Shown: one piece after another, positions 1-64,000 of the stretch | Position numbering within the stretch: the first letter of the stretch is position 1 | Layout of the letters: each line of letters begins with the position of its first letter | DNA from: Cellulophaga sp. HaHaR_3_176 | GTDB taxonomy: Bacteria; Bacteroidota; Bacteroidia; Flavobacteriales; Flavobacteriaceae | Direction of reading: 5' to 3' | Length of the DNA stretch: 64,000 bases | Assembly (NCBI RefSeq): GCF_019021925.1 | Contig: NZ_CP058990.1 | Span: forward strand, 1,418,001 to 1,482,000 | The notes under the pieces: model-generated | Databases searched by the model: none | What the model was told of the DNA's origin: nothing | The model's input: the letters and a program-made list of their open reading frames with translations, nothing else | Position numbers and translations under genes: made by a program

Positions 1-1163
1 AATTTTGTAAACACTTTAAAGATTCTTTCAAAATAATCTGTTTTTATACCAACTCCATTATCTTTTACAAAAAATTCATAATAGTCATCTTTATCAATGA
101 AACCTACTTCAATAATGCCAGATTCTTTATCATTATAAGTAACTGCATTTTGAATTAAATTTTGAAAAATTTGTTTATACCTCCATGCATTACCAAATAA
201 GGTCGGCAAGTTTTCTTGAATTGTAATTTTTATAGTTTCTGGCACTAAAATAGTTTCTAAAACCTCATTTACTGTTACGTTAAAGTCAATTTGTGCATCT
301 TGAGTTTCTAGTCTATCAATGGTCGAATAATCTAAAATTCCTTTAATAAGAAAATCCATTTTTTCTACATTAAATAAAACTAAACTTAAAGGGTGCATAT
401 CATCTTTACCTAAAACATCTTTATGATCATCAATAAACCACCCAATTAATGTGTGAATGTTTATTAAAGGAGCTTTCAAATCATGAGATACTACATGAGC
501 ATATTCATTTAAAACTTCATTTTGAATTGATAAATCTTTTAACAACTCTTCCTTTTTCTTCTCTTGTGCCTTTATCTGCTCTTCATTCTCTTTTCTTAGA
601 ATTACATTCACAAGCATATTTGCAAAAACAAAAAGAATATCTTTTTCGTTCTCTGTATATTTATTAATCTTTTTTACAGAATCAAATCCAACAAAACCAA
701 TTAATTCATTGTTTTTAATTTTAGGTATTGTTATTAAACTTTTAATGCCTTGGGGTTCTAAAATAGCTCGTAAACCATGCTCTCCATCTTCGGGGAGTAA
801 ACTCACATCTTCAATATAAAAAGCTTCTCCTTTTTTATGAGCATCTAACCATTGGGTTACAAAGCTTAATGGTAAGTTTTGTAAATTATCTATTTCAGGT
901 TCTACACCTTCAGCACACCACTCATAAGTATTTGAAGTTGTGTTATTTACAAAATTATAAGAAAAAATATAGCTCCGATCAGATTCTACAAACTCTCCAA
1001 TTTGCTTTAATGATGTATTAACTAATTTATTTACATCAGATAAATCTGAATTTATATATTTCGTAGAAATACTAATTAATAGATCTTGAAAACGTAATTG
1101 TCGTTCAATCGTATTATCTTTTTCCAACTTGTTATTTGTTGTATGTAGGTGTTTATTTTTCAT
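1..1163 (-). CDS. GAF-domain sensor histidine kinase, C-terminus cut by window edge
   Basis: Translating the reverse strand from the ATG at 1163 gives an open frame of 387 codons running off the left edge. It has no signal peptide or membrane segment, so it is a cytosolic kinase. Residues ~20-185 look like a GAF sensor domain. A coiled linker leads to the H-box HVVSHDLKAPL (phospho-acceptor His near residue 227), then the N-box region NLIQNAV near 335 and the G1 motif DNGVGI at the edge. The G2 box and stop lie outside the window. The next gene is divergent, with 300 bp between them. The family autophosphorylates the His and passes the phosphate to a response regulator; no partner is visible here, so the signal and target are unknown. 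Confidence 0.85.
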   Translation of the reverse strand, partial: MKNKHLHTTNNKLEKDNTIERQLRFQDLLISISTKYINSDLSDVNKLVNTSLKQIGEFVESDRSYIFSYNFVNNTTSNTYEWCAEGVEPEIDNLQNLPLSFVTQWLDAHKKGEAFYIEDVSLLPEDGEHGLRAILEPQGIKSLITIPKIKNNELIGFVGFDSVKKINKYTENEKDILFVFANMLVNVILRKENEEQIKAQEKKKEELLKDLSIQNEVLNEYAHVVSHDLKAPLINIHTLIGWFIDDHKDVLGKDDMHPLSLVLFNVEKMDFLIKGILDYSTIDRLETQDAQIDFNVTVNEVLETILVPETIKITIQENLPTLFGNAWRYKQIFQNLIQNAVTYNDKESGIIEVGFIDKDDYYEFFVKDNGVGIKTDYFERIFKVFTK

Positions 1164-1463
1164 TCAGGTTTAAAAAAATTTGATAATAGATTCAAGATCT
1201 TATTCTAAGGTACTACTTACAAACTTATTACAAAAATTAAGGTTGTACAAAGGTTTTATTTAGATGTAAAAAACCTTATTAATCTAAAACTTGATGAGTA
1301 ATTCAGTTTTTATTACCAAAAAATTAAATTATTTTATTTTTGAATTTAGAAATATCTTAAAACAAATACCTAAGAAAACACATCTAATCAAATAGGTTTC
1401 ACAACAAAAAAAAAGTAATTTCAATTATAAAATGTAACTTTCATAAAATCTCATTATTTGATT
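1164..1463. other. Intergenic region between divergent kinase genes
   Basis: About 300 bp of very AT-rich sequence separates the two divergent histidine kinase starts and must hold both promoters. I found no clean TAnnTTTG element, operator palindrome, small ORF or RNA. Confidence 0.4.
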
Positions 1464-3500
1464 ATGCGTCTCCTCCTATCTTGTTGCTTTGCTTTTTTAA
1501 GTTATTTTAACCTTATAGCACAATCAGAAAAAAGTACGCTTGACAAAATTGAAAAGTTAAAATTGACTTCCGATTTTAAATCTGAAAACCCTGTTTATAT
1601 AGATTTAATTCTTGAATTAGCTAAGTTAAAAATTCGTACAAACCCAGATAGTACAGAAATTTTATTAAAAGAAGGGTATCAATTAAGTCTTGATACTAAA
1701 TATAGAGCAGGAGAAAGCAGAGCTTTGTCCACTTATGGTTATCTATATTTTGAAAAAGGAGATACTGAAAAAGCTTATGAGTATAATATGAATGCTCTAA
1801 AAATTGCCAATACTTATAATTTAAGTAAAGAAAAATTAAAGGCAATTAATAATATGGGACTTGACTATTGGTTACAAGGAGATTCGTCAAGCGCACTAAC
1901 TAAATTTTTAGAAGGTTTAGCCATTGCTACAGAAGTTGAGAATGTAGATATGATGGTGAGTATTAATATCAATATTGCTAATTTATATAGTGATAATGGG
2001 GATTATGAAACATCGTTAAGCTTTCTTGAAAATGCAAAAAAACTTAATCTAGAACATGGTAATAGTGAAATTTTAGCCTATATGAAAATAAATATGGCTT
2101 CTGAATATTCTGAAATTGGAAATTATATTGAGGCCGAAAAAATGGTCAATGAAAGTATTACATATTTTGAGAAAGACAATGTTATTGATTGGTTATCTCA
2201 TGGCTATGAACTAAAAGGATCTATTTTATTAAAACAAAAAGAATATTATGAAGCATTAATTTGGTATTTAAAATCAGAAAAGTTAAGCGATGAAATAGAT
2301 TTTAAATTTGGTTATACACTTTTGTATAGTAATATGGCAGAGTGTTATTTAGGTCTTGAAAAAATTGATAAAGCAGAGAAATATGCTTTAAAAGGTTTGG
2401 AAATTTCTAAAGAATTAAATATAGCAGGAGGTGTAAAGGATGCGAATTTAGTTTTATCTAAAATTTATTACAAAAAAGGTCAAAATAAACTAGCCTATGA
2501 ATATCAATCTACATATATAGAATTGCATGAAAAAAGCTCTTCTGAAAAATTTAAAAAAGGATTAGGTATTTTACGTAGTAAAATGGAGTTTGAAAATCAG
2601 AAAAAGCAATTAATTGCAGATCAAGAAAAAGCAATAGCGAAACAAAAAAACTATGTTTATATTGCTATAGCTGCGCTTTTAGTGGTTTTATTGTTTTTGA
2701 TTTTAATATTTAGAACAAATAAATTACAAAAAGTATACACTGAAAATCTTCAAGAAAAACAAGACGCCTTAATAATTCATGAAGCTGAATTAAATGAGTC
2801 TAACAATACTAAAGATAAATTATTCTCTATTATAGCACATGACTTAAAAGGGCCTATAAGTTCATTTCATTCACTTATGAAATTATATTTGAATGATTCT
2901 ATCAGTAAAGAAGATTCAGATTTTTTATTTCCAAAAGCATTACGAGAAATTCAAGGCATTTCAGATATGCTGAATAATCTTTTAGTTTGGGCAAAAACCC
3001 AAATGGATGGAATTGTATTAAATAAAGATAACATTGATATTAATACTATTGCAAAAGACACTATACTCCTTCTCAACCCATTAGCTCAAAAAAAAGAAAT
3101 AAAAATTATAAATAATATACCTGAAAATACAATTAGTTATAGCGATAGAGATCATCTTGATATAATTATAAGAAATTTAATAAGTAACTCAATAAAGTTC
3201 ACCAACCTTAAAGGAGAAATTAGCATAAATGCTATAAAGAAGGATGATGAATATCAGATAGAAGTTACCGATAACGGTGTTGGAATGGATATAGAAACAC
3301 AAGCTAAACTTTTTGATAGAAAGAAAGCAAAGTCTACTTATGGGACCAATAATGAAAAAGGAACAGGATTAGGACTGTCTATTTGTAAAGATATGGTAGA
3401 AAGCAATGGAGGCAAACTATGGGTATCAAGTGTTCCTAATCAAGGTACTACAATCTATTTTACTGTTTCTGCTCAATTAGAAAATCAAGCAAAAAGTTGA
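1464..3500 (+). CDS. TPR-repeat sensor histidine kinase
   Basis: A flavobacterial-type hybrid of a periplasmic TPR sensor and a cytosolic kinase. Residues 1-20 are a signal peptide (MRLLLSCCFAFL..). Tetratricopeptide helices fill ~25-370. A coiled segment and one membrane helix (~395-415, IAIAALLVVLLFLILIF) follow, then the H-box IIAHDLKGPI (His ~459), an N-box with NLISNS (~570), and ATPase motifs DNGVGM and GTGLGLSICK. The frame opens at a TTG (1458), but the ATG at 1464 gives a normal signal peptide and is preferred. TPR arrays usually mediate protein contacts, so the signal may be a protein-protein event. The ECF sigma factor downstream is convergent and only 4 bp away, so it is not an operon partner. 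No response regulator is adjacent. Confidence 0.88.
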   Translation: MRLLLSCCFAFLSYFNLIAQSEKSTLDKIEKLKLTSDFKSENPVYIDLILELAKLKIRTNPDSTEILLKEGYQLSLDTKYRAGESRALSTYGYLYFEKGDTEKAYEYNMNALKIANTYNLSKEKLKAINNMGLDYWLQGDSSSALTKFLEGLAIATEVENVDMMVSININIANLYSDNGDYETSLSFLENAKKLNLEHGNSEILAYMKINMASEYSEIGNYIEAEKMVNESITYFEKDNVIDWLSHGYELKGSILLKQKEYYEALIWYLKSEKLSDEIDFKFGYTLLYSNMAECYLGLEKIDKAEKYALKGLEISKELNIAGGVKDANLVLSKIYYKKGQNKLAYEYQSTYIELHEKSSSEKFKKGLGILRSKMEFENQKKQLIADQEKAIAKQKNYVYIAIAALLVVLLFLILIFRTNKLQKVYTENLQEKQDALIIHEAELNESNNTKDKLFSIIAHDLKGPISSFHSLMKLYLNDSISKEDSDFLFPKALREIQGISDMLNNLLVWAKTQMDGIVLNKDNIDINTIAKDTILLLNPLAQKKEIKIINNIPENTISYSDRDHLDIIIRNLISNSIKFTNLKGEISINAIKKDDEYQIEVTDNGVGMDIETQAKLFDRKKAKSTYGTNNEKGTGLGLSICKDMVESNGGKLWVSSVPNQGTTIYFTVSAQLENQAKS

Positions 3501-3504
3501 TGTT

Positions 3505-4377
3505 TTAGAAGTTTAAAATTGATTTTATTAAGTCATTATTTAAAATATCATCAACTATTTTAGACGCCTGTATAGGTGTCTGCGCGGGTTGACTTTGAAA
3601 TACTTTTTTATTCAATTCATCAACCGTATTCGTAAATGTAACCGCTTTCTTTTTTGATAAAGCACTAATTTTTGATGTATACCTCGTATTAAATTGTAAT
3701 TTACTAGGGTCTACCTTACCATCTTCAATATAACCTCTTGTTTTTTTAGAACACCTGCAAGGATTATTCCTGTTTACCAAACCACATTTTTTGTTCATCC
3801 AATTGTACAACTCTTTACGTGTACGCATTAATTTGATTCTAAAATTACCTGGAGTAATTCCTAAAATTTCAGCACCTAGGTTATGGTCAATTTCAAACAT
3901 TTCTCCTAAAATATAAATCATTCGTTGCTCTTTAGATAAGCAAAGTAACATACCTGTAGTGCAATTAATTCTAATTTCTTCAATAGTATCTTTTAGCTCT
4001 TTTTCTTCTTGATCATTTAATTCGTAATTAGGCACAGCATCAATAGTATTAAAATACGTATCAAAACTCACTTGTTTTAATTTTCCACTTTGCTTTTTAC
4101 TATTGATAAAATGGTTTACCGTAATACGGTATAACCAAGTAGTAAATTTACTTTCTCCTTTAAATTTAGATAAGGCTGTAATCACCTTAATAAAAACTTC
4201 TTGAGTAACATCTTCTGCATCAGCAACATTACCCACCATTTTAAGTGCTAGGTTGTATACAAAAAGTTGATGCCTAACAATTAAAACTTGTAGTGCTTTT
4301 TTATCGCCATCAATAGCTAAGTTTACTAATTCAGTATCGGTATAATCTGGATAATTGTCTAAAAATAAAGCTTTCAT
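3505..4377 (-). CDS. ECF-type RNA polymerase sigma factor with Cys-rich C-terminal extension
   Basis: Sigma-70 region 2 spans ~10-95 (DAEDVTQEVFIKV followed by FTTWLYRITVNHF, the core-binding and -10-recognition segment). Region 4 lies at ~130-190 (CLSKEQRMIYILGEM, then a helix-turn-helix ending NFRIKLMRTRKEL). Length is 290 residues, ~100 more than a minimal ECF factor. The extra tail begins with a cysteine cluster, CGLVNRNNPCRCSKKTR, which could bind zinc. No anti-sigma gene is next to it, so the tail may take over control, as proposed for ECF groups with C-terminal extensions; that is inference. It follows the SDR gene on the same strand but is separated from it by a clear terminator. Target promoters are unknown. 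Confidence 0.88.
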   Translation of the reverse strand: MKALFLDNYPDYTDTELVNLAIDGDKKALQVLIVRHQLFVYNLALKMVGNVADAEDVTQEVFIKVITALSKFKGESKFTTWLYRITVNHFINSKKQSGKLKQVSFDTYFNTIDAVPNYELNDQEEKELKDTIEEIRINCTTGMLLCLSKEQRMIYILGEMFEIDHNLGAEILGITPGNFRIKLMRTRKELYNWMNKKCGLVNRNNPCRCSKKTRGYIEDGKVDPSKLQFNTRYTSKISALSKKKAVTFTNTVDELNKKVFQSQPAQTPIQASKIVDDILNNDLIKSILNF

Positions 4378-4395
4378 AAATTTTATTAATTTTTT

Positions 4396-4430
4396 AAAAA
4401 CCTCATTTCCTATAAAGAAATGAGGTTTTT
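4396..4430. terminator. Intrinsic terminator after the SDR gene
   Basis: A perfect 14-bp stem (AAAAACCTCATTTC / GAAATGAGGTTTTT) with a 7-nt loop sits 9 bp past the SDR stop and just before the sigma factor start. A/T tracts on both sides would let it work in either direction. Confidence 0.85.
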
Positions 4431-4438
4431 AAATTCTA

Positions 4439-5188
4439 TTATATTGCATTAATTCCACCGTGTACAGGTAGCTCTTCCCCTACAATATAAGAAGAATCAT
4501 CAGAAGCTAAAAACAATACTGCTTTTGCAACTTCTTCTGGATTTCCAAAACGTTTTAAAGCTGTTTGGGCTGTAATAGCTTCTGCTGCTCCAGAAAGTAC
4601 ATCTTCAGGTAATCCGATTTTTCCCCAAAAAGGAGTTCCAATAGGTCCAGGGCTTACAGCATTAACACGAATACCTTGCTCCGCAAGCTCTGCAGATGCT
4701 ACACGTACTAAAGATCTTAAAGCCGCTTTACTAGCACTTAACAAGCTACTACCACCAAAACCAATTTCATTTAACCAAGATGTAGTGATGATAACTGATG
4801 CTTTAGGGTTTAAATTTTTAATAGCTTTTTGTAACGTAAAATAAGATCCTTTAAAATTTACATTCATCATGTCATCAAAAAATGCTTCGTCTGTATCTGC
4901 TACGGGTGCTAATTTTCCTTTACCTACATTGATAAATAAAACATCAATACCTCCAAATTTAGCAACGGTCTCAGAATATAAACGATCTAAATCAGACTGA
5001 TTAGTAACATCTCCTTGTACTCCATAGCTATGTGCTCCTAATTGTGTTACAGCTTCATCTAATGCTTCTTGTCCTCTACCAAAAATAACCACATTAGCTC
5101 CTTCAGTTATAAATTCTTGTGCTGTTGCTAAACCAATACCACTAGTTCCTCCTGTAATTACAGCTGTTTTTCCTTCTAATTTTCCCAT
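4439..5188 (-). CDS. SDR-family oxidoreductase lacking the catalytic tyrosine
   Basis: A classical short-chain dehydrogenase of about 249 residues. The N-terminal nucleotide-binding motif is TGGTSGIG, followed by the NVGKG variant of the NAG motif, a Ser in the TTSWLNE strand, and a C-terminus typical of the family (GIRVNAVSPGPIGTPF; GEELPVHGG). The YxxxK active site reads LSASK: the Lys is present but the Tyr position is Leu, confirmed in the DNA (TTA). The start at 5188 (MGKLEGKTAVITGG) is chosen over the upstream ATG at 5218, which would add ten residues before the Rossmann fold. A possible -7 element TAGTTTTG lies on this strand at 5271-5264. Divergent alpha/beta hydrolases share the upstream region and an operator-like palindrome. 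Substrate unknown; activity may be altered or lost. Confidence 0.85.
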   Translation of the reverse strand: MGKLEGKTAVITGGTSGIGLATAQEFITEGANVVIFGRGQEALDEAVTQLGAHSYGVQGDVTNQSDLDRLYSETVAKFGGIDVLFINVGKGKLAPVADTDEAFFDDMMNVNFKGSYFTLQKAIKNLNPKASVIITTSWLNEIGFGGSSLLSASKAALRSLVRVASAELAEQGIRVNAVSPGPIGTPFWGKIGLPEDVLSGAAEAITAQTALKRFGNPEEVAKAVLFLASDDSSYIVGEELPVHGGINAI

Positions 5189-5364
5189 TATATATTTTTT
5201 ATTAATTAAACATGGCAATACTGCATCATGCTTAGTTTGGACAATAAAATATTAATGGTGTTACAAAACTATTTTTAAATTTTATTCTATTTAAATTTTT
5301 TTAGCTTCTTTATAGGATGAATAGACATCTATTTGATTAAAATATAAAAACGTAAATTAATATT

Positions 5365-5382
5365 TTACCAATCGTTCGGTAA
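5365..5382. promoter_or_regulatory. TetR-type operator palindrome
   Basis: TTACCAATCGTTCGGTAA is an 18-bp imperfect palindrome (7 of 9 pairs) with the ACC..CGGT shape common in TetR-family operators. It sits in the divergent region between the SDR and the alpha/beta hydrolases, just upstream of a perfect TAnnTTTG element, where a bound repressor would cover the -33 region. No TetR gene is adjacent; the nearest is at 38.1-38.7 kb and has a different palindrome. Confidence 0.55.
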
Positions 5383-5396
5383 TTAAACTATTTTAT

Positions 5397-5404
5397 TATC
5401 TTTG
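5397..5404 (+). promoter_or_regulatory. Bacteroidota -7 element for the alpha/beta hydrolase pair
   Basis: TATCTTTG matches the TAnnTTTG consensus. A weak -33 candidate (TTCG, 5375-5378) lies 18 bp upstream inside the operator palindrome. Transcription would start near 5410, leaving a ~150-nt leader before the ATG at 5561. Confidence 0.5.
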
Positions 5405-5560
5405 CTTTTATTATCTAAAAGATACATTAGATATTAATAATTAGAGAAATGTTTAAAACTGGAATCATATTTAAGTACTACAAGCCTTTAGTGTGTTGTT
5501 GTAGAAAGCTTTGAATGGTTTTATATATTAAATTGATTACCAAAAAAATTGAAAAGAGTT

Positions 5561-6547
5561 ATGAAAAATTTAGCAGCAACAGTATTATTAACCGTTACGT
5601 TATTTTCTTGTGGTACTAAAAATGAAGTCCCATCTTCTAAAACAAGTGCAATTACCAATGAAGTGATTGTTTCAGATAAGTTCAATACCCAATATAAATC
5701 TATAGAAATTGATGGTATACATATAGCATATAGAGAAGCTGGTAATCCAGAAAAGGAAACTATTGTTTTACTTCATGGTTTCCCAGCCTCATCACACCAA
5801 TATAGAAAAGTATTAGCTCAACTATCTGGCGAATATCATTTAATAGCACCCGATTATCCAGGATTTGGAAATAGTGATTTTCCTGATGCGAAAGATTATA
5901 CCTATACGTTTGATACTATCGCATCAACTATCGATACTTTTCTAGAAAAAAAAGGTGTAAATTCTTATGCATTGATGATTCAAGATTATGGAGCACCTAT
6001 TGGTTTTAGAATTGCAACTGCACACCCAGAAAGAGTTACTGCAATTATAAACCAAAATGGTAATGCTTATGAAGAAGGATTAGGAGAAGCTTGGGCAGGA
6101 ATTAAAACCCTTTGGGAAAATAGGACTAAAGAAACTGAAGATGCTTTATTATCTGCCTTTTCTTTAGAAGGCTTAAAATGGCAATACACACATGGTGTTC
6201 GAAATATAGAAACTGTAAATCCTGATAGTTGGAATTTAGATTATTTACGTTTGTCTAGACCTAATGCGCACGCTGTAAATATTGATTTATTTTATGATTA
6301 CCAAAACAACATAAAACTGTACCCTAAATGGCAACAATACTTAAGAGAAAATCAACCTCCATTATTGATTGTTTGGGGTAAAAACGATGCTTTTTTTCCT
6401 GAAAGTGGTGCTGAAGCTTTTAAAAAAGATGTAAAAAATATAGATTACAACATATTCGATACTGGTCATTTTGCACTAGAAGAAGATGGTGATGCTATTA
6501 TTGAGAAAATAAGAGTCTTTATGAAAACAATAAACAAATCAATCTAA
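5561..6547 (+). CDS. Lipoprotein alpha/beta hydrolase with Asp nucleophile (epoxide hydrolase/haloalkane dehalogenase type)
   Basis: A lipoprotein signal (lipobox LFSC, Cys ~17) anchors the protein in an envelope membrane. The fold is alpha/beta hydrolase: HGFPASSHQYR supplies the oxyanion-hole HG, and the nucleophile elbow IQDYGAPIG has Asp where serine hydrolases have Ser. That is the pattern of epoxide hydrolases and haloalkane dehalogenases. DTGHFALEE carries the catalytic His. The frame opens at a TTG (5549), but ATG 5561 gives the lipoprotein signal directly. It overlaps the next gene by 1 bp (TAATG), so the two paralogues are co-translated. Operator-like DNA upstream suggests induction by a small molecule. 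Real substrate unknown. Confidence 0.88.
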   Translation: MKNLAATVLLTVTLFSCGTKNEVPSSKTSAITNEVIVSDKFNTQYKSIEIDGIHIAYREAGNPEKETIVLLHGFPASSHQYRKVLAQLSGEYHLIAPDYPGFGNSDFPDAKDYTYTFDTIASTIDTFLEKKGVNSYALMIQDYGAPIGFRIATAHPERVTAIINQNGNAYEEGLGEAWAGIKTLWENRTKETEDALLSAFSLEGLKWQYTHGVRNIETVNPDSWNLDYLRLSRPNAHAVNIDLFYDYQNNIKLYPKWQQYLRENQPPLLIVWGKNDAFFPESGAEAFKKDVKNIDYNIFDTGHFALEEDGDAIIEKIRVFMKTINKSI

Positions 6548-7521
6548 TGAAAAATATTATTTACTTATTTTGTTCGGTATTTTTACTTATTATAAGTTGT
6601 AATAATCAATCTACAGAAAAAACAAAAAACATTTCTGACGAGGCATCCTTTTTTCTTCCTCCACCCACAACGTATAATACTATAAAAATAAACGACGTTA
6701 ACTTATTTTATAGAGAAGCTGGTGACCCTAAAAAACCTACGATTGTACTATTACATGGTTATCCGTCTTCCTCACATAGTTACAGAAATTTGATTCCTAT
6801 GTTAGCAAGTCACTATCATATCATTGCTCCAGATAATCTTGGTTCAGGGTATAGTGACCATCCAAATCCGGAGACAACAACTTACACTTTTGATTTACTT
6901 GCTGATTACACCAATCAATTATTAAAAGCGCTTAAAATAGATAATTACATTATGTACATGCAAGATTTTGGTGCTCCTGTTGGCTACCGAATGATGCTGA
7001 AAGACCCTAAAAGAATAGATGCTTTAATTGTACAAAATGCTAATGCGTATTTAGACGGATTAACACCAGCAAGACAAGCATTTTTTAAGAAAGCACAAGA
7101 GGATACATCTCAAGAAGAGCTTGATTTTTTATATAATATTACAGCTGAAGATGTAATTATTAATAAACAGTATTTATTTGATCTTGACACTACCAATTAC
7201 AAAATACAAAGTCCCGATGCTTGGACTCATGATTTATCTTTTTTACAATCAAAAAATGATAGGTTAATACAAGTACAGTTGTTTCAAGATTATTACACCA
7301 ACTTACTTGCCTACCCTACTTGGCAAAAAATGTTAAAGGAAACGCAACCTAAGACATTAATTACATGGGGTGCTAAAGATGAAAAATTTAATGCTAATGG
7401 TGCCAAAGCATACCTTAGGGATTTACCGAATGCAGAATTACATTTATTAGATGCTGGCCATTTTGCTGTTGAAGAAAAAACACGTGATATAGCTGAACTT
7501 ATTCTTAAATTTCTAAATTAA
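6547..7521 (+). CDS. Second lipoprotein alpha/beta hydrolase with Asp nucleophile, paralogue of the preceding gene
   Basis: Its start overlaps the previous stop by 1 bp. It has its own lipobox (LIISC, Cys ~18) and the same core: LLHGYPSSSHSYRN, nucleophile elbow MQDFGAPVGYR with Asp as nucleophile, and a C-terminal DAGHFAVEE with the catalytic His. The two proteins are similar throughout, pointing to tandem duplication followed by divergence. Both probably face the periplasm and could act on related epoxides, halides or esters; substrate specificity cannot be read from the sequence. Confidence 0.88.
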   Translation: MKNIIYLFCSVFLLIISCNNQSTEKTKNISDEASFFLPPPTTYNTIKINDVNLFYREAGDPKKPTIVLLHGYPSSSHSYRNLIPMLASHYHIIAPDNLGSGYSDHPNPETTTYTFDLLADYTNQLLKALKIDNYIMYMQDFGAPVGYRMMLKDPKRIDALIVQNANAYLDGLTPARQAFFKKAQEDTSQEELDFLYNITAEDVIINKQYLFDLDTTNYKIQSPDAWTHDLSFLQSKNDRLIQVQLFQDYYTNLLAYPTWQKMLKETQPKTLITWGAKDEKFNANGAKAYLRDLPNAELHLLDAGHFAVEEKTRDIAELILKFLN

Positions 7522-7675
7522 ATAATAACAATAAAATTGTAAGATTGAATAGTATTAGATCTTATATAAATTAACAGGGCAAAATAAAGTAATTGCCTGT
7601 TGAGATACTTATTTTTACAGTTATTTTAATAGTTCTTTTTTAGAAGTATTGATTTTTATTAGAAAACTGTAAATT

Positions 7676-8932
7676 ATGAAAATCGAACACATGCTATATG
7701 ATTATATATTAAAGTTTGGGTTGTCCGTAACTTCTGCTAAATATATAAATCTTGCAATTTTATTAGTCATTTTATTAATAGTAACTTTTTTAGTTGATTT
7801 TATTATCAGAAGAATTTTACTAAAACTCTTTACTCAGTTTACAGTAAAATCTAAAACTAATTTTGACAATTTACTTGTAAAAAATAAAGCTCCACAAAGT
7901 ATAGCTCATATTATACCATTAATAGTGGCACTAGAGCTTACTCCTTTTGTTTTCTTTGACTTTCCTTATTTCGAAAATATTGTTGAAAAAGGGTTACAAG
8001 TTTTTGCTATAATATTAACCCTATGGATTGCTCGCAGTCTTTTAAACACACTTAAAGATTATTTTAAAACCTTACCAAGGCTAAAAGATAAGCCCATAGA
8101 TAGCTACATTCAAGTATTTATGATTTTTGCTTGGGTAATAGGTATCCTCTCTGCTTTTGCTATTATTACAGGAATAGAATTTATTAAATTTATTACTACA
8201 ATCGGAGCGGCTTCTGCTGTTATCATTATTATTTTTAAAGATACTATTCTAGGCTTTGTTGCCAGCATTCAAGTTTCTATAAATGATATGGTACGCATTG
8301 GTGATTGGGTCACTTTTGAAAAATACGGAGCAGATGGAACTGTTATCGAGATAAACTTATCTACCGTAAAAATTCAAAATTTTGATAAAACTATTACAAC
8401 AATACCTACCTATGCTTTAATTTCAGATTCTTTTAAAAACTGGAGAGGTATGGAAAACTCAGAAGGAAGACGAATTAAAAGAGCCATACATATTAAATTA
8501 GATAGTATTCATTATCTATCTAAAAACGAAGTTACTGAGTTAAAAAAAATAGAAATTATAGCCTCTTATTTAGAAATGCGTCAAACAGATATTGATGCAT
8601 ATAATACAGAACATAACATCAATAAAGAAATACTATTAAATGGTCGAAATTTGACAAATATTGGTGTTTTTAGAAAATATATAGAAACTCATATTGAAAA
8701 CCATTCTGGTATTAATAATGATATGATGATTATGGTTCGTCAACTAGCTCCTGGAACTCAAGGAATTCCTTTAGAAATTTATGCTTTTAGTAGCGACAAG
8801 CGCTGGCAAAATTACGAATATATTATGGCTGAAATTTTCGATCACATAATTGCTGCTGTTCCATATTTTAATTTAGAACTTTTTGAGTTGCCCAGTAATT
8901 CGAGTTTTTTGAGTTCAAAAAAAGCTATTTAA
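7676..8932 (+). CDS. MscS-family mechanosensitive ion channel (YbdG-like)
   Basis: 418 residues with about five membrane helices: ~22-45, ~75-95, ~103-122, ~148-168 and the pore-lining helix ~172-205 (FITTIGAASAVIIIIFKDTILGF). The MscS beta-domain follows (VRIGDWVTFEKYGADGTVIEI, ~210-260), and the C-terminus is a long alpha/beta region. Length and topology match the YbdG/Ynai-like long MscS subfamily, which opens on hypo-osmotic shock in the inner membrane. It is 154 bp beyond the hydrolase pair and probably has its own promoter. A bidirectional terminator follows. Confidence 0.88.
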   Translation: MKIEHMLYDYILKFGLSVTSAKYINLAILLVILLIVTFLVDFIIRRILLKLFTQFTVKSKTNFDNLLVKNKAPQSIAHIIPLIVALELTPFVFFDFPYFENIVEKGLQVFAIILTLWIARSLLNTLKDYFKTLPRLKDKPIDSYIQVFMIFAWVIGILSAFAIITGIEFIKFITTIGAASAVIIIIFKDTILGFVASIQVSINDMVRIGDWVTFEKYGADGTVIEINLSTVKIQNFDKTITTIPTYALISDSFKNWRGMENSEGRRIKRAIHIKLDSIHYLSKNEVTELKKIEIIASYLEMRQTDIDAYNTEHNINKEILLNGRNLTNIGVFRKYIETHIENHSGINNDMMIMVRQLAPGTQGIPLEIYAFSSDKRWQNYEYIMAEIFDHIIAAVPYFNLELFELPSNSSFLSSKKAI

Positions 8933-9002
8933 ATAACACTATTTTTAATAATAGGTAATTAAATAATAGAAGAGTTAAGCTTCATTAAAATTTTTAATAA
9001 AA

Positions 9003-9031
9003 AAAAGTCCATCATAAAATGATGGACTTTT
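9003..9031. terminator. Bidirectional terminator between convergent genes
   Basis: A perfect 13-bp stem (AAAAGTCCATCAT / ATGATGGACTTTT) with a 3-nt loop lies between the MscS gene and the convergent DUF6503-like gene, with A and T tracts on both sides. Confidence 0.88.
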
Positions 9032-9053
9032 AAGTAATTGAATGTTTTATATA

Positions 9054-9842
9054 TTAGTTCAATAAAAAAGATTCTTTTTTGAATCCGTTATTGAATTTTA
9101 CATCACTAAAAGTAAAAACTCCCATAGCAGAGCCATCTGGTCCGTATCCTTTTCGTACTGTAGATACTAATATACCATCAATAGTTTCATATTCTAAAGT
9201 CATTTTTAAAACTGGCTTATTAACTCCCCATGCTGGTAATGAAAAGTAAAACTGATCAACTAAATGTGTTTCAGGGTTAAAGTATAATATGTACTCATCA
9301 TTCTGCTCTTTTTTTGTAACATCAGAGGTATATGTTAAACTTACTTTATCGTATGTTGTTTCACCTACTTTTTCAGTTCCTAAAAATTTATAGTTTGTTC
9401 CTTCATTTTTTAATTTATACATCATTGCAAACCAATAAAAATTTACTTCACGTAAAAATTTAGTACCTCCAACAGCTTTCGGGTCCGTTATTGTTTTACC
9501 ATCTAATGTTAAAGTAGGTATGCCAGCTACTAAAGATTGTACAGCTACACCTTCTTTACCTGGTAAAACATTAAGGTCGTGTTGAGAATAAGATGCCCAA
9601 GAATGTTCACCATTAAAAATATGACGCTCTAAAGAAACATCTTTTCCTTTTTCAAAATTGTCATAAACATATTTAAATTCAACATCTTTTTTAGATGATA
9701 ATTTTTTATATCCTCCGTTTACAGATTCTAATGCATCTAATAACTCAGCAGATTTATCATCAGTTTTTTGAGCATTAATTGAAAATGTAACAGCGAATGT
9801 TAATAAAACACTTGCAAAAGTATTTTTAAGTTGTGACTTCAT
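9054..9842 (-). CDS. Secreted DUF6503-like protein
   Basis: 262 residues with a Sec signal peptide (~1-24, cleavage after SINA) and no lipobox. The mature part is rich in beta strands and resembles flavobacterial DUF6503 proteins, a periplasmic fold without assigned function: HIFNGEHSWASY, then FYWFAMMYKLK, then an EYILYFNPETHLVDQF strand pair. It may bind a hydrophobic ligand, as LolA/VioE-like barrels do, but that is speculation. It stands alone, with its own terminator downstream and ~100 bp to the next gene upstream. Confidence 0.7.
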   Translation of the reverse strand: MKSQLKNTFASVLLTFAVTFSINAQKTDDKSAELLDALESVNGGYKKLSSKKDVEFKYVYDNFEKGKDVSLERHIFNGEHSWASYSQHDLNVLPGKEGVAVQSLVAGIPTLTLDGKTITDPKAVGGTKFLREVNFYWFAMMYKLKNEGTNYKFLGTEKVGETTYDKVSLTYTSDVTKKEQNDEYILYFNPETHLVDQFYFSLPAWGVNKPVLKMTLEYETIDGILVSTVRKGYGPDGSAMGVFTFSDVKFNNGFKKESFLLN

Positions 9843-9945
9843 ATTTTAGATATTTTTCTATTAATTAGGCGATTTAGTCGACACTTAAGTAAAAACTTAC
9901 ATTTATATAAAATTATATTAATTTATATTTTGAACCTTATACTTT

Positions 9946-10692
9946 TTAGTCGAGTTCTTCATTTAACTTCGTAATTAATATTTTTGTTTTACCTCTTAGA
10001 CTTTTTGCGTTATCTAACTGTTTTTGAGTATGCAATAAACGATCAATAATACTATTCTGGTATTCCTTACTAGCAAGTAATGCTGTATAATCAGACTTAG
10101 CTCCAAATTCTTTAATATGATCATATTTTGAATCTTCGTTAGAAAGCATATCAACTAACGATACATATTCTTCTAAAACTGGTTTTAATCGGTTAGTAAC
10201 TATCGCTTTAATTTGATCATCTTGCTTTTTAAAACTTTCTATAAGATTAGGGTATATGATAATTAAGTCTTTCAAACTTGTGTTTTCAATAAACTCAAAC
10301 TTAGTCGTATTTATAATCGAATTTATAGAGGCATTTAATAATTTCACCTCTTTATCAGAGATATTAATGATAGTATCCTTTGCACCTTCTGTTAAATTTA
10401 ATTGGTCTACAGAAACATAATTTAAAGTGTTTTCTAAATAAATTATCGTTTCAGGATATTCGACGACTAAACCATTTAATATACCTAAATTGGTATTTAA
10501 CTCTTCTTTTAAATTAAAATAAATTTTTTGCTCTAACAAATTATTTTTTCGAATATCATTCAGATCATTTATTTTCCAAGCTATAGATATACCTATTACA
10601 ATAAGTATAATTTCACCAAATGCATATATCAAATATGATTTAAACTGTCCTAATGCGATTAGTTTTTTTCTTAATTTACGAAACAATCTCAT
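9946..10692 (-). CDS. DUF6090-family membrane-anchored protein
   Basis: The N-terminus carries the features of DUF6090: a short basic stretch (FRKLRKKLI), then KSYLIYAFGEIILIVIGISI leading into WKINDLND. One membrane helix (~20-42) is followed by ~200 residues of mostly helical, charged sequence with coiled-coil character, predicted to face the periplasm. The function of the family is unknown; members are abundant and often clustered in Bacteroidota genomes. This copy stands alone, between the DUF6503-like gene and the LytTR regulator, with gaps of more than 100 bp on both sides. Confidence 0.75.
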   Translation of the reverse strand: MRLFRKLRKKLIALGQFKSYLIYAFGEIILIVIGISIAWKINDLNDIRKNNLLEQKIYFNLKEELNTNLGILNGLVVEYPETIIYLENTLNYVSVDQLNLTEGAKDTIINISDKEVKLLNASINSIINTTKFEFIENTSLKDLIIIYPNLIESFKKQDDQIKAIVTNRLKPVLEEYVSLVDMLSNEDSKYDHIKEFGAKSDYTALLASKEYQNSIIDRLLHTQKQLDNAKSLRGKTKILITKLNEELD

Positions 10693-10819
10693 AGATGAAA
10701 ATTTTAGAAAAAAGTATTAAACTTTTAATTTTTAAGATAATTGAATTACGTACACTTAAAAAATATAAGTACCTACAAATAAACTATGTAGCTCAATAAA
10801 GTATATAACCTACTGAAAG

Positions 10820-11554
10820 TTATGAATTTAAAGAATTAGAGTTTATATATGCCGTAAAAGCAGGCTTATATTGTTCTGAAACTGTAATACGTTGATTATT
10901 GATAATGATTTGACTACGTTCTATTTCTTCAATGTTTTTTAATGAAACAATAAAAGAACGATGAACTCGTAAAAATTCACTTTCAGGTAATTCTTCTTGT
11001 AATGATTTTAGACTCATTAAAGTTAAAATAGGCTTTGAATTATCTTTTAACCAAATTTTGATATAATCCTTTAAACCTTCAAAATAAAGAACATCTGCTA
11101 ATTTTATACGCAATTGTTTATATTCTGATTTTACAAAAATAAATTCCTTTTTTTCTGACACAATACTCTGTTGCTTACCTTTCACTAAAGAAAACCAAGC
11201 ATTTGCTTTATTTGCCGCACCTAAAAACTCAGCATAATCAAATGGTTTTAACAAATAATCTAAAGCTTCAACTTTAAAACCTTCTAAAGCGTATTGATCG
11301 AAAGCTGTGGTAAAAACAACACGTGTTTCTTTTGGTAGCATTTTAGAAAACTCAATACCTGTTAAATCTGGCATTTGTATATCTAAAAACAATAAATCAA
11401 CAGATTGCTCTTTTATAAACTCCATAGCTTCAATAGCACTACTACATTTTTGTTTTAGTTCTAAAAAAGGTGTTTTTTCAACATAACTTTCCACTAAATT
11501 AAGCGCCATTGGCTCATCGTCTACAATAACACAGGTGATTTTTATATTGCTCAT
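10820..11554 (-). CDS. LytTR-family response regulator
   Basis: Receiver domain at 1-120: acidic pair DDEP (12-13), phospho-acceptor Asp58 in FLDIQMPDL, and the conserved Lys in LLKPF. The LytTR DNA-binding domain spans ~140-240 (EFIFVKSEYKQLRIKLADVLYFEG would be its first strands; FLRVHRSFIVSL the conserved core). It closes a leftward gene run whose first gene is a LytS-type kinase five genes upstream, so the two halves of the two-component system flank the YHYH/PEBP/exporter genes. The gap to the lipoprotein upstream is 33 bp. It most likely controls this cluster. Confidence 0.92.
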   Translation of the reverse strand: MSNIKITCVIVDDEPMALNLVESYVEKTPFLELKQKCSSAIEAMEFIKEQSVDLLFLDIQMPDLTGIEFSKMLPKETRVVFTTAFDQYALEGFKVEALDYLLKPFDYAEFLGAANKANAWFSLVKGKQQSIVSEKKEFIFVKSEYKQLRIKLADVLYFEGLKDYIKIWLKDNSKPILTLMSLKSLQEELPESEFLRVHRSFIVSLKNIEEIERSQIIINNQRITVSEQYKPAFTAYINSNSLNS

Positions 11555-11587
11555 AATTTAAGTGGATTTAATTTTAATTAATAAAAT

Positions 11588-12604
11588 TTAATTAACAGTG
11601 AATCTAACAATAACTTCATTATCTAAAATAACATTTGTTGACCATATAAATTGGGCGTCTACCTCATTATCATCAAAAATGTTGATAAAATTGGTGTATG
11701 ATGGTTTATTATCAACCCCTATGATGTCATTTGTATATTCAGACGCATTTGGCCATTCGTTATCATCAAAACTTGGTAATTGCCAATCTGAAGGTGTTTT
11801 CCAATGTAGAGCATAATATGATGTTCCGTCACTAGAATCTTCAGTACTGCAAGTATCACTTAACCTTAAAGAACCTTCTTCAGAAGCACATGATAAATCT
11901 CTTAAAGGCGCTGTATAAAATGTTTGGGCTTTCCAATTAGCATCTGTTTTTGCAATTATATCATTTTTAGCATCTTTAAAAACAGCCACCATTCCGCCAT
12001 CTCCTGGATGAAAAGCTTGTCCTCTATTAGCCTCAGATCCTAAACCACTATTTTCTTCCCAGTCTACTAATTTCATGGCTATTGTAAAAGGCCTATTTAC
12101 CTTAAAACGAACGATATTAGAATTAAACTGTGTAAAAGGCACATTGTCTTTACCTACAGGTATGCCATTAATGTACATTTCAAAATAATTATCGGCAAAT
12201 ACGTAGGCTGTAACTATCTCGCCATCGGCATCAACCTCAATAATATCTGTTCCATCTAAAGCCGCCAATGCTTCATCTGCAGATGCGTATTCTACTTTTG
12301 TACACGGATTAAACAAATCTGATGCAAAAGGAAAATTATTATCAGTGAAATTTACTTCTGCAGGAACAGTCCATTTACTGCCATCTGTTGCAGTAGAAGT
12401 GCCAATTGGAGCTTCTCTACCTCTATCACATTCAAATATATTTTGAGTAAGAACGGTTGCCGATCCTTGAGATACAGATGCTGTTCCGGTATAAGCTTCT
12501 GAATTTTCGACAGCCGTTTTTTTACTGTTTTGACCATTTTTACAAGCTGTCATCGTTAAAGAAGCGAAAACAAAGAGTAGTAAAGTGTTCTTTAAGTATA
12601 TCAT
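11588..12604 (-). CDS. Secreted lipoprotein of unknown family in the YHYH cluster
   Basis: 338 residues with a lipobox (TMTAC, Cys ~20). The mature protein is acidic and rich in Asn, Asp and Trp. Around residues 120-165, YVFADNYFEMYINGIPVG followed by NIVRFKVNRPFTIAMKL resembles the core of galactose-binding-like jelly rolls, and FIWSTNVILDNEVIVRFTV at the C-terminus would be its closing strands. Conserved-looking cysteines (CDRGRE, NPCTK, LSCAS, DTCST) could form disulfides. It lies 13 bp after the PEBP gene and 33 bp before the regulator gene. A role in binding an extracellular ligand is a guess; no function is known to me. Confidence 0.6.
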   Translation of the reverse strand: MIYLKNTLLLFVFASLTMTACKNGQNSKKTAVENSEAYTGTASVSQGSATVLTQNIFECDRGREAPIGTSTATDGSKWTVPAEVNFTDNNFPFASDLFNPCTKVEYASADEALAALDGTDIIEVDADGEIVTAYVFADNYFEMYINGIPVGKDNVPFTQFNSNIVRFKVNRPFTIAMKLVDWEENSGLGSEANRGQAFHPGDGGMVAVFKDAKNDIIAKTDANWKAQTFYTAPLRDLSCASEEGSLRLSDTCSTEDSSDGTSYYALHWKTPSDWQLPSFDDNEWPNASEYTNDIIGVDNKPSYTNFINIFDDNEVDAQFIWSTNVILDNEVIVRFTVN

Positions 12605-12617
12605 TTTATTATTATTT

Positions 12618-13217
12618 TTAATTTGAGTCTATAAATGTTAAAGTTGTTCTGTCTATAATGCTTACGGTTGCCAATGCATTCATAAAGACATTATAATCTA
12701 CATTTAGGCTGTTCTTTTTAGGTAAAGAAGCGGGTGTTTCTGATAAAGCATATAGTGCTATGGTGTATTCATGTTCACCTTTACCGCGAGAACAAGGCGA
12801 TGTGTATGATATCGCTGTTCCATCTTTATTGGCACCCATAAACCAATTGCCTTTAGATGCCATTTTATATGGTATCTCTGTTGTTTCAGGATTTATATCC
12901 CATAATAAAAGGTATGAATTGATTTCAGTCTTGTCATCTTTCTTAGGATAATGATACATAACAACTGCTAGCGACTTAGTGCCTTCTGGCACGTTTTCCC
13001 AAGAAAGTGGAATAGAGTTTTCAACATCATTAATCTTCTCTTCGCACTTGTAAGCATCCAATAAAACACCATTCTCTATAGCAATACTCGTTAGCTTAAA
13101 ATTGGAATAGATGGTTTTAAAATCATCATGGTTTACTTCTGTAGTTGCTTTTTTATTGTTTTTACAAGACATCAACCCAATAAAAAGTATGGGAACTATA
13201 AATTTTGAATATTTCAT
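12618..13217 (-). CDS. PEBP (YbhB/YbcL, Raf-kinase-inhibitor-like) lipoprotein
   Basis: A lipobox (GLMSC, Cys ~18) precedes a phosphatidylethanolamine-binding-protein fold of about 170 residues. Family landmarks are IPLSWENVPEGTKSLAVVM and, at the anion-binding pocket, YTSPCSRGKGEHEYTIALYAL. Bacterial PEBP proteins are of uncertain function; they bind small anions or phospholipid head groups. The start overlaps the stop of the YHYH gene by 4 bp (ATGA), so the two are translationally coupled. The pairing suggests that the PEBP and YHYH proteins act together in the envelope. Confidence 0.85.
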   Translation of the reverse strand: MKYSKFIVPILFIGLMSCKNNKKATTEVNHDDFKTIYSNFKLTSIAIENGVLLDAYKCEEKINDVENSIPLSWENVPEGTKSLAVVMYHYPKKDDKTEINSYLLLWDINPETTEIPYKMASKGNWFMGANKDGTAISYTSPCSRGKGEHEYTIALYALSETPASLPKKNSLNVDYNVFMNALATVSIIDRTTLTFIDSN

Positions 13218-14539
13218 TTTTCTCTTGGTTTATAAGTTTCAACTGTTGATGTACCATCAGGATTTATAAATTGATAGTTATAATTATCTTTGCTATCCCA
13301 ATTATAATTTATAATATATTCTTTGGAATCTAAACTGTAGGTTAAGGAATATGTGTTCTCTCCTAAGGATTTAAAATCAATAATCTCCGCACCTCGTAAC
13401 GGTCTTAATGCAGGTCTTAATTCTTGTGTTCTAGGTTGCGGATACACTTGGTTTTCAGGTGCTTTTGTTTTTGGGTCTAATTGTACTTCACCCCGCATAC
13501 CTGCAATAAAATAGGGATATTCTTTAATGGTGTGATATTGATACGAACCATCTGGGTTTGTTTTCCCTAAATATTCATCTAATGTATCTGTGGTTTCTCC
13601 ATAAACCGGAAAACCATCAACAGCATAAGCTACCGGATTGCCAGCACCTACTTGATCTTGCAAATGTACTGGTGGTAAATGATAATGATAATCATCTGCA
13701 CGACCACAATGCCCACCCCAATGGTCTAATTCTCCAATAGCATTAGCATCTTCTCCTCTATTATTTAAAGGATTAAAAATAGGTATTCCATTTACCGCAA
13801 CAGCAATGGCTCCTTTAAGTAAATTGGTTTTTGTAGATAATGGGTTCTCTGCCATTTTTGGATTTGTGGGTATAGCCCAACTATTATCACCCGTGTAATT
13901 TTGATTAATAGGCACTTGTTGTTGCCAATTTGTAATACCAACCATCATGTCATGATCTGGTAACCCATTGGATGAAATATACAGATAGTTGTCGTCTGTA
14001 TGCGTTGTAATACCGTCAAATTTTGCGAAAAATGATTGCATGATAGAAACATCATTTTGGGGAGTATTTACAGTACTTATTTTTTCAGTTTTGGAGTTTT
14101 TACATGATACTATTAAAATTACACTTAAACCAAGTACTCCGTGAGTTAAGTACACTACTTTTTTTTGTTTTATTAGTTTAAAAACAGAAAAGAATAAAAG
14201 TAAAATTCCTAAACTAATAAGTGCCCAATTAAAATTTGATAATGATTGAGAATTAGTTTTAATAACATTGCTATTATTTAAAGAATGAATCAATTCACTT
14301 TTAGCTTTTATATACTTTTGATCAGCTTCTGCAAAGTTTGAAATTTGATAATTTTTAATAGTATGGTTGCCATCTATAAGCCAAACCTCACCATTTTCAT
14401 ATGAAATAAAATCAGCATTGATAGTTTCATTTGTGGTCGTTAACTCCCATTGTTTGGATGGTATTCCGTGTCCACCTTCATGAGCGGAAACAGAACCAAA
14501 AGATAAGACGACAAGGGTAATTAAAATTAAATAGTTCAT
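13214..14539 (-). CDS. YHYH-domain membrane protein with N-terminal SHD1-like domain
   Basis: 441 residues. A signal peptide (~1-19, cut after VSA) leads into a ~55-residue SHD1-like segment (KQWELTTTNETINADFISY, ending ADQKYIKAK). Two membrane helices follow at ~100-120 and ~130-148. The second ends in VILIVSCKNS, which looks like an embedded lipobox. The C-terminal ~270 residues form a YHYH domain: GHCGRADDYHYHLPP, then VAYAVDGFPVYGE, and a further YQYH. Its histidines suggest metal binding. Domain function is unknown. It is coupled to the PEBP gene by a 4-bp overlap and follows the ABC exporter by 52 bp. The embedded lipobox suggests an old fusion of a membrane protein with a YHYH lipoprotein. 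Confidence 0.85.
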   Translation of the reverse strand: MNYLILITLVVLSFGSVSAHEGGHGIPSKQWELTTTNETINADFISYENGEVWLIDGNHTIKNYQISNFAEADQKYIKAKSELIHSLNNSNVIKTNSQSLSNFNWALISLGILLLFFSVFKLIKQKKVVYLTHGVLGLSVILIVSCKNSKTEKISTVNTPQNDVSIMQSFFAKFDGITTHTDDNYLYISSNGLPDHDMMVGITNWQQQVPINQNYTGDNSWAIPTNPKMAENPLSTKTNLLKGAIAVAVNGIPIFNPLNNRGEDANAIGELDHWGGHCGRADDYHYHLPPVHLQDQVGAGNPVAYAVDGFPVYGETTDTLDEYLGKTNPDGSYQYHTIKEYPYFIAGMRGEVQLDPKTKAPENQVYPQPRTQELRPALRPLRGAEIIDFKSLGENTYSLTYSLDSKEYIINYNWDSKDNYNYQFINPDGTSTVETYKPREK

Positions 14540-14591
14540 AGTCTTTCGCTATATTATTTATAGTTGTTATTTTGAAAATAAAATCAGAAAC

Positions 14592-16391
14592 TTATTCTTT
14601 TAAAGTGTTTTTAATTTTATCAATATTTAAGCTATTTGCCATGGCATTAAAAATTTTATAATAAGCACTCTCATTATTATACAAAACCTCATGAGTACCT
14701 TGTTCAATAACTTTTCCTTTTTCTAAAACAATGACATTTTCGGCGTCTATTATTTGAGAAATACTATGAGAAATAACGATTACTGTTCGCCCTTTTTTAA
14801 TGGCGTCTAAACTTTTCTTGATTTTTTCTGTTGCAATTGCATCCAAACTTGCAGTAGGCTCATCTAAGAAAATAATAGGAGGGTTTTTTAAGAACAATCG
14901 TGCTATAGAAACACGTTGTTGTTGACCTCCAGAAAGTAAAGTTGCTTTCGAACTATAACCACCTGGTAATTGAATAATTTGCTCATGAATATAGGCTTGT
15001 TTTGCAGCAGCTATAACCTCGGCATCTGTAGCATCTTCTTTACCATAAAGGATGTTTTCTTTGATACTACCATTAAATATGTGGTTTTTTTGCAGTACCA
15101 ATCCAATATTATCCCGTAACCATTGCGTATCATACTCTTGCAAATCAACTTCATCTAAAAGTATTTTACCTGAAGTTGGTGCATAGAATTTATCTAACAA
15201 ATTAATCACCGTGCTTTTTCCTGCACCACTTAACCCAACTAGAGCATTTATCGTATTGGGTTTAATAACCATAGAAACATCATAAAGGGCTTTTGTTCCG
15301 TTAGGGTAAGCAAAATCGACATTTTTAATATCAAAAGTACCGGTGAATTTTTCAGGAATATAATTGCCACTCAATTCTGTTTCTTCATCGGCGTCCATAA
15401 TATCAAAAAATGCATCCGAATATATTATGGCATCTTGTACTTCATCATAAATGCGATGTAGCTGTTGTATAGGTGCCGATACATTGTTAAATAGTAAAAT
15501 ATGAAACATTATGGCGCCGATAGTCATGCTGCCATTTAAAACAAAATAAGCGGTTAATATGATAATAATTACGACTCCAAATTGTTCTGTGAATTTTTTT
15601 AACCCGTCAAATAAGAAACTTAATTTTCTTGTTTGTAATTGATTTTCAGTCATATCTAATTGAATAGCTTCATGCTTTTTACTTTCAAAATCTTCTCTTG
15701 TAAAAGATTTTATAACAGTAATAGAGTTTATTAAACTAATGATGCCATTATTTTTTGTCTCTCTATATTTTCTCATTGTTCGTCTAAAACCTTTCAATTT
15801 TTTAGCTTGTAGACTACTTATGTAAAAAAAAAGAGGAATAATTGCGAGACTCACAAGGCCAATATATACATTGGCGTTAAACATGATAATTAAAGCTACA
15901 AACGCATTAAAAAATAAAGGTAATATATCAATAAAGAAGTTTTTAACTAACTGTGTAAGACTTGAAACCCCTAAATCTATTCTTGTTTGTAATTTACCAC
16001 TTTCATTAGTTGGCGAGCTATAAAAAGCCATTTTATACGTCAATATTTTTTCTACAATATTTTGTGCAAAATCTTTTGAAATATAAATTTTCATTTTTTC
16101 TCCATAGAACTTTTGACCAAATTGTACTAATGCATAAATACCTTCCTTTAATAAAAGAATAATACTAATTGTAGTTAATAATGAAAAACCTTCTTTTACG
16201 GTTTTATTGGCATCACTTAAGGTCGTTAATTCATCAACAGTGTAGCGCAATACCAAGGCATTAACTTGTGCCAAAAATGAACCAATTATAGTTAAAACTA
16301 GGGATGCAATTACCAAATTTTTATATGGTTTTACATAGTTCCAAAGTTTTTTGAAAAGCTCTAAAAAAGTTTGTTTAGAAGCGTCTTTCAT
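14592..16391 (-). CDS. ABC exporter half-transporter (fused permease and ATPase)
   Basis: 599 residues with the type IV exporter layout of MsbA-like proteins: six membrane helices in ~20-320, then the ATPase. Walker A is GLSGAGKS (~385-392), the signature is LSGGQQQR, Walker B is PPIIFLDEPTASLD, and the H-loop His is in VIVISHSISQI. It works as a homodimer or with an unseen partner in the inner membrane. It lies between the kinase gene (67 bp) and the YHYH gene (52 bp) in the same run. It might export a peptide or lipid connected with the YHYH/PEBP proteins, or give immunity; no candidate substrate gene is seen next to it. Confidence 0.9.
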   Translation of the reverse strand: MKDASKQTFLELFKKLWNYVKPYKNLVIASLVLTIIGSFLAQVNALVLRYTVDELTTLSDANKTVKEGFSLLTTISIILLLKEGIYALVQFGQKFYGEKMKIYISKDFAQNIVEKILTYKMAFYSSPTNESGKLQTRIDLGVSSLTQLVKNFFIDILPLFFNAFVALIIMFNANVYIGLVSLAIIPLFFYISSLQAKKLKGFRRTMRKYRETKNNGIISLINSITVIKSFTREDFESKKHEAIQLDMTENQLQTRKLSFLFDGLKKFTEQFGVVIIIILTAYFVLNGSMTIGAIMFHILLFNNVSAPIQQLHRIYDEVQDAIIYSDAFFDIMDADEETELSGNYIPEKFTGTFDIKNVDFAYPNGTKALYDVSMVIKPNTINALVGLSGAGKSTVINLLDKFYAPTSGKILLDEVDLQEYDTQWLRDNIGLVLQKNHIFNGSIKENILYGKEDATDAEVIAAAKQAYIHEQIIQLPGGYSSKATLLSGGQQQRVSIARLFLKNPPIIFLDEPTASLDAIATEKIKKSLDAIKKGRTVIVISHSISQIIDAENVIVLEKGKVIEQGTHEVLYNNESAYYKIFNAMANSLNIDKIKNTLKE

Positions 16392-16458
16392 ACATTAAAA
16401 TTTTGTGTATTTGATCTGTTGTTTTTGAAAACCTCTCAAAAAAATAGAAGTCTTATAC

Positions 16459-17496
16459 TTAGTTCGTTTCAATTTTTAAATTTGCTACAAATCGATTTTC
16501 TTTAACAAATGTTTTAAAATCATTTTTATTTGGATAAAGTAATTCTATTCGTTTTTCAATATTTTGAATTCCTATTCCAGAACCACTTTTATCGTCTGTT
16601 TTTTTTGGAAAATTATCGTTTTCTATGGTAAACAAAATAGTGGTTTCATTAATAATCATGTGTATATCGATAGTACTTAGTTTACTTGCCGATACACCAT
16701 GTTTAAAAGCATTTTCTATTAATGAGATAAATAATAAAGGGGCAATCTTTATTCCTGTTTCACCTGAAGGAAAAATATAATTAACAACTGTTTTATCAGA
16801 TATACGCAGTTTCATTAGATCGATATACTTTTTCATAAAATCGATTTCTTTGGATAACGAAACAGACTCTACATTAGTTTCATACAGCATATAACGCATC
16901 AATTTACTTAAACTATGTATTGATATTTTAGCCTGATCCGGCGAAATATCAACCATTGCATAAATATTATTTAATGAATTAAAAAAGAAATGCGGTTGTA
17001 GTTGATAATGTAAATGTTGTAACTCAGACTTTAGTTTAAAATTAATTGCTTCTTTACGTTCTGCTTCTGTTTTTATCCAACGTTTTGTGCTTTTTATGGC
17101 TATTGAAAATAGTAATGGTGCCATGTAAGATAACATTTGTATATAAACAAACATTTTAAACGGAGGAGCATTAACTTTATCGTTAGAAGATGGTTTCTTT
17201 ATCAAATTTTGAAAAAAATTATTTTCTATTTGTTCTTTTAATGTAACAAATAAGATAATAATCGCTAAATTGATAAATACAAAAAGTAGCATTTTTTTAG
17301 CAAATAAAAACTGATCAATAAGCAAAAAATAATTTATATAAAAAATGATAGCATAAAACGCTAAAGGGATCCAAAAATGTGCTATAATCCTTTCAATCTC
17401 TTGCGATTGCCCATATGATAGCACATAAGGCATGCTAAATAGCATAAACCAAATTAAAAGGTGAGAAAGGGCTGTTATTTTTTTGTTTTTATGCAT
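16459..17496 (-). CDS. LytS-type (His_kinase family) sensor histidine kinase
   Basis: 345 residues with four membrane helices in the first ~140 residues and no large extracellular domain. The His_kinase motif HFFFNSLNNIYAM (~175) carries the phospho-acceptor His. The ATPase part has LFISLIENAFKHGVS and a glycine-rich GSGIGIQNIEKR. Such kinases normally pair with LytTR regulators; the one here (10820-11554) is five genes downstream on the same strand. The family often senses hydrophobic or membrane-active compounds within the membrane, fitting its position beside an exporter. Confidence 0.9.
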   Translation of the reverse strand: MHKNKKITALSHLLIWFMLFSMPYVLSYGQSQEIERIIAHFWIPLAFYAIIFYINYFLLIDQFLFAKKMLLFVFINLAIIILFVTLKEQIENNFFQNLIKKPSSNDKVNAPPFKMFVYIQMLSYMAPLLFSIAIKSTKRWIKTEAERKEAINFKLKSELQHLHYQLQPHFFFNSLNNIYAMVDISPDQAKISIHSLSKLMRYMLYETNVESVSLSKEIDFMKKYIDLMKLRISDKTVVNYIFPSGETGIKIAPLLFISLIENAFKHGVSASKLSTIDIHMIINETTILFTIENDNFPKKTDDKSGSGIGIQNIEKRIELLYPNKNDFKTFVKENRFVANLKIETN

Positions 17497-17611
17497 TAAA
17501 TCCTATTTTTAAATCAGATATAGTATATTCTAGTTATTTACATTATTTTCAGATTTCATAAAAAACAGCATTAAAAGCTATACTCTTCTGACTTTGTTGA
17601 AAATAATACTT

Positions 17612-17619
17612 CAAAGATA
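17612..17619 (-). promoter_or_regulatory. -7 element for the kinase/exporter/YHYH run
   Basis: On the reverse strand this reads TATCTTTG, a perfect TAnnTTTG match. It lies ~115 bp upstream of the kinase start in the 280-bp gap before it. I see no clean TTG at the -33 position. Confidence 0.45.
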
Positions 17620-17776
17620 AAACTAAGCACTTTTTTATAGAATCTAAATAGATAGTTTGCTGTATTAACTATACGAATGCTATGATTTTATCGATTATAT
17701 TTTTTTATAATCCAAAATAAAAATTAAATGCCTTATTTAAATATTAAAGCATGTAATTTTTATACCTGCTACCTGT

Positions 17777-18955
17777 TTATTCATCTACATTCATAGTTCC
17801 AGCTACTCCATGTAGACATTTAATGATTTGATTTTCTCCTGGTTCTCCAACGTGATAATGATATCCTCTTTTATCATCAGAATGTCCACCGCATTCGTCC
17901 AAATTTGTTGGCTTATTTTCGTTTTTATCCAATAAAGCAAAAATTGCAAATCCGTCAATTGCATAGCCAATAATTGGCGAGTGAATATCAGTTTGCGGTA
18001 TTTCTTTTGTTGAGCCAGTAACTGCGTGATAATGATAACCTCCGTGCGGATTTACGTGCCCTCCGTGGTCATCTAAAGGGGCTATTGTATGTGCTGCTAA
18101 TATTGCGTGTGTTGGTGCAGGTGGGTCATACTTCACGCCGTTGAAAGCAACTCCTATTCCGCCTCTTCCAAAACTTTGAGCAGTTTTTATATATTTTGGT
18201 GTAACTGGAATTACAAAAGTGGTTACTTGGTTTTTGAAATATTCGGGCAAGCATTCTACACAATAGTTATGATATTTTTCCTCTACATTTGGTTTTGCTG
18301 CCGCCAAACATCCCTCTTCTGTATCGGTTACTTTAATCGTTCCATCTTCTCTATATAATTTCCATTTGTCATCGCTGTAGAACTCATCTAAATTAGCAAT
18401 AAAGTGTCCTGAAACATCATACACTTTATCATCTTTAAACCAAATTCCAGCTTTCTCCATTCCATCCTCGATATGTCTTGGACACCAAGGGCCCATTTCA
18501 TGTTCGGTTGCTTGGGAATTTGTTTTAATGACATAACAAAGTGTCTCAATTCCGTTTAATTCAACTATTTGCTTTTGTATTCCGTTAATTATGTTTTCTG
18601 AAATAAAATAATCTGTATTTACTGGAATTGTCTTAACCGAAGCATCAATCTCTTTTGACAAATTTGTATTTGTTTGTTGTGGGGGTCTATTCTCTTGATT
18701 TTTTTCTGCTTTATTAAGTTCTTCTAAAGTTAAAAAGCCATCATTATTGCTATCTATATTTATAAAATCGTTAGCGATTGGTCCTTTTACTTCTCTTTTC
18801 GATAATTTTCCGTCTTCATTACTATCCAATTTTGAAATTATCTGTATCGAAGAAGGTCTTTGTCCATTTGGTTCTTGCTGTTCCTTTTTTTCTTGATTTG
18901 ATTTGCAAGAAATCAAGATTGTAAAAATTAATAATAACAATGAAAGGTTTTTCAT
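17777..18955 (-). CDS. YHYH-domain lipoprotein with two EF-hands
   Basis: 392 residues with a lipobox (LISC, Cys ~17). Residues ~40-90 hold two EF-hand calcium loops, DSNEDGKLSKRE and DSNNDGFLTLEE. The C-terminal ~250 residues form a YHYH domain with two copies of the signature (GGYHYHAV and GYHYHVGE), framed by IIGYAIDGFAIFA. Cysteines such as CPRH, CVECLP and CGGHS could form disulfides or bind metal. It is on the same strand as the adjacent kinase/exporter cluster, separated by a 280-bp gap with its own promoter element. Calcium and perhaps a second metal probably stabilise it in the periplasm or on the surface; its function is unknown. Confidence 0.87.
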   Translation of the reverse strand: MKNLSLLLLIFTILISCKSNQEKKEQQEPNGQRPSSIQIISKLDSNEDGKLSKREVKGPIANDFINIDSNNDGFLTLEELNKAEKNQENRPPQQTNTNLSKEIDASVKTIPVNTDYFISENIINGIQKQIVELNGIETLCYVIKTNSQATEHEMGPWCPRHIEDGMEKAGIWFKDDKVYDVSGHFIANLDEFYSDDKWKLYREDGTIKVTDTEEGCLAAAKPNVEEKYHNYCVECLPEYFKNQVTTFVIPVTPKYIKTAQSFGRGGIGVAFNGVKYDPPAPTHAILAAHTIAPLDDHGGHVNPHGGYHYHAVTGSTKEIPQTDIHSPIIGYAIDGFAIFALLDKNENKPTNLDECGGHSDDKRGYHYHVGEPGENQIIKCLHGVAGTMNVDE

Positions 18956-19203
18956 TTTATAATTTATTTAGATTCTTTTTAAATAATCGTATAATATAAT
19001 CGTCAATATTTATTGAATTATATAAGGCTGCATTCAACATTATACTCAATGGGTTAGTATAAAAGCAGTAGTGGAATAAAAACAACTACTTTTCAACAAG
19101 TAATCTGCTTAATTATTTACAAAAGAGATTCAAGTTCTCACCTGAACAGTTTTTGTTTTAGATATTGTTACATGCCGTTTTTTGTTCTATAAAACTTCAA
19201 TAT
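18956..19203. other. Gap upstream of the EF-hand YHYH gene
   Basis: About 250 bp between the EF-hand YHYH start and the DUF1566 remnant. It must contain the YHYH promoter; no clear TAnnTTTG, operator or RNA element was recognised. Confidence 0.3.
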
Positions 19204-19553
19204 TTATTTAATATTACGCACTAATCTTACATAGTTATATATGCGTATTGTATTTCTTTGTAGTCCATTACCTTCGGTAAAATCATCAGGATTTGCAGTT
19301 TTAGGATCGCTACGTTGTGAGCCAGCTCCATAAATATCTATCCAACCATTTCCATTCATATTTCTTAAGCTGCGACCAAAAGCCACATAGGCAGCATTTC
19401 CTATACTTTATTGGCTTATATGTGTTATGTGTTACTCCAGTACCATGGGAAATTCATAATATCATATGCAAAAGCAAAAGTTTTATTTTCAATAAAAAGA
19501 GTAAGATTATCTTGCGAAGTACTTCGTGGATCAATTACTTTTAATTTTTTCAT
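19204..19553 (-). pseudogene. Frameshifted remnant of a DUF1566 (Lcl C-terminal-like) protein
   Basis: The ATG at 19553 opens a 42-codon frame ending in NFPWYWSNT and a stop. The downstream frame continues SIGNAAYVAFGRSLRNMN, then WIDIYGAGSQRSDPKTANP, and ends IYNYVRLVRNIK at 19204. WYWS.T, NAAYVAFGR, YGAGSQRSDPK and IYNYVRLVR are landmarks of the DUF1566/Lcl C-terminal domain. The two pieces sit in different reading frames with a stop between them, and the N-terminal part of the domain is missing, so this is a decayed gene. It lies beside the YHYH cluster, which makes a former functional link plausible. Confidence 0.7.
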
Positions 19554-19569
19554 TATTTATAGTTTTAAA

Positions 19570-20790
19570 TTACTCGTAACGCAAAGCAGTTATAGGATCT
19601 AATGCAGAAGCCTTTCTTGCAGGGTACCATCCAAAAAAGATACCAGTTACAGCACAAACTACAAATGAAATTACAATTGAGTACATGGCGACACTTGTAG
19701 GCCAATTTAAGAATTTTTCTATAAATACTGTGGCTCCAAGACCTAATAATACTCCTAAAACACCTCCTGTAATACTTATTAAAACAGCTTCAATTAAAAA
19801 CTGCATTAATATATCGGATCCCTTTCCTCCTACAGCCATACGCAAACCAATTTCTTTTGTACGTTCTTTAACAGAAACATACATGATATTCATAATTCCA
19901 ATTCCACCAATTAAAAGAGAAATACTTGCTACTGCTACTAACAAAATGGTTAACATTTCGCTGGTAGAACTAAATGTTGAAATTAATTCTTCCATAGAAC
20001 GTACACTAAAATCATCTTCTTCAGTATCTAATAATTTATGCTGTGTTCTTAAAATTTGTGTGACTTGTGTTACTGCTTCTGGTGCATCATCCTCACTTAT
20101 GGCAGAAGCTATTATTTGATTTAAATAATCGATAGCTAGAATACGTTTTTGTACTGTTGTGTAAGGTGCTATCACCACATCATCTTGATCTTGACCAAAG
20201 GTGTTTTCACCTTTTTCTTCTAAAACTCCAATAACTTTAAACGGAATATTATTAAAACGAATCATTTGTCCTACAGGTTCTTGTCCATCAGGAAATACAT
20301 TATCGACAACTGTCTGTCCAATAACTGCAACTTTAGAAGCTGATTTTACTTCTAAATCTGTAAACATACTACCGTTCTGTAAATCAACGACTTTAATACT
20401 TAAATACTCTGGATTAACACCATAAATGGTGCTTGGCCAGTTATTAGAACCATTAATAACTTGTCCACCTCCATTTACGACTGGTGTGATATAGCTTAGT
20501 AAATTTGCTTCCTCTTTAATGGTTTCATAGTTTTTTAGCGTTAAAGTTTGTACATCTCCTCCACTACCTCTTGCTGGACCTCTATCATCGGCTCCTGGTC
20601 TTATAGTTATCATATTAGAACCCATTGCAGAAATAGTAGTACGAATACTTTCTTTAGAGCCTTCACCAATGGCTAACATAGCAATTACTGAAGCTACACC
20701 AATGATAATGCCTAACATGGTAAGCAATGTTCTTGTTTTATTAAGAATAATGGCTTTTGTTGCGATTTTAAATAAATTTAATAGTCTCAT
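19570..20790 (-). CDS. MacB-type ABC transporter permease (FtsX fold)
   Basis: 406 residues: one N-terminal membrane helix (~17-40), a large periplasmic MacB domain (~45-260), and three C-terminal helices with the FtsX core (IGGIGIMNIMYVSVKERTKEIGLRMAVG). It ends in the conserved PARKASALDPITALRYE. Unlike E. coli MacB, the ATPase is encoded by a separate gene, 2 bp upstream. MacB works mechanically, driving substrate through an adaptor and a TolC channel without transporting across the inner membrane. The four-gene order outer channel, adaptor, ATPase, permease is a typical Bacteroidota efflux operon. Confidence 0.92.
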   Translation of the reverse strand: MRLLNLFKIATKAIILNKTRTLLTMLGIIIGVASVIAMLAIGEGSKESIRTTISAMGSNMITIRPGADDRGPARGSGGDVQTLTLKNYETIKEEANLLSYITPVVNGGGQVINGSNNWPSTIYGVNPEYLSIKVVDLQNGSMFTDLEVKSASKVAVIGQTVVDNVFPDGQEPVGQMIRFNNIPFKVIGVLEEKGENTFGQDQDDVVIAPYTTVQKRILAIDYLNQIIASAISEDDAPEAVTQVTQILRTQHKLLDTEEDDFSVRSMEELISTFSSTSEMLTILLVAVASISLLIGGIGIMNIMYVSVKERTKEIGLRMAVGGKGSDILMQFLIEAVLISITGGVLGVLLGLGATVFIEKFLNWPTSVAMYSIVISFVVCAVTGIFFGWYPARKASALDPITALRYE

Positions 20791-20792
20791 AA

Positions 20793-21536
20793 TTAATCGT
20801 CTTGTTTAGGTAAATTGGCTAATTCGTTTGCAGCAGACTGTATATTATGATTTTGATAATCTTGCATAATTTCTCCATCTTTTAAGACAACGGTTCTATT
20901 GCTAAACGTTGCTATATCTGGTTCATGTGTTACAAATGTGATGGTAATCCCTTGTTTGTTTAACTCTTGAAATAACGCCATAATCTCATACGACGTTCTT
21001 GTATCTAGGTTTCCTGTGGCTTCATCAGCCAATATCATTACAGGATTATTAACCAACGACCTGGCAATAGCTACACGTTGTTGTTGCCCTCCCGAAAGTT
21101 GCGATGGTGTATGATGTAAACGGTCTCCTAACCCTACTTTTTCTAGAGCTTCAATAGCACGTTTTCTGCGCTCTTCTGTAGATACTTTGCTGTTATATAA
21201 TAAGGGCAACTCTACGTTTTCAATAGCCGATGTTCTTGCCAATAAATTATAAGATTGAAAAATGAATCCTATTTTTTCGTTTCTAATTGTGGCTAATTCG
21301 TTTCTACTTAAATCTTTTACACTAACACCATCAATTGCATACACTCCAGATGTAGGTTGATCTAAACAGCCTAAGATATTAAGCATGGTACTTTTACCAG
21401 ATCCACTAGATCCCATAATGGTAACAAACTCGCCTTCTTTTATGGTGAATGAAATACCTCTTAATGCATGAACCGTTTCGGTTCCCATGGTAAACTCACG
21501 TTTTAAATCTTCTATTTTAATGATTTCTTTACTCAT
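20793..21536 (-). CDS. ABC transporter ATP-binding protein (MacB-ATPase/LolD type)
   Basis: 247 residues. Walker A is GSSGSGKS (~42-49), Q-loop in [10 protein letters not shown], signature [16 protein letters not shown], Walker [13 protein letters not shown] and H-loop FVTHEPD. The sequence belongs to the MacB/LolD/FtsE group that powers FtsX-fold permeases. The gene is 6 bp from the adaptor gene upstream and 2 bp from the permease downstream. Confidence 0.93.
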
Positions 21537-21542
21537 GGCTTT

Positions 21543-22760
21543 TTATTTTTTTTTACCTCCTGGACGTTGTGGCATAAATGGACTTTCGTTAGACCCTACT
21601 CCTGATGGTGGACCTCCTGCTTCTGCCTTAGAAATACCTTTTAAACTATATACCAGTTTATCACCCTGACTAATACCGCTTAAAATTTGAACATTTACAC
21701 CATCGCTTGCTCCTAATGTTACTGTTTTAGGTGTAATACTTCTATCTTTACCCAATACCCAAAGTGTGGTTTCTTTATCTGATGGTGAACTTGTATTAGT
21801 TATTAAATTATGATGTGCATTGTATGTTGCCAAAATTTCAGCGTTTGGTTTAAAATTTATTGCTTTAGCTTCTGCAGTTAACACATTGTCTAACTCTAAA
21901 GTATAAATTGAAATGGTAGCTGTTAAGCCTGGTTTCAATTTTAAATCTTCATTTTCTGCTTTAACAACAACTATATATGTTACCACATTAGATGTTATTG
22001 TAGGATCTAAACGCACTTGTGTAATAACACCGTTAAAAGTTTCACCTATATAAGCATCAACAGTAAACTCTACTCGTTGTCCTTCTTTTACCTGTCCTAT
22101 ATCAGCTTCATCCACATCTGCTTCAACTTGCATTTCTTTTAAATCTTGTGCAATCGTAAATAATGTTGGTGTACTTAAACTTGCTGCTACTGTTTGTCCT
22201 TCATCAATTGCTCTTGATAAAATAACACCATCTATAGGCGAATAGATATTGGCATACCCTAAATTAGTTATGGCTTGTTGTAAGTCTGAATAACGCTGTG
22301 TTACTGTACCTTTTGCTGTTTGGTAGTTAAATGCAGCATCATCAAAATCAGATTTACTAATCACTTGATTATCAAATAATGTTTTTTGTCTATCATAAAT
22401 TGTTTGTGTATAGTTTTTTTGACTAAGCGCATTATCATAAGCAGCCTGTGCTTGTGTTTTTGCAGCATTCAAATTAGTTTTATCTAATTCTGCAATTAAT
22501 TGACCTTCTTTAACCACACTATTATAATCTACATATATTTTTTCTACTACTCCAGATACTTGGGTACCAACTTCAACCTGTGTAATTGGCTCCATAGTAC
22601 CTGTTGCTGTAACCATTGTAGTTACGTCTGTTTTTTTTGCAACTATTGTTTTTGCTTCAATAACAATCGCATCATCGTTATCTAAAAAAAAGTAAGCTGC
22701 AACCGTAAGTATTATTACAATAACAATGCTTAGAATGATATTTTTTCTATTTTTTTTCAT
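21543..22760 (-). CDS. Periplasmic efflux adaptor (MacA type, HlyD/RND family)
   Basis: 405 residues. An N-terminal membrane anchor (~6-24) is followed by the two lipoyl half-motifs (VSGVVEKIYVDYNSVVKEGQ and SPIDGVILSRAIDEGQTV) around a helical hairpin, then beta-barrel and membrane-proximal domains. The C-terminus is Gly/Pro/Lys-rich (PPSGVGSNESPFMPQRPGGK). It bridges the MacB-type permease and the outer-membrane channel encoded on either side. It lies 6 bp from the ATPase gene and 11 bp from the channel gene. Confidence 0.92.
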   Translation of the reverse strand: MKKNRKNIILSIVIVIILTVAAYFFLDNDDAIVIEAKTIVAKKTDVTTMVTATGTMEPITQVEVGTQVSGVVEKIYVDYNSVVKEGQLIAELDKTNLNAAKTQAQAAYDNALSQKNYTQTIYDRQKTLFDNQVISKSDFDDAAFNYQTAKGTVTQRYSDLQQAITNLGYANIYSPIDGVILSRAIDEGQTVAASLSTPTLFTIAQDLKEMQVEADVDEADIGQVKEGQRVEFTVDAYIGETFNGVITQVRLDPTITSNVVTYIVVVKAENEDLKLKPGLTATISIYTLELDNVLTAEAKAINFKPNAEILATYNAHHNLITNTSSPSDKETTLWVLGKDRSITPKTVTLGASDGVNVQILSGISQGDKLVYSLKGISKAEAGGPPSGVGSNESPFMPQRPGGKKK

Positions 22761-22771
22761 GATTATATTAA

Positions 22772-24103
22772 TTAAAGTTTGATATCGTTTCCTTGATAAA
22801 ATTGTAGTAATTGATGGTATAAAATATTTAAGTATTTAGATTGTAAATAATTCTGTTGAGCATTAGTATAAATGTTTTGACTAATCACTAAATCAGTTGT
22901 ACTTAAACCACCTAACTCATACTTTTTTTGTGCTAATTTGTATGATTGTTCTGCAGCAACTTTTGATGCTTCTGATGCTATAACTTGCTCTTGAGCAGAT
23001 ACCGCATTTTGATATGCAGTTTCTACTTTTTTATAGATATCTTTTTCTGTATTTTGTTTTTGTATCTCTGCTTTTTCAATATTTATCGTAGCTGTTTTTA
23101 CAGCTGCTTTTGTTTGATTTCTATTAAAAATTGGGATATTTAAAGACACCCCTATTTTTTGATTGAAATTGACATCAAATTGATCAGAAAAGGTATTATC
23201 ATTAATACTGGTATACCCTGTACCTAAGCTACCTATTAATGATAAAGTTGGTAAATACCCTCCTTTAGCAATATCTAACTCCTTTTCGTTTGCTGCTATA
23301 TTTAATTTATTGGCTTGTATTTCTGGTAAAAAACCTAAAGCATTCGTATACACTTCAATTTTATTGAGCTCTAAGTTTATCAAATCCATATTTTCATCAA
23401 TGGTTTCTATTTCTAAATCATCCATTGGTGTTAATTCCAATAATTGTTTAAGCGCTATTATATATTGTTGATACTCATTTTTAGCGGCAATTGTATTGTA
23501 TTTATTTGTTGCGGCTTGACTTTGTGCATCTGTATAATCACTCAAAGCAATAGTACCAGCATCTAAACGTGCTTTAGATCTTAAAACTTCTTTTTCTGAA
23601 GCTTCTAAATTATTTTCTGCTATAGAAATGTTTTCTTTACTGTAAAGTGTCTGTAAGTAGGTTTCTAAAATATTTAAAGCAATATTGTTTTTTTCTATTT
23701 CTTCTTGAAAAATGCTTTGTTCTAACAATAATTTATTTTGCTTAACCTGATTGTTAAGCTGGTTACCTTGAAATAGCGTTAATGAACTATTAAGTCCAAC
23801 ATTAGTACTACTCACTTGGTCAGTAACATAATCACTAGTAATAGGGTCAATTGTATTTCCGCTAGAAAAATTTTGTGAAGCACTACCAAATAAATTAGGT
23901 AATCGAGAAGATTTTGCTTTACTATAATCTACTTCAGCAATGCTTTTATTAAGAGCAGCATCTTTTACCGTAATATTATTTTCTAAAGCGTAGTTTATAC
24001 AATCTTTTAAAGACCATATTTTTGGGGTCGTATTAATTGCAGCATCTTGTGCAAATGAAAATTGCAAAAAGAATATACTTGTTATAATTAAGAATAATTT
24101 CAT
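22772..24103 (-). CDS. TolC-family outer-membrane efflux channel
   Basis: 443 residues with a signal peptide (~1-18, cut before QDAA) and the repeated TolC coiled-coil layout of two ~200-residue halves rich in Ala, Asn and Gln. SLKDCINYALENNITV near the start is the usual first helix, and YKLAQKKYELGGLSTTDLV the conserved loop of the second half. As first gene of the operon it probably carries the promoter in the 200-bp gap upstream; only a degenerate -7 element (CACCTTTG on this strand, 24136-24129) is visible. The channel completes a tripartite pump. Confidence 0.92.
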   Translation of the reverse strand: MKLFLIITSIFFLQFSFAQDAAINTTPKIWSLKDCINYALENNITVKDAALNKSIAEVDYSKAKSSRLPNLFGSASQNFSSGNTIDPITSDYVTDQVSSTNVGLNSSLTLFQGNQLNNQVKQNKLLLEQSIFQEEIEKNNIALNILETYLQTLYSKENISIAENNLEASEKEVLRSKARLDAGTIALSDYTDAQSQAATNKYNTIAAKNEYQQYIIALKQLLELTPMDDLEIETIDENMDLINLELNKIEVYTNALGFLPEIQANKLNIAANEKELDIAKGGYLPTLSLIGSLGTGYTSINDNTFSDQFDVNFNQKIGVSLNIPIFNRNQTKAAVKTATINIEKAEIQKQNTEKDIYKKVETAYQNAVSAQEQVIASEASKVAAEQSYKLAQKKYELGGLSTTDLVISQNIYTNAQQNYLQSKYLNILYHQLLQFYQGNDIKL

Positions 24104-24303
24104 TTTTGAATGTTTTAAATTAACACTTCAAAGGTGAAATTATATACTATCTTAATAAAAAGTAATAGACGTTTGAGAGTATTGAGTATACAGAAACCTA
24201 TATTTTATCGATGAGAATTTCTCTGCCTAACCGATATTTCTTTTATCTATTTATGTAAAAAAAAGTATACTATTTATATATAATTGATGGGAAAAGTAGA
24301 CGT

Positions 24304-25419
24304 TTAGACACCTGATAAGTTAGCTAATAAGGCAAGATTTAACGTGCTTATATTTTCTGCTTGAGTACTAACTCCAGAAACATTAGAGAGTACAATTACA
24401 GCTCTTTTATTGTTTTTATCTAATGATAACATAGATGTGTAACCACCTGTACTACCATCGTGTAACAATATCGTAAATGTATCATCTTTTATAATTTGCC
24501 AACCTAAACCTATTCCGTAATCATTTGTAACTTCATAAGTGGGCTGTTGTGGTAAATTATAAACAGTTGTGTCTTCAAAATTTTTACGCACAAATTTCTC
24601 TAAGTCTACTACAGATGATTTTATACCTCCTGCTCCTACTGTTGCATTTGTAAAGTTCCAGTTGGGAATTTCGGCACCATTAGCATTTAGACCCTTTACT
24701 AGCGATGTTGTATTTACATTAGATAATAAAGTGGTACTTGCATTCATATTTAAAGGTTTGAAAATGGTTTCTTGTATAAAGTCTTCATAAGTTTTTCCTG
24801 TTTTTTTAGATAAAATATGACCTAATAAACCAATTCCTAAATTAGAATATTCAAACTCAGAACCTGTAACATTATTTAAAACCGCATAATTTTCTAAATA
24901 ACTGTTTAGTAAATCAGAAGTATAATTAGCAAAAGGATCTTGCTCATCATAATCTACACTTTCGTAATTTGTAGGTAGCCTTGGTAAACCAGACGTATGA
25001 TTTGCTAGTTGTTCTAATTTAATATTTCCGCCTTCTTTTATCGTAAAATCAAACTGACTTTGAAGCGTTTCATTTAAAGTTGCTTCATTTTTCTCTATCA
25101 AATCTGATAATAATATACTAGTAAATACTTTAGTTATAGAACCAATTTCGAAAATGCTATTTTCATTTTCTATAATTTCAAATGTATCACCATTCCTAAC
25201 AACTCCGATGTATTCAGTTTCGGCATTATCAATAAGTGCAATTGATACTTGAGTATTGTCAGGGAAATTTGAAATGTTTTCTTTTATAATAGCAGCAATT
25301 TCTGAATTGCCTATTTGATTAGAAAATTCATCTGTAGTTATTTTTGTTTCGTCTTCACTAGTACAACTAATGCATAGCAACATAAAAAAAATAAATGTTG
25401 AATAAATATATTTAAACAT
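24304..25419 (-). CDS. Serine beta-lactamase-like lipoprotein hydrolase (class C/AmpC fold)
   Basis: 371 residues with a lipobox (LLCISC, Cys ~19). The beta-lactamase/transpeptidase-like fold shows GSITKVFTS, carrying the SxxK catalytic pair (~95-98), the YSN tripeptide in EFEYSNLGIGL (~194), and a C-terminal LLHDGSTGGYTSM in place of the KTG strand. Family members are D-aminopeptidases, esterases or peptidoglycan hydrolases more often than drug-hydrolysing enzymes, so resistance should not be assumed. It is monocistronic. Confidence 0.88.
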   Translation of the reverse strand: MFKYIYSTFIFFMLLCISCTSEDETKITTDEFSNQIGNSEIAAIIKENISNFPDNTQVSIALIDNAETEYIGVVRNGDTFEIIENENSIFEIGSITKVFTSILLSDLIEKNEATLNETLQSQFDFTIKEGGNIKLEQLANHTSGLPRLPTNYESVDYDEQDPFANYTSDLLNSYLENYAVLNNVTGSEFEYSNLGIGLLGHILSKKTGKTYEDFIQETIFKPLNMNASTTLLSNVNTTSLVKGLNANGAEIPNWNFTNATVGAGGIKSSVVDLEKFVRKNFEDTTVYNLPQQPTYEVTNDYGIGLGWQIIKDDTFTILLHDGSTGGYTSMLSLDKNNKRAVIVLSNVSGVSTQAENISTLNLALLANLSGV

Positions 25420-25548
25420 GATGGTTGTTTTACTTTCAGGTAATAAACTTCTACTTGGAGAAAGTAAAACTAGCCTATAATAAAACAGCGATAGTTAAAG
25501 GATTTATAATTAACACTTAACAAATTCATAAAATTAAATTTTAAGGAT

Positions 25549-27423
25549 CTAAACTTTATTTTCTAATGCTTTTTTTATTAACTCACTATCCCAATGCGTA
25601 TCAAAATCAACAATACCTCTTTTAAAATCATCATTTAAAAACTTCTCCTGTTGCTCTAACTCTTTTCTTGCTTTAAAAATATAATCATCTTCTCTCTTTG
25701 GTTCTGAAGCCAAACGCCTTAAACTATTTTCATCATACTTAATAAAATTCTGCACCTGCCTATTCAATGTATATTTTCTGAAGCCCATTTTACTTAATAC
25801 ATCTTTAGCTAGAGTTAATGAAGTTTCTAATGATTCGCGATATATATTTTCATGGCCTAGGTTAAGTAAATCATAGGCATCATATCTATTTTTAGTACGA
25901 ATCATCATTTCTACATGAGGATATTTTTCTTTAACTATCTTACTGATAGCCTTTGAGACTGACAGCTTATTGGTTGCACAAATAATTATTTTAGCTTGAG
26001 CGATACCAGCAGATTCTAATAAATCTATACGTGTAGCATCGCCATAATATACCTCGAAGCCCATTTTACGAAGAAAATCGACACGGTTAGAATCTTGATC
26101 TAAAATAGTTGCTTCTACACCATGTGATCTTAAAAAACGCCCTATAGTACTACCAAAATGACCAAACCCTACTAAAATAATTTTTTGAGATTTTGCTATA
26201 TGATCCGTAGGTCGTTTTACATATTCTTTTGTACCTATTCTAGGAAGTATCAATCGCTCATTTACCATACTTATAATTGGAGTAAGTGACATTGAAAGCG
26301 CTGTTACTACCAATAACATATCCATTTCCTTTTGCTCTAAAAGGTTTAAATCAAAAGCAAATGAGAGTAGTACAAAAGCAAATTCACCAATTTGTGCTAA
26401 ACTAAATGTAAGCAATAATTTTTGATCTAATTTTAAACTAAACACCTGTGCCGTTATAAATAAAACAACAGCTTTTAAAGCTATTACAGCAAATAGAATT
26501 CCGCCAATAGTTAATGGGTTTTCTGCAATTACTATAAAATTAATAGAAGCTCCAACAGCCATGAAAAACAAGCCTAAAAGTAGATTTTTAAAAGGTTCTA
26601 GAGTGCTTTCTAATTCATGTTTATATTCACTATTTGATAATACTACGCCACCTAAAAATGCCCCTAAAGCAGGACTTAAACCTACATATTCCATTAAAAA
26701 TGAAATGGCAAAAACAATTAAAAAAGCAGATGCTATTAATAACTCTCTAACTCCTGTTTTAGCCACCTTACGTAGCATGGGTACAATTAAATATTTACCC
26801 GCTACAATTATAAACACAACAGATAAAATAATAGCTAAAGTTTGTAAACCTATTGGCAACCCATCTAATAAATTACCACTATCTGCACTATCAGATGTTT
26901 CATTAGAATTAGATAGTAGTGGTAATGCACCTAACATAAATATAACAATGATATCTTGAAATAATAAAATTGAAAATGATGATGTACCAAAAGTTGTATC
27001 CATCAAGCCTTTTTCTTTTATAGTTTGTAGTGCAATTGCTGTAGATGATAAAGCTACTGCCATTGAAATAACTAATGAAACTTTCCAGTCAAAACCCAAT
27101 ACGGTAAAAAGCAAATACGATAATAACATTGTACCTGCTACTTGTAAACCCCCCATACCAACTATGGTTTTTCGCATATTCCAAAAATTCTTGGGCTCAA
27201 TTTCTAGTCCTATTAAAAATAGCATCACTACAACACCAAACTCTGCAAAATGAAGAATATCATCACCTTCAGACCCTATAAATCCTAAAACATAAGGCCC
27301 TATTAAAACACCAGCGAACAAATAACCAATTACCGAGCTTAATCCTAAACGCTTTGCTAGCGATACACAAATAATGGCTCCTAACAAAAAAACAATTGCT
27401 TGAAAAAGTATACTACCTGTCAT
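25549..27423 (-). CDS. Monovalent cation:proton antiporter of the KefB/KefC type (CPA2)
   Basis: 624 residues. About twelve membrane helices fill ~1-390 (GLSSVIGYLFAGVLIGPYVL; LSPALGAFLGGVVLSNSEY). A TrkA-N/RCK nucleotide-binding domain follows at ~405-530 (IILVGFGHFGSTIGRFL with the GxGxxG-type turn, then ATILDQD). The C-terminal tail is charged. It exchanges K+ or Na+ for protons in the inner membrane and may respond to nucleotides or thiol adducts. It starts 3 bp after the stop of the KefF-like oxidoreductase gene, the arrangement known for glutathione-gated Kef systems. Confidence 0.9.
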   Translation of the reverse strand: MTGSILFQAIVFLLGAIICVSLAKRLGLSSVIGYLFAGVLIGPYVLGFIGSEGDDILHFAEFGVVVMLFLIGLEIEPKNFWNMRKTIVGMGGLQVAGTMLLSYLLFTVLGFDWKVSLVISMAVALSSTAIALQTIKEKGLMDTTFGTSSFSILLFQDIIVIFMLGALPLLSNSNETSDSADSGNLLDGLPIGLQTLAIILSVVFIIVAGKYLIVPMLRKVAKTGVRELLIASAFLIVFAISFLMEYVGLSPALGAFLGGVVLSNSEYKHELESTLEPFKNLLLGLFFMAVGASINFIVIAENPLTIGGILFAVIALKAVVLFITAQVFSLKLDQKLLLTFSLAQIGEFAFVLLSFAFDLNLLEQKEMDMLLVVTALSMSLTPIISMVNERLILPRIGTKEYVKRPTDHIAKSQKIILVGFGHFGSTIGRFLRSHGVEATILDQDSNRVDFLRKMGFEVYYGDATRIDLLESAGIAQAKIIICATNKLSVSKAISKIVKEKYPHVEMMIRTKNRYDAYDLLNLGHENIYRESLETSLTLAKDVLSKMGFRKYTLNRQVQNFIKYDENSLRRLASEPKREDDYIFKARKELEQQEKFLNDDFKRGIVDFDTHWDSELIKKALENKV

Positions 27424-27426
27424 AAT

Positions 27427-28023
27427 TTATGGTGTTTGTAATTGAGGGATATCATTTAAAAAAAAGCAACCACTAAAATCGTCAATTGCCAAATTTTGCT
27501 GAAGTAATTTTATAAGTTCACCATATTGATTAACGTAAGTCTCTAATTGATTATCTGGTAGTTGATGTGTTCCCATAACAGCAAATGGTGGTAAATACTG
27601 CATACCACATAAATTTGCGGTCTGTTCAAAAGGACGTAAAAATTGACTAACCGTAAAACTATTGGTGCCAGATGAACAATATAAATCTCTAGAACCGCCA
27701 GTTGTAATTACATTTAAACATGTTTTATTATGTAATGCATCACCATTAGGGCCATATGCCCACCCAAATTCTAAAACCAGATCTAACCATTGTTTCATAA
27801 GTGGCGGACAGCTATACCAGTAAAATGGATGATGCCAAATGATAATGTCATGCTCCTCTAAAAGTTTTTTTTCGGCATCTACATCAATATGAAAATCAGG
27901 ATAAATCTCGTACAAATCACAAAATGTGACCCCTTCTATATTTTTAATCTGATTTACTAGGGCAGCATTTACTCTAGATTTTTCAAATTTAGGATGTGAA
28001 AATAAAACTAGTATTTTTTTCAT
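27427..28023 (-). CDS. NAD(P)H-dependent oxidoreductase, KefF/flavodoxin_2 family
   Basis: 198 residues with the flavodoxin-like fold: FSHPKFEKSRVN (FMN phosphate site), IIIWHHPFYWYSCPPLMKQW, and the isoalloxazine-contact loop TTGGSRDLY. It matches the quinone reductases and KefF-type ancillary proteins that bind and activate Kef antiporters. The antiporter gene begins 3 bp downstream, so the two are one transcription unit. A role in protection against electrophiles is inferred from that context. Confidence 0.9.
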   Translation of the reverse strand: MKKILVLFSHPKFEKSRVNAALVNQIKNIEGVTFCDLYEIYPDFHIDVDAEKKLLEEHDIIIWHHPFYWYSCPPLMKQWLDLVLEFGWAYGPNGDALHNKTCLNVITTGGSRDLYCSSGTNSFTVSQFLRPFEQTANLCGMQYLPPFAVMGTHQLPDNQLETYVNQYGELIKLLQQNLAIDDFSGCFFLNDIPQLQTP

Positions 28024-28252
28024 AATAGCAATTTAGCAGAAAATTGTTAACCTTAAAGAATATTTTATGTATTTGAATTTATAGAAGCTATTGTATATAG
28101 CAAATTTTTACTTTATATGGGTTTTAAGAACAACTCACTCATATTTAAAATTATATTTTTATGTATTAAGTCGATTTACAAATTTAAGGCTAAATGGGTT
28201 TGCCTTCAAGAATCCTTATCTTTACAAATTGAAATACATAGGATTAAAAAAT

Positions 28253-28822
28253 TTGAAACAAATAAAAACATACTTAGATCAAATAGCGACCATATCTAAT
28301 TTAGATTGGGAATTTTTCACATCAAAATTACAGCGTCGTGTTATCTCTAAAAAAAGCATATTTTTAAAAATTAACGAAATTGAAAATCATATTTCTTTTA
28401 TAGAATCTGGTGTAGTACGTTTATTTATTCCTAAAGAAAATCCTGAAAAAGAAATTACTTTTGGTTTCAGTTTTAAAAATCAGTTTATAAGTGCGTATGA
28501 TTCTTTTCTAACACAAAAGCCATCAGCATATCAAGTACAAGCACTTACTGACACTTGTTTGCTAAGCATAACTTATAGCGACTTACAAGATGTTTATGAA
28601 AATACACAAATAGGTAATTTAATTGGTCGGTTAACTGCTGAGCGCTTGTTTTTAATAAAGTCGAGACGAGAGCAAGATTTATTAAACCTTACCGCAGAAG
28701 ATCGTTATATGAAGCTTTTTAAAGAGCGGCCAGAGCTTTTAAAAGAGGTTCCATTAAAGTACATCAGTTCTTATATTGGGGTAACAGCTCAAGCTTTAAG
28801 TCGAATTAGAAAGCGTTTGTAA
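28253..28822 (+). CDS. Crp/Fnr-family transcription regulator
   Basis: The frame is open from 28091, but its first ~54 codons read as intergenic sequence. A TTG at 28253 gives a 189-residue protein, the usual length for flavobacterial members, so that start is preferred. A TATCTTTA element (28217-28224) just upstream agrees. A cyclic-nucleotide-binding-like domain lies at ~15-120 (SFIESGVVRLFIPKE) and a C-terminal helix-turn-helix at ~165-189 (YISSYIGVTAQALSRIRKRL). Most Bacteroidota members do not bind cAMP; the ligand is unknown. It is divergent from the Kef genes and 68 bp before the desaturase, and could control either. Confidence 0.8.
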   Translation: MKQIKTYLDQIATISNLDWEFFTSKLQRRVISKKSIFLKINEIENHISFIESGVVRLFIPKENPEKEITFGFSFKNQFISAYDSFLTQKPSAYQVQALTDTCLLSITYSDLQDVYENTQIGNLIGRLTAERLFLIKSRREQDLLNLTAEDRYMKLFKERPELLKEVPLKYISSYIGVTAQALSRIRKRL

Positions 28823-28847
28823 GTAGGTTTTTATTGATTTAGGTTCA

Positions 28848-28878
28848 TTGTTTAGCGTTCAAAGTCAAATTACCTTTG
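28848..28878 (+). promoter_or_regulatory. Promoter of the desaturase gene
   Basis: TTG (28848-28850), a 20-bp spacer, then TACCTTTG (28871-28878) match the Bacteroidota promoter pattern. The predicted transcript starts near 28884, only a few bases before ATG 28891, which excludes the TTG at 28876 as start codon. Confidence 0.7.
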
Positions 28879-28890
28879 CTAAAAAAAGTT

Positions 28891-29634
28891 ATGGCTATAG
28901 TCATTTTTGTTTTAGTGCTTTGGTATGGAGGGTTATTTTTTCAATCTTTCTTTTTACACCGTTACGCAGCACACCAAGTGTTTACCATGTCTAAAACTAT
29001 GGAGCGTATTACATTTGTTTTAACTTGGATTTTTCAAGGTTCTAGCTATTTAAGTGCTTATGGATATGGTGTTATGCACCGCATGCATCATGCATATACA
29101 GATACAGAAAACGACCCACACTCTCCATCACACGATCCTAATTTATTTGCAATGATGTGGAGAACAAAAAACATCTATCAAGATATCAATAAAGAACGTA
29201 TTGCTATAGATCAACGTTTTACCAAAAATGTACCACAATGGAAATCGTTTGATACTTTTGCTAGTTCTCGTTTTTCTAGATTATTGTGGATTACGCTTTA
29301 TATTCTATTTTTTGCATTTTTTGTGACTGCTGCTTGGCAATGGTTATTATTACCTATTACTTTTTTAATGGCACCTATACATGGTGTTATTATCAACTGG
29401 TTTGGTCATATTTACGGTTATGTAAATTTTCAGATGAAAAATACTAGTAAAAATCTATTCCGTTTTGATTTTTTAATGATGGGCGAAGGATACCATAACA
29501 ACCACCACAAACATGCTAGCAGAGCTAATTTTGGTGTAAAGTGGTATGAAGTTGATGTAACTTATGTAATTATTAAAATACTAAATGCTTTTGGTATTAT
29601 TCATTTAAAGCCTATTACAATTCAAGATAAATAG
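28891..29634 (+). CDS. Acyl-CoA (fatty acid) desaturase
   Basis: 247 residues with four or so membrane helices and the three histidine boxes of membrane desaturases: FLHRYAAH (~25), HRMHHAYTD (~68) and HNNHHKHA (~208). These bind the di-iron centre. The enzyme introduces a cis double bond into acyl-CoA or phospholipid chains, as in cold adaptation of membranes. The ATG at 28891 is chosen because the promoter overlaps the upstream TTG start. A terminator follows, shared with the convergent NAD operon. Confidence 0.9.
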   Translation: MAIVIFVLVLWYGGLFFQSFFLHRYAAHQVFTMSKTMERITFVLTWIFQGSSYLSAYGYGVMHRMHHAYTDTENDPHSPSHDPNLFAMMWRTKNIYQDINKERIAIDQRFTKNVPQWKSFDTFASSRFSRLLWITLYILFFAFFVTAAWQWLLLPITFLMAPIHGVIINWFGHIYGYVNFQMKNTSKNLFRFDFLMMGEGYHNNHHKHASRANFGVKWYEVDVTYVIIKILNAFGIIHLKPITIQDK

Positions 29635-29667
29635 TTATTCAAGGTTATAACTTAGTGGTATAAAAAC

Positions 29668-29702
29668 AAAAAAGGCTTCTAATTATTTAGAAGCCTTTTT
29701 TG
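29668..29702. terminator. Bidirectional terminator between desaturase and NAD operon
   Basis: A stem AAAAGGCTTCTAA / TTAGAAGCCTTTT with a 4-nt loop lies between two convergent transcription units, with an A tract and a T tract on either side. Confidence 0.88.
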
Positions 29703-29739
29703 TTACATTGTATGTATGTAGTGATTTTATGTTGAAAGA

Positions 29740-30507
29740 TTATTCAATACCATCTAATCGGTACTGAGTAACAAAATTATCCTCAATATTTTTATAGCTG
29801 TTAGTGCAATACACATGATCTATAGTTTCTTTTAATTCATCAAAACCGTAATTAAATTGTGCATGTGTTACATATAAAAAAACTTTTGATGCTCCTTGTT
29901 GTTTTAATGCCTCAGCTAAAAACTTAAATGTTCTACCACCATCTGCTAAATCATCTACAATCAAGCACTCTTTACCCTTAACATCACCTTGAATGCTTAT
30001 TTCAGGTGCACCATCTACTCTTACTTTATTTGACGGCACTAAATCTGCATTAAGCTTTTCAGCAATTTCATGTGTTGTTTTATATGCTCCGGCATCAGGA
30101 CTAACCAAAACAGGGCTACCTAATGATTTGAAGGTTTTTTCAACAAATTTAAAATGTGATAATTTTTCGGCGTTATTAATTAAAGCTAATGAAATTGGAC
30201 TATGAGGGTGCAGTATCGTTATTTTATCAAAATTCATCGCATTTATAAAATTTGCAATAACTTTTAAATCAAAAGACTCACCTTCATTAAAACGCCTATC
30301 TGAGCGTTGCCCAATTAAGCAAAAAATAGTGAGTTTTGCGATAGCCGTTTTGTTTAAAATATTTTTAGCATCCCAGGCTTCTTTTATAGCCGCAGCTCTA
30401 AATAAATCCTCATAACTGTTCCCTCTAATTGAAATATCTATATCGCCACTTTCTATAATTTGAGCAGCTACTTGGCCATCTTTAAATTTTTTTATGTTGT
30501 ATTTCAT
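29740..30507 (-). CDS. prs: Short ribose-phosphate pyrophosphokinase (PRPP synthetase)
   Basis: 255 residues, about 60 shorter than housekeeping Prs. Family motifs are retained: GQRSDRRFNEGESFDL, ITILHPHSP (ATP-side loop), and the PRPP-binding loop CLIVDDLADGGRTF (~185-198). It makes 5-phosphoribosyl-1-pyrophosphate from ribose-5-phosphate and ATP, the cosubstrate of the nicotinamide phosphoribosyltransferase encoded two genes upstream. Short Prs proteins paired with NadV also occur in some large phages. It is last in the NAD-salvage operon. A regulatory-site difference from the long enzyme is likely but not shown. Confidence 0.88.
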   Translation of the reverse strand: MKYNIKKFKDGQVAAQIIESGDIDISIRGNSYEDLFRAAAIKEAWDAKNILNKTAIAKLTIFCLIGQRSDRRFNEGESFDLKVIANFINAMNFDKITILHPHSPISLALINNAEKLSHFKFVEKTFKSLGSPVLVSPDAGAYKTTHEIAEKLNADLVPSNKVRVDGAPEISIQGDVKGKECLIVDDLADGGRTFKFLAEALKQQGASKVFLYVTHAQFNYGFDELKETIDHVYCTNSYKNIEDNFVTQYRLDGIE

Positions 30508-30588
30508 ATGCTAATTTTTACTCGATAATCGATATTAATAATTATAAAGCTTACCTCGAAATTTAAATCTTTTTTTTTAATAATGCCT

Positions 30589-31602
30589 CTAGAACTTCTC
30601 TTGAGGTTGTTTTCTATTAAACTTCTCTATTTCTTGTTTTAGTAAATCGTTTGAGCGACCGTAACTTACAATTTTAACATCCAAAAGTATATCCTTAAAT
30701 TTATCTAATGCTTTAAACAGAGAATCTAGTATCCAATCTAAATCATTACCAAATGCCCCACCACCTACTAAGGTCAAAAAAACACTATTTGATTTATTTT
30801 TTTTTAAGTTAATCATTGCGGAGTACAAAGTAGCCTCATAAGTAGCTTCTAAAATTATTCTCGCAAAATTCTCCCAATAAAATGATTCAATATTAGAATA
30901 TGCAACTGGTAATGCCGAACAATATATTTGTGATACAATTTGTTTTTTATCGTTAAGTGTTACTTCTGTATTCCATTGTATTCCTACTTTTAATTTATCT
31001 TTTAAAAACTCCCTTTGGTAATTTGTATAACCTCCAATTTGTTTATTAATAGCAAGAATACCTTCTTGATTCACTAATGCATAACCGTTAACCATCTTCC
31101 ATAATTGAAGCTCTTGGTTATTCAATTCCTCTCCAATACTATTTAAACAATCAATTTGATGTGTATCTGTTTGTCCGATTTGATTATTAACTAGAGCAAA
31201 ATAATTTCTGTAAATGGTACCAGCACCACAGGCTATTGCACACGCCGGACCTTGTGTAAAGTCGTTTTCGTAAATATCAATTCCCTCTTTTGGAGAAATT
31301 TTTGGACTAACCATTTCCAATAAATTAAACTGAGATGCTGCTTGAAATAGTGCATTTTCGTTTTTTGGGTCACAATGTAAATCTTGAATATTAGCTATAA
31401 CCTCTGATACCTTTATGTTACCAGAATTGTTATTCTTTAACTGCTGTTTTCTTAAATGTTCTAAGGAAACAACCTCTAATGTTCCGAATTGATAGGATTT
31501 ATTATTGACTTTAGAAATCATTTTCTGTCCATCAATTTTAATATTATCATGTACATTTTTAGATGATATTTCTTTAAACCCAGTCAATTCTTCGAACCAC
31601 AT
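30589..31602 (-). CDS. Unrecognised protein of the NAD-salvage operon
   Basis: 337 residues with no signal peptide or membrane segment, so cytosolic. I recognise no characterised family. Two segments look conserved: residues ~110-150, with TQGPACAIACGAGTIYRNY then IGQTDTHQIDCL, and a C-terminal strand-loop-helix LTLVGGGAFGNDLDWILDSL followed by LDVKIVSYG. The latter resembles the glycine-rich ADP-ribose-contacting loop of macro domains. The gene lies 9 bp downstream of nadV and 81 bp before prs, so it is co-transcribed with both. A role in sensing or processing NAD-derived ADP-ribose is inference from that context and the glycine loop. Confidence 0.7.
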   Translation of the reverse strand: MWFEELTGFKEISSKNVHDNIKIDGQKMISKVNNKSYQFGTLEVVSLEHLRKQQLKNNNSGNIKVSEVIANIQDLHCDPKNENALFQAASQFNLLEMVSPKISPKEGIDIYENDFTQGPACAIACGAGTIYRNYFALVNNQIGQTDTHQIDCLNSIGEELNNQELQLWKMVNGYALVNQEGILAINKQIGGYTNYQREFLKDKLKVGIQWNTEVTLNDKKQIVSQIYCSALPVAYSNIESFYWENFARIILEATYEATLYSAMINLKKNKSNSVFLTLVGGGAFGNDLDWILDSLFKALDKFKDILLDVKIVSYGRSNDLLKQEIEKFNRKQPQEKF

Positions 31603-31611
31603 AGCTATTTT

Positions 31612-33066
31612 TTAAAGATTTTTATTAATACGGTCTCTTATCTCTTGTAAATTCACTTGATTTACAAATTCTCCATTTTCATAAATCACTTGTAAAGCAC
31701 CTTCATTTTCTTGTTCAGGAGTCACTTGGTCAACCAAAACATACTCACCATCAACAGTATCTACTTTTATCAATCCTTTAGCAGATTTTTTAATGCCATC
31801 ATCAGTAATAGGATCTTTAAAAATTTCTCTTCGTTCACCATTTACCACTACAGAAGTAGCTTTCATAGCAAATCCAAAAGTATCTCTAGTATTAAATTGA
31901 TAGGTAAAAGAACCAATTCCTAAGACAACATTAGTAGTAGCAAAACCTTTATCACTCAAACGTTGACATATACTTTCTGCTCTTTCTGTTGTAATACTAT
32001 CACCATAAATTGCACCAATATGACCATCTAAAACTTTGAACCCTTGTGCATTTATAGAACCTCCAAAAATATCCCAAAGTAACTCGACTACACCTTTATC
32101 TTGTGCTGTTTTTGCACCTAAGTCTCTTGCTTCTCCACAAATAATATCAACAGGATCTCCACTATCGGGTCTAATAACCAATTTTCCATCTCTTGCTAAT
32201 ACTTCATCTTTTAGCTGTGGTAAATACTCTGTTAGTACTTTCCATAAATCCCAAGTATCACTTACTACAGATAATATACCACTAGGATAGGTGTTAATTA
32301 AAGATCTAAATGTACCTATTTCATCGTCTTTTGTACCTGCACACATTACAGAGTGTTCTGTAGCATTTACAGATCCAACAACAAAACCCTTAGCTTTATA
32401 ATATTTACGTAAACTGCTAATTACAGGTAATGTATCTGATCCTAAAAAAACTGAAGCATGGCCCATACCTGATGATATTGCACTCTGCAAACCACCCATT
32501 CCTCGCATCGAAAAATCGTGACCTTGAAAATCAATAAAAGCTAGATTGTCTTTATCTGTTAGTAAGGTCCAATTTTTAAAAATTCTCTTATATCTTAAAG
32601 CAATTGAAGCCGAAGTCATTGGTTGCCATAACATAGTAGATAAAATAGTTTCTAAAAAGTTAGTAATCCAATAGAATTTTTTATCAGTATTCACTACAGT
32701 TACCATAGGTATTCTAATTGGTACCTCTACCCCTTCAGGTAATGACTTTACTTTAATTGGTAAATATTGTAAATCATGTAAATCTTCATAATGTGTTACA
32801 TCATAGTCGGTACCTAAATACATAGATAACTCTTCTTTTACCTCATTACAAACTTCTGCTTTTGGCTTTGAGAAAAAATTATCATTAAAAAAATCATGCA
32901 ACCATTCAAATACATATTGTTGACCAAATGAAACAACCTTATCACAGCCTTTAGGTGCATACTTATTACTTCTTGGTGTCCAATTAGAATAAACTTCTTC
33001 TGTCCCTTTAGGGTATTGTTGGTGATGTCCAGTTTTGTAACCGTCAGTTAATAATAATCCATTCAT
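31612..33066 (-). CDS. nadV: Nicotinamide phosphoribosyltransferase
   Basis: 484 residues, the size of NadV/NAMPT enzymes. It begins with the substrate-binding TDGYKTGHHQQYP and carries HDFSMRGMGG, SVNATEHSVMCAG, and RPDSGDPVDIICGE (phosphate-binding loop). It converts nicotinamide and PRPP to nicotinamide mononucleotide, the first step of one-step NAD salvage. First gene of a three-gene operon with the unknown protein and prs, and preceded by the NrtR regulator. A predicted promoter with an overlapping inverted repeat lies ~140-185 bp upstream. Confidence 0.93.
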   Translation of the reverse strand: MNGLLLTDGYKTGHHQQYPKGTEEVYSNWTPRSNKYAPKGCDKVVSFGQQYVFEWLHDFFNDNFFSKPKAEVCNEVKEELSMYLGTDYDVTHYEDLHDLQYLPIKVKSLPEGVEVPIRIPMVTVVNTDKKFYWITNFLETILSTMLWQPMTSASIALRYKRIFKNWTLLTDKDNLAFIDFQGHDFSMRGMGGLQSAISSGMGHASVFLGSDTLPVISSLRKYYKAKGFVVGSVNATEHSVMCAGTKDDEIGTFRSLINTYPSGILSVVSDTWDLWKVLTEYLPQLKDEVLARDGKLVIRPDSGDPVDIICGEARDLGAKTAQDKGVVELLWDIFGGSINAQGFKVLDGHIGAIYGDSITTERAESICQRLSDKGFATTNVVLGIGSFTYQFNTRDTFGFAMKATSVVVNGERREIFKDPITDDGIKKSAKGLIKVDTVDGEYVLVDQVTPEQENEGALQVIYENGEFVNQVNLQEIRDRINKNL

Positions 33067-33202
33067 AATTATATTATTTGATGTTTAAATTTTAAAACCT
33101 TATTCAGGTCTGATTTATAATTACCTCTATTTTATATTAGAAAATTATAACGTTCATTACTTTTTTTTATTGGTAAATAATTTATCTAAGTAAAAACGCT
33201 AT

Positions 33203-33227
33203 TATTTGCGTAATTACTACGCAAATA
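33203..33227. promoter_or_regulatory. Predicted NrtR operator at the nadV promoter
   Basis: Perfect 10-bp arms TATTTGCGTA / TACGCAAATA are separated by 5 bp. The repeat overlaps the -7 element of the predicted nadV promoter, so a bound protein would block transcription. NrtR, encoded immediately upstream, is the obvious candidate. Confidence 0.75.
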
Positions 33228-33251
33228 TAAAACAACATTTTAAATCACCAA
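33222..33251 (-). promoter_or_regulatory. Promoter of the nadV operon
   Basis: On the reverse strand: TTG (33251-33249), a 19-bp spacer, then TATATTTG (33229-33222), a full match to the Bacteroidota promoter pattern. Confidence 0.7.
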
Positions 33252-33255
33252 GAAT

Positions 33256-33280
33256 AATTTGTGTTTATTTTACACAAATT
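33256..33280. repeat. Second inverted repeat upstream of the nadV promoter
   Basis: Perfect 9-bp arms AATTTGTGT / ACACAAATT with a 7-bp spacer lie 14 bp past the nrtR stop and 4 bp upstream of the nadV -33 element. No T run follows, which speaks against a terminator and for a second protein-binding site. Confidence 0.5.
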
Positions 33281-33294
33281 AGAATTTCAAATAA

Positions 33295-33969
33295 TTAAAT
33301 ATCGAATATTATACCTTCTTTTTTTAATATAAAATAACGTTTATTATTGAATTTAAAAAGGTTAGCTGGTCGTCCTGACCCTTTGGAGTATTTTTCATCT
33401 AACTCATCTAAAACATTAAGATTTAATATTTTTTTTCTAAAATTACGCCTATCAATAGGCCTTCCTAATAAAGTAGTATATAGTTTTTCTAAATCTGAAA
33501 AAGGAAACTTAACATCTAAAAGTTCAAAACCTATAGGTTCATATGTGATTTTTGCTTGTAAACGAGCGATAGCCATTTTTAAAATTTCAGCGTGATCAAA
33601 AGAAAGTTCTGGTAATGTTTCTATATTAAACCATTGTACTTCTTCAGCATCAGTAGATGCAAAAATTTTAAAAGCGCTTGGTTTTATTAATCCAAAATAG
33701 GCAACTGACACTACCCTACTCCTAGGGTCTCTTTTGGGTTCACCAAAAGTGTAAAGTTGTTCTAAATAATTAATTTTAATTCCTGTTTCTTCACTAAGTT
33801 CTCTTGCTACAGCTTGTTCTAGTGATTCATTATCTAAAACAAATCCACCAGGAATTGCCCATTGCCCTTTAAATGGCTCGTATTTTCTTTTTATAAGTAC
33901 AACCGAAATAGTACCTTCTTCATATCCGAAAACGACAGCATCTACTGAAAGTTTAATTGCTTGTTGCAT
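33295..33969 (-). CDS. nrtR: NrtR-family regulator (NUDIX domain plus winged helix)
   Basis: The frame opens at 34029, but ATG 33969 (MQQAIKLSVDAVVFGY) gives the normal N-terminus and a 224-residue protein. Residues ~10-145 form a NUDIX domain with an intact box (GG..E..., AVARELSEETGI). The C-terminal ~80 residues form the NrtR winged helix (LGRPIDRRNFRKKILNL, then SKGSGRPANLFKFN). NrtR represses NAD genes and is released by ADP-ribose-type ligands. Here the intact catalytic box leaves open real hydrolase activity. It lies upstream of nadV on the same strand, with the predicted operator between them. Confidence 0.87.
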   Translation of the reverse strand: MQQAIKLSVDAVVFGYEEGTISVVLIKRKYEPFKGQWAIPGGFVLDNESLEQAVARELSEETGIKINYLEQLYTFGEPKRDPRSRVVSVAYFGLIKPSAFKIFASTDAEEVQWFNIETLPELSFDHAEILKMAIARLQAKITYEPIGFELLDVKFPFSDLEKLYTTLLGRPIDRRNFRKKILNLNVLDELDEKYSKGSGRPANLFKFNNKRYFILKKEGIIFDI

Positions 33970-34196
33970 ACTATGCGTATTTTTAACGCTAAAGTAAAAA
34001 ATATAACTTACAACAGAACCTATTTCCAAAGCTATCCACTTTTAATTCTATTAACCCCTAAAATCATCAAAAAAGTATGTTTTTAACCTAAATATCATCA
34101 TTTTTAGTCCAAAATGAATAAAAAATTCAATATAATTAGGAATTATGGATAAAAAAATGTATAATAAGGAAGAGAAATATTAACTAAAACATATAC

Positions 34197-35057
34197 ATGA
34201 GGCAACTAAAGATCACGAAGCAAATTACAAACAGAGATACTAAATCATTAGAAAAGTATTTTCAAGAAATATCAAAAATAGATATGATTACCATTGATGA
34301 GGAAGTTGAAATGGCAAGAAAAATTCGCGAAGGAGATCAAGTTGCACTTAATACATTAGTAAACGCTAATCTACGTTTTGTAGTTTCTGTAGCAAAACAA
34401 TACCAAGGAAGTGGTTTAAGGCTTTCTGACTTAATTAATGAAGGTAATGTTGGCTTGGTTAAAGCCGCAAAACGTTTTGATGAAACAAGAGGTTTTAAAT
34501 TTATATCGTATGCTGTTTGGTGGATAAGACAAGCAATTTTACAAGCAATATCAGAACAATCACGTATGGTTCGTTTGCCTTTAAATAAAATTGGTGAGAT
34601 TAGTAAAATAAATAAAGTTTTTTCTTACTTAGAACAAAGTCTTCAGCGCCCACCTAGTGCTATTGAAATAGCTAGAGAGTTAGACATGAGCACGTCGCAA
34701 GTTAAGACTGCTATGAAAAACACAAGTAAGCATTTATCAATGGATGCCCCATTTGCTGAAGGAGAATCTTCAAATTTATACAATGTTGTTCAATCAAAAG
34801 AAGCGATGAGCCCCGATTCTAAAATGATGGAAGAATCACTTAGTTCTGATATAGGGCAACTACTAAAAACATTACCTAGTAGAGAGAGTGATATTATACG
34901 TTTATATTACGGCATTGGAGAAAAAGCGCCAATGAGTTTAACTGAAATTGGTGAGATTTTTGAAATTAGCAGAGAGCGAGTTAGACAAATTAGAGAAAAA
35001 GCGATTAGAATTTTACGTAAAAAATCGCAAAACGAAGTTTTAAAAGCATATTTATAA
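34197..35057 (+). CDS. Primary-type sigma-70 factor (RpoD/SigA group, short Bacteroidota form)
   Basis: 286 residues. Regions 1.2 (LEKYFQEISKIDMITIDEEV), 2 (FDETRGFKFISYAVWWIRQAI), 3 and 4 (SLTEIGEIFEISRERVRQIREKAI) are all present. The layout matches the housekeeping sigma of Bacteroidota, but several usually invariant positions look substituted compared with the RpoD I remember from this phylum (YQGSGLRLSDL, SQSRMVRL). It may be a second, group 2 sigma factor and not the essential one. The gene is monocistronic, with a clear terminator downstream. Confidence 0.85.
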   Translation: MRQLKITKQITNRDTKSLEKYFQEISKIDMITIDEEVEMARKIREGDQVALNTLVNANLRFVVSVAKQYQGSGLRLSDLINEGNVGLVKAAKRFDETRGFKFISYAVWWIRQAILQAISEQSRMVRLPLNKIGEISKINKVFSYLEQSLQRPPSAIEIARELDMSTSQVKTAMKNTSKHLSMDAPFAEGESSNLYNVVQSKEAMSPDSKMMEESLSSDIGQLLKTLPSRESDIIRLYYGIGEKAPMSLTEIGEIFEISRERVRQIREKAIRILRKKSQNEVLKAYL

Positions 35058-35084
35058 TAGACCAACATAATCATATATATAAAA

Positions 35085-35104
35085 ACCGACCCTTCAAGGT
35101 CGGT
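35085..35104. terminator. Terminator after the sigma factor gene
   Basis: ACCGACC / GGTCGGT stem with a 6-nt loop, an A tract before it and a nine-T run after it. The aldehyde dehydrogenase is convergent, so it probably works both ways. Confidence 0.88.
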
Positions 35105-35127
35105 TTTTTTTTATACTGTGTATTCAA

Positions 35128-36495
35128 TTAATCAATCCAAATAGTTTTTGTGTTTACAAACTCTCTAATACCATAACCAGAAAGCTCCCTACCATATCCA
35201 CTATTTTTTACTCCTCCGAAAGGTAATCGAGGATCAGACGCTACAAGCTTATTTACATAACTACTACCCGCTTCTAATTGCAATGCAATTTTTTCTCCTC
35301 TTTCTTTATTTTCAGTTATAACTCCAGATCCTAATCCAAATTGTGAGTTGTTTGCTAACTCAATAGCTTCTTGATCGTCCTTGGCTCTTATTACAGATGC
35401 TACAGGACCAAATAATTCATTATCAAAACCTTCCATACCTGGTTTTAAATCGGCTAAAATTGTTGCTGGATAAAATGCTCCTTCTCTATCTGGAATTTCA
35501 CCTCCTAAAACTAATCGTCCGCCTTGAGATATTGTTTTCTTTACTTGTTCATGCAATTCATCTCTAAGATCTTTTCTAGACATTGGACCATAATAGGTAT
35601 CATCATCTGTAGGTAATCCCATTTTAGCTTCTTTCATTTTTTTTGTAAATAGCTTTAAAAACTCATCATAAACAGCATCTAAAACCACAAATCTTTTTGC
35701 GGCAATACATGTTTGACCGTTATTTTGTAAACGACCGAAAGTTGCTAAATCAGTAGCCTTTTCCATATCAGCATCATCTAAAATCAAATATGCATCACTA
35801 CCACCGAGTTCCATTACCGTTTTCTTTAAATTTTGACCTGCAATTGAGGCTACGGAACGACCAGCAGGGTCACTACCCGTTAAAGTAACTGCAACTATAT
35901 GTTTGTCTTCTATAATATCTTTTACGTGCTTAGAGCTGATATTTAAGTTAAAAAAGGTTCCATCAGGAAAACCTGCTTTTTTAAATGCATCTTCTATTGC
36001 AAACGCACAACCTTGTACGTTTGAGGCATGTTTTAAAACGCCTATATTACCGGCCATTAATGCTGGCACAGCAAAACGTATTACTTGATAAAATGGAAAG
36101 TTCCATGGCATAACTGCTAATATTACACCAATAGGTTGAAATGTTACATAGCTTTTTTCTGCCTCAGTTTTTACAGTTTGGTTCGCTAATAAATCTTTAG
36201 TATTATCAGCATAATAACGACATATTGAAGCACATTTTTCAATCTCTTTTCGAGACTGGCCAATGACCTTACCCATTTCTCTGGTTGCTAATTGTGCATA
36301 TTCTTCTTTATTTTCCTCTAATACATCTGCTAGTTTGTACATTAATTTAGCACGCTCATCAAATGATGTATTCTTCCAAGTATTAAAAACTTGGTGAGAG
36401 GTTTTTATTTTATTTTTTACTTCATTAACAGAAATACGGTCGTATTCTGCTATTTTTTTACCTGTTGCAGGGTTTATAATTTTCGTAATCTCCAT
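35128..36495 (-). CDS. NAD(P)-dependent aldehyde dehydrogenase, succinate-semialdehyde dehydrogenase-like
   Basis: 455 residues, the length of the Sad/GabD-like short group. PWNFPFYQ is the cofactor-side loop, TLTGSDPAGR the nucleotide-binding turn, MELGGSDAYLIL holds the general-base Glu (~228), and NNGQTCIAAKRF the catalytic Cys (~263). The product is succinate or a related acid from its semialdehyde, feeding the TCA cycle. No transaminase or GABA gene is adjacent, so the substrate is by similarity only. Confidence 0.87.
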   Translation of the reverse strand: MEITKIINPATGKKIAEYDRISVNEVKNKIKTSHQVFNTWKNTSFDERAKLMYKLADVLEENKEEYAQLATREMGKVIGQSRKEIEKCASICRYYADNTKDLLANQTVKTEAEKSYVTFQPIGVILAVMPWNFPFYQVIRFAVPALMAGNIGVLKHASNVQGCAFAIEDAFKKAGFPDGTFFNLNISSKHVKDIIEDKHIVAVTLTGSDPAGRSVASIAGQNLKKTVMELGGSDAYLILDDADMEKATDLATFGRLQNNGQTCIAAKRFVVLDAVYDEFLKLFTKKMKEAKMGLPTDDDTYYGPMSRKDLRDELHEQVKKTISQGGRLVLGGEIPDREGAFYPATILADLKPGMEGFDNELFGPVASVIRAKDDQEAIELANNSQFGLGSGVITENKERGEKIALQLEAGSSYVNKLVASDPRLPFGGVKNSGYGRELSGYGIREFVNTKTIWID

Positions 36496-36650
36496 AGTTC
36501 CTCTTTTTTAGTAATTAAATTACCTACCGCAATGACCGAAATTAAAATAATTTAAGTTAAACGAAATACTTTATTTTTTAGCTGATACGCTATTAAGTCT
36601 GTTACCGTAATATAATCCTCAATGTTTGATTAAATTATATCAAAACAGAA

Positions 36651-36680
36651 TTGCCTTAAGTATGTAAAAAAGTATCTTCG
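36651..36680 (+). promoter_or_regulatory. Promoter of the DMT transporter gene
   Basis: TTG (36651-36653), 19-bp spacer, TATCTTCG (36673-36680; one mismatch to TAnnTTTG). Transcription would start at or within a few bases of the ATG at 36686, giving a leaderless or nearly leaderless mRNA. Confidence 0.6.
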
Positions 36681-36685
36681 CGCCC

Positions 36686-37591
36686 ATGTGGATGTATTTA
36701 GGGCTTTTGGCCGCACTTTTTTTAGGATTACATAATTTATGCAAAAAACATGCAGTAAAAGATAATGAAGTATTCCCCGTGCTTTTAGGGACTATTGTTG
36801 CTGGTTTTTTACTGTTGTTACCTTTTTATATTGGTTCTATTTTTTATCCAGAACAGACTATTAAATTAGGATTTTACATTACTGAGATACCCTGGAAAAC
36901 TCATGGCTTTATTTTTATAAAATCTATGATAATGGCAAGTTCTTGGATTTTAGCATACCAAGCATTAAAACACTTACCAATTACAATTGTTACACCTATA
37001 CGATCTGCTGGACCCTTTTTTACATTTATAGGCGCAATTGTGCTTTATAATGAACAACCTACTGGTTGGCAATGGATTGGTTTTTTTCTAATTATATTTT
37101 CTGTGCTTTTATATTCTAAAATAGGAAAAAGAGAAGGTATTAATTTTAAAAATAATAAATGGATTTTTGCTATTATAGGCGCTACTTTTTTAGGAGCTTC
37201 TAGTGGTTTGTATGATAAGTTTTTAATACAAGGTTTAAAACTAAACCCACAGACTTTACAATTTTGGTTCTGTTGGTATACCATTCTTATTTTACTCGTT
37301 ATTTTATCTATAACATTTTTTCCAAAAGAAGAAAAAAGAAAAGCTTTTATATGGCGTTGGTCTATACCTGCTGTTGGAATTCTATTGCAAACAGCAGATT
37401 ATTTTTACTTTAAAGCATTACAAGACGAAGATGCTCTAATCATGTTGTTATCAGCTATTAAGAGAAGCCAAATATTAATAGCGGTTGTACTTGGCGGCAT
37501 TCTTTTTAAAGAAAAAAATAAACGTAAAAAAATAATTCCTTTACTAGGTATAATGCTTGGCGTAGGCTTAATTTTATATTCTGCTAAATAA
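36686..37591 (+). CDS. EamA/DMT-family transporter
   Basis: 301 residues in ten hydrophobic helices arranged as two five-helix EamA repeats. The first repeat ends IVTPIRSAGPFFTFIGAIVLYNEQP and the second has SAIKRSQILIAVVLGGILFKE; this shared proline/serine-plus-acidic pattern is typical. It moves a small metabolite, often an amino acid or nucleotide precursor, across the inner membrane. Substrate unknown. The stop is immediately before the convergent DUF962 stop. Confidence 0.85.
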   Translation: MWMYLGLLAALFLGLHNLCKKHAVKDNEVFPVLLGTIVAGFLLLLPFYIGSIFYPEQTIKLGFYITEIPWKTHGFIFIKSMIMASSWILAYQALKHLPITIVTPIRSAGPFFTFIGAIVLYNEQPTGWQWIGFFLIIFSVLLYSKIGKREGINFKNNKWIFAIIGATFLGASSGLYDKFLIQGLKLNPQTLQFWFCWYTILILLVILSITFFPKEEKRKAFIWRWSIPAVGILLQTADYFYFKALQDEDALIMLLSAIKRSQILIAVVLGGILFKEKNKRKKIIPLLGIMLGVGLILYSAK

Positions 37592-38077
37592 TTAAAACTT
37601 AAGGTCAAAGGCTTCAAAAAAATGACTCATAGTCCAAGCCGGACCAATCATTAAAAATTGTAAATCTTTTAAAAATGATGGTTTTTTTCCTTCATGATTG
37701 TGCCCTATAAATTGCCCTATCCATGCAACAACAAAAATTCCCAACATAATAGACCAAAGTGGTATAGAAATGCTTAGACTGATTAATTGTATCACAAGAA
37801 GAACAGTTACTGAAAATATAATCATTCCAAAAAATAATGGCTTAGATAAGCGGAAGTAATAAAACAAACCAAGAATAATTACTAGAGTTCCTAAATGTGT
37901 GTATGGAACTAACACTTCAGGAATACTTTTTAAAACAACTTCCGGAACAGGGATACTAGCTAATAAACCTATTAAGCTAAAAAATATTACTGGCACACAA
38001 ACATAATGTATTGCTATATTTAGCTTTGTTTGATGGCTTTCTGCATATTCATTCAATAGTAAGTCAATTTTTCTCAT
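37592..38077 (-). CDS. DUF962/Mpo1-like membrane protein
   Basis: 161 residues with four hydrophobic helices. NIAIHYVCVPVIF at the start, WIGQFIGHNHEGKKPSF in the middle and MIGPAWTMSHFFEAF at the end match DUF962. Yeast Mpo1 of this family is an Fe-dependent dioxygenase that shortens 2-hydroxy fatty acids; the conserved His residues (HY, GHNHE) fit. It lies 33 bp downstream of the TetR gene and is probably its regulated partner. A fatty-acid role would fit such a repressor. Confidence 0.85.
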   Translation of the reverse strand: MRKIDLLLNEYAESHQTKLNIAIHYVCVPVIFFSLIGLLASIPVPEVVLKSIPEVLVPYTHLGTLVIILGLFYYFRLSKPLFFGMIIFSVTVLLVIQLISLSISIPLWSIMLGIFVVAWIGQFIGHNHEGKKPSFLKDLQFLMIGPAWTMSHFFEAFDLKF

Positions 38078-38110
38078 TAGTATTGCTATGTTTAATGTTT
38101 AAAATTTTGG

Positions 38111-38719
38111 TTAGGTGTTTTTTATCTGTTCGTATTCTTCAATTCCTTTACGAGTTAAATAAGGCATAATAATACTCCACAACATATCCATTACTGAGCA
38201 TTTATTTATTTGATAATCATTTGTTTTAATAACTTGCCGTTGTGATTGCCAAAAAGTACTAGACATCCAAATAACATGTACCATTTTATCGTAATTTATT
38301 AAACCAGTTTCAGGCACCATTCTATCTGTTTGCACATAATAATCTACCAATTTTCGAGCATCTTTAAAACGGACTAAATTAATAGCTTCTTGCCGTTTAC
38401 CAACATCAGGGTATTTTTTAATAATATGAACAAGATCATTAAAGAAAAAAGAATAACGGGATTGTAAAGCATCAAAACTCAACATCATTTCTTGATAATG
38501 ATATAACGTAATATTAGTACTTTTAGGTAAAATATAATGCAAGGTCTCCGAAATCATAGTATCATAAATAATAGTCAAAAGAGCTTCTTTGTTCCTATAA
38601 TGATACTGTAAATTACCTGCACTAATGTTCAATGAATCAGCTATTTGCTTCATTGATACATTAGAAACTCCAAAAGAGTTAAACATTTCTATTCCCTTAA
38701 ATCTTATTTTATCTTTCAA
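38111..38719 (-). CDS. TetR/AcrR-family transcriptional regulator
   Basis: 202 residues. The N-terminal helix-turn-helix reads SNVSMKQIADSLNISAGNLQYHYRNKEALL; the C-terminal ~140 residues are a helical ligand domain. The start is a TTG at 38719, since no in-frame ATG precedes it and the next Met (residue 12) would remove the first helix of the DNA-binding domain. A perfect 22-bp palindrome lies 41 bp upstream, as expected for autoregulation. The DUF962 gene follows by 33 bp. The ligand may be a fatty acyl compound, by context only. Confidence 0.87.
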   Translation of the reverse strand: MKDKIRFKGIEMFNSFGVSNVSMKQIADSLNISAGNLQYHYRNKEALLTIIYDTMISETLHYILPKSTNITLYHYQEMMLSFDALQSRYSFFFNDLVHIIKKYPDVGKRQEAINLVRFKDARKLVDYYVQTDRMVPETGLINYDKMVHVIWMSSTFWQSQRQVIKTNDYQINKCSVMDMLWSIIMPYLTRKGIEEYEQIKNT

Positions 38720-38759
38720 AAAACAGTTAACTAATTATATCTTACTAATATATAAAATA

Positions 38760-38781
38760 ATTAGTAAGCGCTTACTAATTG
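38760..38781. promoter_or_regulatory. TetR operator, perfect palindrome
   Basis: AATTAGTAAGCGCTTACTAATT is a perfect 22-bp palindrome (38760-38781). It lies upstream of the TetR gene; a further half-site (CTTACTAAT) is at 38741-38749. Length and symmetry are typical of TetR operators. Confidence 0.82.
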
Positions 38782-38791
38782 TTAATAAATA

Positions 38792-38820
38792 AAAAGGAAC
38801 CCACTAGAGGTTCCTTTTTA
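38792..38820. terminator. Terminator of the HipA-like/DUF3037 pair
   Basis: An 11-bp stem AAAAAGGAACC / GGTTCCTTTTT with a 7-nt loop lies 28 bp past the DUF3037 stop and before the TetR operator, isolating the two units. Confidence 0.85.
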
Positions 38821-38847
38821 TTACTAAAAATCTTATCTATTTTATTT

Positions 38848-39231
38848 TTAAAGTATATAACTCTCAAAAATTTCTTCTAAAACCTCTTCTGGGTTATGGC
38901 ATAACCCAGAATGTGTTATTGAACTTTGAATTATTGTACTCCGTGATGCTGTTAACCATCTAAACCTATCTGGTAAATCCAATTTACCAATTGCTCCACC
39001 TTCTGCTGCGCCTTCACAAACAAGCGTCCAGGCTTTTAAATAATCATTGACTGTTTTTAAACAAACAACATCTGTAAAGCATTTAAATTTATTTTCGTCT
39101 ACACAGTATTTAACACCTAAATATTTCTTTGTTCTTGAAAAAACAATAACACCTACATTAAAAAACTCTTCACGTTCTACTTTCGGAACTAACCTGATGA
39201 TGGCATACTCGAATTTGACTCTATCTTGCAT
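38848..39231 (-). CDS. DUF3037 protein, partner of the HipA-like kinase
   Basis: 127 residues. The opening matches DUF3037: FEYAIIRLVPKVEREEFFNVGVIVF, followed by LDLPDRFRWLTASRSTIIQ and the C-terminal HNPEEVLEEIF. Function unknown. It overlaps the HipA-like gene upstream by 11 bp and is clearly co-translated with it. This gene pair recurs in diverse bacteria, so the two proteins probably act together. It is cytosolic, with no signal or membrane segment. Confidence 0.85.
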   Translation of the reverse strand: MQDRVKFEYAIIRLVPKVEREEFFNVGVIVFSRTKKYLGVKYCVDENKFKCFTDVVCLKTVNDYLKAWTLVCEGAAEGGAIGKLDLPDRFRWLTASRSTIIQSSITHSGLCHNPEEVLEEIFESYIL

Positions 39232-40000
39232 CTTCAGCTTCTTTTACTAGTGAATCTATCATTGAAAGTTTAGCAATCAAAAAACGGTTATATGCCGCTC
39301 TCATTTCATCTGGTAATAAATCATCTGATTCACTCAACAACCAATCTTCAGGAATTAAATTAATTATCTCAGTAATTAATTTAATTGATAAAGACTCTTT
39401 AATAATTTTTGCAGCCTCTTGTAATTCTGTAGCTTGTTTTAAAAGCACATGGTCTTTTATTAACGGAAACGTTCGTGTTAGATGGTTTTCCCAAATAGCC
39501 CAATTATGATGAAAATAAAAACTAGCTCCATTATCAATAACCCATAATTCTTTATTCCACTTCAATAAATTAGTGTTTTTAGCTGTTCTATCTATGTTAC
39601 TAATAACACTATCTAAAAGCACTATTTTTGAGGCAGTTAGCGTATCTACTTCTGATGCTAATGGATCATATGTTATTGCACTTGATAAAAAGTGTAATCC
39701 TAAATTTAAACCTACACTAAATTTTAATAAATCTTGAATTTCTTCATCAGGTTCTGTCTTACTAAACGAATCATCTAAATTCATAAAAACCAATTCCGGA
39801 ACTTTTAATCCAATGGCACGAGCAAGCTCCCCTCCTATTAATTCTGCTATCAAAGCTTTTTTACCTTGTCCTGCTCCTCTAAATTTTAATACGTACAAAA
39901 AACCATCATCTGCTTTTACTATAGCAGGTAAAGAACCTCCTTCGCGAAGTGGTTTTATATATTGTACAACATCAACTGTTCTAATATCAATCGTATTCAT
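39221..40000 (-). CDS. HipA-like kinase family protein
   Basis: 259 residues, shorter than HipA (440) because the N-terminal subdomain is missing. AIVKADDGFLYVLKF is the lysine strand of the kinase fold; SNIDRTAKNTNLL (~134-143) holds the catalytic Asp and metal-binding Asn; LWVIDNGASFYFHH (~152) is the second metal-binding Asp. It starts just upstream of DUF3037 and overlaps it. No HipB-like DNA-binding partner is present, so it is not a standard hipBA module. Its target could be a tRNA synthetase, as for HipA, or DUF3037 itself. Confidence 0.82.
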   Translation of the reverse strand: MNTIDIRTVDVVQYIKPLREGGSLPAIVKADDGFLYVLKFRGAGQGKKALIAELIGGELARAIGLKVPELVFMNLDDSFSKTEPDEEIQDLLKFSVGLNLGLHFLSSAITYDPLASEVDTLTASKIVLLDSVISNIDRTAKNTNLLKWNKELWVIDNGASFYFHHNWAIWENHLTRTFPLIKDHVLLKQATELQEAAKIIKESLSIKLITEIINLIPEDWLLSESDDLLPDEMRAAYNRFLIAKLSMIDSLVKEAEDAR

Positions 40001-40132
40001 ACCAACGAAGATAAAAAACAGTATTATACAATGAGTTTCTACAGCGTAATTTAATTCACGTTAAATTCTATAGCGTAAACTATTCAGTAAGATTACTTCG
40101 TATATTTATAATAAGCTTTAAAATCTGAAATC

Positions 40133-41152
40133 ATGTGTACTAAACACCAATGCCATATCGTTCCGCAACATATATTAGAAGCATTATCTAAACGTGGTAA
40201 CAACAATTGTAAAAGAACTTTAAATGATACTCGTAGAATTTTAGAAAAAAGAAATATTGTATTAAATAGCTTATTACAACAAACTTCTATTTCAGGAAAA
40301 GGGGATCGCCTAATTTACGATAGTGAAAGTAGTTTTCAACAACGTGTTACGTTAGCACGTAGTGAAGGTGACGAAAATTCGACTGATGATATTGTAAACA
40401 ATGCTTTCGAAACATCAGGCTTTGTGCGAGACTATTTTAAAAACACATTCAATCTAGATTCTATTAACGGAGAAGGAATGGATATTATTTCTAATGTGCA
40501 TTACGGTACGCAGTATAATAATGCGTATTGGGATGGTGATGAGATGACTTATGGTGATGGTGATGGCGTTGATTTTAAAGATTTTGCCAGTGCTATCGAT
40601 GTTGTTGCTCATGAGCTTACACATGGTATTACTCAATTTTATGCCAATTTAGAATACCAAGGTCAATCAGGTGCATTAAATGAACATTTTTCAGATGTTT
40701 TTGCAACAATAATTAAACAAAAGTACTTAAATCAGACTTTAGAAGAAGCTGATTGGTTAATTGGAGATCAAATTGTTACAGAAAGTTTCCCTGGTGTAGC
40801 ATTAAGATCTATGGTAGCACCTGGTACCGCTAATGATTTTGACTCACAACCAGATCATATGACAAACTATTATGCTGGTTTAGATGATAACCAGGGAGTA
40901 CATATTAACTCAGGCATACCTAATAAAGCATTTTACTTATGCTGCCAAACTATAGGTATTGATGCTGGTGCGCTTATATGGTTTGAAACTTTAAAGCTCC
41001 TTTGGCGTACAGCAAATTTTGATGATATGTTAGATGTTATATTAACGACTACACAAACCTTAATTGACTCTGAAAAAGTACCTAATAGCTCTTTAATTGC
41101 AATTATAGAAAGTTTTGCTTCGGTTGGTATCACTCAAAAAGAAAGTGTATGA
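40133..41152 (+). CDS. Protealysin-like M4 metalloprotease
   Basis: 339 residues without a signal peptide. The N-terminal ~50 residues (CHIVPQHILEALSKRG) resemble the short propeptide of protealysins. The zinc site is VVAHELTHGITQ (His160, Glu161, His164) with the third ligand in ALNEHFSD (~183), and DNQGVHINSGIPNKAFY holds the transition-state His. The thermolysin fold cleaves peptide bonds before hydrophobic residues. No Sec signal suggests intracellular action or non-classical secretion, as for Serratia protealysin. The next gene, an emfourin-like inhibitor, overlaps it by 4 bp. Confidence 0.9.
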   Translation: MCTKHQCHIVPQHILEALSKRGNNNCKRTLNDTRRILEKRNIVLNSLLQQTSISGKGDRLIYDSESSFQQRVTLARSEGDENSTDDIVNNAFETSGFVRDYFKNTFNLDSINGEGMDIISNVHYGTQYNNAYWDGDEMTYGDGDGVDFKDFASAIDVVAHELTHGITQFYANLEYQGQSGALNEHFSDVFATIIKQKYLNQTLEEADWLIGDQIVTESFPGVALRSMVAPGTANDFDSQPDHMTNYYAGLDDNQGVHINSGIPNKAFYLCCQTIGIDAGALIWFETLKLLWRTANFDDMLDVILTTTQTLIDSEKVPNSSLIAIIESFASVGITQKESV

Positions 41153-41418
41153 AATGTGTTGTAACTATTTCAGGTGGTTTTACGGGTATCACAAAAACCT
41201 ATGAAGGAGAAGTTGATTTACCTGAACAAAAAGAAAAAGAGATTTTTAATCTTTTATCAGATGCTCAAATTACAAAAAACGAAAACTTTAGGGATGGTTT
41301 AAAATACCATGTACAATTTAAAGATACTTTTAAACAACATGAAGCTTATTTTTCAGACCCTAATATGCCTGATGCAATTAGAGCTTTAATCACTGATGTT
41401 AAAAACAACAACAAATAA
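41149..41418 (+). CDS. Emfourin-like inhibitor of the adjacent M4 protease
   Basis: 89 residues. CVVTISGGFTGITKTYEGEV at the start, then YHVQFKDTF and a C-terminal AIRALITDV match emfourin, the proteinaceous inhibitor encoded next to protealysin. It overlaps the protease gene by 4 bp (ATGA), giving stoichiometric coupling. It would bind the protease active site in the cytosol and keep it silent until needed. Confidence 0.85.
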   Translation: MKCVVTISGGFTGITKTYEGEVDLPEQKEKEIFNLLSDAQITKNENFRDGLKYHVQFKDTFKQHEAYFSDPNMPDAIRALITDVKNNNK

Positions 41419-41548
41419 TATTCAATTAAATTTTTATTACTTTATTAATTTTGAACCTAACTACCTCGTAATAAAAGGACTACATTAATAAAATAGAATT
41501 TGTGAATATCTATTCTTGTTTTTGTAAAATGAACCCTTTATTAAAAAC

Positions 41549-41556
41549 TATATTTG
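41549..41556 (+). promoter_or_regulatory. -7 element of the DUF4494 gene
   Basis: TATATTTG matches TAnnTTTG, 21 bp before ATG 41578. The nearest TTTG (41521-41524) is 24 bp upstream, longer than ideal. The location favours the ATG at 41578 as start. Confidence 0.5.
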
Positions 41557-41577
41557 GCACCCCTAAAACAAATTATT

Positions 41578-42141
41578 ATGAGTGCAACTTGGTATGAGTG
41601 CAAGGTAAAATATAGAAAGTTAGATGAAACTACAGGTATTCAAAAAGCAACTACTGAACCATATTTGGTAGATGCAATTTCATACACTGAAGCAGAAAGT
41701 AGGATTACGGAAGAAATGTCCGCCTATTTAAGTGATAGTGATGAAATAAAAATAACGAATATAAAAGTAGCTAACTACGCAGAAATTCACCCATTTGAAA
41801 ATTCAGACCGTTGGTTTAAATCTAGAGTTTCTTTAATTGCTTTTGATGAAGAAAGTGGTAAAGAGCGTAAAACAAATATGTATTTATTAATACAAGCCAA
41901 CGATGTTAAAGAAGCATACGATAATACTGTTGGTGTTATGAAAGGTACTATGGGAGAATATACAATTCCTGCTATAGCAGAATCTCCTATTATGGATGTT
42001 TTTCCTTATTTTTCAGGTGAAGAAGATGAATTAGAGCGATTAGAGAAATTTAATGCAGTAAAAGCTTCTGTACCTCAAGTAGCTGAATTTAATGAAGGAT
42101 TAGAGCTTGCTGATGTATTAGAAACTACTGAAGAAGAATAA
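41578..42141 (+). CDS. DUF4494-family protein
   Basis: 187 residues from ATG 41578 (MSATWYECKVKYRK); the frame opens at TTG 41554, which overlaps the promoter element and is rejected. SATWYECKVKYRK, then ENSDRWFKSRVSLIAFDEESGK and MKGTMGEYTIPAIAESPIMD are the family signatures. No function is known; the fold is probably a cytosolic alpha/beta protein, conserved in Bacteroidota. It is monocistronic. Confidence 0.85.
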   Translation: MSATWYECKVKYRKLDETTGIQKATTEPYLVDAISYTEAESRITEEMSAYLSDSDEIKITNIKVANYAEIHPFENSDRWFKSRVSLIAFDEESGKERKTNMYLLIQANDVKEAYDNTVGVMKGTMGEYTIPAIAESPIMDVFPYFSGEEDELERLEKFNAVKASVPQVAEFNEGLELADVLETTEEE

Positions 42142-42163
42142 TCTTTATGAAGTATATAAAATT

Positions 42164-42191
42164 AAAAAGAGGACTTTTCAGTCCTCTTTTT
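42164..42191. terminator. Bidirectional terminator between DUF4494 and a convergent lipoprotein gene
   Basis: AAAAAGAGGACT / AGTCCTCTTTTT stem with a 4-nt loop, followed by further T residues. Confidence 0.88.
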
Positions 42192-42246
42192 TTTTTATGC
42201 TTTCTTTTTTAAAATAGATTAACTAATCTGTTAACTTAAAGTTTTA

Positions 42247-42660
42247 TTATTTTCTTTTTAGGTTATCTACAACAGTTGTTTCATCATCTATATATGATAT
42301 AATAAGTGTATCTTCATTTAATTTTATGATTTGAGCAGATTGCCCATTTAAAACAAGTGTTTGTTCTTCTATATCCCAAGTACCTGTAGTAGACTCTACT
42401 TGCTCACAACCAGCCCCTGTTAAATCTTCAAATTCAGTTTGCATATAGCTTTTATCTTCACCAAAGCTCAACACTTCAAATTCTTGATGGCAAGGGTCTG
42501 AATATACTTCATTTTCACCATCAACTGACTGGCCTACAAAATTCCATTCTCCAACTATTAAATTTTCATAATTTTCAGAAGATAAAGTATCATCATTATC
42601 TTCACATGAAAATAATAACCCAATAGTTAATGATGCGATAGCTAGCTTAATTTTAATCAT
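42247..42660 (-). CDS. Lipocalin-like lipoprotein
   Basis: 137 residues from ATG 42660 (MIKIKLAIASL); the upstream ATG at 42687 would put nine polar residues ahead of the signal. Lipobox LLFSC (Cys ~19). The acidic mature part has the repeated strand pattern of lipocalin-like domains common in flavobacteria: LIVGEWNFVGQSV, a middle cysteine pair (PCHQEFE, GAGCEQ), and TGTWDIEEQTLVL. Ligand unknown; monocistronic. Confidence 0.75.
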   Translation of the reverse strand: MIKIKLAIASLTIGLLFSCEDNDDTLSSENYENLIVGEWNFVGQSVDGENEVYSDPCHQEFEVLSFGEDKSYMQTEFEDLTGAGCEQVESTTGTWDIEEQTLVLNGQSAQIIKLNEDTLIISYIDDETTVVDNLKRK

Positions 42661-42836
42661 TTTAGTCGTTTTTTTATTAGTATACATTTATAACGAACTA
42701 GCTTTTACGCTATTGCTTTCAAAAAAGATAAGAGAAATAAAATTTCATAAAATACAAATTAAAATGTTGTTTATCAGATGTTTGAAAATATTATAAAATG
42801 TACATATTGTATTAAGATTTAAAACTAATTATGTAG

Positions 42837-43268
42837 TTACTCTATTTTTCTTCCTTCAAGTGTATTACCTGCTATCTTTTCAATTTTATAACTCATAGAT
42901 TCAGGAACAGTAATTTTTAATTTATCAATCAGATATGAATGATGCATAAAAACCCATTCTCTGCTAATTATTTTTAAAGTATCTCCATTTTTTTCTGGTA
43001 TAAATGATAAAGTTTTTACTTCAATATTATCTGGTTTATTTTGTTCACCATGGTACCCTTCGCTTTTTAATATACCAGAAACTTCTATTGTTACATCTGT
43101 ATTTTTAGTCTTTTCTATTACAACTTCATTCTCACAATAACATTCAATTATTAAATGTTTAGCACCTTTAATTGGTACTGCTTGTATTAGCGAATCTTTT
43201 AACGAAAAATCTTGTCCATTACAAGATGTAATTAAACAAACAAGTAATATCATTAAAGTTTTCCTCAT
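42837..43268 (-). CDS. Small hypothetical lipoprotein
   Basis: The start at 43268 (MRKTLMILLVCLITSC) gives a proper lipoprotein signal with lipobox LITSC (Cys ~16); the frame upstream to 43355 is intergenic in character. The mature ~128 residues are strand-rich, with CYCENEVVIEKTKN and a C-terminal LKITVPESMSYKIEKIAG resembling bacterial adhesin-like (DUF4097-type) repeats. I do not recognise the family. It stands alone between the lipocalin-like gene and the flavoprotein gene. Confidence 0.65.
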   Translation of the reverse strand: MRKTLMILLVCLITSCNGQDFSLKDSLIQAVPIKGAKHLIIECYCENEVVIEKTKNTDVTIEVSGILKSEGYHGEQNKPDNIEVKTLSFIPEKNGDTLKIISREWVFMHHSYLIDKLKITVPESMSYKIEKIAGNTLEGRKIE

Positions 43269-43383
43269 TTTTATATTTGTTTTTAAATCAATGGTTTTTT
43301 TATTACTAATCATACTTATTTCATTTTTTAGATGAAATATTAGCTGGCTTGCCAACTTGTGAATACTATATTTTTTTTACATT

Positions 43384-44889
43384 TTACGATTTCGAGTAGC
43401 GGTTTGGAGCTAATATATTATTTGGGTCTAACTTACTTTTTATTTTAAATGCAATAGTATCTTCCCAGTTCAATTTATTGAGGTATTCTTTCTGAAAAAT
43501 AGTTGGTAATCGATATGGGTATGCTCCTATTTCTAAAGAAAAATCTAACAAACATTTGTATAAATCATGGGCATTATCAACATCTTTTTTTTCTGTTTTT
43601 TCAAACAATATAGGTATTGTCGATGCTATTATATTTTCATTTTGAATGGTTAAAGTTATCATAGGTTCTAAATTAAACCTTTTAAATATCTTATAAATAC
43701 CCGTAATATACTTATTTAAAATATCCACTTTAAAAGGTATTACTGGAGCAAACCATATAATACCAATATTGTCTTTTAAAGGATTATAATTTTTATGCTC
43801 ATCAGCAATATCAGATAATGAATAAATTAAATTTAGTGGATACCTAGACGGTTTACCTTTTAAAATAGAAAAACCTTCATTTATTTTTTTCAAATCTTCA
43901 GAATCTATAAACAATTTACCTAACCAACTTTTGTTTACAATTATATTGTTTGAGGATATAAAGCGCTTTTTTGAACCAATACCTTTTAATGCTTTTTTTA
44001 TATCTTGTTTAACAGCAAATCTAATAGATTTAGGCCCATAAATAGCGCCCATTACTGTCCAATCTTCTAAACGGTGTTTCTCCTTTAATTTTATAATTTT
44101 ATCTTCTGAGCAATATCCTTGTTCTTCTACAAGGTAATTGCTTTTCATAGCCAACATTCTTCGCGTATTCATAAGATTTATACCAGAAAGAAATTCTTTA
44201 TACGTTTCTTTTATGGTCTTTAACCTTAATAAGCATTCGTCGATATCTTTATTAGAAACCGATAATGTAAACATAACAATAGTATCAGGCGTACGCTCTA
44301 ATTTTATAGTCATTTCATAAACCACACCAAAATTAGATTGAAAAAATATAAAATCAAAATTAGCTCCAACACCCCATTTGTGATGTTTATCTAGATGAGA
44401 TAAACCCAATTGAGCAAATGGAGATTCATAAGTACTACCATTAGGTAAAATTGCTTTCAAACAGCGAACTGATGCTACATGATCATGAATTGGTGTTATT
44501 CCAAATCCTCTTTCTAAAGCATTACCCATAATATTTCCTTCTGGTCCTGCTCCTGTTACGGGAACCATAAACTTGAAATTGTTAGCTTTTAAAAAATCAT
44601 ATAATTTCCCTTGTGTTAAACCTGGTCCAAAAGTCAATAAACCTTCTTCCTCATCAAATTTAATTACAGCAGGCATTTTTGATAGGTTCATTACAATCTG
44701 AGTTTCATCATCAGAAGGAAAACTACTTCCATAACCCCAATTATTACCTGATGAAACTGGGTAAAAACTACATTTATTTACATTGCAGTAATTTATAACC
44801 TCTTTTATTTCATCCGTATTTTGGGGATAAACAATATTTTTATTTTCAGATAAATTATCTAAGCATCTTGTTATTTTTAGTTTATGCAT
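43384..44889 (-). CDS. VAO/PCMH-type FAD-dependent oxidoreductase
   Basis: 501 residues. The FAD-binding PCMH domain covers ~15-215: VYPQNTDEIKEVINYC, PVSSGNNWGYGSSF, GPGLTQGKLYDFLKANNF, then GAGPEGNIMGNALERGFGI. The C-terminal cap has the substrate pocket, and the tail LDPNNILAPNRYS is typical of the vanillyl-alcohol oxidase/4-cresol dehydrogenase family. The likely reaction is oxidation of a phenol- or alcohol-type substrate. Its start overlaps the stop of the FeeM-like acyltransferase by 8 bp, so the two are co-translated and the oxidase may act on an N-acyl amino acid. Confidence 0.85.
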   Translation of the reverse strand: MHKLKITRCLDNLSENKNIVYPQNTDEIKEVINYCNVNKCSFYPVSSGNNWGYGSSFPSDDETQIVMNLSKMPAVIKFDEEEGLLTFGPGLTQGKLYDFLKANNFKFMVPVTGAGPEGNIMGNALERGFGITPIHDHVASVRCLKAILPNGSTYESPFAQLGLSHLDKHHKWGVGANFDFIFFQSNFGVVYEMTIKLERTPDTIVMFTLSVSNKDIDECLLRLKTIKETYKEFLSGINLMNTRRMLAMKSNYLVEEQGYCSEDKIIKLKEKHRLEDWTVMGAIYGPKSIRFAVKQDIKKALKGIGSKKRFISSNNIIVNKSWLGKLFIDSEDLKKINEGFSILKGKPSRYPLNLIYSLSDIADEHKNYNPLKDNIGIIWFAPVIPFKVDILNKYITGIYKIFKRFNLEPMITLTIQNENIIASTIPILFEKTEKKDVDNAHDLYKCLLDFSLEIGAYPYRLPTIFQKEYLNKLNWEDTIAFKIKSKLDPNNILAPNRYSKS

Positions 44890-45460
44890 TGTAATACTTA
44901 TAAATCGTTTGTCTGAATAAATTTGGAAAGTTTTCTGAATTTATTAAATCTAAGTTGCAATACATTAATTGAGCAGGAGCTTCTGAGAGTTTTTCGTAAT
45001 CTTTTTCAACACCCAGTTTTGTACAATTAAAGAAATTCTCGTAAAAGTTGCAGGATTTTGGATTTACAGAGAGAATTACGTTTGTGACTCCTCTTTTTAA
45101 ACTTTCTGAACTAAGAAGTGAAAGTAAATTGAGTAAATCATCATATCTTGGTATTTTTCTGCAATCGGCTAAAAGACAAACTTCAGCAACGTATTTTTTT
45201 GCTTTAAGTAATTCTGATATTTCCTCTTCATATATATCTGAGCTAGGTAATTCTTCTTTTTTTGAACTAATAATTGCTGAACATGTTATAATTGGATCTA
45301 CCCCGTTTTTACCATAAGCTCTAATAAAACTATATTTTTTTACTCGATTTATATGAGTAAAATCACCTTTATCTATTAATTTTTTAGAATGATATGCATT
45401 TTGAATGAGAGTATCGGTTGATTTATACTCCTCATCTGTTAAAACTATTTTGAACTCCAT
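44882..45460 (-). CDS. FeeM-like N-acyl amino acid synthase (GNAT/autoinducer-synthase fold)
   Basis: 192 residues with no signal peptide. The fold resembles long-chain N-acyl amino acid synthases: VAEVCLLADCRKIPRYDD is the strand-helix after the catalytic pocket, then SLKRGVTNVILSVNPKSC, NFYENFFNCTKLGVEKDY and the ending PAQLMYCNLDL. These match the FeeM/GNAT pattern (SRLAV..RR, NP..FYE..GF). Such enzymes transfer a long acyl chain from ACP to an amino acid. The 8-bp overlap with the downstream VAO-type flavoprotein indicates one pathway. Acyl donor and amino acid cannot be read from the sequence. Confidence 0.68.
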   Translation of the reverse strand: MEFKIVLTDEEYKSTDTLIQNAYHSKKLIDKGDFTHINRVKKYSFIRAYGKNGVDPIITCSAIISSKKEELPSSDIYEEEISELLKAKKYVAEVCLLADCRKIPRYDDLLNLLSLLSSESLKRGVTNVILSVNPKSCNFYENFFNCTKLGVEKDYEKLSEAPAQLMYCNLDLINSENFPNLFRQTIYKYYNA

Positions 45461-45799
45461 TTAATACCGGTTTATTAGGTTGATTATAACTTAGGTTTCA
45501 ATTAACAGTTCATTTTTAATCTATCGTAAATTAATTATTATGTTTTTATTTATTGAATAAAGTAGGTTGATGCTTTATCTTAAAATAGAAACATATAGAT
45601 TTTTTTTAACAAAAAGCTGATAAATACATCTTATAAAAAAGGTATAGCATACAGATATCAAGGGCTTCCGTCTAGAACGTCACCATTATATAAGTAGGAT
45701 TTTAATTATAATATGTAAGGGAATACTGCTAATTTATAATAAAAATATTGCTTACAGTAATCTCTACAAGTAAAATTTTAAATCTTTTTTTTAATACAA
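45461..45799. other. Gene-free stretch upstream of the FeeM-like gene
   Basis: About 340 bp, AT-rich with one slightly GC-richer patch (near 45660-45690). It must hold the promoter of the FeeM/VAO pair. No ORF, RNA or palindrome of note was recognised. Confidence 0.3.
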
Positions 45800-45827
45800 A
45801 AAGCCACTCTTTATAAAGAGTGGCTTT
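45800..45827. terminator. Terminator after the adenosine deaminase gene
   Basis: AAAGCCACTCTTTA / TAAAGAGTGGCTTT forms a perfect 28-bp palindrome 49 bp past the add stop, followed by a short T run on the reverse strand. Confidence 0.8.
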
Positions 45828-45876
45828 AGTTATAAATTTTAATAGTTTTAATGTTTAAAAACAGACCTTTATTAAG

Positions 45877-46902
45877 TTAAATAACTAACGAATTAAAATA
45901 GTTTTTCACAGTTTTAATATGCTTTTTCTTTTCATCATCAGATAACCAACTAGCCTCAAATGCATTGATTGCCAATTGCATAATTTGTTCAGTACTCAAA
46001 TTTAATGCTTTAGCAGTTTCATAATAATTTTCACTCATATAACCACCAAAATAAGCAGGGTCATCGGAATGTATAGTAGCTAATATTCCTTTTTCTAACA
46101 TTTTTAAAACAGGGTGATCTTCCATTTTTTGTATCACCTTTAGTTCTACATTACTTAGTGGGCATAAGGTTAAAGGAATTTTTTCATCTAATAACCTTTG
46201 CACTAAAGCTTCATCATCTAAACAACGATTACCATGATCTATACGCACAACTTTCAATAAATCAAGAGCCTCCCAAATATAACTCGATGGTCCTTCTTCA
46301 CCAGCATGAGCTACTAACTTATAGCCCTGCTCTGACGATGCTTTAAAAACTTTTTCAAACTTACTCGGTGGGTTTCCTACTTCAGAAGAGTCTAACCCGA
46401 CTCCATCAATCCAATTTTTAAAAGGCAATGAAGCTTCTAAGGTTTTAAATGCTGAATCTTCACTTAAATGACGTAAATACGACATGATTAATTTATATGA
46501 AATACCTAACTCCTGCTTCCCTTTTTCAAGTGCTTTATAAATACCATTAATAACCACATCAAAACCAACACCTCTATCTGTGTGAGTTTGTGGATCAAAG
46601 AAAATTTCAACATGTACAACATTCTCACTATGTACTTTTGTTAAATAAGCCCATGTTAAATCAAAAAAATCTTGCTCATTAATTAATACTTGAGCACCTA
46701 TATAATAAATGTCTAAAAACTCTTGAAGGTTATTAAATTTATATGCTTTTTTCAGCGATTCAATAGAGTCGTAAGCTAAAGGTATATTATTTCTATTAGC
46801 TATTTCAAACATAAGTTCGGGTTCAAAACTACCCTCAATATGCAAGTGAAGCTCTGCTTTAGGTATGCCTTGAATTATTTCTTTTAAGTTTGATGACTTC
46901 AT
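45877..46902 (-). CDS. add: Adenosine deaminase
   Basis: 341 residues. Zinc ligands HLH (His19, His21) in KAELHLHIEGS, the third His and catalytic Glu in LVAHAGEEGPSSY, a second active-site motif RIDHGNRC, and zinc-binding Asp in ATIHSDDPAYFGGYM. It converts adenosine to inosine in the cytosol for purine salvage. A terminator follows. It is separated by 82 bp from the DUF6500 gene upstream on the same strand and may be transcribed with it. Confidence 0.93.
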   Translation of the reverse strand: MKSSNLKEIIQGIPKAELHLHIEGSFEPELMFEIANRNNIPLAYDSIESLKKAYKFNNLQEFLDIYYIGAQVLINEQDFFDLTWAYLTKVHSENVVHVEIFFDPQTHTDRGVGFDVVINGIYKALEKGKQELGISYKLIMSYLRHLSEDSAFKTLEASLPFKNWIDGVGLDSSEVGNPPSKFEKVFKASSEQGYKLVAHAGEEGPSSYIWEALDLLKVVRIDHGNRCLDDEALVQRLLDEKIPLTLCPLSNVELKVIQKMEDHPVLKMLEKGILATIHSDDPAYFGGYMSENYYETAKALNLSTEQIMQLAINAFEASWLSDDEKKKHIKTVKNYFNSLVI

Positions 46903-46984
46903 AAAGTTGATTTTTAAATTTTCGTGATGAATATTCTAAATAATTTTTAAACGTGTAATTTCAAAAATAGATGAATAGTTTTAA

Positions 46985-47206
46985 TTATTGTAATTCAGTT
47001 TTAACAATATCTCGAATTTTAACAGCTTTTTCAAAATGATCAAATTTATGTGTCTGTATCCACCATTTAGCAACTTCCATTAATACTTTAGGATTGTCAT
47101 TTTTATTTGCAAAAAAAGCATAAAAAGATAGTCCTACATTAATTCCTTTTGTTTCAATCTTTTCATTACAAATTTTGATGATTTTTTGACTGATAGCTTC
47201 ATTCAT
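46985..47206 (-). CDS. Small DUF6500-family protein
   Basis: 73 residues without signal peptide or membrane helix. GINVGLSFYAFFANKNDNPKV followed by WWIQTHKFDHFEKAVKI is the DUF6500 pattern, a small helical cytosolic protein. Function unknown. It lies between the adenosine deaminase and a small membrane protein, all on the same strand. Confidence 0.75.
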   Translation of the reverse strand: MNEAISQKIIKICNEKIETKGINVGLSFYAFFANKNDNPKVLMEVAKWWIQTHKFDHFEKAVKIRDIVKTELQ

Positions 47207-47271
47207 ATTAAATACTTAAAATAATTCGTTACTACACCCCTACTATGGTTTCTTAAAAATTTATTTGCTGC

Positions 47272-47556
47272 CTAATTTTGTTTCTGGTAATAGCTAAGCA
47301 TAAATTTTCCGAACATAAAATATAAAACAAGTACAGTAATACCGCCTATTAAAAATCCATTATGCAATACCTCTTTATAATCGTATTTTATGTACAATAA
47401 TACAAGAGAAAGAATAAACTGGAGAATAGCGTACGCTATATTTCCTTTTGGGCTATAACCAAATAAACCAAGAAAATGAGTTTTAGTTAGTCCGAAAATA
47501 AGGTGAGGCATTGCATTTACTATCAATGCACCAATTATGAAATCTATACTATTCAT
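47272..47556 (-). CDS. Small four-helix membrane protein
   Basis: 94 residues. Hydrophobic segments at ~4-24, ~38-55 and ~66-88 suggest three or four helices, with the conserved-looking GLTKTHFLGLFGYSPKGNI loop between the first two. I do not recognise the family. It is 65 bp upstream of the DUF6500 gene on the same strand. Confidence 0.7.
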   Translation of the reverse strand: MNSIDFIIGALIVNAMPHLIFGLTKTHFLGLFGYSPKGNIAYAILQFILSLVLLYIKYDYKEVLHNGFLIGGITVLVLYFMFGKFMLSYYQKQN

Positions 47557-47798
47557 AAATTAAAACTCTTTTAAAAGTTAATAATTAATTTTACATTAAA
47601 ACTACCTATTTCAGATTCATTAATCCTTTATTTAATTAAAGGATTATATTTTGAAGACACCTCTTTCAAATATATAAATTTTAAGTCCTACATTGATAAT
47701 GGCAATTCAAACACTTAAATTTGAATAAATTGATTTAGTTTTGAGTTAAAACTAACATCTAATTACATATTAAAACCTATAACTTTTAATCTTATAAC

Positions 47799-49601
47799 AT
47801 GAAAAAAAATCTTTGTTTACGTATTTCAGCATCATTTATGCTTGCTTTCTTACTTTTTTCCTCTTGTAAAGAGGCTCCAAAACAAGTACTTGATCAATCA
47901 GAAGAAATAAACCAATGGTTTGACGTTAAATATGAAGAGTTGTTACAAATGAGCCCTATACACCTTAGTGCTCTAGGTAGAAAAGATCAGAACGATAAAA
48001 TTGATGATATGAGTAAAGGTGCTGATGATAAAAAATTATCATGGTATACCGAAAGTGTAAATCAATTAAAAGAAAAGTTCAATTATGAAAATCTAAATGA
48101 GTCTGATAAAGCTTCTTATGATTTATGGGTATATCAATATGAAATACTAAAAGAAGGCATGACGTATAGAGATTTAGGTTATGTATTTGATCAAATGCGA
48201 GGTTTACATTCTGGTTTACCAAGTAGTATCATCAACTATCATAAAGTAGATAGTATTGCTGATGTAAATGCATATATATCTAGAATACAAGAAATGGGTC
48301 GCGCTATAAATCAATTGACTGACAATGCTAAAGAACAAGCTGCTTTAGGAATTTTACCTCCTAAATTTGCTTTTGAAACCGTTATTAAGCAAACAAAAGG
48401 CTTGGTAAATGGCACACCTGTATTAAATGATATGACGGGTAAAATTGATGCTCTTTTAGCTACTGAAGTTATAACTACAGAAGAAGCTGCCTCTCTTAAA
48501 GAAGAATCAGAGAAGGCTATTGCTACTCATTTTAAGCCTGCTTATGAAAACTTGTTAACTTGGTTAGAAACTGAAATAAATAATGCAGAAGCTGCACCTA
48601 CAGGTGTTAGCAGACACCCTAATGGTGATAATTTTTATAATTATCAATTAAAAGTTTTTACAACCTCTAACTTGAAGGCCGATGAAATTCATGAAATTGG
48701 TTTAAAAGAAGTAGCTAGAATTAAACAAGAGATGTTGGCTATTAAAGAAAAAGTTGGTTTTGATGGAGACTTAGATGCTTTTTTTGAATTTGTAAATACT
48801 GATAAAGAATTTTATTTTCCGAATACAGACGAAGGCAGACAGGCATACTTAGATGAGTCTACAAAGTATTTAGATGATTTAACAAAAAAACTACCAGATT
48901 ATTTTGGTATACTACCTAAAGCAGAATTAGTAGTAAAACGTGTAGAAGCTTTTAGAGAGCAAGATGGTGCTCCACAACATTATATGAGAGGTACACCAGA
49001 TGGCTCAAGACCTGGTGCTTATTACGTGCATTTATCAGATATGAATGCAATGCCAAAATCGACTATGGAAGGCGTTGCTTACCATGAAGGAAACCCTGGA
49101 CATCACATGCAAATTTCAATTGCTCAAGAATTAGCCTCTGTACCTAAGTTTAGAACGCAAGCAGGTTTTAGTGTATATAGCGAAGGTTGGGCATTATATT
49201 CTGAAATTTTAGCGAAAGAAATGGGCGGATACCAAAACCCTTATTATGATTTTGGTCGCTTGGTAAATGAAATCTGGAGAGCTATTAGATTAGTGGTTGA
49301 TACAGGTTTACATGCTAAAGGTTGGACAGAAGCTGATGCTATAAAGTATTTTTCAGAAAACTCTTCTATATCAGAAGGAGCTATTAAGGCTGAAGTACAA
49401 CGTTATATGGTAATGCCTGGCCAAGCAACATCTTACAAAACAGGAATGCTTAAAATTCAAGAATTACGTAAAAAAGCAGAAACAGAATTGGGAGATGCTT
49501 TTGATATTAAAGGTTTTCATGATACCGTACTTGGTGGTGGTGCTTTACCATTAGAGTTGCTAGAACGTAGAGTTATAAATTGGATTAACACTCAAAAATA
49601 G
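47799..49601 (+). CDS. DUF885-family lipoprotein hydrolase
   Basis: 600 residues with a lipobox (LFSSC, Cys ~23). DUF885 proteins are gluzincin-like metallopeptidases: GVAYHEGNPGHHMQISIA (~425-442) is the His/Glu zinc site, and FSVYSEGWALYSEIL carries the downstream Glu ligand. Other family landmarks are MPGQATSYKTGMLKIQELR and the C-terminal GGGALPLELLERRV. It probably digests peptides in the envelope. Monocistronic, with its own terminator. Confidence 0.9.
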   Translation: MKKNLCLRISASFMLAFLLFSSCKEAPKQVLDQSEEINQWFDVKYEELLQMSPIHLSALGRKDQNDKIDDMSKGADDKKLSWYTESVNQLKEKFNYENLNESDKASYDLWVYQYEILKEGMTYRDLGYVFDQMRGLHSGLPSSIINYHKVDSIADVNAYISRIQEMGRAINQLTDNAKEQAALGILPPKFAFETVIKQTKGLVNGTPVLNDMTGKIDALLATEVITTEEAASLKEESEKAIATHFKPAYENLLTWLETEINNAEAAPTGVSRHPNGDNFYNYQLKVFTTSNLKADEIHEIGLKEVARIKQEMLAIKEKVGFDGDLDAFFEFVNTDKEFYFPNTDEGRQAYLDESTKYLDDLTKKLPDYFGILPKAELVVKRVEAFREQDGAPQHYMRGTPDGSRPGAYYVHLSDMNAMPKSTMEGVAYHEGNPGHHMQISIAQELASVPKFRTQAGFSVYSEGWALYSEILAKEMGGYQNPYYDFGRLVNEIWRAIRLVVDTGLHAKGWTEADAIKYFSENSSISEGAIKAEVQRYMVMPGQATSYKTGMLKIQELRKKAETELGDAFDIKGFHDTVLGGGALPLELLERRVINWINTQK

Positions 49602-49628
49602 AGTAGTTTAAAATAAAAAGTTTTTATT

Positions 49629-49676
49629 AATAAACCGATTTTGATTAGGTATTCCCCTAAACTAAATCGGTTTATT
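49629..49676 (+). terminator. Terminator of the DUF885 gene
   Basis: Nested hairpin: outer arms AATAAACCGATTT / AAATCGGTTTATT, inner TTAGG / CCTAA, then a T-rich run. It also separates the convergent PH-domain gene. Confidence 0.78.
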
Positions 49677-49717
49677 GTTTTTATTTATAAAGGGCTGTAA
49701 AGGCACTAGTACTATAG

Positions 49718-50095
49718 CTACATCACTTTTGTTGCTAAATACTTCTGAACTTCATAAACATCAATACTTTTATTAAATTTTTTACTTACAGAAGGTAGGT
49801 TTTCACTTGAAATCCAAATTTTAAGCTCCGCATCTAAATCAAACGTACCAGATGTTTCTAAAGAAAACCTTGATATGCTTTTATAAGGCATAGATTTGTA
49901 TTCGATTTTACTACCTGTTATGCCTTGAATATCAATTAAAATTAAACGCTTATTCGTAAACACAAAAGTATCTCGTAATAATTTAAAACCTAATTCTATT
50001 TCTTCACTTTCAATTAATAATCTCCCGTATTTTTCATTAAGCTTTTCTAACGAAACTTCACTTGCATTCCCTAATAATTTATTTAGTAACCCCAT
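49718..50095 (-). CDS. Bacterial PH-domain (bPH, YokE-like) protein
   Basis: 125 residues from ATG 50095 (MGLLNKLLGNASEV); the frame to 50143 adds an unlikely N-terminus. Residues ~35-125 form a bacterial PH domain: ELGFKLLRDTFVFTNKRLILID, then YKSMPYKSISRFSLET. No signal or membrane segment. Function unknown; bPH domains usually mediate protein contacts. The small membrane gene upstream is on the same strand, 100 bp away. Confidence 0.85.
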   Translation of the reverse strand: MGLLNKLLGNASEVSLEKLNEKYGRLLIESEEIELGFKLLRDTFVFTNKRLILIDIQGITGSKIEYKSMPYKSISRFSLETSGTFDLDAELKIWISSENLPSVSKKFNKSIDVYEVQKYLATKVM

Positions 50096-50197
50096 AGCTT
50101 TTTTTAAAATTAATGTATAAAAATAAACATTTTTATCATTCAAGTTTTTTTAAAATACAACTCTTAAATACTTATTTAAATAAGGGGATTTTAAAAA

Positions 50198-50362
50198 TTA
50201 TTTAATAAGTTTAAAACCTTTAATAGCCAATATTATTCCTAATATTAAACTAGAAATACCCATTAAATAATATCCTAAAAACACAATCGAAATACCGATT
50301 ATAAAGGTAATTGTTCCTAAAGCAGCAAACATTTTTACATTATCTAATTCTTTTTCATTCAT
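50198..50362 (-). CDS. 54-residue two-helix membrane protein
   Basis: A short gene, reading MNEKELDNVKMFAALG followed by hydrophobic stretches (TITFIIGISIVFLGYYLMG, SSLILGIILAIKG) and the basic tail FKLIK. The strong alternation of polar N-terminus and two helices, an ATG start and a stop at 50198 support a real protein. It sits between the PH-domain gene and the PLD-like gene, all on one strand. No family recognised. Confidence 0.6.
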   Translation of the reverse strand: MNEKELDNVKMFAALGTITFIIGISIVFLGYYLMGISSLILGIILAIKGFKLIK

Positions 50363-50432
50363 TTTACTATATTTTTAAATAACTGAACCTTAACCATATA
50401 AGGTTTCAATAATTACAATTCAAAATCTTATT

Positions 50433-51191
50433 TTAGTTTATCGGTTCTCTATACAATTGTTTTCCTAAAGCTTGAATATGTCTATCAGATAGCTGCAAAT
50501 GATTCATTTGACATATTTCTTCTCTTATTTTTTTAATAGCTTTTTCATCTTCAGTCCTTACTCTAGTTTCATAATTATGGTTTGTATTAACAGAGCTGTT
50601 ATTTAATGAACTTAAATAAGCAATTTGATCATCAATTAAATAAATTTTGTCATGCATAAAAGTGTTACTTTTTTCATTTTTATTTGACGACATATAAACT
50701 TTAAAAGGAAATAGTTGTGAATACCAATAAGAATAAACCTTCGTAAACCTTATCTTGTTTTTGTACTGTTTTACTAATGAGAATACTAATAAAATTGGTG
50801 TTAATCCAAAAGCTACTTTTATATCTTGTAAGTAGTAAGCAAAACCAATTAAAATGGCTATTAAACCGAACCCTACATATGACAAAAATTTAGAAATTTC
50901 GATCCATTTTTTTCGTTTTTCAACAGCTTCATCATCTATCTTTCTATTTTGTAGAATTAACTTATGAATATTTTGATTTGAACTATGGTGAAAATTTTTA
51001 ATATTATCAGTAGTGATCAATTCAACTTCAATATTTCTTTTTCGAAATTTTAATAATTCAGTAATTAATAAAGGAGATAAATAAGGTGATATGATTCTTA
51101 TTGTTTTTTTTGCATTACGTATATCATTCAAAAGTTTTTCTCCTGCATCACTCTCCAAATAAATATCACAATTTGAAACACTGTATAACAT
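50433..51191 (-). CDS. Membrane protein with one PLD-like HKD motif
   Basis: 252 residues. The N-terminal part resembles the first half of a phospholipase D fold (IRNAKKTIRIISPYLSPLLI). Two helices at ~100-118 and ~124-140 interrupt it. The single HKD motif is HDKIYLIDDQIAYLSSLNNSS (~190-206). PLD enzymes need two HKD motifs, so it must dimerise if active, as the single-motif nuclease Nuc does. It could be a membrane-tethered nuclease or phospholipase. The 54-residue gene follows it on the same strand. Confidence 0.75.
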   Translation of the reverse strand: MLYSVSNCDIYLESDAGEKLLNDIRNAKKTIRIISPYLSPLLITELLKFRKRNIEVELITTDNIKNFHHSSNQNIHKLILQNRKIDDEAVEKRKKWIEISKFLSYVGFGLIAILIGFAYYLQDIKVAFGLTPILLVFSLVKQYKNKIRFTKVYSYWYSQLFPFKVYMSSNKNEKSNTFMHDKIYLIDDQIAYLSSLNNSSVNTNHNYETRVRTEDEKAIKKIREEICQMNHLQLSDRHIQALGKQLYREPIN

Positions 51192-51450
51192 ACTTATAAA
51201 TTTTGTTTATAACTTGTCCTTTTCATGAGCTTATTTAAACTTATAAACCCTCATTTTCAGACTTTTAAAAAATAATTATACCTCTATAAATTTTAATTTT
51301 TATAGGTTCAGATAATTCTATTTAAAATGCTTTTAAAATTAAAAAGATGTAAGATAAGTATTACATTTGTAATATGTATAATTATGGAGATAATAATCGA
51401 AATTATTAAGCAATTGTAAACAAACTATAAATAATATTTTACAGTTGATA
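51192..51450. other. Intergenic region upstream of the PLD-like gene
   Basis: A 259-bp AT-rich gap. A forward TACATTTG (51362-51369) matches the -7 pattern but no gene follows it in that direction, so it may be chance. No ORF or operator recognised. Confidence 0.3.
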
Positions 51451-52599
51451 TTAATTATTTTCAATAATAAAAGTATAGGGTTCAAAAAAACTGCCATCTG
51501 TTTTTAAAAAATCGCCTTGTAATACTTCTTTTTTTATTGTTAAACTTACAATACCACTAATAGCTTCTGTTAGGCAAGTACCCTCTGCTACGTAATGTTT
51601 TACTTCTCCGTCAGCGTTAGCATTACAAGCATCAGGATATTTTTGTAAGCTTAATGCCGATGTTTTACCCGCCACACCAACATGCGCTTGAATTAAACCA
51701 TCAGATTTTTTATACATTTTATTATCAGTATTACCAACACAAGCAGGGTTAGCACCTTCTGCTGTAGTTGTTAAACTGATAGATGTACAACTGGAGCCAT
51801 TTATTTTAAGTGGCTTAGTACGCCAAATATTATGTGAACTTGCTGTCAATAAAACATTTACATTGTATTTAGATGCCAAATCAATCATACCTTGACTATC
51901 TACAAACGATTGATTTTTACCCATATCAATCCAAGGAAGATGGTTGATATGTATTATCCAATATCCTTTTTTATTTGCATCGGCATAAACAGCCTCTACC
52001 CATTTATAATTTTCACTACCAACAGCATATTGCGATTTTAAATACTTTTGCATAGCCAAAGGCTCCATATCGCTTTCTTGAAATGCAACTGACGTGCCTA
52101 CTACACGGACTTTTATATCTCTTTTTATAATATCATTAAACCATAAGTATGGATATTTACCTTCATAAGCGTAGCCTGAAAGTCTTCCTGTTGGCGGCAT
52201 AACAATACCACCTTTAGGGTAATTTAATGTATTAGCATAGGTCATTACATCACCATCTTGCTTTTTACTATCATGATCACCAGCTACAAAAAGTATCGGC
52301 GTATTATCTACTATTTTATTTGCTTTAGCTGACCATTTTTTTGCATTCTGAATATTATAATCAAAATTATCCTCAATACCATCATATGATAAATCCCCCA
52401 ACATCAGAATCAAATCATGAGAAGCTCCATTTTTGAGGCTCAACTCTGTAGCACCTACTGCACCCCATTTATCATCCCAATCCCCTCCTACTGCTATTTT
52501 TATAGCATCAGCGTTTTTAATAACACTCGGAGTGGTAGTCAGATTTTTTGTACTTGTACAAGCACTAAGCGAACAAAAAATTATTAAATATTTGAGCAT
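51451..52599 (-). CDS. Calcineurin-like metallophosphoesterase lipoprotein
   Basis: 382 residues from ATG 52599 (MLKYLIIFCSLSAC), which places the lipobox LSAC correctly; the upstream ATG at 52644 would precede it with polar residues. The binuclear metal motifs are GDWDDK, LMLGDLSYDG, FVAGDHDSKK, IHINHLPW and TASSHNIW, in family order. The enzyme hydrolyses phosphate esters in the envelope. It resembles purple acid phosphatase-like family members. Cysteines (SCTS, NPACVG, PDACNA, EGTC) suggest disulfides. It starts 57 bp past the stop of the anchored protein upstream. Confidence 0.85.
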   Translation of the reverse strand: MLKYLIIFCSLSACTSTKNLTTTPSVIKNADAIKIAVGGDWDDKWGAVGATELSLKNGASHDLILMLGDLSYDGIEDNFDYNIQNAKKWSAKANKIVDNTPILFVAGDHDSKKQDGDVMTYANTLNYPKGGIVMPPTGRLSGYAYEGKYPYLWFNDIIKRDIKVRVVGTSVAFQESDMEPLAMQKYLKSQYAVGSENYKWVEAVYADANKKGYWIIHINHLPWIDMGKNQSFVDSQGMIDLASKYNVNVLLTASSHNIWRTKPLKINGSSCTSISLTTTAEGANPACVGNTDNKMYKKSDGLIQAHVGVAGKTSALSLQKYPDACNANADGEVKHYVAEGTCLTEAISGIVSLTIKKEVLQGDFLKTDGSFFEPYTFIIENN

Positions 52600-52656
52600 A
52601 CTATATATTTTGTGTTTATAATTAAGTTTGCTGGTATAGTTCAATTTTAATTCGAC

Positions 52657-53625
52657 TTAAAAACAAACGAGAAACAGGCTATAATCATCATTACCATACC
52701 CTCCATTATTAATGATAATAAAGTTTTTATATTGGTTTTTATAAATTGATAATTTAGATCTAGGCACCTTATCTCCCGCATAAAGTTGTGCATATTGTTC
52801 TTTAAAAGAGAATGTTTTATCAGCATTTTTATAATCAAAATAACTAATACCACGCCAATGATCAGGAGTTACTCCGTTTATGTTATAACTAAAATTAGGA
52901 AAACTGCGTCCTCTCCATTTTTCTTTTTGATAATATGATACGGGTTGTGTTTCGGTGATATCTACAAAAGATAGAGGTTCTTCATCTTCATAATACATAT
53001 TTCCACTTAAATAAGCATCATTATGTGTATAAAACTGACTCCATTTATCGTTTTTCAAGAAAAAAACTTTTTTATACCTCTGTTTAGTTTCCTGATCCGT
53101 TTCATAGTCATAGGTTAAATAGTCTGCATCTTTTAAATTTGCTTTCGTTTCTGCTTCTGTTAATGGTTGTTTGTTATTTAAAATATTGAATGGTTTTTTA
53201 ATTGTATCACCATCTTTTAACCATGTCGAAAAATAGTCGTTTTCAATACTTATAATATATGTACCAACATCCGTTACGGATTCATCAATAAAAAATAAAG
53301 AATCAATAAAAATACCTTTGTAGTTAATTTTATAATATGTTAAAGTATCAGATTCAGTAATCTCTTTTTTTTCAAAACTCTTAGCTAACCAAATGAGACT
53401 ATCACCATTAATTTTACCGTGAGAAACATACGAGGTTTCAATGTGTTTTACATTATTATTTTTATCTAAAGATAACGTGAACAAATTTTCATAAGCTTTA
53501 TATTCTAAAGGCGTTTCCTCAAAACAAAGAGCTATACTATTAATTATATTAGCTCTATTCTGAACAATATAAATTAAAAAAATAACTACTATTACTCCCA
53601 CAAGTACACCTCTTTTTTTTTTCAT
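52657..53625 (-). CDS. Hypothetical membrane-anchored exported protein
   Basis: 322 residues. A basic start (MKKKRG) and one membrane helix (~6-24) anchor a periplasmic domain of ~295 residues that is strand-rich and acidic, with many Tyr and Trp. I recognise no family. The C-terminus ends abruptly with FLVCF. The phosphatase gene is downstream at 57 bp on the same strand, so a shared role in the envelope is possible. Confidence 0.7.
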   Translation of the reverse strand: MKKKRGVLVGVIVVIFLIYIVQNRANIINSIALCFEETPLEYKAYENLFTLSLDKNNNVKHIETSYVSHGKINGDSLIWLAKSFEKKEITESDTLTYYKINYKGIFIDSLFFIDESVTDVGTYIISIENDYFSTWLKDGDTIKKPFNILNNKQPLTEAETKANLKDADYLTYDYETDQETKQRYKKVFFLKNDKWSQFYTHNDAYLSGNMYYEDEEPLSFVDITETQPVSYYQKEKWRGRSFPNFSYNINGVTPDHWRGISYFDYKNADKTFSFKEQYAQLYAGDKVPRSKLSIYKNQYKNFIIINNGGYGNDDYSLFLVCF

Positions 53626-53697
53626 TTATTTGTGTTTAAAATAAGTACCGATTATTTCTAATCATTGATAATTTTAATATTTTGTTTTTACTTGTTT

Positions 53698-53949
53698 TCA
53701 ATTTTTATCATACCGTGATTGAATTCCACCTATTAATACGCTATACCCTCTAAACCTAAAAGAATACTATAAAAAGTATCTGTAAGAGTTATTTCGATAA
53801 TGTCTTTCTTTATTTTAGTTTGCTCTTTATTGAAATTTAGAGTTTGTATTAATTGACCAACTGCAGTTTCCGGTTTTTTTTAACAAATAACTCTTTAACT
53901 CGCATTCTTTTTCTGTCTAAAAAGCTTTTACAAATTCTTCTGTATTCAT
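53698..53949 (-). pseudogene. Small gene broken by several frameshifts
   Basis: From ATG 53949 the frames read MNTEEFVKAF, then a second frame LDRKRMRVKELFVK, then a third ETAVGQLIQTLNFNKEQTK and ITLTDTFYSILLGLEG, and a last frame LIGGIQSRYDKN before TGA at 53698. Joining the pieces gives a coherent ~80-residue protein, so this is a decayed gene and not random DNA. I recognise no named family, though LGLEG followed by GGIQ..YD looks conserved. Confidence 0.55.
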
Positions 53950-53989
53950 ATATTTTGTTTTTAGCTAGCTCATATGCTGAATGTAAAGT

Positions 53990-54490
53990 TTATTCAATTA
54001 GTCCTGTTTCTGTTCTTTCAATTTTCCCAGTTTTATCAATTTTAATTAGCATAGGCACTCGCCCAATCATTTCAGCATATTCTTTAGATTCATTATTAAG
54101 AACATAAATATATTTGAAATACCAAGATTCAGATTTATTCAACCTAATATCACCTTCATTCTCTTCAAATAAAATAATAGATAACTTAGATATTTCTTTA
54201 TTTTCAATTTTCCTTTTTAAACTCCCTATTGTTCTTGCGCAATACGCATCCCAAGTCACCAAAAAAACGATTGTCTCTTCAATAAGTTCATTTAATTGAT
54301 TTGATTTTCCCGATTCAACATGTTTTAAGTAAATTGAATTGTTTTCAATAAATTCGATTGCTTTAGAGTTATCTTTTAAATTGGATAATTGGCAATAATT
54401 CAAGTCTGGATTAGATGAAAAAGCTCTAAAGTGTTCATCAGTATTGAGGTGCTTTTCTTGTTTTTTAAATATTCGATCAAATATTCCCAT
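53990..54490 (-). CDS. Thioredoxin-fold-like protein without CXXC
   Basis: 166 residues, no signal peptide. The middle (IVFLVTWDAYCARTIGSLKR, ~75-95) and the segment EYAEMIGRVPMLIKIDKTG (~137-155) look like the first strand-helix and the cis-Pro loop of a thioredoxin fold. The usual WCxxC is replaced by DAYCART with one Cys, so a redox role is doubtful. Family not recognised. Its stop lies 40 bp from the decayed gene. Confidence 0.6.
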   Translation of the reverse strand: MGIFDRIFKKQEKHLNTDEHFRAFSSNPDLNYCQLSNLKDNSKAIEFIENNSIYLKHVESGKSNQLNELIEETIVFLVTWDAYCARTIGSLKRKIENKEISKLSIILFEENEGDIRLNKSESWYFKYIYVLNNESKEYAEMIGRVPMLIKIDKTGKIERTETGLIE

Positions 54491-54708
54491 CTAATTGTTT
54501 TTAACGGTTAGTGTATGAAAGATAAGCATTATGAAATTAAGTAAATGATCTCTATTTCAAATTTTTCTACAAATTTTAAACGGAGTATTTCCTACACAGA
54601 ATAACATGAAATAGTTTTTCAAGAAAGGTATGTAGTTATTTTTCTTAATTTATATGTTATATCGTTTTAACATTCTCTAATTTTACCACTTAAAATATAT
54701 ATTTTTTC

Positions 54709-55572
54709 ATGGTACAGTACAACCCCAAAGATTGGATAACATTTATTTTTAGATTTCACAAATCAGATACCTTTAGAAAACTCATTCCTATGATGATTTT
54801 TATTGGCGTTTACACCTATGGAGTAGGATACTTGGAATTAGAATACTGGCAATTGTCTGATAAAAACCATTTGTCTAATATAACGGTAATGCACAGTATG
54901 TTGGGGTTCGTTATATCTCTATTATTAGTTTTCAGAACCAATACAGCCTATGACCGTTGGTGGGAAGGTCGAAAATTATGGGGAGCCTTAGTTAATAATA
55001 GCAGAAATTTGGCGCTTAAATTAAGTGTTATTTTAAAGAGTGAACAAGACCGATTTTATTTTAAGCGTACTATACCTAGCTATGCCGCCATCTTAGTAAA
55101 ACATTTAACCAATAAAGAAACGGGCTTACAGCTTTATGATGATTTAGACCTAGAAATAGATCACCACAAGCACAGGCCTAACCAAGTGGCAAAAATGATA
55201 TATCAGCGCGTGTATGATTTGTATGAGCAAAAAGTAATTACGGGAGACCAACTTATTGTATTAAATAGCGAAGTACAATCGTTTACAGATATTTGTGGCG
55301 CATGTGAGCGTATTAAAAACACCCCTATCCCGTATTCGTACAGTGCATTTATTAAAAAGTTTATCTTTTTCTATGTGATGACCTTACCTTTTGGTTATGT
55401 ATTTAGTTTAGGATATTACGCCATTCCGGTGGTTATTTTTGTATTTTATGTATTAGCAAGTTTAGAATTAATTGCCGAAGAAATTGAAGATCCATTTGGA
55501 TTTGACCCCAATGATTTACCGATTAAAAAAATAGCGGAGAATATAGAGAAACACGTCGGTGAGGTGCTTTAA
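54709..55572 (+). CDS. Bestrophin-family anion channel
   Basis: 287 residues. The bestrophin signature is FRTNTAYDRWWEGRKLWGALVNNSRNLA (~72-99), with SMLGFVISLLLVF before it and the C-terminal LELIAEEIEDPFGFDPNDLP acidic belt, which binds calcium in eukaryotic members. Bacterial members form pentameric channels in the inner membrane. Transported ion not certain (chloride or cation). It is the first gene of the forward run that continues to 56.25 kb. Confidence 0.88.
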   Translation: MVQYNPKDWITFIFRFHKSDTFRKLIPMMIFIGVYTYGVGYLELEYWQLSDKNHLSNITVMHSMLGFVISLLLVFRTNTAYDRWWEGRKLWGALVNNSRNLALKLSVILKSEQDRFYFKRTIPSYAAILVKHLTNKETGLQLYDDLDLEIDHHKHRPNQVAKMIYQRVYDLYEQKVITGDQLIVLNSEVQSFTDICGACERIKNTPIPYSYSAFIKKFIFFYVMTLPFGYVFSLGYYAIPVVIFVFYVLASLELIAEEIEDPFGFDPNDLPIKKIAENIEKHVGEVL

Positions 55573-55681
55573 AGAGCTTATGCCTCATTTAGCATTTTTA
55601 TAAACTTGTTTTTAATGATGCCGTCATATTTCTCCATATAGTTTAGTCTGGATAACTAATACTAAAGAGTATGGAAATCGT

Positions 55682-55909
55682 ATGTTGACTAAAAAAGATA
55701 TAATGAAAACGTATACAATCACAGATCAAAAGAAAATTAAGGAATTAGCTAAAAAAAAGAAAAAAGTCACGATTATTTCTACAGGAATTATACTGACTTT
55801 GATTATAGGTTTTACCGTTTTTTTATTTTCAGAAGATGGAGCGAAAATCCCTGTGATTCCCTTAATTTTAGTAGTCTTATTATTTGCGGTGCTATTTTCT
55901 TTATTGTGA
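55682..55909 (+). CDS. Small membrane protein, possible first half of a split gene
   Basis: 75 residues with ATG 55682 preceded by a GGAAA Shine-Dalgarno-like run (ATG 55703 is an alternative). A Lys-rich N-terminus leads into two helices (~28-47, ~57-74). It ends at TGA 55907-55909, overlapping the next start (GTG 55906). The next frame would continue the second helix naturally (..AVLFFIVKQIN..), so one nucleotide change may have split a single gene. No family recognised. Confidence 0.6.
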   Translation: MLTKKDIMKTYTITDQKKIKELAKKKKKVTIISTGIILTLIIGFTVFLFSEDGAKIPVIPLILVVLLFAVLFSLL

Positions 55910-56253
55910 AACAAATAAATGATATGTTGTTTAAATTAAGCAAACATAGATTTGTTACCATCGCCGATGACGCAATTACAATAGGAACAAGTGCAAGGTT
56001 TATGGAGGAGCTTAATTTTGTGCAAAAGTATTTTTATAATCGGGTAAACCGTTTTGGTACGCATGATGATAAAACCTTTTATGCGCAAAAAATTAATTCA
56101 ATCAACCAAACAAGAAAAGGACTTCAGTTTAAAGTTTCGGGATTAGTAGGCGACGTTGTAACCATACCCAATGAAATGGATAAGCTTTATGAAATTAAAC
56201 AAGAAATTAATAAAATTATGTATACTTCAAATATTGAATTGAAAGTAAAATAG
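55906..56253 (+). CDS. Small hypothetical protein, possible second half of the preceding gene
   Basis: 115 residues from GTG 55906, or from ATG 55924. The sequence is soluble and strand-rich, with HRFVTIADDAITIGTS then KGLQFKVSGLVGDVVTIPNE and a final helix, reminiscent of a PH-like beta domain. It overlaps the preceding small membrane gene by 4 bp in the -1 frame. Either a true translational coupling or a frameshift in one gene of ~190 residues with two helices plus this domain. Confidence 0.6.
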   Translation: MKQINDMLFKLSKHRFVTIADDAITIGTSARFMEELNFVQKYFYNRVNRFGTHDDKTFYAQKINSINQTRKGLQFKVSGLVGDVVTIPNEMDKLYEIKQEINKIMYTSNIELKVK

Positions 56254-56368
56254 GTTTGCTTTTTATAGCAAAATTCCAAAAATTTTACAGCCTCATAAAT
56301 ATACATATATGACCTTGGTGTAAAACTCCAAACCTACATTAGTTTTAGTCATTGTTATAGTGTCGTTT

Positions 56369-56836
56369 TTATTTTACATCCCAATTTTTTATTTCAGTTT
56401 GATATTTTTCTCTATCGGTCGAGTGAATTCCAAAAATTGAAATTCCGCTGTCAAATATTTTAACTTCAAAGTCACGTTTTGTTGAATATCGGTCATCGAA
56501 GTCATTTGAAAAATAGATAAATACTGCAAATAAAACTGCATAACCAATCCAAAATATTTTCGAAATACGTTTCGGAATATTGATTTTCCAAAACCGGTTT
56601 AGAATTAATGTTATAATTAGCCAAAACGTAAAATAAGTCAACAAATTAACTATCATTTCAGTCAGAAAATATTGTGTAGATAAAGAAGTATGAAACCCGT
56701 CACATTTATAAATCAGAGGAAATCCATATAAAAACTCATCTGTTCCGTCAATTACAATTCCATACGACCATTTTGTTATAATTCCGAATGAAATTAAAGT
56801 TAAAGGTAAGGTCAATCTAAATATTATTTTTTTCAT
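56369..56836 (-). CDS. Three-helix hypothetical membrane protein
   Basis: 155 residues with hydrophobic segments at ~8-25, ~60-80 and ~95-112. An extracellular loop holds GTDEFLYGFPLIYKCDGFHTS. No family recognised. In leftward reading it begins 30 bp after the ~196-bp repeat at 56866-57061, as the next cassette of an array would. No such repeat follows its own stop. Confidence 0.6.
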   Translation of the reverse strand: MKKIIFRLTLPLTLISFGIITKWSYGIVIDGTDEFLYGFPLIYKCDGFHTSLSTQYFLTEMIVNLLTYFTFWLIITLILNRFWKINIPKRISKIFWIGYAVLFAVFIYFSNDFDDRYSTKRDFEVKIFDSGISIFGIHSTDREKYQTEIKNWDVK

Positions 56837-56865
56837 TTATTCAATTCAGAAGTTTGAGTAGTAAA

Positions 56866-57061
56866 TGCAACACAACATTCGGCTATTTTTAGTTCGGGAC
56901 TTAAAAGTACTAAGCTTTCAATTAATTACTTAGCTAAAACTTTTTATTTTGTTTTATCTTTTCATTTTTAAACCAAATAAAAAGATTTGATGGACTTTGT
57001 TAAAAAGCACAGAACTTTCGGTTTAGCACAAATAACCTATTTTCTTATACCTTGTTAGCAA
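56866..57061 (-). repeat. ~196-bp structured repeat, copy A (cassette-like)
   Basis: Related to copies B and C by shared blocks: ACTTAGCTAAA in the left half, GGACTTTGT, GCACAGAACTTT and TTTAGCACAAA in the right half, and TATACCTTGTTAGC at the right end. Inner arms CTTTTTATTTTG and AAATAAAAAGAT can pair. The right end is 9 bp past the helicase stop. Its left end is the most degenerate of the three. Confidence 0.7.
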
Positions 57062-57070
57062 ATGTTTTTA

Positions 57071-60000
57071 TCAAATTGAAAACTTATCTTTTATTTTACT
57101 TATTTCGTTTTCAACCATGTCACCCTGAATAATTATTGAAGTTTCATTTCTATGGTATGGACTGCTCGAGTCTCTTGTGGCAGAGAGCCAATTAAATGAA
57201 CCTTCAATTAAAACTTTATTGTCAATACAAATAGTCTTGTTATGAATACCATTAACAATTACCAATTCAGCTTTAGTTTCAGAAATAGCTTCTCTACCTA
57301 GTTTACTATGTCTTTTTAATTGACCGTCTTTTTTATCAAGGTTGTTATCTGTTACAATTGTTATTTTTATGTTTTTAGTTGTACATTCTTTAATTAAAGA
57401 TATAATGTTGTCTTCTTTAATTGCGTTTATAGAAAGGAAAGGAGAAAAGATAATTAATTCCTTTTCTACGGAGTCAAAACACCTTTTTAATAGTTTCCGA
57501 TGCATATCTAAATCATCGATACGAGTAACTTTATTTTGAGGAGTATTCTGGTAGACCAGCTCTGATTTAAAAATAAAGCGTTCGTCTAGCGCATATGACT
57601 CGCTAGAAAGTAATTTTTCTGCTAGTCTTCCTGATGGTGTTTTATCTTTTGGGTTAAACACTCCCATATTACCTATAACGATAAAAGAGTGTTTTGCTCG
57701 AGTAAGAGCCACATTAAGCATGTTAAATTTACCCTCAAAATCAAAAAACAAAGAAGTATCTTCTATACCGTGTACACTAGAGAATAAGATAATAGCTCTC
57801 TCTGTTCCTTGAAGAGCGTGAACTGTTCCTACAATTATTTTTTCTGATATTTCTTCCCCTAGTTGATTTTTTAAAATCCCTTTAATAATTGTTTTTTGTG
57901 CCGAAAAAGGTGTTACAACAGCTAAGACTTCATCAATTGGCTTGCCGTATGCTGTTTCTATTTCCTCTCTTTTACTAATAATCCATTGAACAATGGCATT
58001 GGCCTCCTTTACATTCTTCTTACTACTACCGTTATGCTTTTCGGAGCTTCCATTTACATGTATATAACCCAGAGGAGGTATTTCGTACGTATCATTACTT
58101 TTACCTCCCATTAATTTTAATGAACCACTATAAATATTGTCTTTTGAATATTCTGCAATAGGGTCTAAGCATCTTCTGTGTTCTAATAAATAAGCTCCTT
58201 TTTCCAATTTATTATTTTGATGTTTATAGATGAATGGAGTTGCATTTCTAATTATCCTCATTAGGTTTCCATTCGATGCATTGAAGCCGAGAGATGCATT
58301 TCTTTCAAACTCATCTTCAGACTTGATCACATCATATTTCTTAGCATTAAAAAAGTCTATGTTTTCCGTGACATTCCATACCGGTTCTATCTGATGCACA
58401 TCACCAACAGCTAGTATCTTTTTTGTTAAGGATAATGACGGTATTGCCACTTCAGGAGATACTTGACCAGATTCGTCCACAATCATTAAATCAAATAATT
58501 CTTTGTAATATTTCTGTCCCTCTTTATGATTATAATACGTTAAAAATTTAGGTAAAGAATGAAAGGTAGCGATGTACAAAGGTGAGATTTTAGCAATTCG
58601 TCTAAGCTTTTTAGCATAACTTTTTTCTCCTAACTCCTTGTTTTCCTTTTTATACTTTTCTTCGTTTTCTTTTTTGTTTTCTAATTCTTCTATGTATTCC
58701 CATTCTCTATAGTGAGTAGAGAGCCAAAAAAGTTCATATCTATAAGAAATGTCTAGTTTTACAGCTGTATCTCTCAGTGTATCAAGGTTATTATACTCAT
58801 CATTGGTTTTCTTAATTAACTTAACCCATTTCTTTGAATACGTGTCACTCCATTTTGATTTGAAGTTTTCATAAAGACTGTTTCTTGTCTTTATTTCTTT
58901 AACTAAAAGGAGGAGTTCATCTAGATTATACTGTAAGTTTTCTTGTTGTTTAATGGTGTTCAGTAAAACCTCTTCTAACCGACTATAAACTTTAAGGTAA
59001 ATACTCCAGTCATTAAAATCTATGAACTCATTAATAAATGGGTGGGCAATTAACTTAAAAGAGTTGGTTTTTATTTCTTGAAATTTCCTCAAAGGCAAAA
59101 GCCTTATGAGCATAGGGAAATTAGCGTTTTTTTCTTCTAACTGATTTAATATACTTTTTAACTGTTCCTCTTTATTAGAATTTTTAATTAATTTATCCTT
59201 AAGTTGAGCTGTCTTTGAAATTAACTCTTCTGTACTTTTATAGTATTTGTCTATTAATAATTCAGGTATCTTATGCTTCTTGATCGCTATACTAATTGTC
59301 TCATGAATAGTAGTTTTAAGTGCTTTTATTCTTTTTAGTAAAAAAGCTTTAACATCAGTATCCTTATCTATGGTCTCCGTCCTGAACTGGGTTCTTAATT
59401 GTTTTAAAAAGAATTTTTTATATTCATCTATCTTTGAGTAATCTTCTAATTTCTCTAAAAAGAAATCATTTAAATACTTTGAGGTAGCAGATTGATATTT
59501 CCCTGTTTCAGCTTTGGCTTTTGAACAGAGGTAAAGGCCAAAAGAGTTTACATCTGGAATCCATCTACTATTTAAAGTATCCCCACCATCTAAGGTCATA
59601 CTGTCAAGAATGTTTGTAATTGCTTGGTTGTTTGTAGAACTACCCATTATAAGAGGAGCTTCTGCAGAGTTAAGTACAGATTTACTTACAATATTAGCTA
59701 TAAAACTTTGTAAGATAAATGTCTTACCTGTACCAGGAGGGCCATTAACAGCAAATGCTTTTTTATTGTATTTGGAGCTAAATTGAGCAAAAGCTACACG
59801 TTGTGATTCGGAGAGAGGATACTCACCACTCATTTGTCCACAATGATAAGGGTTAAGAAAGATTTCTTCTTCTGTTAATTCATGGTTCTTAACTTCTGGT
59901 TCTACTTCTAAAACATTATTTAATAGAGGGTATTCTGATTTGTTTTTTTTATCTGTTAAAGCATTATATAGTTGTAATATATTTTGTATTACAGAATCGT

Positions 60001-60553
60001 CGCTATTCTCAGCAATGGCAAATTGATAAATATCTTCTTCGTGATATTCTTTAAATTTTCTATTTGTCACTTTATAAAAAAATCTCTCACAGTCTTCCCA
60101 ATATTGCTCCCAGTTTTCAATACTTATTTCAGTTTTCGCTATTGAACGATCTAGCTTTTCTATACTGGTTATGGTAGGGTAGTTACCCGGATTAGGGCTT
60201 AAAAAAACTCTAAGGAATTCAGGTGGTTTCGATTCTTTTGGCGGACTCAGTATACCTTCTTTGTTCACTCGAGCTTTTATCCAAAAAGGAAAGTGTTTTT
60301 TTGAGTCTCTTTTATTAGACCCATGTTTAACTTCTGATGCAATATAAAAAGGTGCTATTTCTATATCATTAAATAACGTTTTTTCATCTTTCTTAAAATC
60401 TTTCCAAAAGCTTTTAATTTCTGCTTCATTAAAATTAGAAATCATACTTGTATTTCGCTCAATAAAATTACGCGTAAGGGGTTTTTTATCACCTCTATTA
60501 CCATCAATTAACGATGCTCTGTAATAGTTTAACCATTTACTTGTTTCCTTCAT
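57071..60553 (-). CDS. SF1 (UPF1-like) helicase with C-terminal PLD nuclease, Mokosh type II-like
   Basis: 1160 residues. The helicase core splits around a long helical insertion: Walker A GPPGTGKT (~270), then ~400 residues of coiled, Lys/Glu-rich sequence, then LMIVDESGQVSPEVAIPS (motif II, ~690), GDVHQIEPV (motif III), VGTVHALQGTER (motif V) and NVALTRAKHSFIVIG (motif VI). The C-terminal ~170 residues are a PLD-like domain, IIFSPFLSI then a single HKD, IHNKTICIDNKVLIEGS (~1103). A single protein with an SF1 helicase and PLD matches the published Mokosh type II (MkoC) anti-phage system. It occupies a cassette flanked by the ~198-bp repeats. The defence role is inferred. Confidence 0.82.
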   Translation of the reverse strand: MKETSKWLNYYRASLIDGNRGDKKPLTRNFIERNTSMISNFNEAEIKSFWKDFKKDEKTLFNDIEIAPFYIASEVKHGSNKRDSKKHFPFWIKARVNKEGILSPPKESKPPEFLRVFLSPNPGNYPTITSIEKLDRSIAKTEISIENWEQYWEDCERFFYKVTNRKFKEYHEEDIYQFAIAENSDDSVIQNILQLYNALTDKKNKSEYPLLNNVLEVEPEVKNHELTEEEIFLNPYHCGQMSGEYPLSESQRVAFAQFSSKYNKKAFAVNGPPGTGKTFILQSFIANIVSKSVLNSAEAPLIMGSSTNNQAITNILDSMTLDGGDTLNSRWIPDVNSFGLYLCSKAKAETGKYQSATSKYLNDFFLEKLEDYSKIDEYKKFFLKQLRTQFRTETIDKDTDVKAFLLKRIKALKTTIHETISIAIKKHKIPELLIDKYYKSTEELISKTAQLKDKLIKNSNKEEQLKSILNQLEEKNANFPMLIRLLPLRKFQEIKTNSFKLIAHPFINEFIDFNDWSIYLKVYSRLEEVLLNTIKQQENLQYNLDELLLLVKEIKTRNSLYENFKSKWSDTYSKKWVKLIKKTNDEYNNLDTLRDTAVKLDISYRYELFWLSTHYREWEYIEELENKKENEEKYKKENKELGEKSYAKKLRRIAKISPLYIATFHSLPKFLTYYNHKEGQKYYKELFDLMIVDESGQVSPEVAIPSLSLTKKILAVGDVHQIEPVWNVTENIDFFNAKKYDVIKSEDEFERNASLGFNASNGNLMRIIRNATPFIYKHQNNKLEKGAYLLEHRRCLDPIAEYSKDNIYSGSLKLMGGKSNDTYEIPPLGYIHVNGSSEKHNGSSKKNVKEANAIVQWIISKREEIETAYGKPIDEVLAVVTPFSAQKTIIKGILKNQLGEEISEKIIVGTVHALQGTERAIILFSSVHGIEDTSLFFDFEGKFNMLNVALTRAKHSFIVIGNMGVFNPKDKTPSGRLAEKLLSSESYALDERFIFKSELVYQNTPQNKVTRIDDLDMHRKLLKRCFDSVEKELIIFSPFLSINAIKEDNIISLIKECTTKNIKITIVTDNNLDKKDGQLKRHSKLGREAISETKAELVIVNGIHNKTICIDNKVLIEGSFNWLSATRDSSSPYHRNETSIIIQGDMVENEISKIKDKFSI

Positions 60554-60681
60554 TTATTAAGTTTTTAAGATGAAATTTCTTCTAAATCTATGGTTTTAAT
60601 TATAACTATAAATATTACATTTCAACTTAAAAACTAGTTAAGAAATCGTTTGGTTATATTTGTTAGTTTTTTCTTCCGCTT

Positions 60682-60880
60682 GCAGCTAACGTTTAGTATA
60701 AGAAACGTAGGGCAATAAATAAGCACTATCGTTTCAGTTTATTACTTAGCTAAATATAAAAATTTTGCTTTTATTTTTTTTCTATAAACGCCAAATTTTA
60801 TATTTAGCGGACTTTGTAAATATGCACAGAACTTTGAATTTAGCACAAACGCCCTATGTTTTTTATACCGTGTTAGCAGC
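60682..60880 (-). repeat. ~199-bp structured repeat, copy B (cassette-like)
   Basis: Outer arms are imperfect inverted repeats: left GCAGCTAACGTTTAGTATAA.., and right complement GCTGCTAACACGGTATAAAA... Inner arms GCTAAATATAAAAATTTTGC / GCCAAATTTTATATTTAGC pair closely, so the whole folds into a long two-stem cruciform. The right end lies 8 bp past the stop of the gene at 60889. Confidence 0.75.
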
Positions 60881-60888
60881 TTTTTTCT

Positions 60889-61077
60889 TTAATATTCCTT
60901 GCTCTTTATTTGAAATTTAAAGTTCACATCTTCCGCAGTAAGTTTTATTTCTTTGTCCTTCTTCTTCAGAATAAATTCTAATGTAGGCTCCCAACCACTT
61001 TCTTGATTAGTTTCTCCACCCAAAATCTCAACACTATAAAATCCGTTTTTCAAGATTAATTTTCGGGCGAATTCCAT
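60889..61077 (-). CDS. Small hypothetical protein, possibly the 3' part of a frameshifted gene
   Basis: 62 residues (start ATG 61077, reading MEFARKLILKNGFYSVEILG.. and ending FKFQIKSKEY). It overlaps the upstream gene by 44 bp in another frame. The upstream protein's tail is encoded by the same DNA in the other frame, so one shift would merge the two into a ~190-residue protein. No family recognised. Repeat B begins 8 bp after its stop. Confidence 0.5.
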   Translation of the reverse strand: MEFARKLILKNGFYSVEILGGETNQESGWEPTLEFILKKKDKEIKLTAEDVNFKFQIKSKEY

Positions 61078-61450
61078 TTGATTTTAAAGAGTTTATTCCG
61101 TTTTCTTCAGTCCAATTTTTAAGATAAGGAATAGTCATTAAATATATTTCTTGATTAACTATTTCGAGAAAATAACCAACTCTTTTGAATTGTAAATCAT
61201 TCTCATTGTTATCAAATATGGAATCCTCAGAATTAATTTGAAAAAAAATATGATATGGATAATTAGCAATTCCTGATAATGGAATTAAAGCGCCCTTTTC
61301 TACAACTAAATCTCCGCTATTATTTTCTGTAAATTCAGAAATTAGATTATTAGAAAGATTATTATCCGATTTGAATAATGAAAGTTTAGAAGGGTCTCCT
61401 AAAAAAAAGTAGTCCCAAGTGTCATTTAAACATTCGGTAAATTTTATCAT
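61034..61450 (-). CDS. Hypothetical protein of the cassette region
   Basis: 138 residues, no signal peptide: SDNNLSNNLISEFTENN, GALIPLSGIANYPYHIFFQ and GYFLEIVNQEIYLMTIPYL are the clearest strands. The composition (acidic, Asn-rich) resembles immunity-type proteins but I recognise no family. It starts 20 bp after repeat C in leftward reading and overlaps the next gene by 44 bp. Confidence 0.55.
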   Translation of the reverse strand: MIKFTECLNDTWDYFFLGDPSKLSLFKSDNNLSNNLISEFTENNSGDLVVEKGALIPLSGIANYPYHIFFQINSEDSIFDNNENDLQFKRVGYFLEIVNQEIYLMTIPYLKNWTEENGINSLKSNGIRPKINLEKRIL

Positions 61451-61470
61451 TAGTAATTCTGTTTTTAATT

Positions 61471-61669
61471 GCTGCTAACGGCTTGGTATAATAAAAGTAA
61501 GGAGTTTAAAAGCACTTACTTTCAGTTAGTCGTTTAGCCAAATTCACAAATTTTCGTTTTAATCTGTATTTAATAAAACGTCAAATTTTTAATTTGGCGG
61601 GTTTCATTGAGAAGTACACTTTTCAATTTATTTCAAATGTCCTTATTTTTTTTATACCTTGTTGCCTGC
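61471..61669 (-). repeat. ~199-bp structured repeat, copy C (cassette-like)
   Basis: Outer arms: left GCTGCTAACGGCTTGGTATAAT.. and right complement GCAGGCAACAAGGTATAAAA.. (imperfect). Inner arms GCCAAATTCACAAATTTTCG and the complement of CGTCAAATTTTTAATTTGGC pair well. Spacing of the blocks and total length match copy B. Confidence 0.75.
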
Positions 61670-61769
61670 ATTGTTTTGTGTCTCTTCCAACGCCTATAAC
61701 TCCATTCGCGTTAGCATCTATTTTATTTTCACAATTATTGGACTCAGGGATTTCAAATTTCTTATGTTT
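61623..61769 (-). pseudogene. Remnant of a small protein entering repeat C
   Basis: An open stretch of about 48 codons reads FEIPESNNCENKIDAN then GVIGVGRDTKQCRQQ, running into the repeat and stopping inside it. No start codon precedes it. Plausibly the 3' end of a lost cassette gene, but it may be chance. The remaining bases to the next gene (to 61809) show nothing more. Confidence 0.25.
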
Positions 61770-61809
61770 TCAAGTTTCTTCGAAAGGAAGTAGATAGTCT
61801 AAACTATAT

Positions 61810-62994
61810 TTAAGGTGTTGATATATGCGTTTTTAAGTTTTTATTATATTCAAGTATTGGATTAATGTTAAATACTTTAAATAATTCTTCTCTTGTTTTT
61901 TTATTTTTCGGATTTCTAAGATCCCAACGAGTCATAAAAAAACATGTACTTTCCCAAAATGGTTTATTGCTATTATCTTGAATTGAATCCTCTATGATTG
62001 ACTTTAATATTTTTAGACTCCAACCAATGCCTTCATTTCTAAATGGTGTTTCAATTGTTTTTCTAGGGTCTGAATCTTTTATTAATAAATTGTCATCATA
62101 TTCTAAAATATTTTTTTCTTTATAAATCAAGCCCCATTGAATATAAACAATGTTTTTAGAATTATAATCTATTCCCTTAGAATACGAAATAGGATAATCG
62201 ATATCTTCATTTTCGATAGGTAAATTTCCCACGATTTCATATTCTCCATTTCGAAAATTGGTGTCGAAGATATATTGAGAAGGAAAACTTTTGTTGCTTT
62301 TTATATCAGTTATATTTAACTCTTTTAATTTACTTATTTTATGATAAACTTTAACAATTAATGCTTTTCCAAACAAATTTTTTAAACCATAATTGTTATC
62401 ATTATCAAGCGCTCCATCTTTACTTAATTTTGATATATCAGCTATAATTCTACCAAAACCATAATTTCTTCTATCAACTTTGAAGCAAAAAAAATCTCCT
62501 ACTTTTATTTTTTTTTTTGTGTTTGTTTCTTTACTAAAGTCTTTGAGAGCAAGTAGGTCTTTATCATTGCTATCATTTATGTATTGCTTTATCCATTTCC
62601 TTAAACTAATATAATCTGGTATTTTAAGGTTTTCAAAAGTAGATGAATAAAAATCTCTATTAGAAATGTTATTGGTAATTGAAACTGATGAATAATTTGA
62701 AGAATAATAAAAACACATAGTTCCTTCTTTAGAGATCATAGAAGAAAAATTTATTTTTTTAGGTTTTCCTTTCTTTGTCTTTGGAATTAAAAATTTTCTA
62801 TCCTCTGTTTTTTCATCTAAATCATTTTCCTGATATGTATTATGCTCATTTTGCATAAACCTTATTCGCTTTTTGATTATATTTCCATCAAAATAAAGAT
62901 ACATTAGATCCGATATTTTAATCTTATCCCAATTATCTTCTACTTGTCTTAAACCTAAATATTTCCTTTCTTCGTTTTGTAATTCAAAAATCAT
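61810..62994 (-). CDS. Imm26-like domain protein
   Basis: 394 residues, cytosolic. The segment KVGDFFCFKVDRRNYGFGRIIA (~165-187) is the entry to an Imm26 domain, known as an immunity protein of polymorphic toxins. The rest is acidic with many Asn, Ser and Ile: NSKNIVYIQWGLIYKEKNIL and WESTCFFMTRWDLRNPKNK. No toxin gene is seen nearby, so it is an orphan immunity candidate or uses the fold for another purpose. It sits between the cassette-like repeats and the IS3 element in a region of accessory genes. Confidence 0.6.
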   Translation of the reverse strand: MIFELQNEERKYLGLRQVEDNWDKIKISDLMYLYFDGNIIKKRIRFMQNEHNTYQENDLDEKTEDRKFLIPKTKKGKPKKINFSSMISKEGTMCFYYSSNYSSVSITNNISNRDFYSSTFENLKIPDYISLRKWIKQYINDSNDKDLLALKDFSKETNTKKKIKVGDFFCFKVDRRNYGFGRIIADISKLSKDGALDNDNNYGLKNLFGKALIVKVYHKISKLKELNITDIKSNKSFPSQYIFDTNFRNGEYEIVGNLPIENEDIDYPISYSKGIDYNSKNIVYIQWGLIYKEKNILEYDDNLLIKDSDPRKTIETPFRNEGIGWSLKILKSIIEDSIQDNSNKPFWESTCFFMTRWDLRNPKNKKTREELFKVFNINPILEYNKNLKTHISTP

Positions 62995-63043
62995 AATATT
63001 CTTTTATTAATAACTATTTTAAGCCATAATTTTAAAAACCACA

Positions 63044-64000
63044 TGTCACGTCCTAAAATACGGCTACAGATTAATATTAGTTTTAAGCGGCATATTGATG
63101 CACGTAATTAGGTGTTTTATAATCTAAAGATAAATGCAATCTTTTAGAGTTGTATAATTTGATTGCATTTTTGGCTGCTTTTTTCGCATGTATCACGCTG
63201 GTAAAGGTTTGGTCAAGATAGAATTCATCTTTTAGAATACCGTTTACCCTTTCTGCTAGGGCATTTTCATAGCAATGGTTTTCTTCAGTCATACTGATTT
63301 TAATTTTCTTTCTTTTCAATATTTGAGTATAGACATTACTGCAATATTGAATACCTCTGTCCGAGTGATGAATAAGTTGGTCAATATTCTTGGCATTGTA
63401 AATAGCCTTATTTAAAGCTCTGACACACCCTTTTAGTTCTAGGCTATCACTTAGGTCATATCCAACGATTTTACGTGAGTACATATCTGTAATCAATGCT
63501 AGGTAACAGAATCCTTTAATGGTTCTGATGTAGGTTATATCGGAAGCCCAGACTTGATTAGGTCTATTGATTTTCAAGTCTTTTATAATATTACCATACT
63601 TATAAAACCTATGATATGAATTTGTGGTTCTAGAAGAATATTTTTTTCTTCTAACGAGTAATCGATTTTCTCTTAGGATACGGAACAGCTGGTCTCTACC
63701 GACTTTAAGGTCGTACTTTTGAAACTCATTTTTTAATGATCTCATGAGTTTTCTGGTACCTTCTCGAGGTAGTGTTCTTCTACTTTCCCGAACAAGTTGG
63801 ATTACATCTTGTTCTATCTGTTTTTTGATAACAAAACGTTTTTGGAATTTGTAATAGGCATCTCTTTTCAGATCAAAGGCATTACAGATAGTACAAATTG
63901 AATAGAGCCTTTCATTACGGTTTATCGGTGCTACTTTCATTAGGGCTTTATGTTTAAGTTTTTTTTTAATTCTTCAACATCTCTATAGCCTAGGTTCTCG
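63044..64000 (-). mobile_element. IS3-family insertion sequence, incomplete at the window edge
   Basis: Its left end is TGTCACGTCCTAAAATACGG at 63044, the likely terminal inverted repeat of the 3' side (TG end). The transposase reading frame lies inside. The 5' side, including most of orfA, is beyond the window. Upstream of orfB the frame stays open to the edge and contains a run of nine A residues on the coding strand (63959-63967), a possible slippage site for the OrfA-OrfB fusion. Confidence 0.85.
63083..63940 (-). CDS. IS3-family transposase OrfB
   Basis: 285 residues from ATG 63940, with the integrase core of retroviral type. The catalytic triad is Asp in WASDITYIRTI (~130), Asp in LIHHSDRGIQYCS (~190) and Glu in CYENALAERVNGILKDE (~225). 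The N-terminal half has the helix of IS150-group proteins (REGTRKLMRSLKNEF). The frame continues upstream to the window edge (..ENLGYRDVEELKKKLKHK..), so the true product is probably an OrfAB fusion made by frameshifting near the A run. It inserts copies of the element. No sign of decay in this ORF. Confidence 0.93.
   Translation of the reverse strand: MKVAPINRNERLYSICTICNAFDLKRDAYYKFQKRFVIKKQIEQDVIQLVRESRRTLPREGTRKLMRSLKNEFQKYDLKVGRDQLFRILRENRLLVRRKKYSSRTTNSYHRFYKYGNIIKDLKINRPNQVWASDITYIRTIKGFCYLALITDMYSRKIVGYDLSDSLELKGCVRALNKAIYNAKNIDQLIHHSDRGIQYCSNVYTQILKRKKIKISMTEENHCYENALAERVNGILKDEFYLDQTFTSVIHAKKAAKNAIKLYNSKRLHLSLDYKTPNYVHQYAA

What the first reader, a model, noticed from the sequence alone, without database searches (positions are those of the whole stretch)
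56866..61669. Three ~197-199 bp structured repeats, one immediately 3' of each leftward gene
Copies A, B and C share length, internal blocks and end motifs. B and C have outer inverted arms (GCTGCTAAC ... GTTAGCAGC type) and inner arms. The right ends of A and B lie 9 and 8 bp past the stop codons of the next gene on the right. Gene starts lie 20-130 bp from the other end. This matches the gene-attC unit of an integron array read leftward, but the element is longer than typical attC and its cores only partly match RYYYAAC / GTTRRRY. Each unit carries an unrelated accessory gene. No integrase is in the window.
Basis: partly seen in the sequence, partly recalled or inferred. Interest (0 to 1): 0.74.

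Follow-up and report, generated by a model that had tools for sequence, protein, structure and literature searches.

The report
Integron-like gene cassettes in Flavobacteria
The repeats look like the recombination sites of movable one-gene cassettes, part of a gene-collecting system in Bacteroidota bacteria that is built like an integron but uses a different type of recombinase.

Summary
The three ~190-nt repeats are cassette recombination sites; the genome has at least 61, in oriented gene-plus-site arrays. Key signature: the 7 nt after GTT at a unit's start are the reverse complement of the 7 nt before AAC at that unit's 3' end (97 of 136 units at >=6/7; shuffles mean 4, max 11), while the two arms of one repeat copy match no better than chance. 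An excised circle with a folded attC-like site predicts this; a MITE does not. The missing integrase exists: a 375-aa tyrosine recombinase at 1.864 Mb, then an attI-like palindrome+GTT, then cassettes. Palindrome+GTT follows 32 of 41 related integrase genes; homologs occur in 36 of 199 genera of the family. Two Maribacter with 97%-identical integrase genes carry different first cassettes. The integrase lacks the IntI-specific insertion: integron-like, not a canonical integron. Listings of ten paper searches and passages of nine papers showed no description of it. An Acinetobacter plasmid carries a truncated relative, an attI-like site and tet(X3). Recombination itself is untested.

The parts
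61476..61666 (-). Recombination site C (attC-like, ~190-nt class)
   Evidence: R1 covariance model 112 bits; R2 35 bits
60687..60877 (-). Recombination site B (attC-like)
   Evidence: R1 175 bits; folds as ssDNA on both strands, z -2.55 and -3.24
56873..57059 (-). Recombination site A (attC-like)
   Evidence: R1 114 bits; own-genome BLAST with this copy: 20 places
56255..56305 (-). Remnant of a fourth site beyond the last leftward gene
   Evidence: R1 26.4 bits, E 0.0086
61471..61479 (-). Start core of the C-to-B cassette (GTT + variable arm)
   Evidence: Sequence; reverse complement of 60872-60880
60872..60880 (-). 3' arm (variable nt + AAC) of the C-to-B cassette
   Evidence: Sequence; complementary to 61471-61479 at 9 of 9 nt including GTT, that is 6 of the 7 variable positions
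60682..60690 (-). Start core of the B-to-A cassette; matches its 3' arm at only 3 of 7
   Evidence: listed as LOW
61034..61450 (-). Cassette gene, 138-aa ORF, no Pfam family; with 60889-61077 it looks like one frameshifted gene (inference)
57071..60553 (-). Cassette gene, 1160-aa helicase/PLD protein matching MkoC (Mokosh anti-phage defence; name meaning recalled); an 86% identical protein in G210 has a site on either side of its gene
   Evidence: PADLOC MkoC E 1.2e-295; Pfam AAA_12, AAA_11, PLDc_2
61810..62994 (-). Cassette gene with Imm26 (immunity protein) domain; stop codon ~140 bp from site C
   Evidence: Pfam PF15428 E 6.8e-19
56369..56836 (-). Last gene of the array, 155-aa ORF without Pfam family
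63083..63940 (-). Transposase (rve) of an insertion sequence whose far end abuts the next site upstream, just outside the window
   Evidence: Pfam rve; IS end at G000:1482253-1482352; contexts

Best explanation
The repeats are the attC-like sites of a Bacteroidota gene-cassette system that works like an integron. A cassette is [GTT-N7 start, usually one gene, N7-AAC, ~130 or ~190-nt palindromic site up to CG|TT]. Shown from sequence: arrays of such units; paired variable ends specific to each unit; a covarying stem; a tyrosine recombinase gene with an adjacent attI-like site; different first cassettes behind attI in close relatives. Inferred: the recombinase excises a cassette as a circle by strand exchange at GTT, using a folded DNA strand of the site, and inserts it at attI or at another site, which seeds distant arrays such as the one in the window. 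Also inferred: because the N7 letters vary widely while their pairing is kept, the enzyme reads shape rather than sequence there.
For: Unit-end matching: 97 of 136 units >=6/7, 67 perfect; shuffles mean 4.0, max 11. Arms of one and the same copy: run of >=5 in 1 of 52, mean 2.21 of 6, like shuffles (2.18). Strand: 0 of 55 loci mixed, single-site loci included. Longest ORF towards its own site in 85 of 89; end of ORF to end of AAC median 14 nt, GTT to start codon median 25 nt. Stem: 216 double-changed cells against 80 shuffled and 13-38 in slid controls, covariation score 0.507 against 0.165. A recombinase gene directly upstream of an array in this genome. Palindrome (arm score >=8) with GTT within 12 nt at 32 of 41 integrase loci, 0 of 123 control windows. 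Maribacter pair L025/L026: integrase 97.4%, upstream 96.7%, attI identical, then different cassettes. Homologs at E<=1e-80 in 36 of 199 genera of the family, own genome included.
Against: No excision, circle or strand exchange was observed. 39 of 136 units do not reach 6/7; IS insertions, chimeric units and missed sites explain some, but I did not count how many. One covariation measure, the number of pairs with a change on both sides, is not above shuffles (13 against 11.6; 70 of 500 shuffles reach it), and the structure came from the same alignment. The IntI domain reported as necessary for IntI activity is absent. G014 has 59 sites but no integrase at E<=1e-80. Too few genomes were compared (11) to test whether sites and integrase go together. 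In the closest pair (L025/L026) likeness runs about 12 nt past GTT, through the start arm, before it ends.
Confidence: 0.9

Rival explanations
1. A canonical integron with ordinary IntI and attC sites, only diverged.
For: Same architecture; TIGR02249 matches at E 1.2e-59; [quoted passage not shown]
Against: TIGR02249 score 202 is below its cut-off of 265 and splits in two. Six integrases of this kind lack the insertion that IntI1 has (one IntI used). Core is GTT-R-B-V..., not GTTRRRY. The two kinds form separate groups in the tree.
Confidence: 0.07
2. The repeats are MITEs or other transposable repeats that insert behind genes.
For: High copy number, inverted ends, some solitary copies (for example G000:757141); insertion sequences sit next to some copies.
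Against: The variable arms match across a gene unit, not across one repeat copy; no locus has mixed strands; 85 of 89 ORFs point to their site.
Confidence: 0.01
3. Cassettes are moved by the housekeeping XerC/XerD, as proposed for pdif modules (recalled), and the adjacent recombinase is a bystander.
For: The recombinase resembles Xer enzymes; G014 has sites but no integrase at E<=1e-80.
Against: Integrase and attI palindrome stay together in loci whose integrases are 54-74% identical to this one. Xer dif sites were not searched for; none is evident in the site alignments.
Confidence: 0.05
4. Transcription terminators or RNA elements shared by foreign genes.
For: Position shortly after stop codons; stable stems.
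Against: Does not predict complementarity between a unit's start and its end; no Rfam match at gathering thresholds in the window.
Confidence: 0.01

Closest known systems
Sedentary chromosomal integron / superintegron (IntI with attI and attC; Vibrio-type)
   Same: Integrase + attI + oriented arrays of mostly single-gene cassettes, each ending in a palindromic site; complementary ends per cassette; cargo with unknown, immunity and defence genes; arrays without an integrase (like CALIN).
   Different: Recombinase lacks the IntI insertion and five of six compared have a ~105-aa N-terminal extension; core GTT + variable N7; sites ~130 and ~190 nt; attI-like site palindromic; integrase points the same way as the cassettes; many scattered arrays; by GC3 skew most sites (51 of 61) run against the replication fork, the other way round from what is reported for SCIs (PMC11023631 passages).
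XerA/XerC/XerD recombinases and NF040815 (recomb_XerA_Arch, 'site-specific tyrosine recombinase/integron integrase')
   Same: Sequence family of the recombinase (227 bits, cut-off 220).
   Different: attI-like site and cassette arrays next to the gene; N-terminal extension.
xerD-tet(X3) region of Acinetobacter plasmids
   Same: The recombinase gene is a truncated relative, 58% identical over residues 146-375; in pHH1107 a palindrome and GTT precede tet(X3).
   Different: Integrase truncated; the tet(X3) unit's ends match at only 4 of 7 and neither site model finds a site behind it.
Insertion sequences specific for attC (IS1111-attC; recalled)
   Same: An IS whose copies sit at a fixed place at cassette sites.
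   Different: Here an rve-type (IS3-like) element; 8 of 8 copies found start 13 nt after the first base of the GTT core (ATT in one), in one orientation.

Membership tests
Integron (canonical) | Integrase of IntI type with the additional domain near patch III | tested here: not met
   Alignment with IntI1: insertion absent in 6 of 6; TIGR02249 below cut-off and split; PDB alignment jumps from residue 173 to 242 of IntI4 (2a3v) where the query goes from 273 to 300
Integron (canonical) | attI next to the integrase gene | tested here: met
   Palindrome+GTT after the integrase stop: 32 of 41 loci strict, 36 of 41 relaxed (a few of these doubtful), 0 of 123 control windows on the strict test
Integron (canonical) | Tandem, co-oriented gene cassettes each ending in a recombination site | tested here: met
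   0 of 55 loci with mixed strands; 85 of 89 ORFs towards own site
Integron (canonical) | attC cores RYYYAAC / GTTRRRY | tested here: not met
   In 97 good units G, T, T in 95, 96, 97 (located by a pattern that favours GTT), R next in 96, then B, V and freer positions
Integron (canonical) | Complementary R''/R' per cassette and palindromic L arms (conserved fold) | tested here: met
Integron (canonical) | Different cassettes at attI in close relatives | tested here: met
   L025/L026 at 97% integrase identity, likeness ending ~12 nt past GTT; eight further pairs at 79-89%
Integron (canonical) | Recombination of the folded bottom strand by the integrase | not testable with these tools
   Only energies: bottom strand more stable in 145 of 199 sites
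Integron (canonical) | Pc promoter / SOS control of the integrase | not tested
   -
MITE / IS-derived repeat | Terminal inverted repeats within one copy, independent of genes | tested here: not met
   Variable arms of the same copy: run of >=5 in 1 of 52
CALIN (site cluster without integrase) | Array away from the integrase | tested here: met
   Window array at 1.475-1.482 Mb, integrase at 1.864 Mb

The most novel reading that the evidence does not exclude
Bacteroidota have their own integron lineage, in which recombination of folded cassette sites arose or persists in a Xer-type recombinase without the IntI-specific domain, using a shape-read N7 arm and a palindromic attI, and placing arrays mostly head-on to replication. 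It would be either an independent invention of the integron or a surviving form close to the ancestor of IntI, and it would be the vehicle by which Flavobacteriia genes such as tet(X) first became movable cassettes.
Probability: 0.45. Interest if true: 0.93.

Novelty: new variant of a known kind. Interest (0 to 1): 0.84.

Why it matters
Complete integrons are reported as scarce in Bacteroidetes: IntegronFinder 2 names one, in Salinibacter ruber, after only In0 elements before (PMC9024848 passages), although intI genes are reported in the wider group (PMC2426708, PMC9668308 passages). A parallel system whose integrase occurs in 36 of 199 sampled genera of one family, with relatives on Chryseobacterium and Persicobacter plasmids, would be a large unrecorded route of gene exchange that IntI-based tools may miss (inference). 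It makes an open question testable: what a Xer recombinase needs in order to recombine folded single-stranded sites, since this one lacks the domain held necessary in IntI. It also gives a concrete hypothesis for the xerD neighbour of tet(X) genes; PMC7473080 asks whether XerD mobilises them (passages).

Tried and rejected
Rfam scan of the window at gathering thresholds: no match. MITE, terminator and XerCD-module readings: see rivals. Replication orientation: I first took the switch of site strand (1.66-1.84 Mb) as the terminus; GC3 skew by gene strand puts the replichore switches near 3.3 and 1.4 Mb, so 10 of 61 sites, the window's among them, are co-directional and 51 head-on. The 'always head-on' rule is not claimed. 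dnaA lies at 1.99 Mb, near neither switch. For nine other complete genomes I looked at site strands (a capped list) and rRNA strands (8 of 9 with hits); mostly opposed by eye, with exceptions such as G100; not counted. Simple GC skew of stretches was too noisy. Tree: the two kinds are separate, but long branches meet, so no claim on ancestry. Cassette comparison within and between the fetched arrays gave few shared cassettes; most BLASTN pairs were copies of the insertion sequence or long units; one whole-cassette pair between G000 and G210 (81% over 533 bp). The own-genome count of 61 is a lower bound (150 of 5912 candidates scored). At least one of the 199 sites is counted twice because loci L099 and L014 overlap. 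Structure prediction was never run.
Full report
Setting. The window is 1,418,001-1,482,000 of a single 3.80-Mb contig. Copies A, B and C seeded an iterated nhmmer search of 11 stretches around other BLAST hits; 43 near-full copies were aligned. A covariance model (R1, 56 sites including the window's three and sites from other species) then found 61 sites in the whole genome (150 of 5912 candidates scored, so a lower bound). A second class of ~125-135 nt is also present (model R2; 58 sites of 120-145 nt and 141 of 175-210 nt among those fetched). Twenty 20-kb stretches taken elsewhere in the genome gave no R1 hit at E<=0.1 and no R2 hit at E<=0.001.

What defines a unit. In gene direction a unit starts with GTT and seven variable nucleotides, then A (96 of 97 good units) and mostly T; the ORF begins a median of 25 nt after GTT. 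It ends a median of 14 nt before the end of the 3' arm N7-AAC, where the site begins; the site ends in CG/TT. In 97 of 136 units the start arm is the reverse complement of the 3' arm at 6 or more of 7 positions (67 perfect); shuffled pairings give on average 4.0 and at most 11 in 2000 trials. For units under 2 kb the figure is 91 of 112. The two arms of one and the same copy match like shuffled pairs (mean 2.21 against 2.18 of 6; a run of 5 or more in 1 of 52). The variable arms therefore belong to the gene unit, and would be joined only if the unit were closed into a circle. After N7 the start has A in 96 of 97 and the base opposite is C in 90 of 97: a conserved mismatch.

In the window. C-to-B is a textbook unit (61471-61479 with 60872-60880, 9 of 9 nt including GTT). 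B-to-A carries MkoC and its ends match at 3 of 7. In G210 the gene of an 86% identical protein has a site on either side, and its 3' arm resembles the 3' arm at site A (read by eye), so the 5' end of the unit here was probably replaced. The unit left of A ends in a remnant. The unit right of C starts at a site just outside the window (G000:1482362) and contains an insertion sequence.

Structure. RNAalifold and a pair count on 56 sites give a 12-pair stem between the ends, a short helix and an inner hairpin: 92.8% of cells paired against 73.2% shuffled, covariation score 0.507 against 0.165 shuffled and 0.03-0.08 in slid controls; the number of pairs with a double change (13) is not unusual (shuffled 11.6). 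In the long stem 180 cells changed on both sides while 6 are G-T type pairs, which suits DNA pairing; the two inner helices do hold many G-T type cells, so this inference rests on the long stem alone. Both strands of site B fold better than shuffles (z -2.55 and -3.24). The bottom strand is more stable in 145 of 199 sites, by about 1.3 kcal/mol on average: weak evidence for which strand is used.

Integrase and attI. The search found four tyrosine recombinases in the genome: two Xer-like of about 297 aa, one of a 414-aa frame elsewhere, and one of 375 aa at 1,863,972-1,865,096. The last is directly followed by an array whose first unit starts at a GTT behind a short palindrome; its start arm matches the 3' arm of the first cassette (GTTGTAGCC / GGCTACAAC). 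In named genomes (Maribacter, Aquimarina, Dokdonia; Arenibacter without a clear palindrome) the gene is followed by such a stretch and GTT, then by different sequences. Of 41 integrase loci, 32 meet a strict test (arm score >=8, GTT within 12 nt) and 36 a relaxed one; 0 of 123 control windows inside integrase genes meet the strict one. The nine strict failures are L024, L028, L034, L037, L039, L051, L053, L054 and L056; several show GTT at another distance or a weaker palindrome. Maribacter L025 and L026 have integrase genes 97.4% identical, upstream flanks 96.7% and identical attI to GTT; likeness runs on through the start arm (GTTAGCTG-C/T-AATTAC) and then ends: 0.70 over the compared stretch (L025 has only ~280 nt behind the gene), in the range of eight more distant pairs (0.63-0.72); no shuffled baseline was run. 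In the pairs L028/L032 and L030/L033 the break comes directly after GTT.

Recombinase type. NCBIfam gives NF040815 (227 bits, cut-off 220) and TIGR02249, integron integrase, 202 bits against a cut-off of 265 and in two pieces. Aligned with one IntI1, six such enzymes lack the insertion before the HxxR motif; five share a ~105-aa N-terminal extension, the Chryseobacterium one is shorter. Identity to IntI1 is 31% over residues 119-375. The tree keeps both groups apart but cannot root them.

Distribution. At E<=1e-80, 36 of 199 genomes, one per genus, of the family and 9 of 18 genomes of the genus carry a homolog, own genome included. A Persicobacter plasmid (43% identical) has GTT behind TATACAATT and a first unit whose ends agree in GGCGGTA by eye; a palindrome lies only ~50 nt further up, and one site was found further on. 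A Chryseobacterium plasmid (40%) has four weak to moderate site matches and a unit with 6 of 7 agreeing by eye. Sites were found in 10 of 11 complete genomes searched, including G014 (59 sites), in which no integrase passed 1e-80.

Cargo. Of 31 cassette ORFs of this genome scanned with Pfam 16 have no family at the limits used. The rest include MkoC (named by PADLOC), a GmrSD type IV restriction enzyme, Imm26, Imm70, thioredoxin, two aspartyl proteases, an epimerase, ankyrin repeats and a formyltransferase. PADLOC was run on 17 of them and matched two.

Replication. All 61 sites have genes on the minus strand at 0.31-1.66 Mb and on the plus strand at 1.84-3.24 Mb. GC3 skew by gene strand places the replichore switches near 3.3 and 1.4 Mb; 16S rRNA hits at three places (plus at 0.54, minus at 2.01 and 2.58 Mb) fit an origin at the former, while dnaA at 1.99 Mb lies near neither. 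Hence 51 of 61 sites run against the fork and 10, including the window's, with it. For Vibrio the reported preference is the other way (PMC11023631, passages). If the bottom strand is the active one, most of these arrays would sit in the orientation that is unstable in Vibrio; if the top strand is active, the logic is the same. This is a prediction, not a result.

tet(X3). In pHH1107 a 666-nt truncated relative of the integrase (58% over residues 146-375) is followed by a palindrome, GTT and tet(X3); 3' of tet(X3) stands AAAAC-N7-AACA. pJAT2044 has the same gene order; its spacer was not read. The arms match at 4 of 7 (shuffled mean 2.6), and neither model finds a site behind tet(X3). An attI-like site before tet(X3) is well supported; its cassette status is likely but not shown. 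Three papers note the xerD neighbour without this explanation in the passages seen (PMC7473080, PMC7494873, PMC11194056).

Literature. Ten searches (two searches were on side questions) listed no paper that by title or start of abstract describes this system, and passages of nine papers did not either; no paper was read whole. Most subscription papers and all bioRxiv preprints are outside the library.

Noticed in passing
G000: 315110, 646234, 1482253, 1654649, 1835622, 1867345, 2487468, 3240726 (window: 63083-63940 is part of one): An rve-type insertion sequence has 8 copies found by its left end; all 8 start 13 nt after the first base of a cassette GTT core (ATT in one), in one orientation: an element that seems to target these recombination sites.
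   Followed up: partly
L143:4043-6061 (gene order also in L142:2967-4988): In Acinetobacter plasmids a truncated relative of the integrase precedes tet(X3); in pHH1107 an attI-like palindrome + GTT lies between them.
   Followed up: partly
window 19047-19172 (-): A lone match to the short-class site model (40.8 bits, E 2.5e-5), far from the array; may be a solitary or decayed site.
   Followed up: no
window 60889-61450: Two overlapping ORFs in different frames that look like one frameshifted cassette gene.
   Followed up: no
L012:14073 and L016:6826-7011: Two sites share an identical unusual left flank (taatttaatgaattacaaacttaaga) in place of the usual arm; unexplained.
   Followed up: no
G014: 59 sites, most in two clusters, but no integrase homolog at E<=1e-80: lost integrase or a more distant one.
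   Followed up: no
L014:10485-12386: A GmrSD type IV restriction enzyme carried as a cassette.
   Followed up: no
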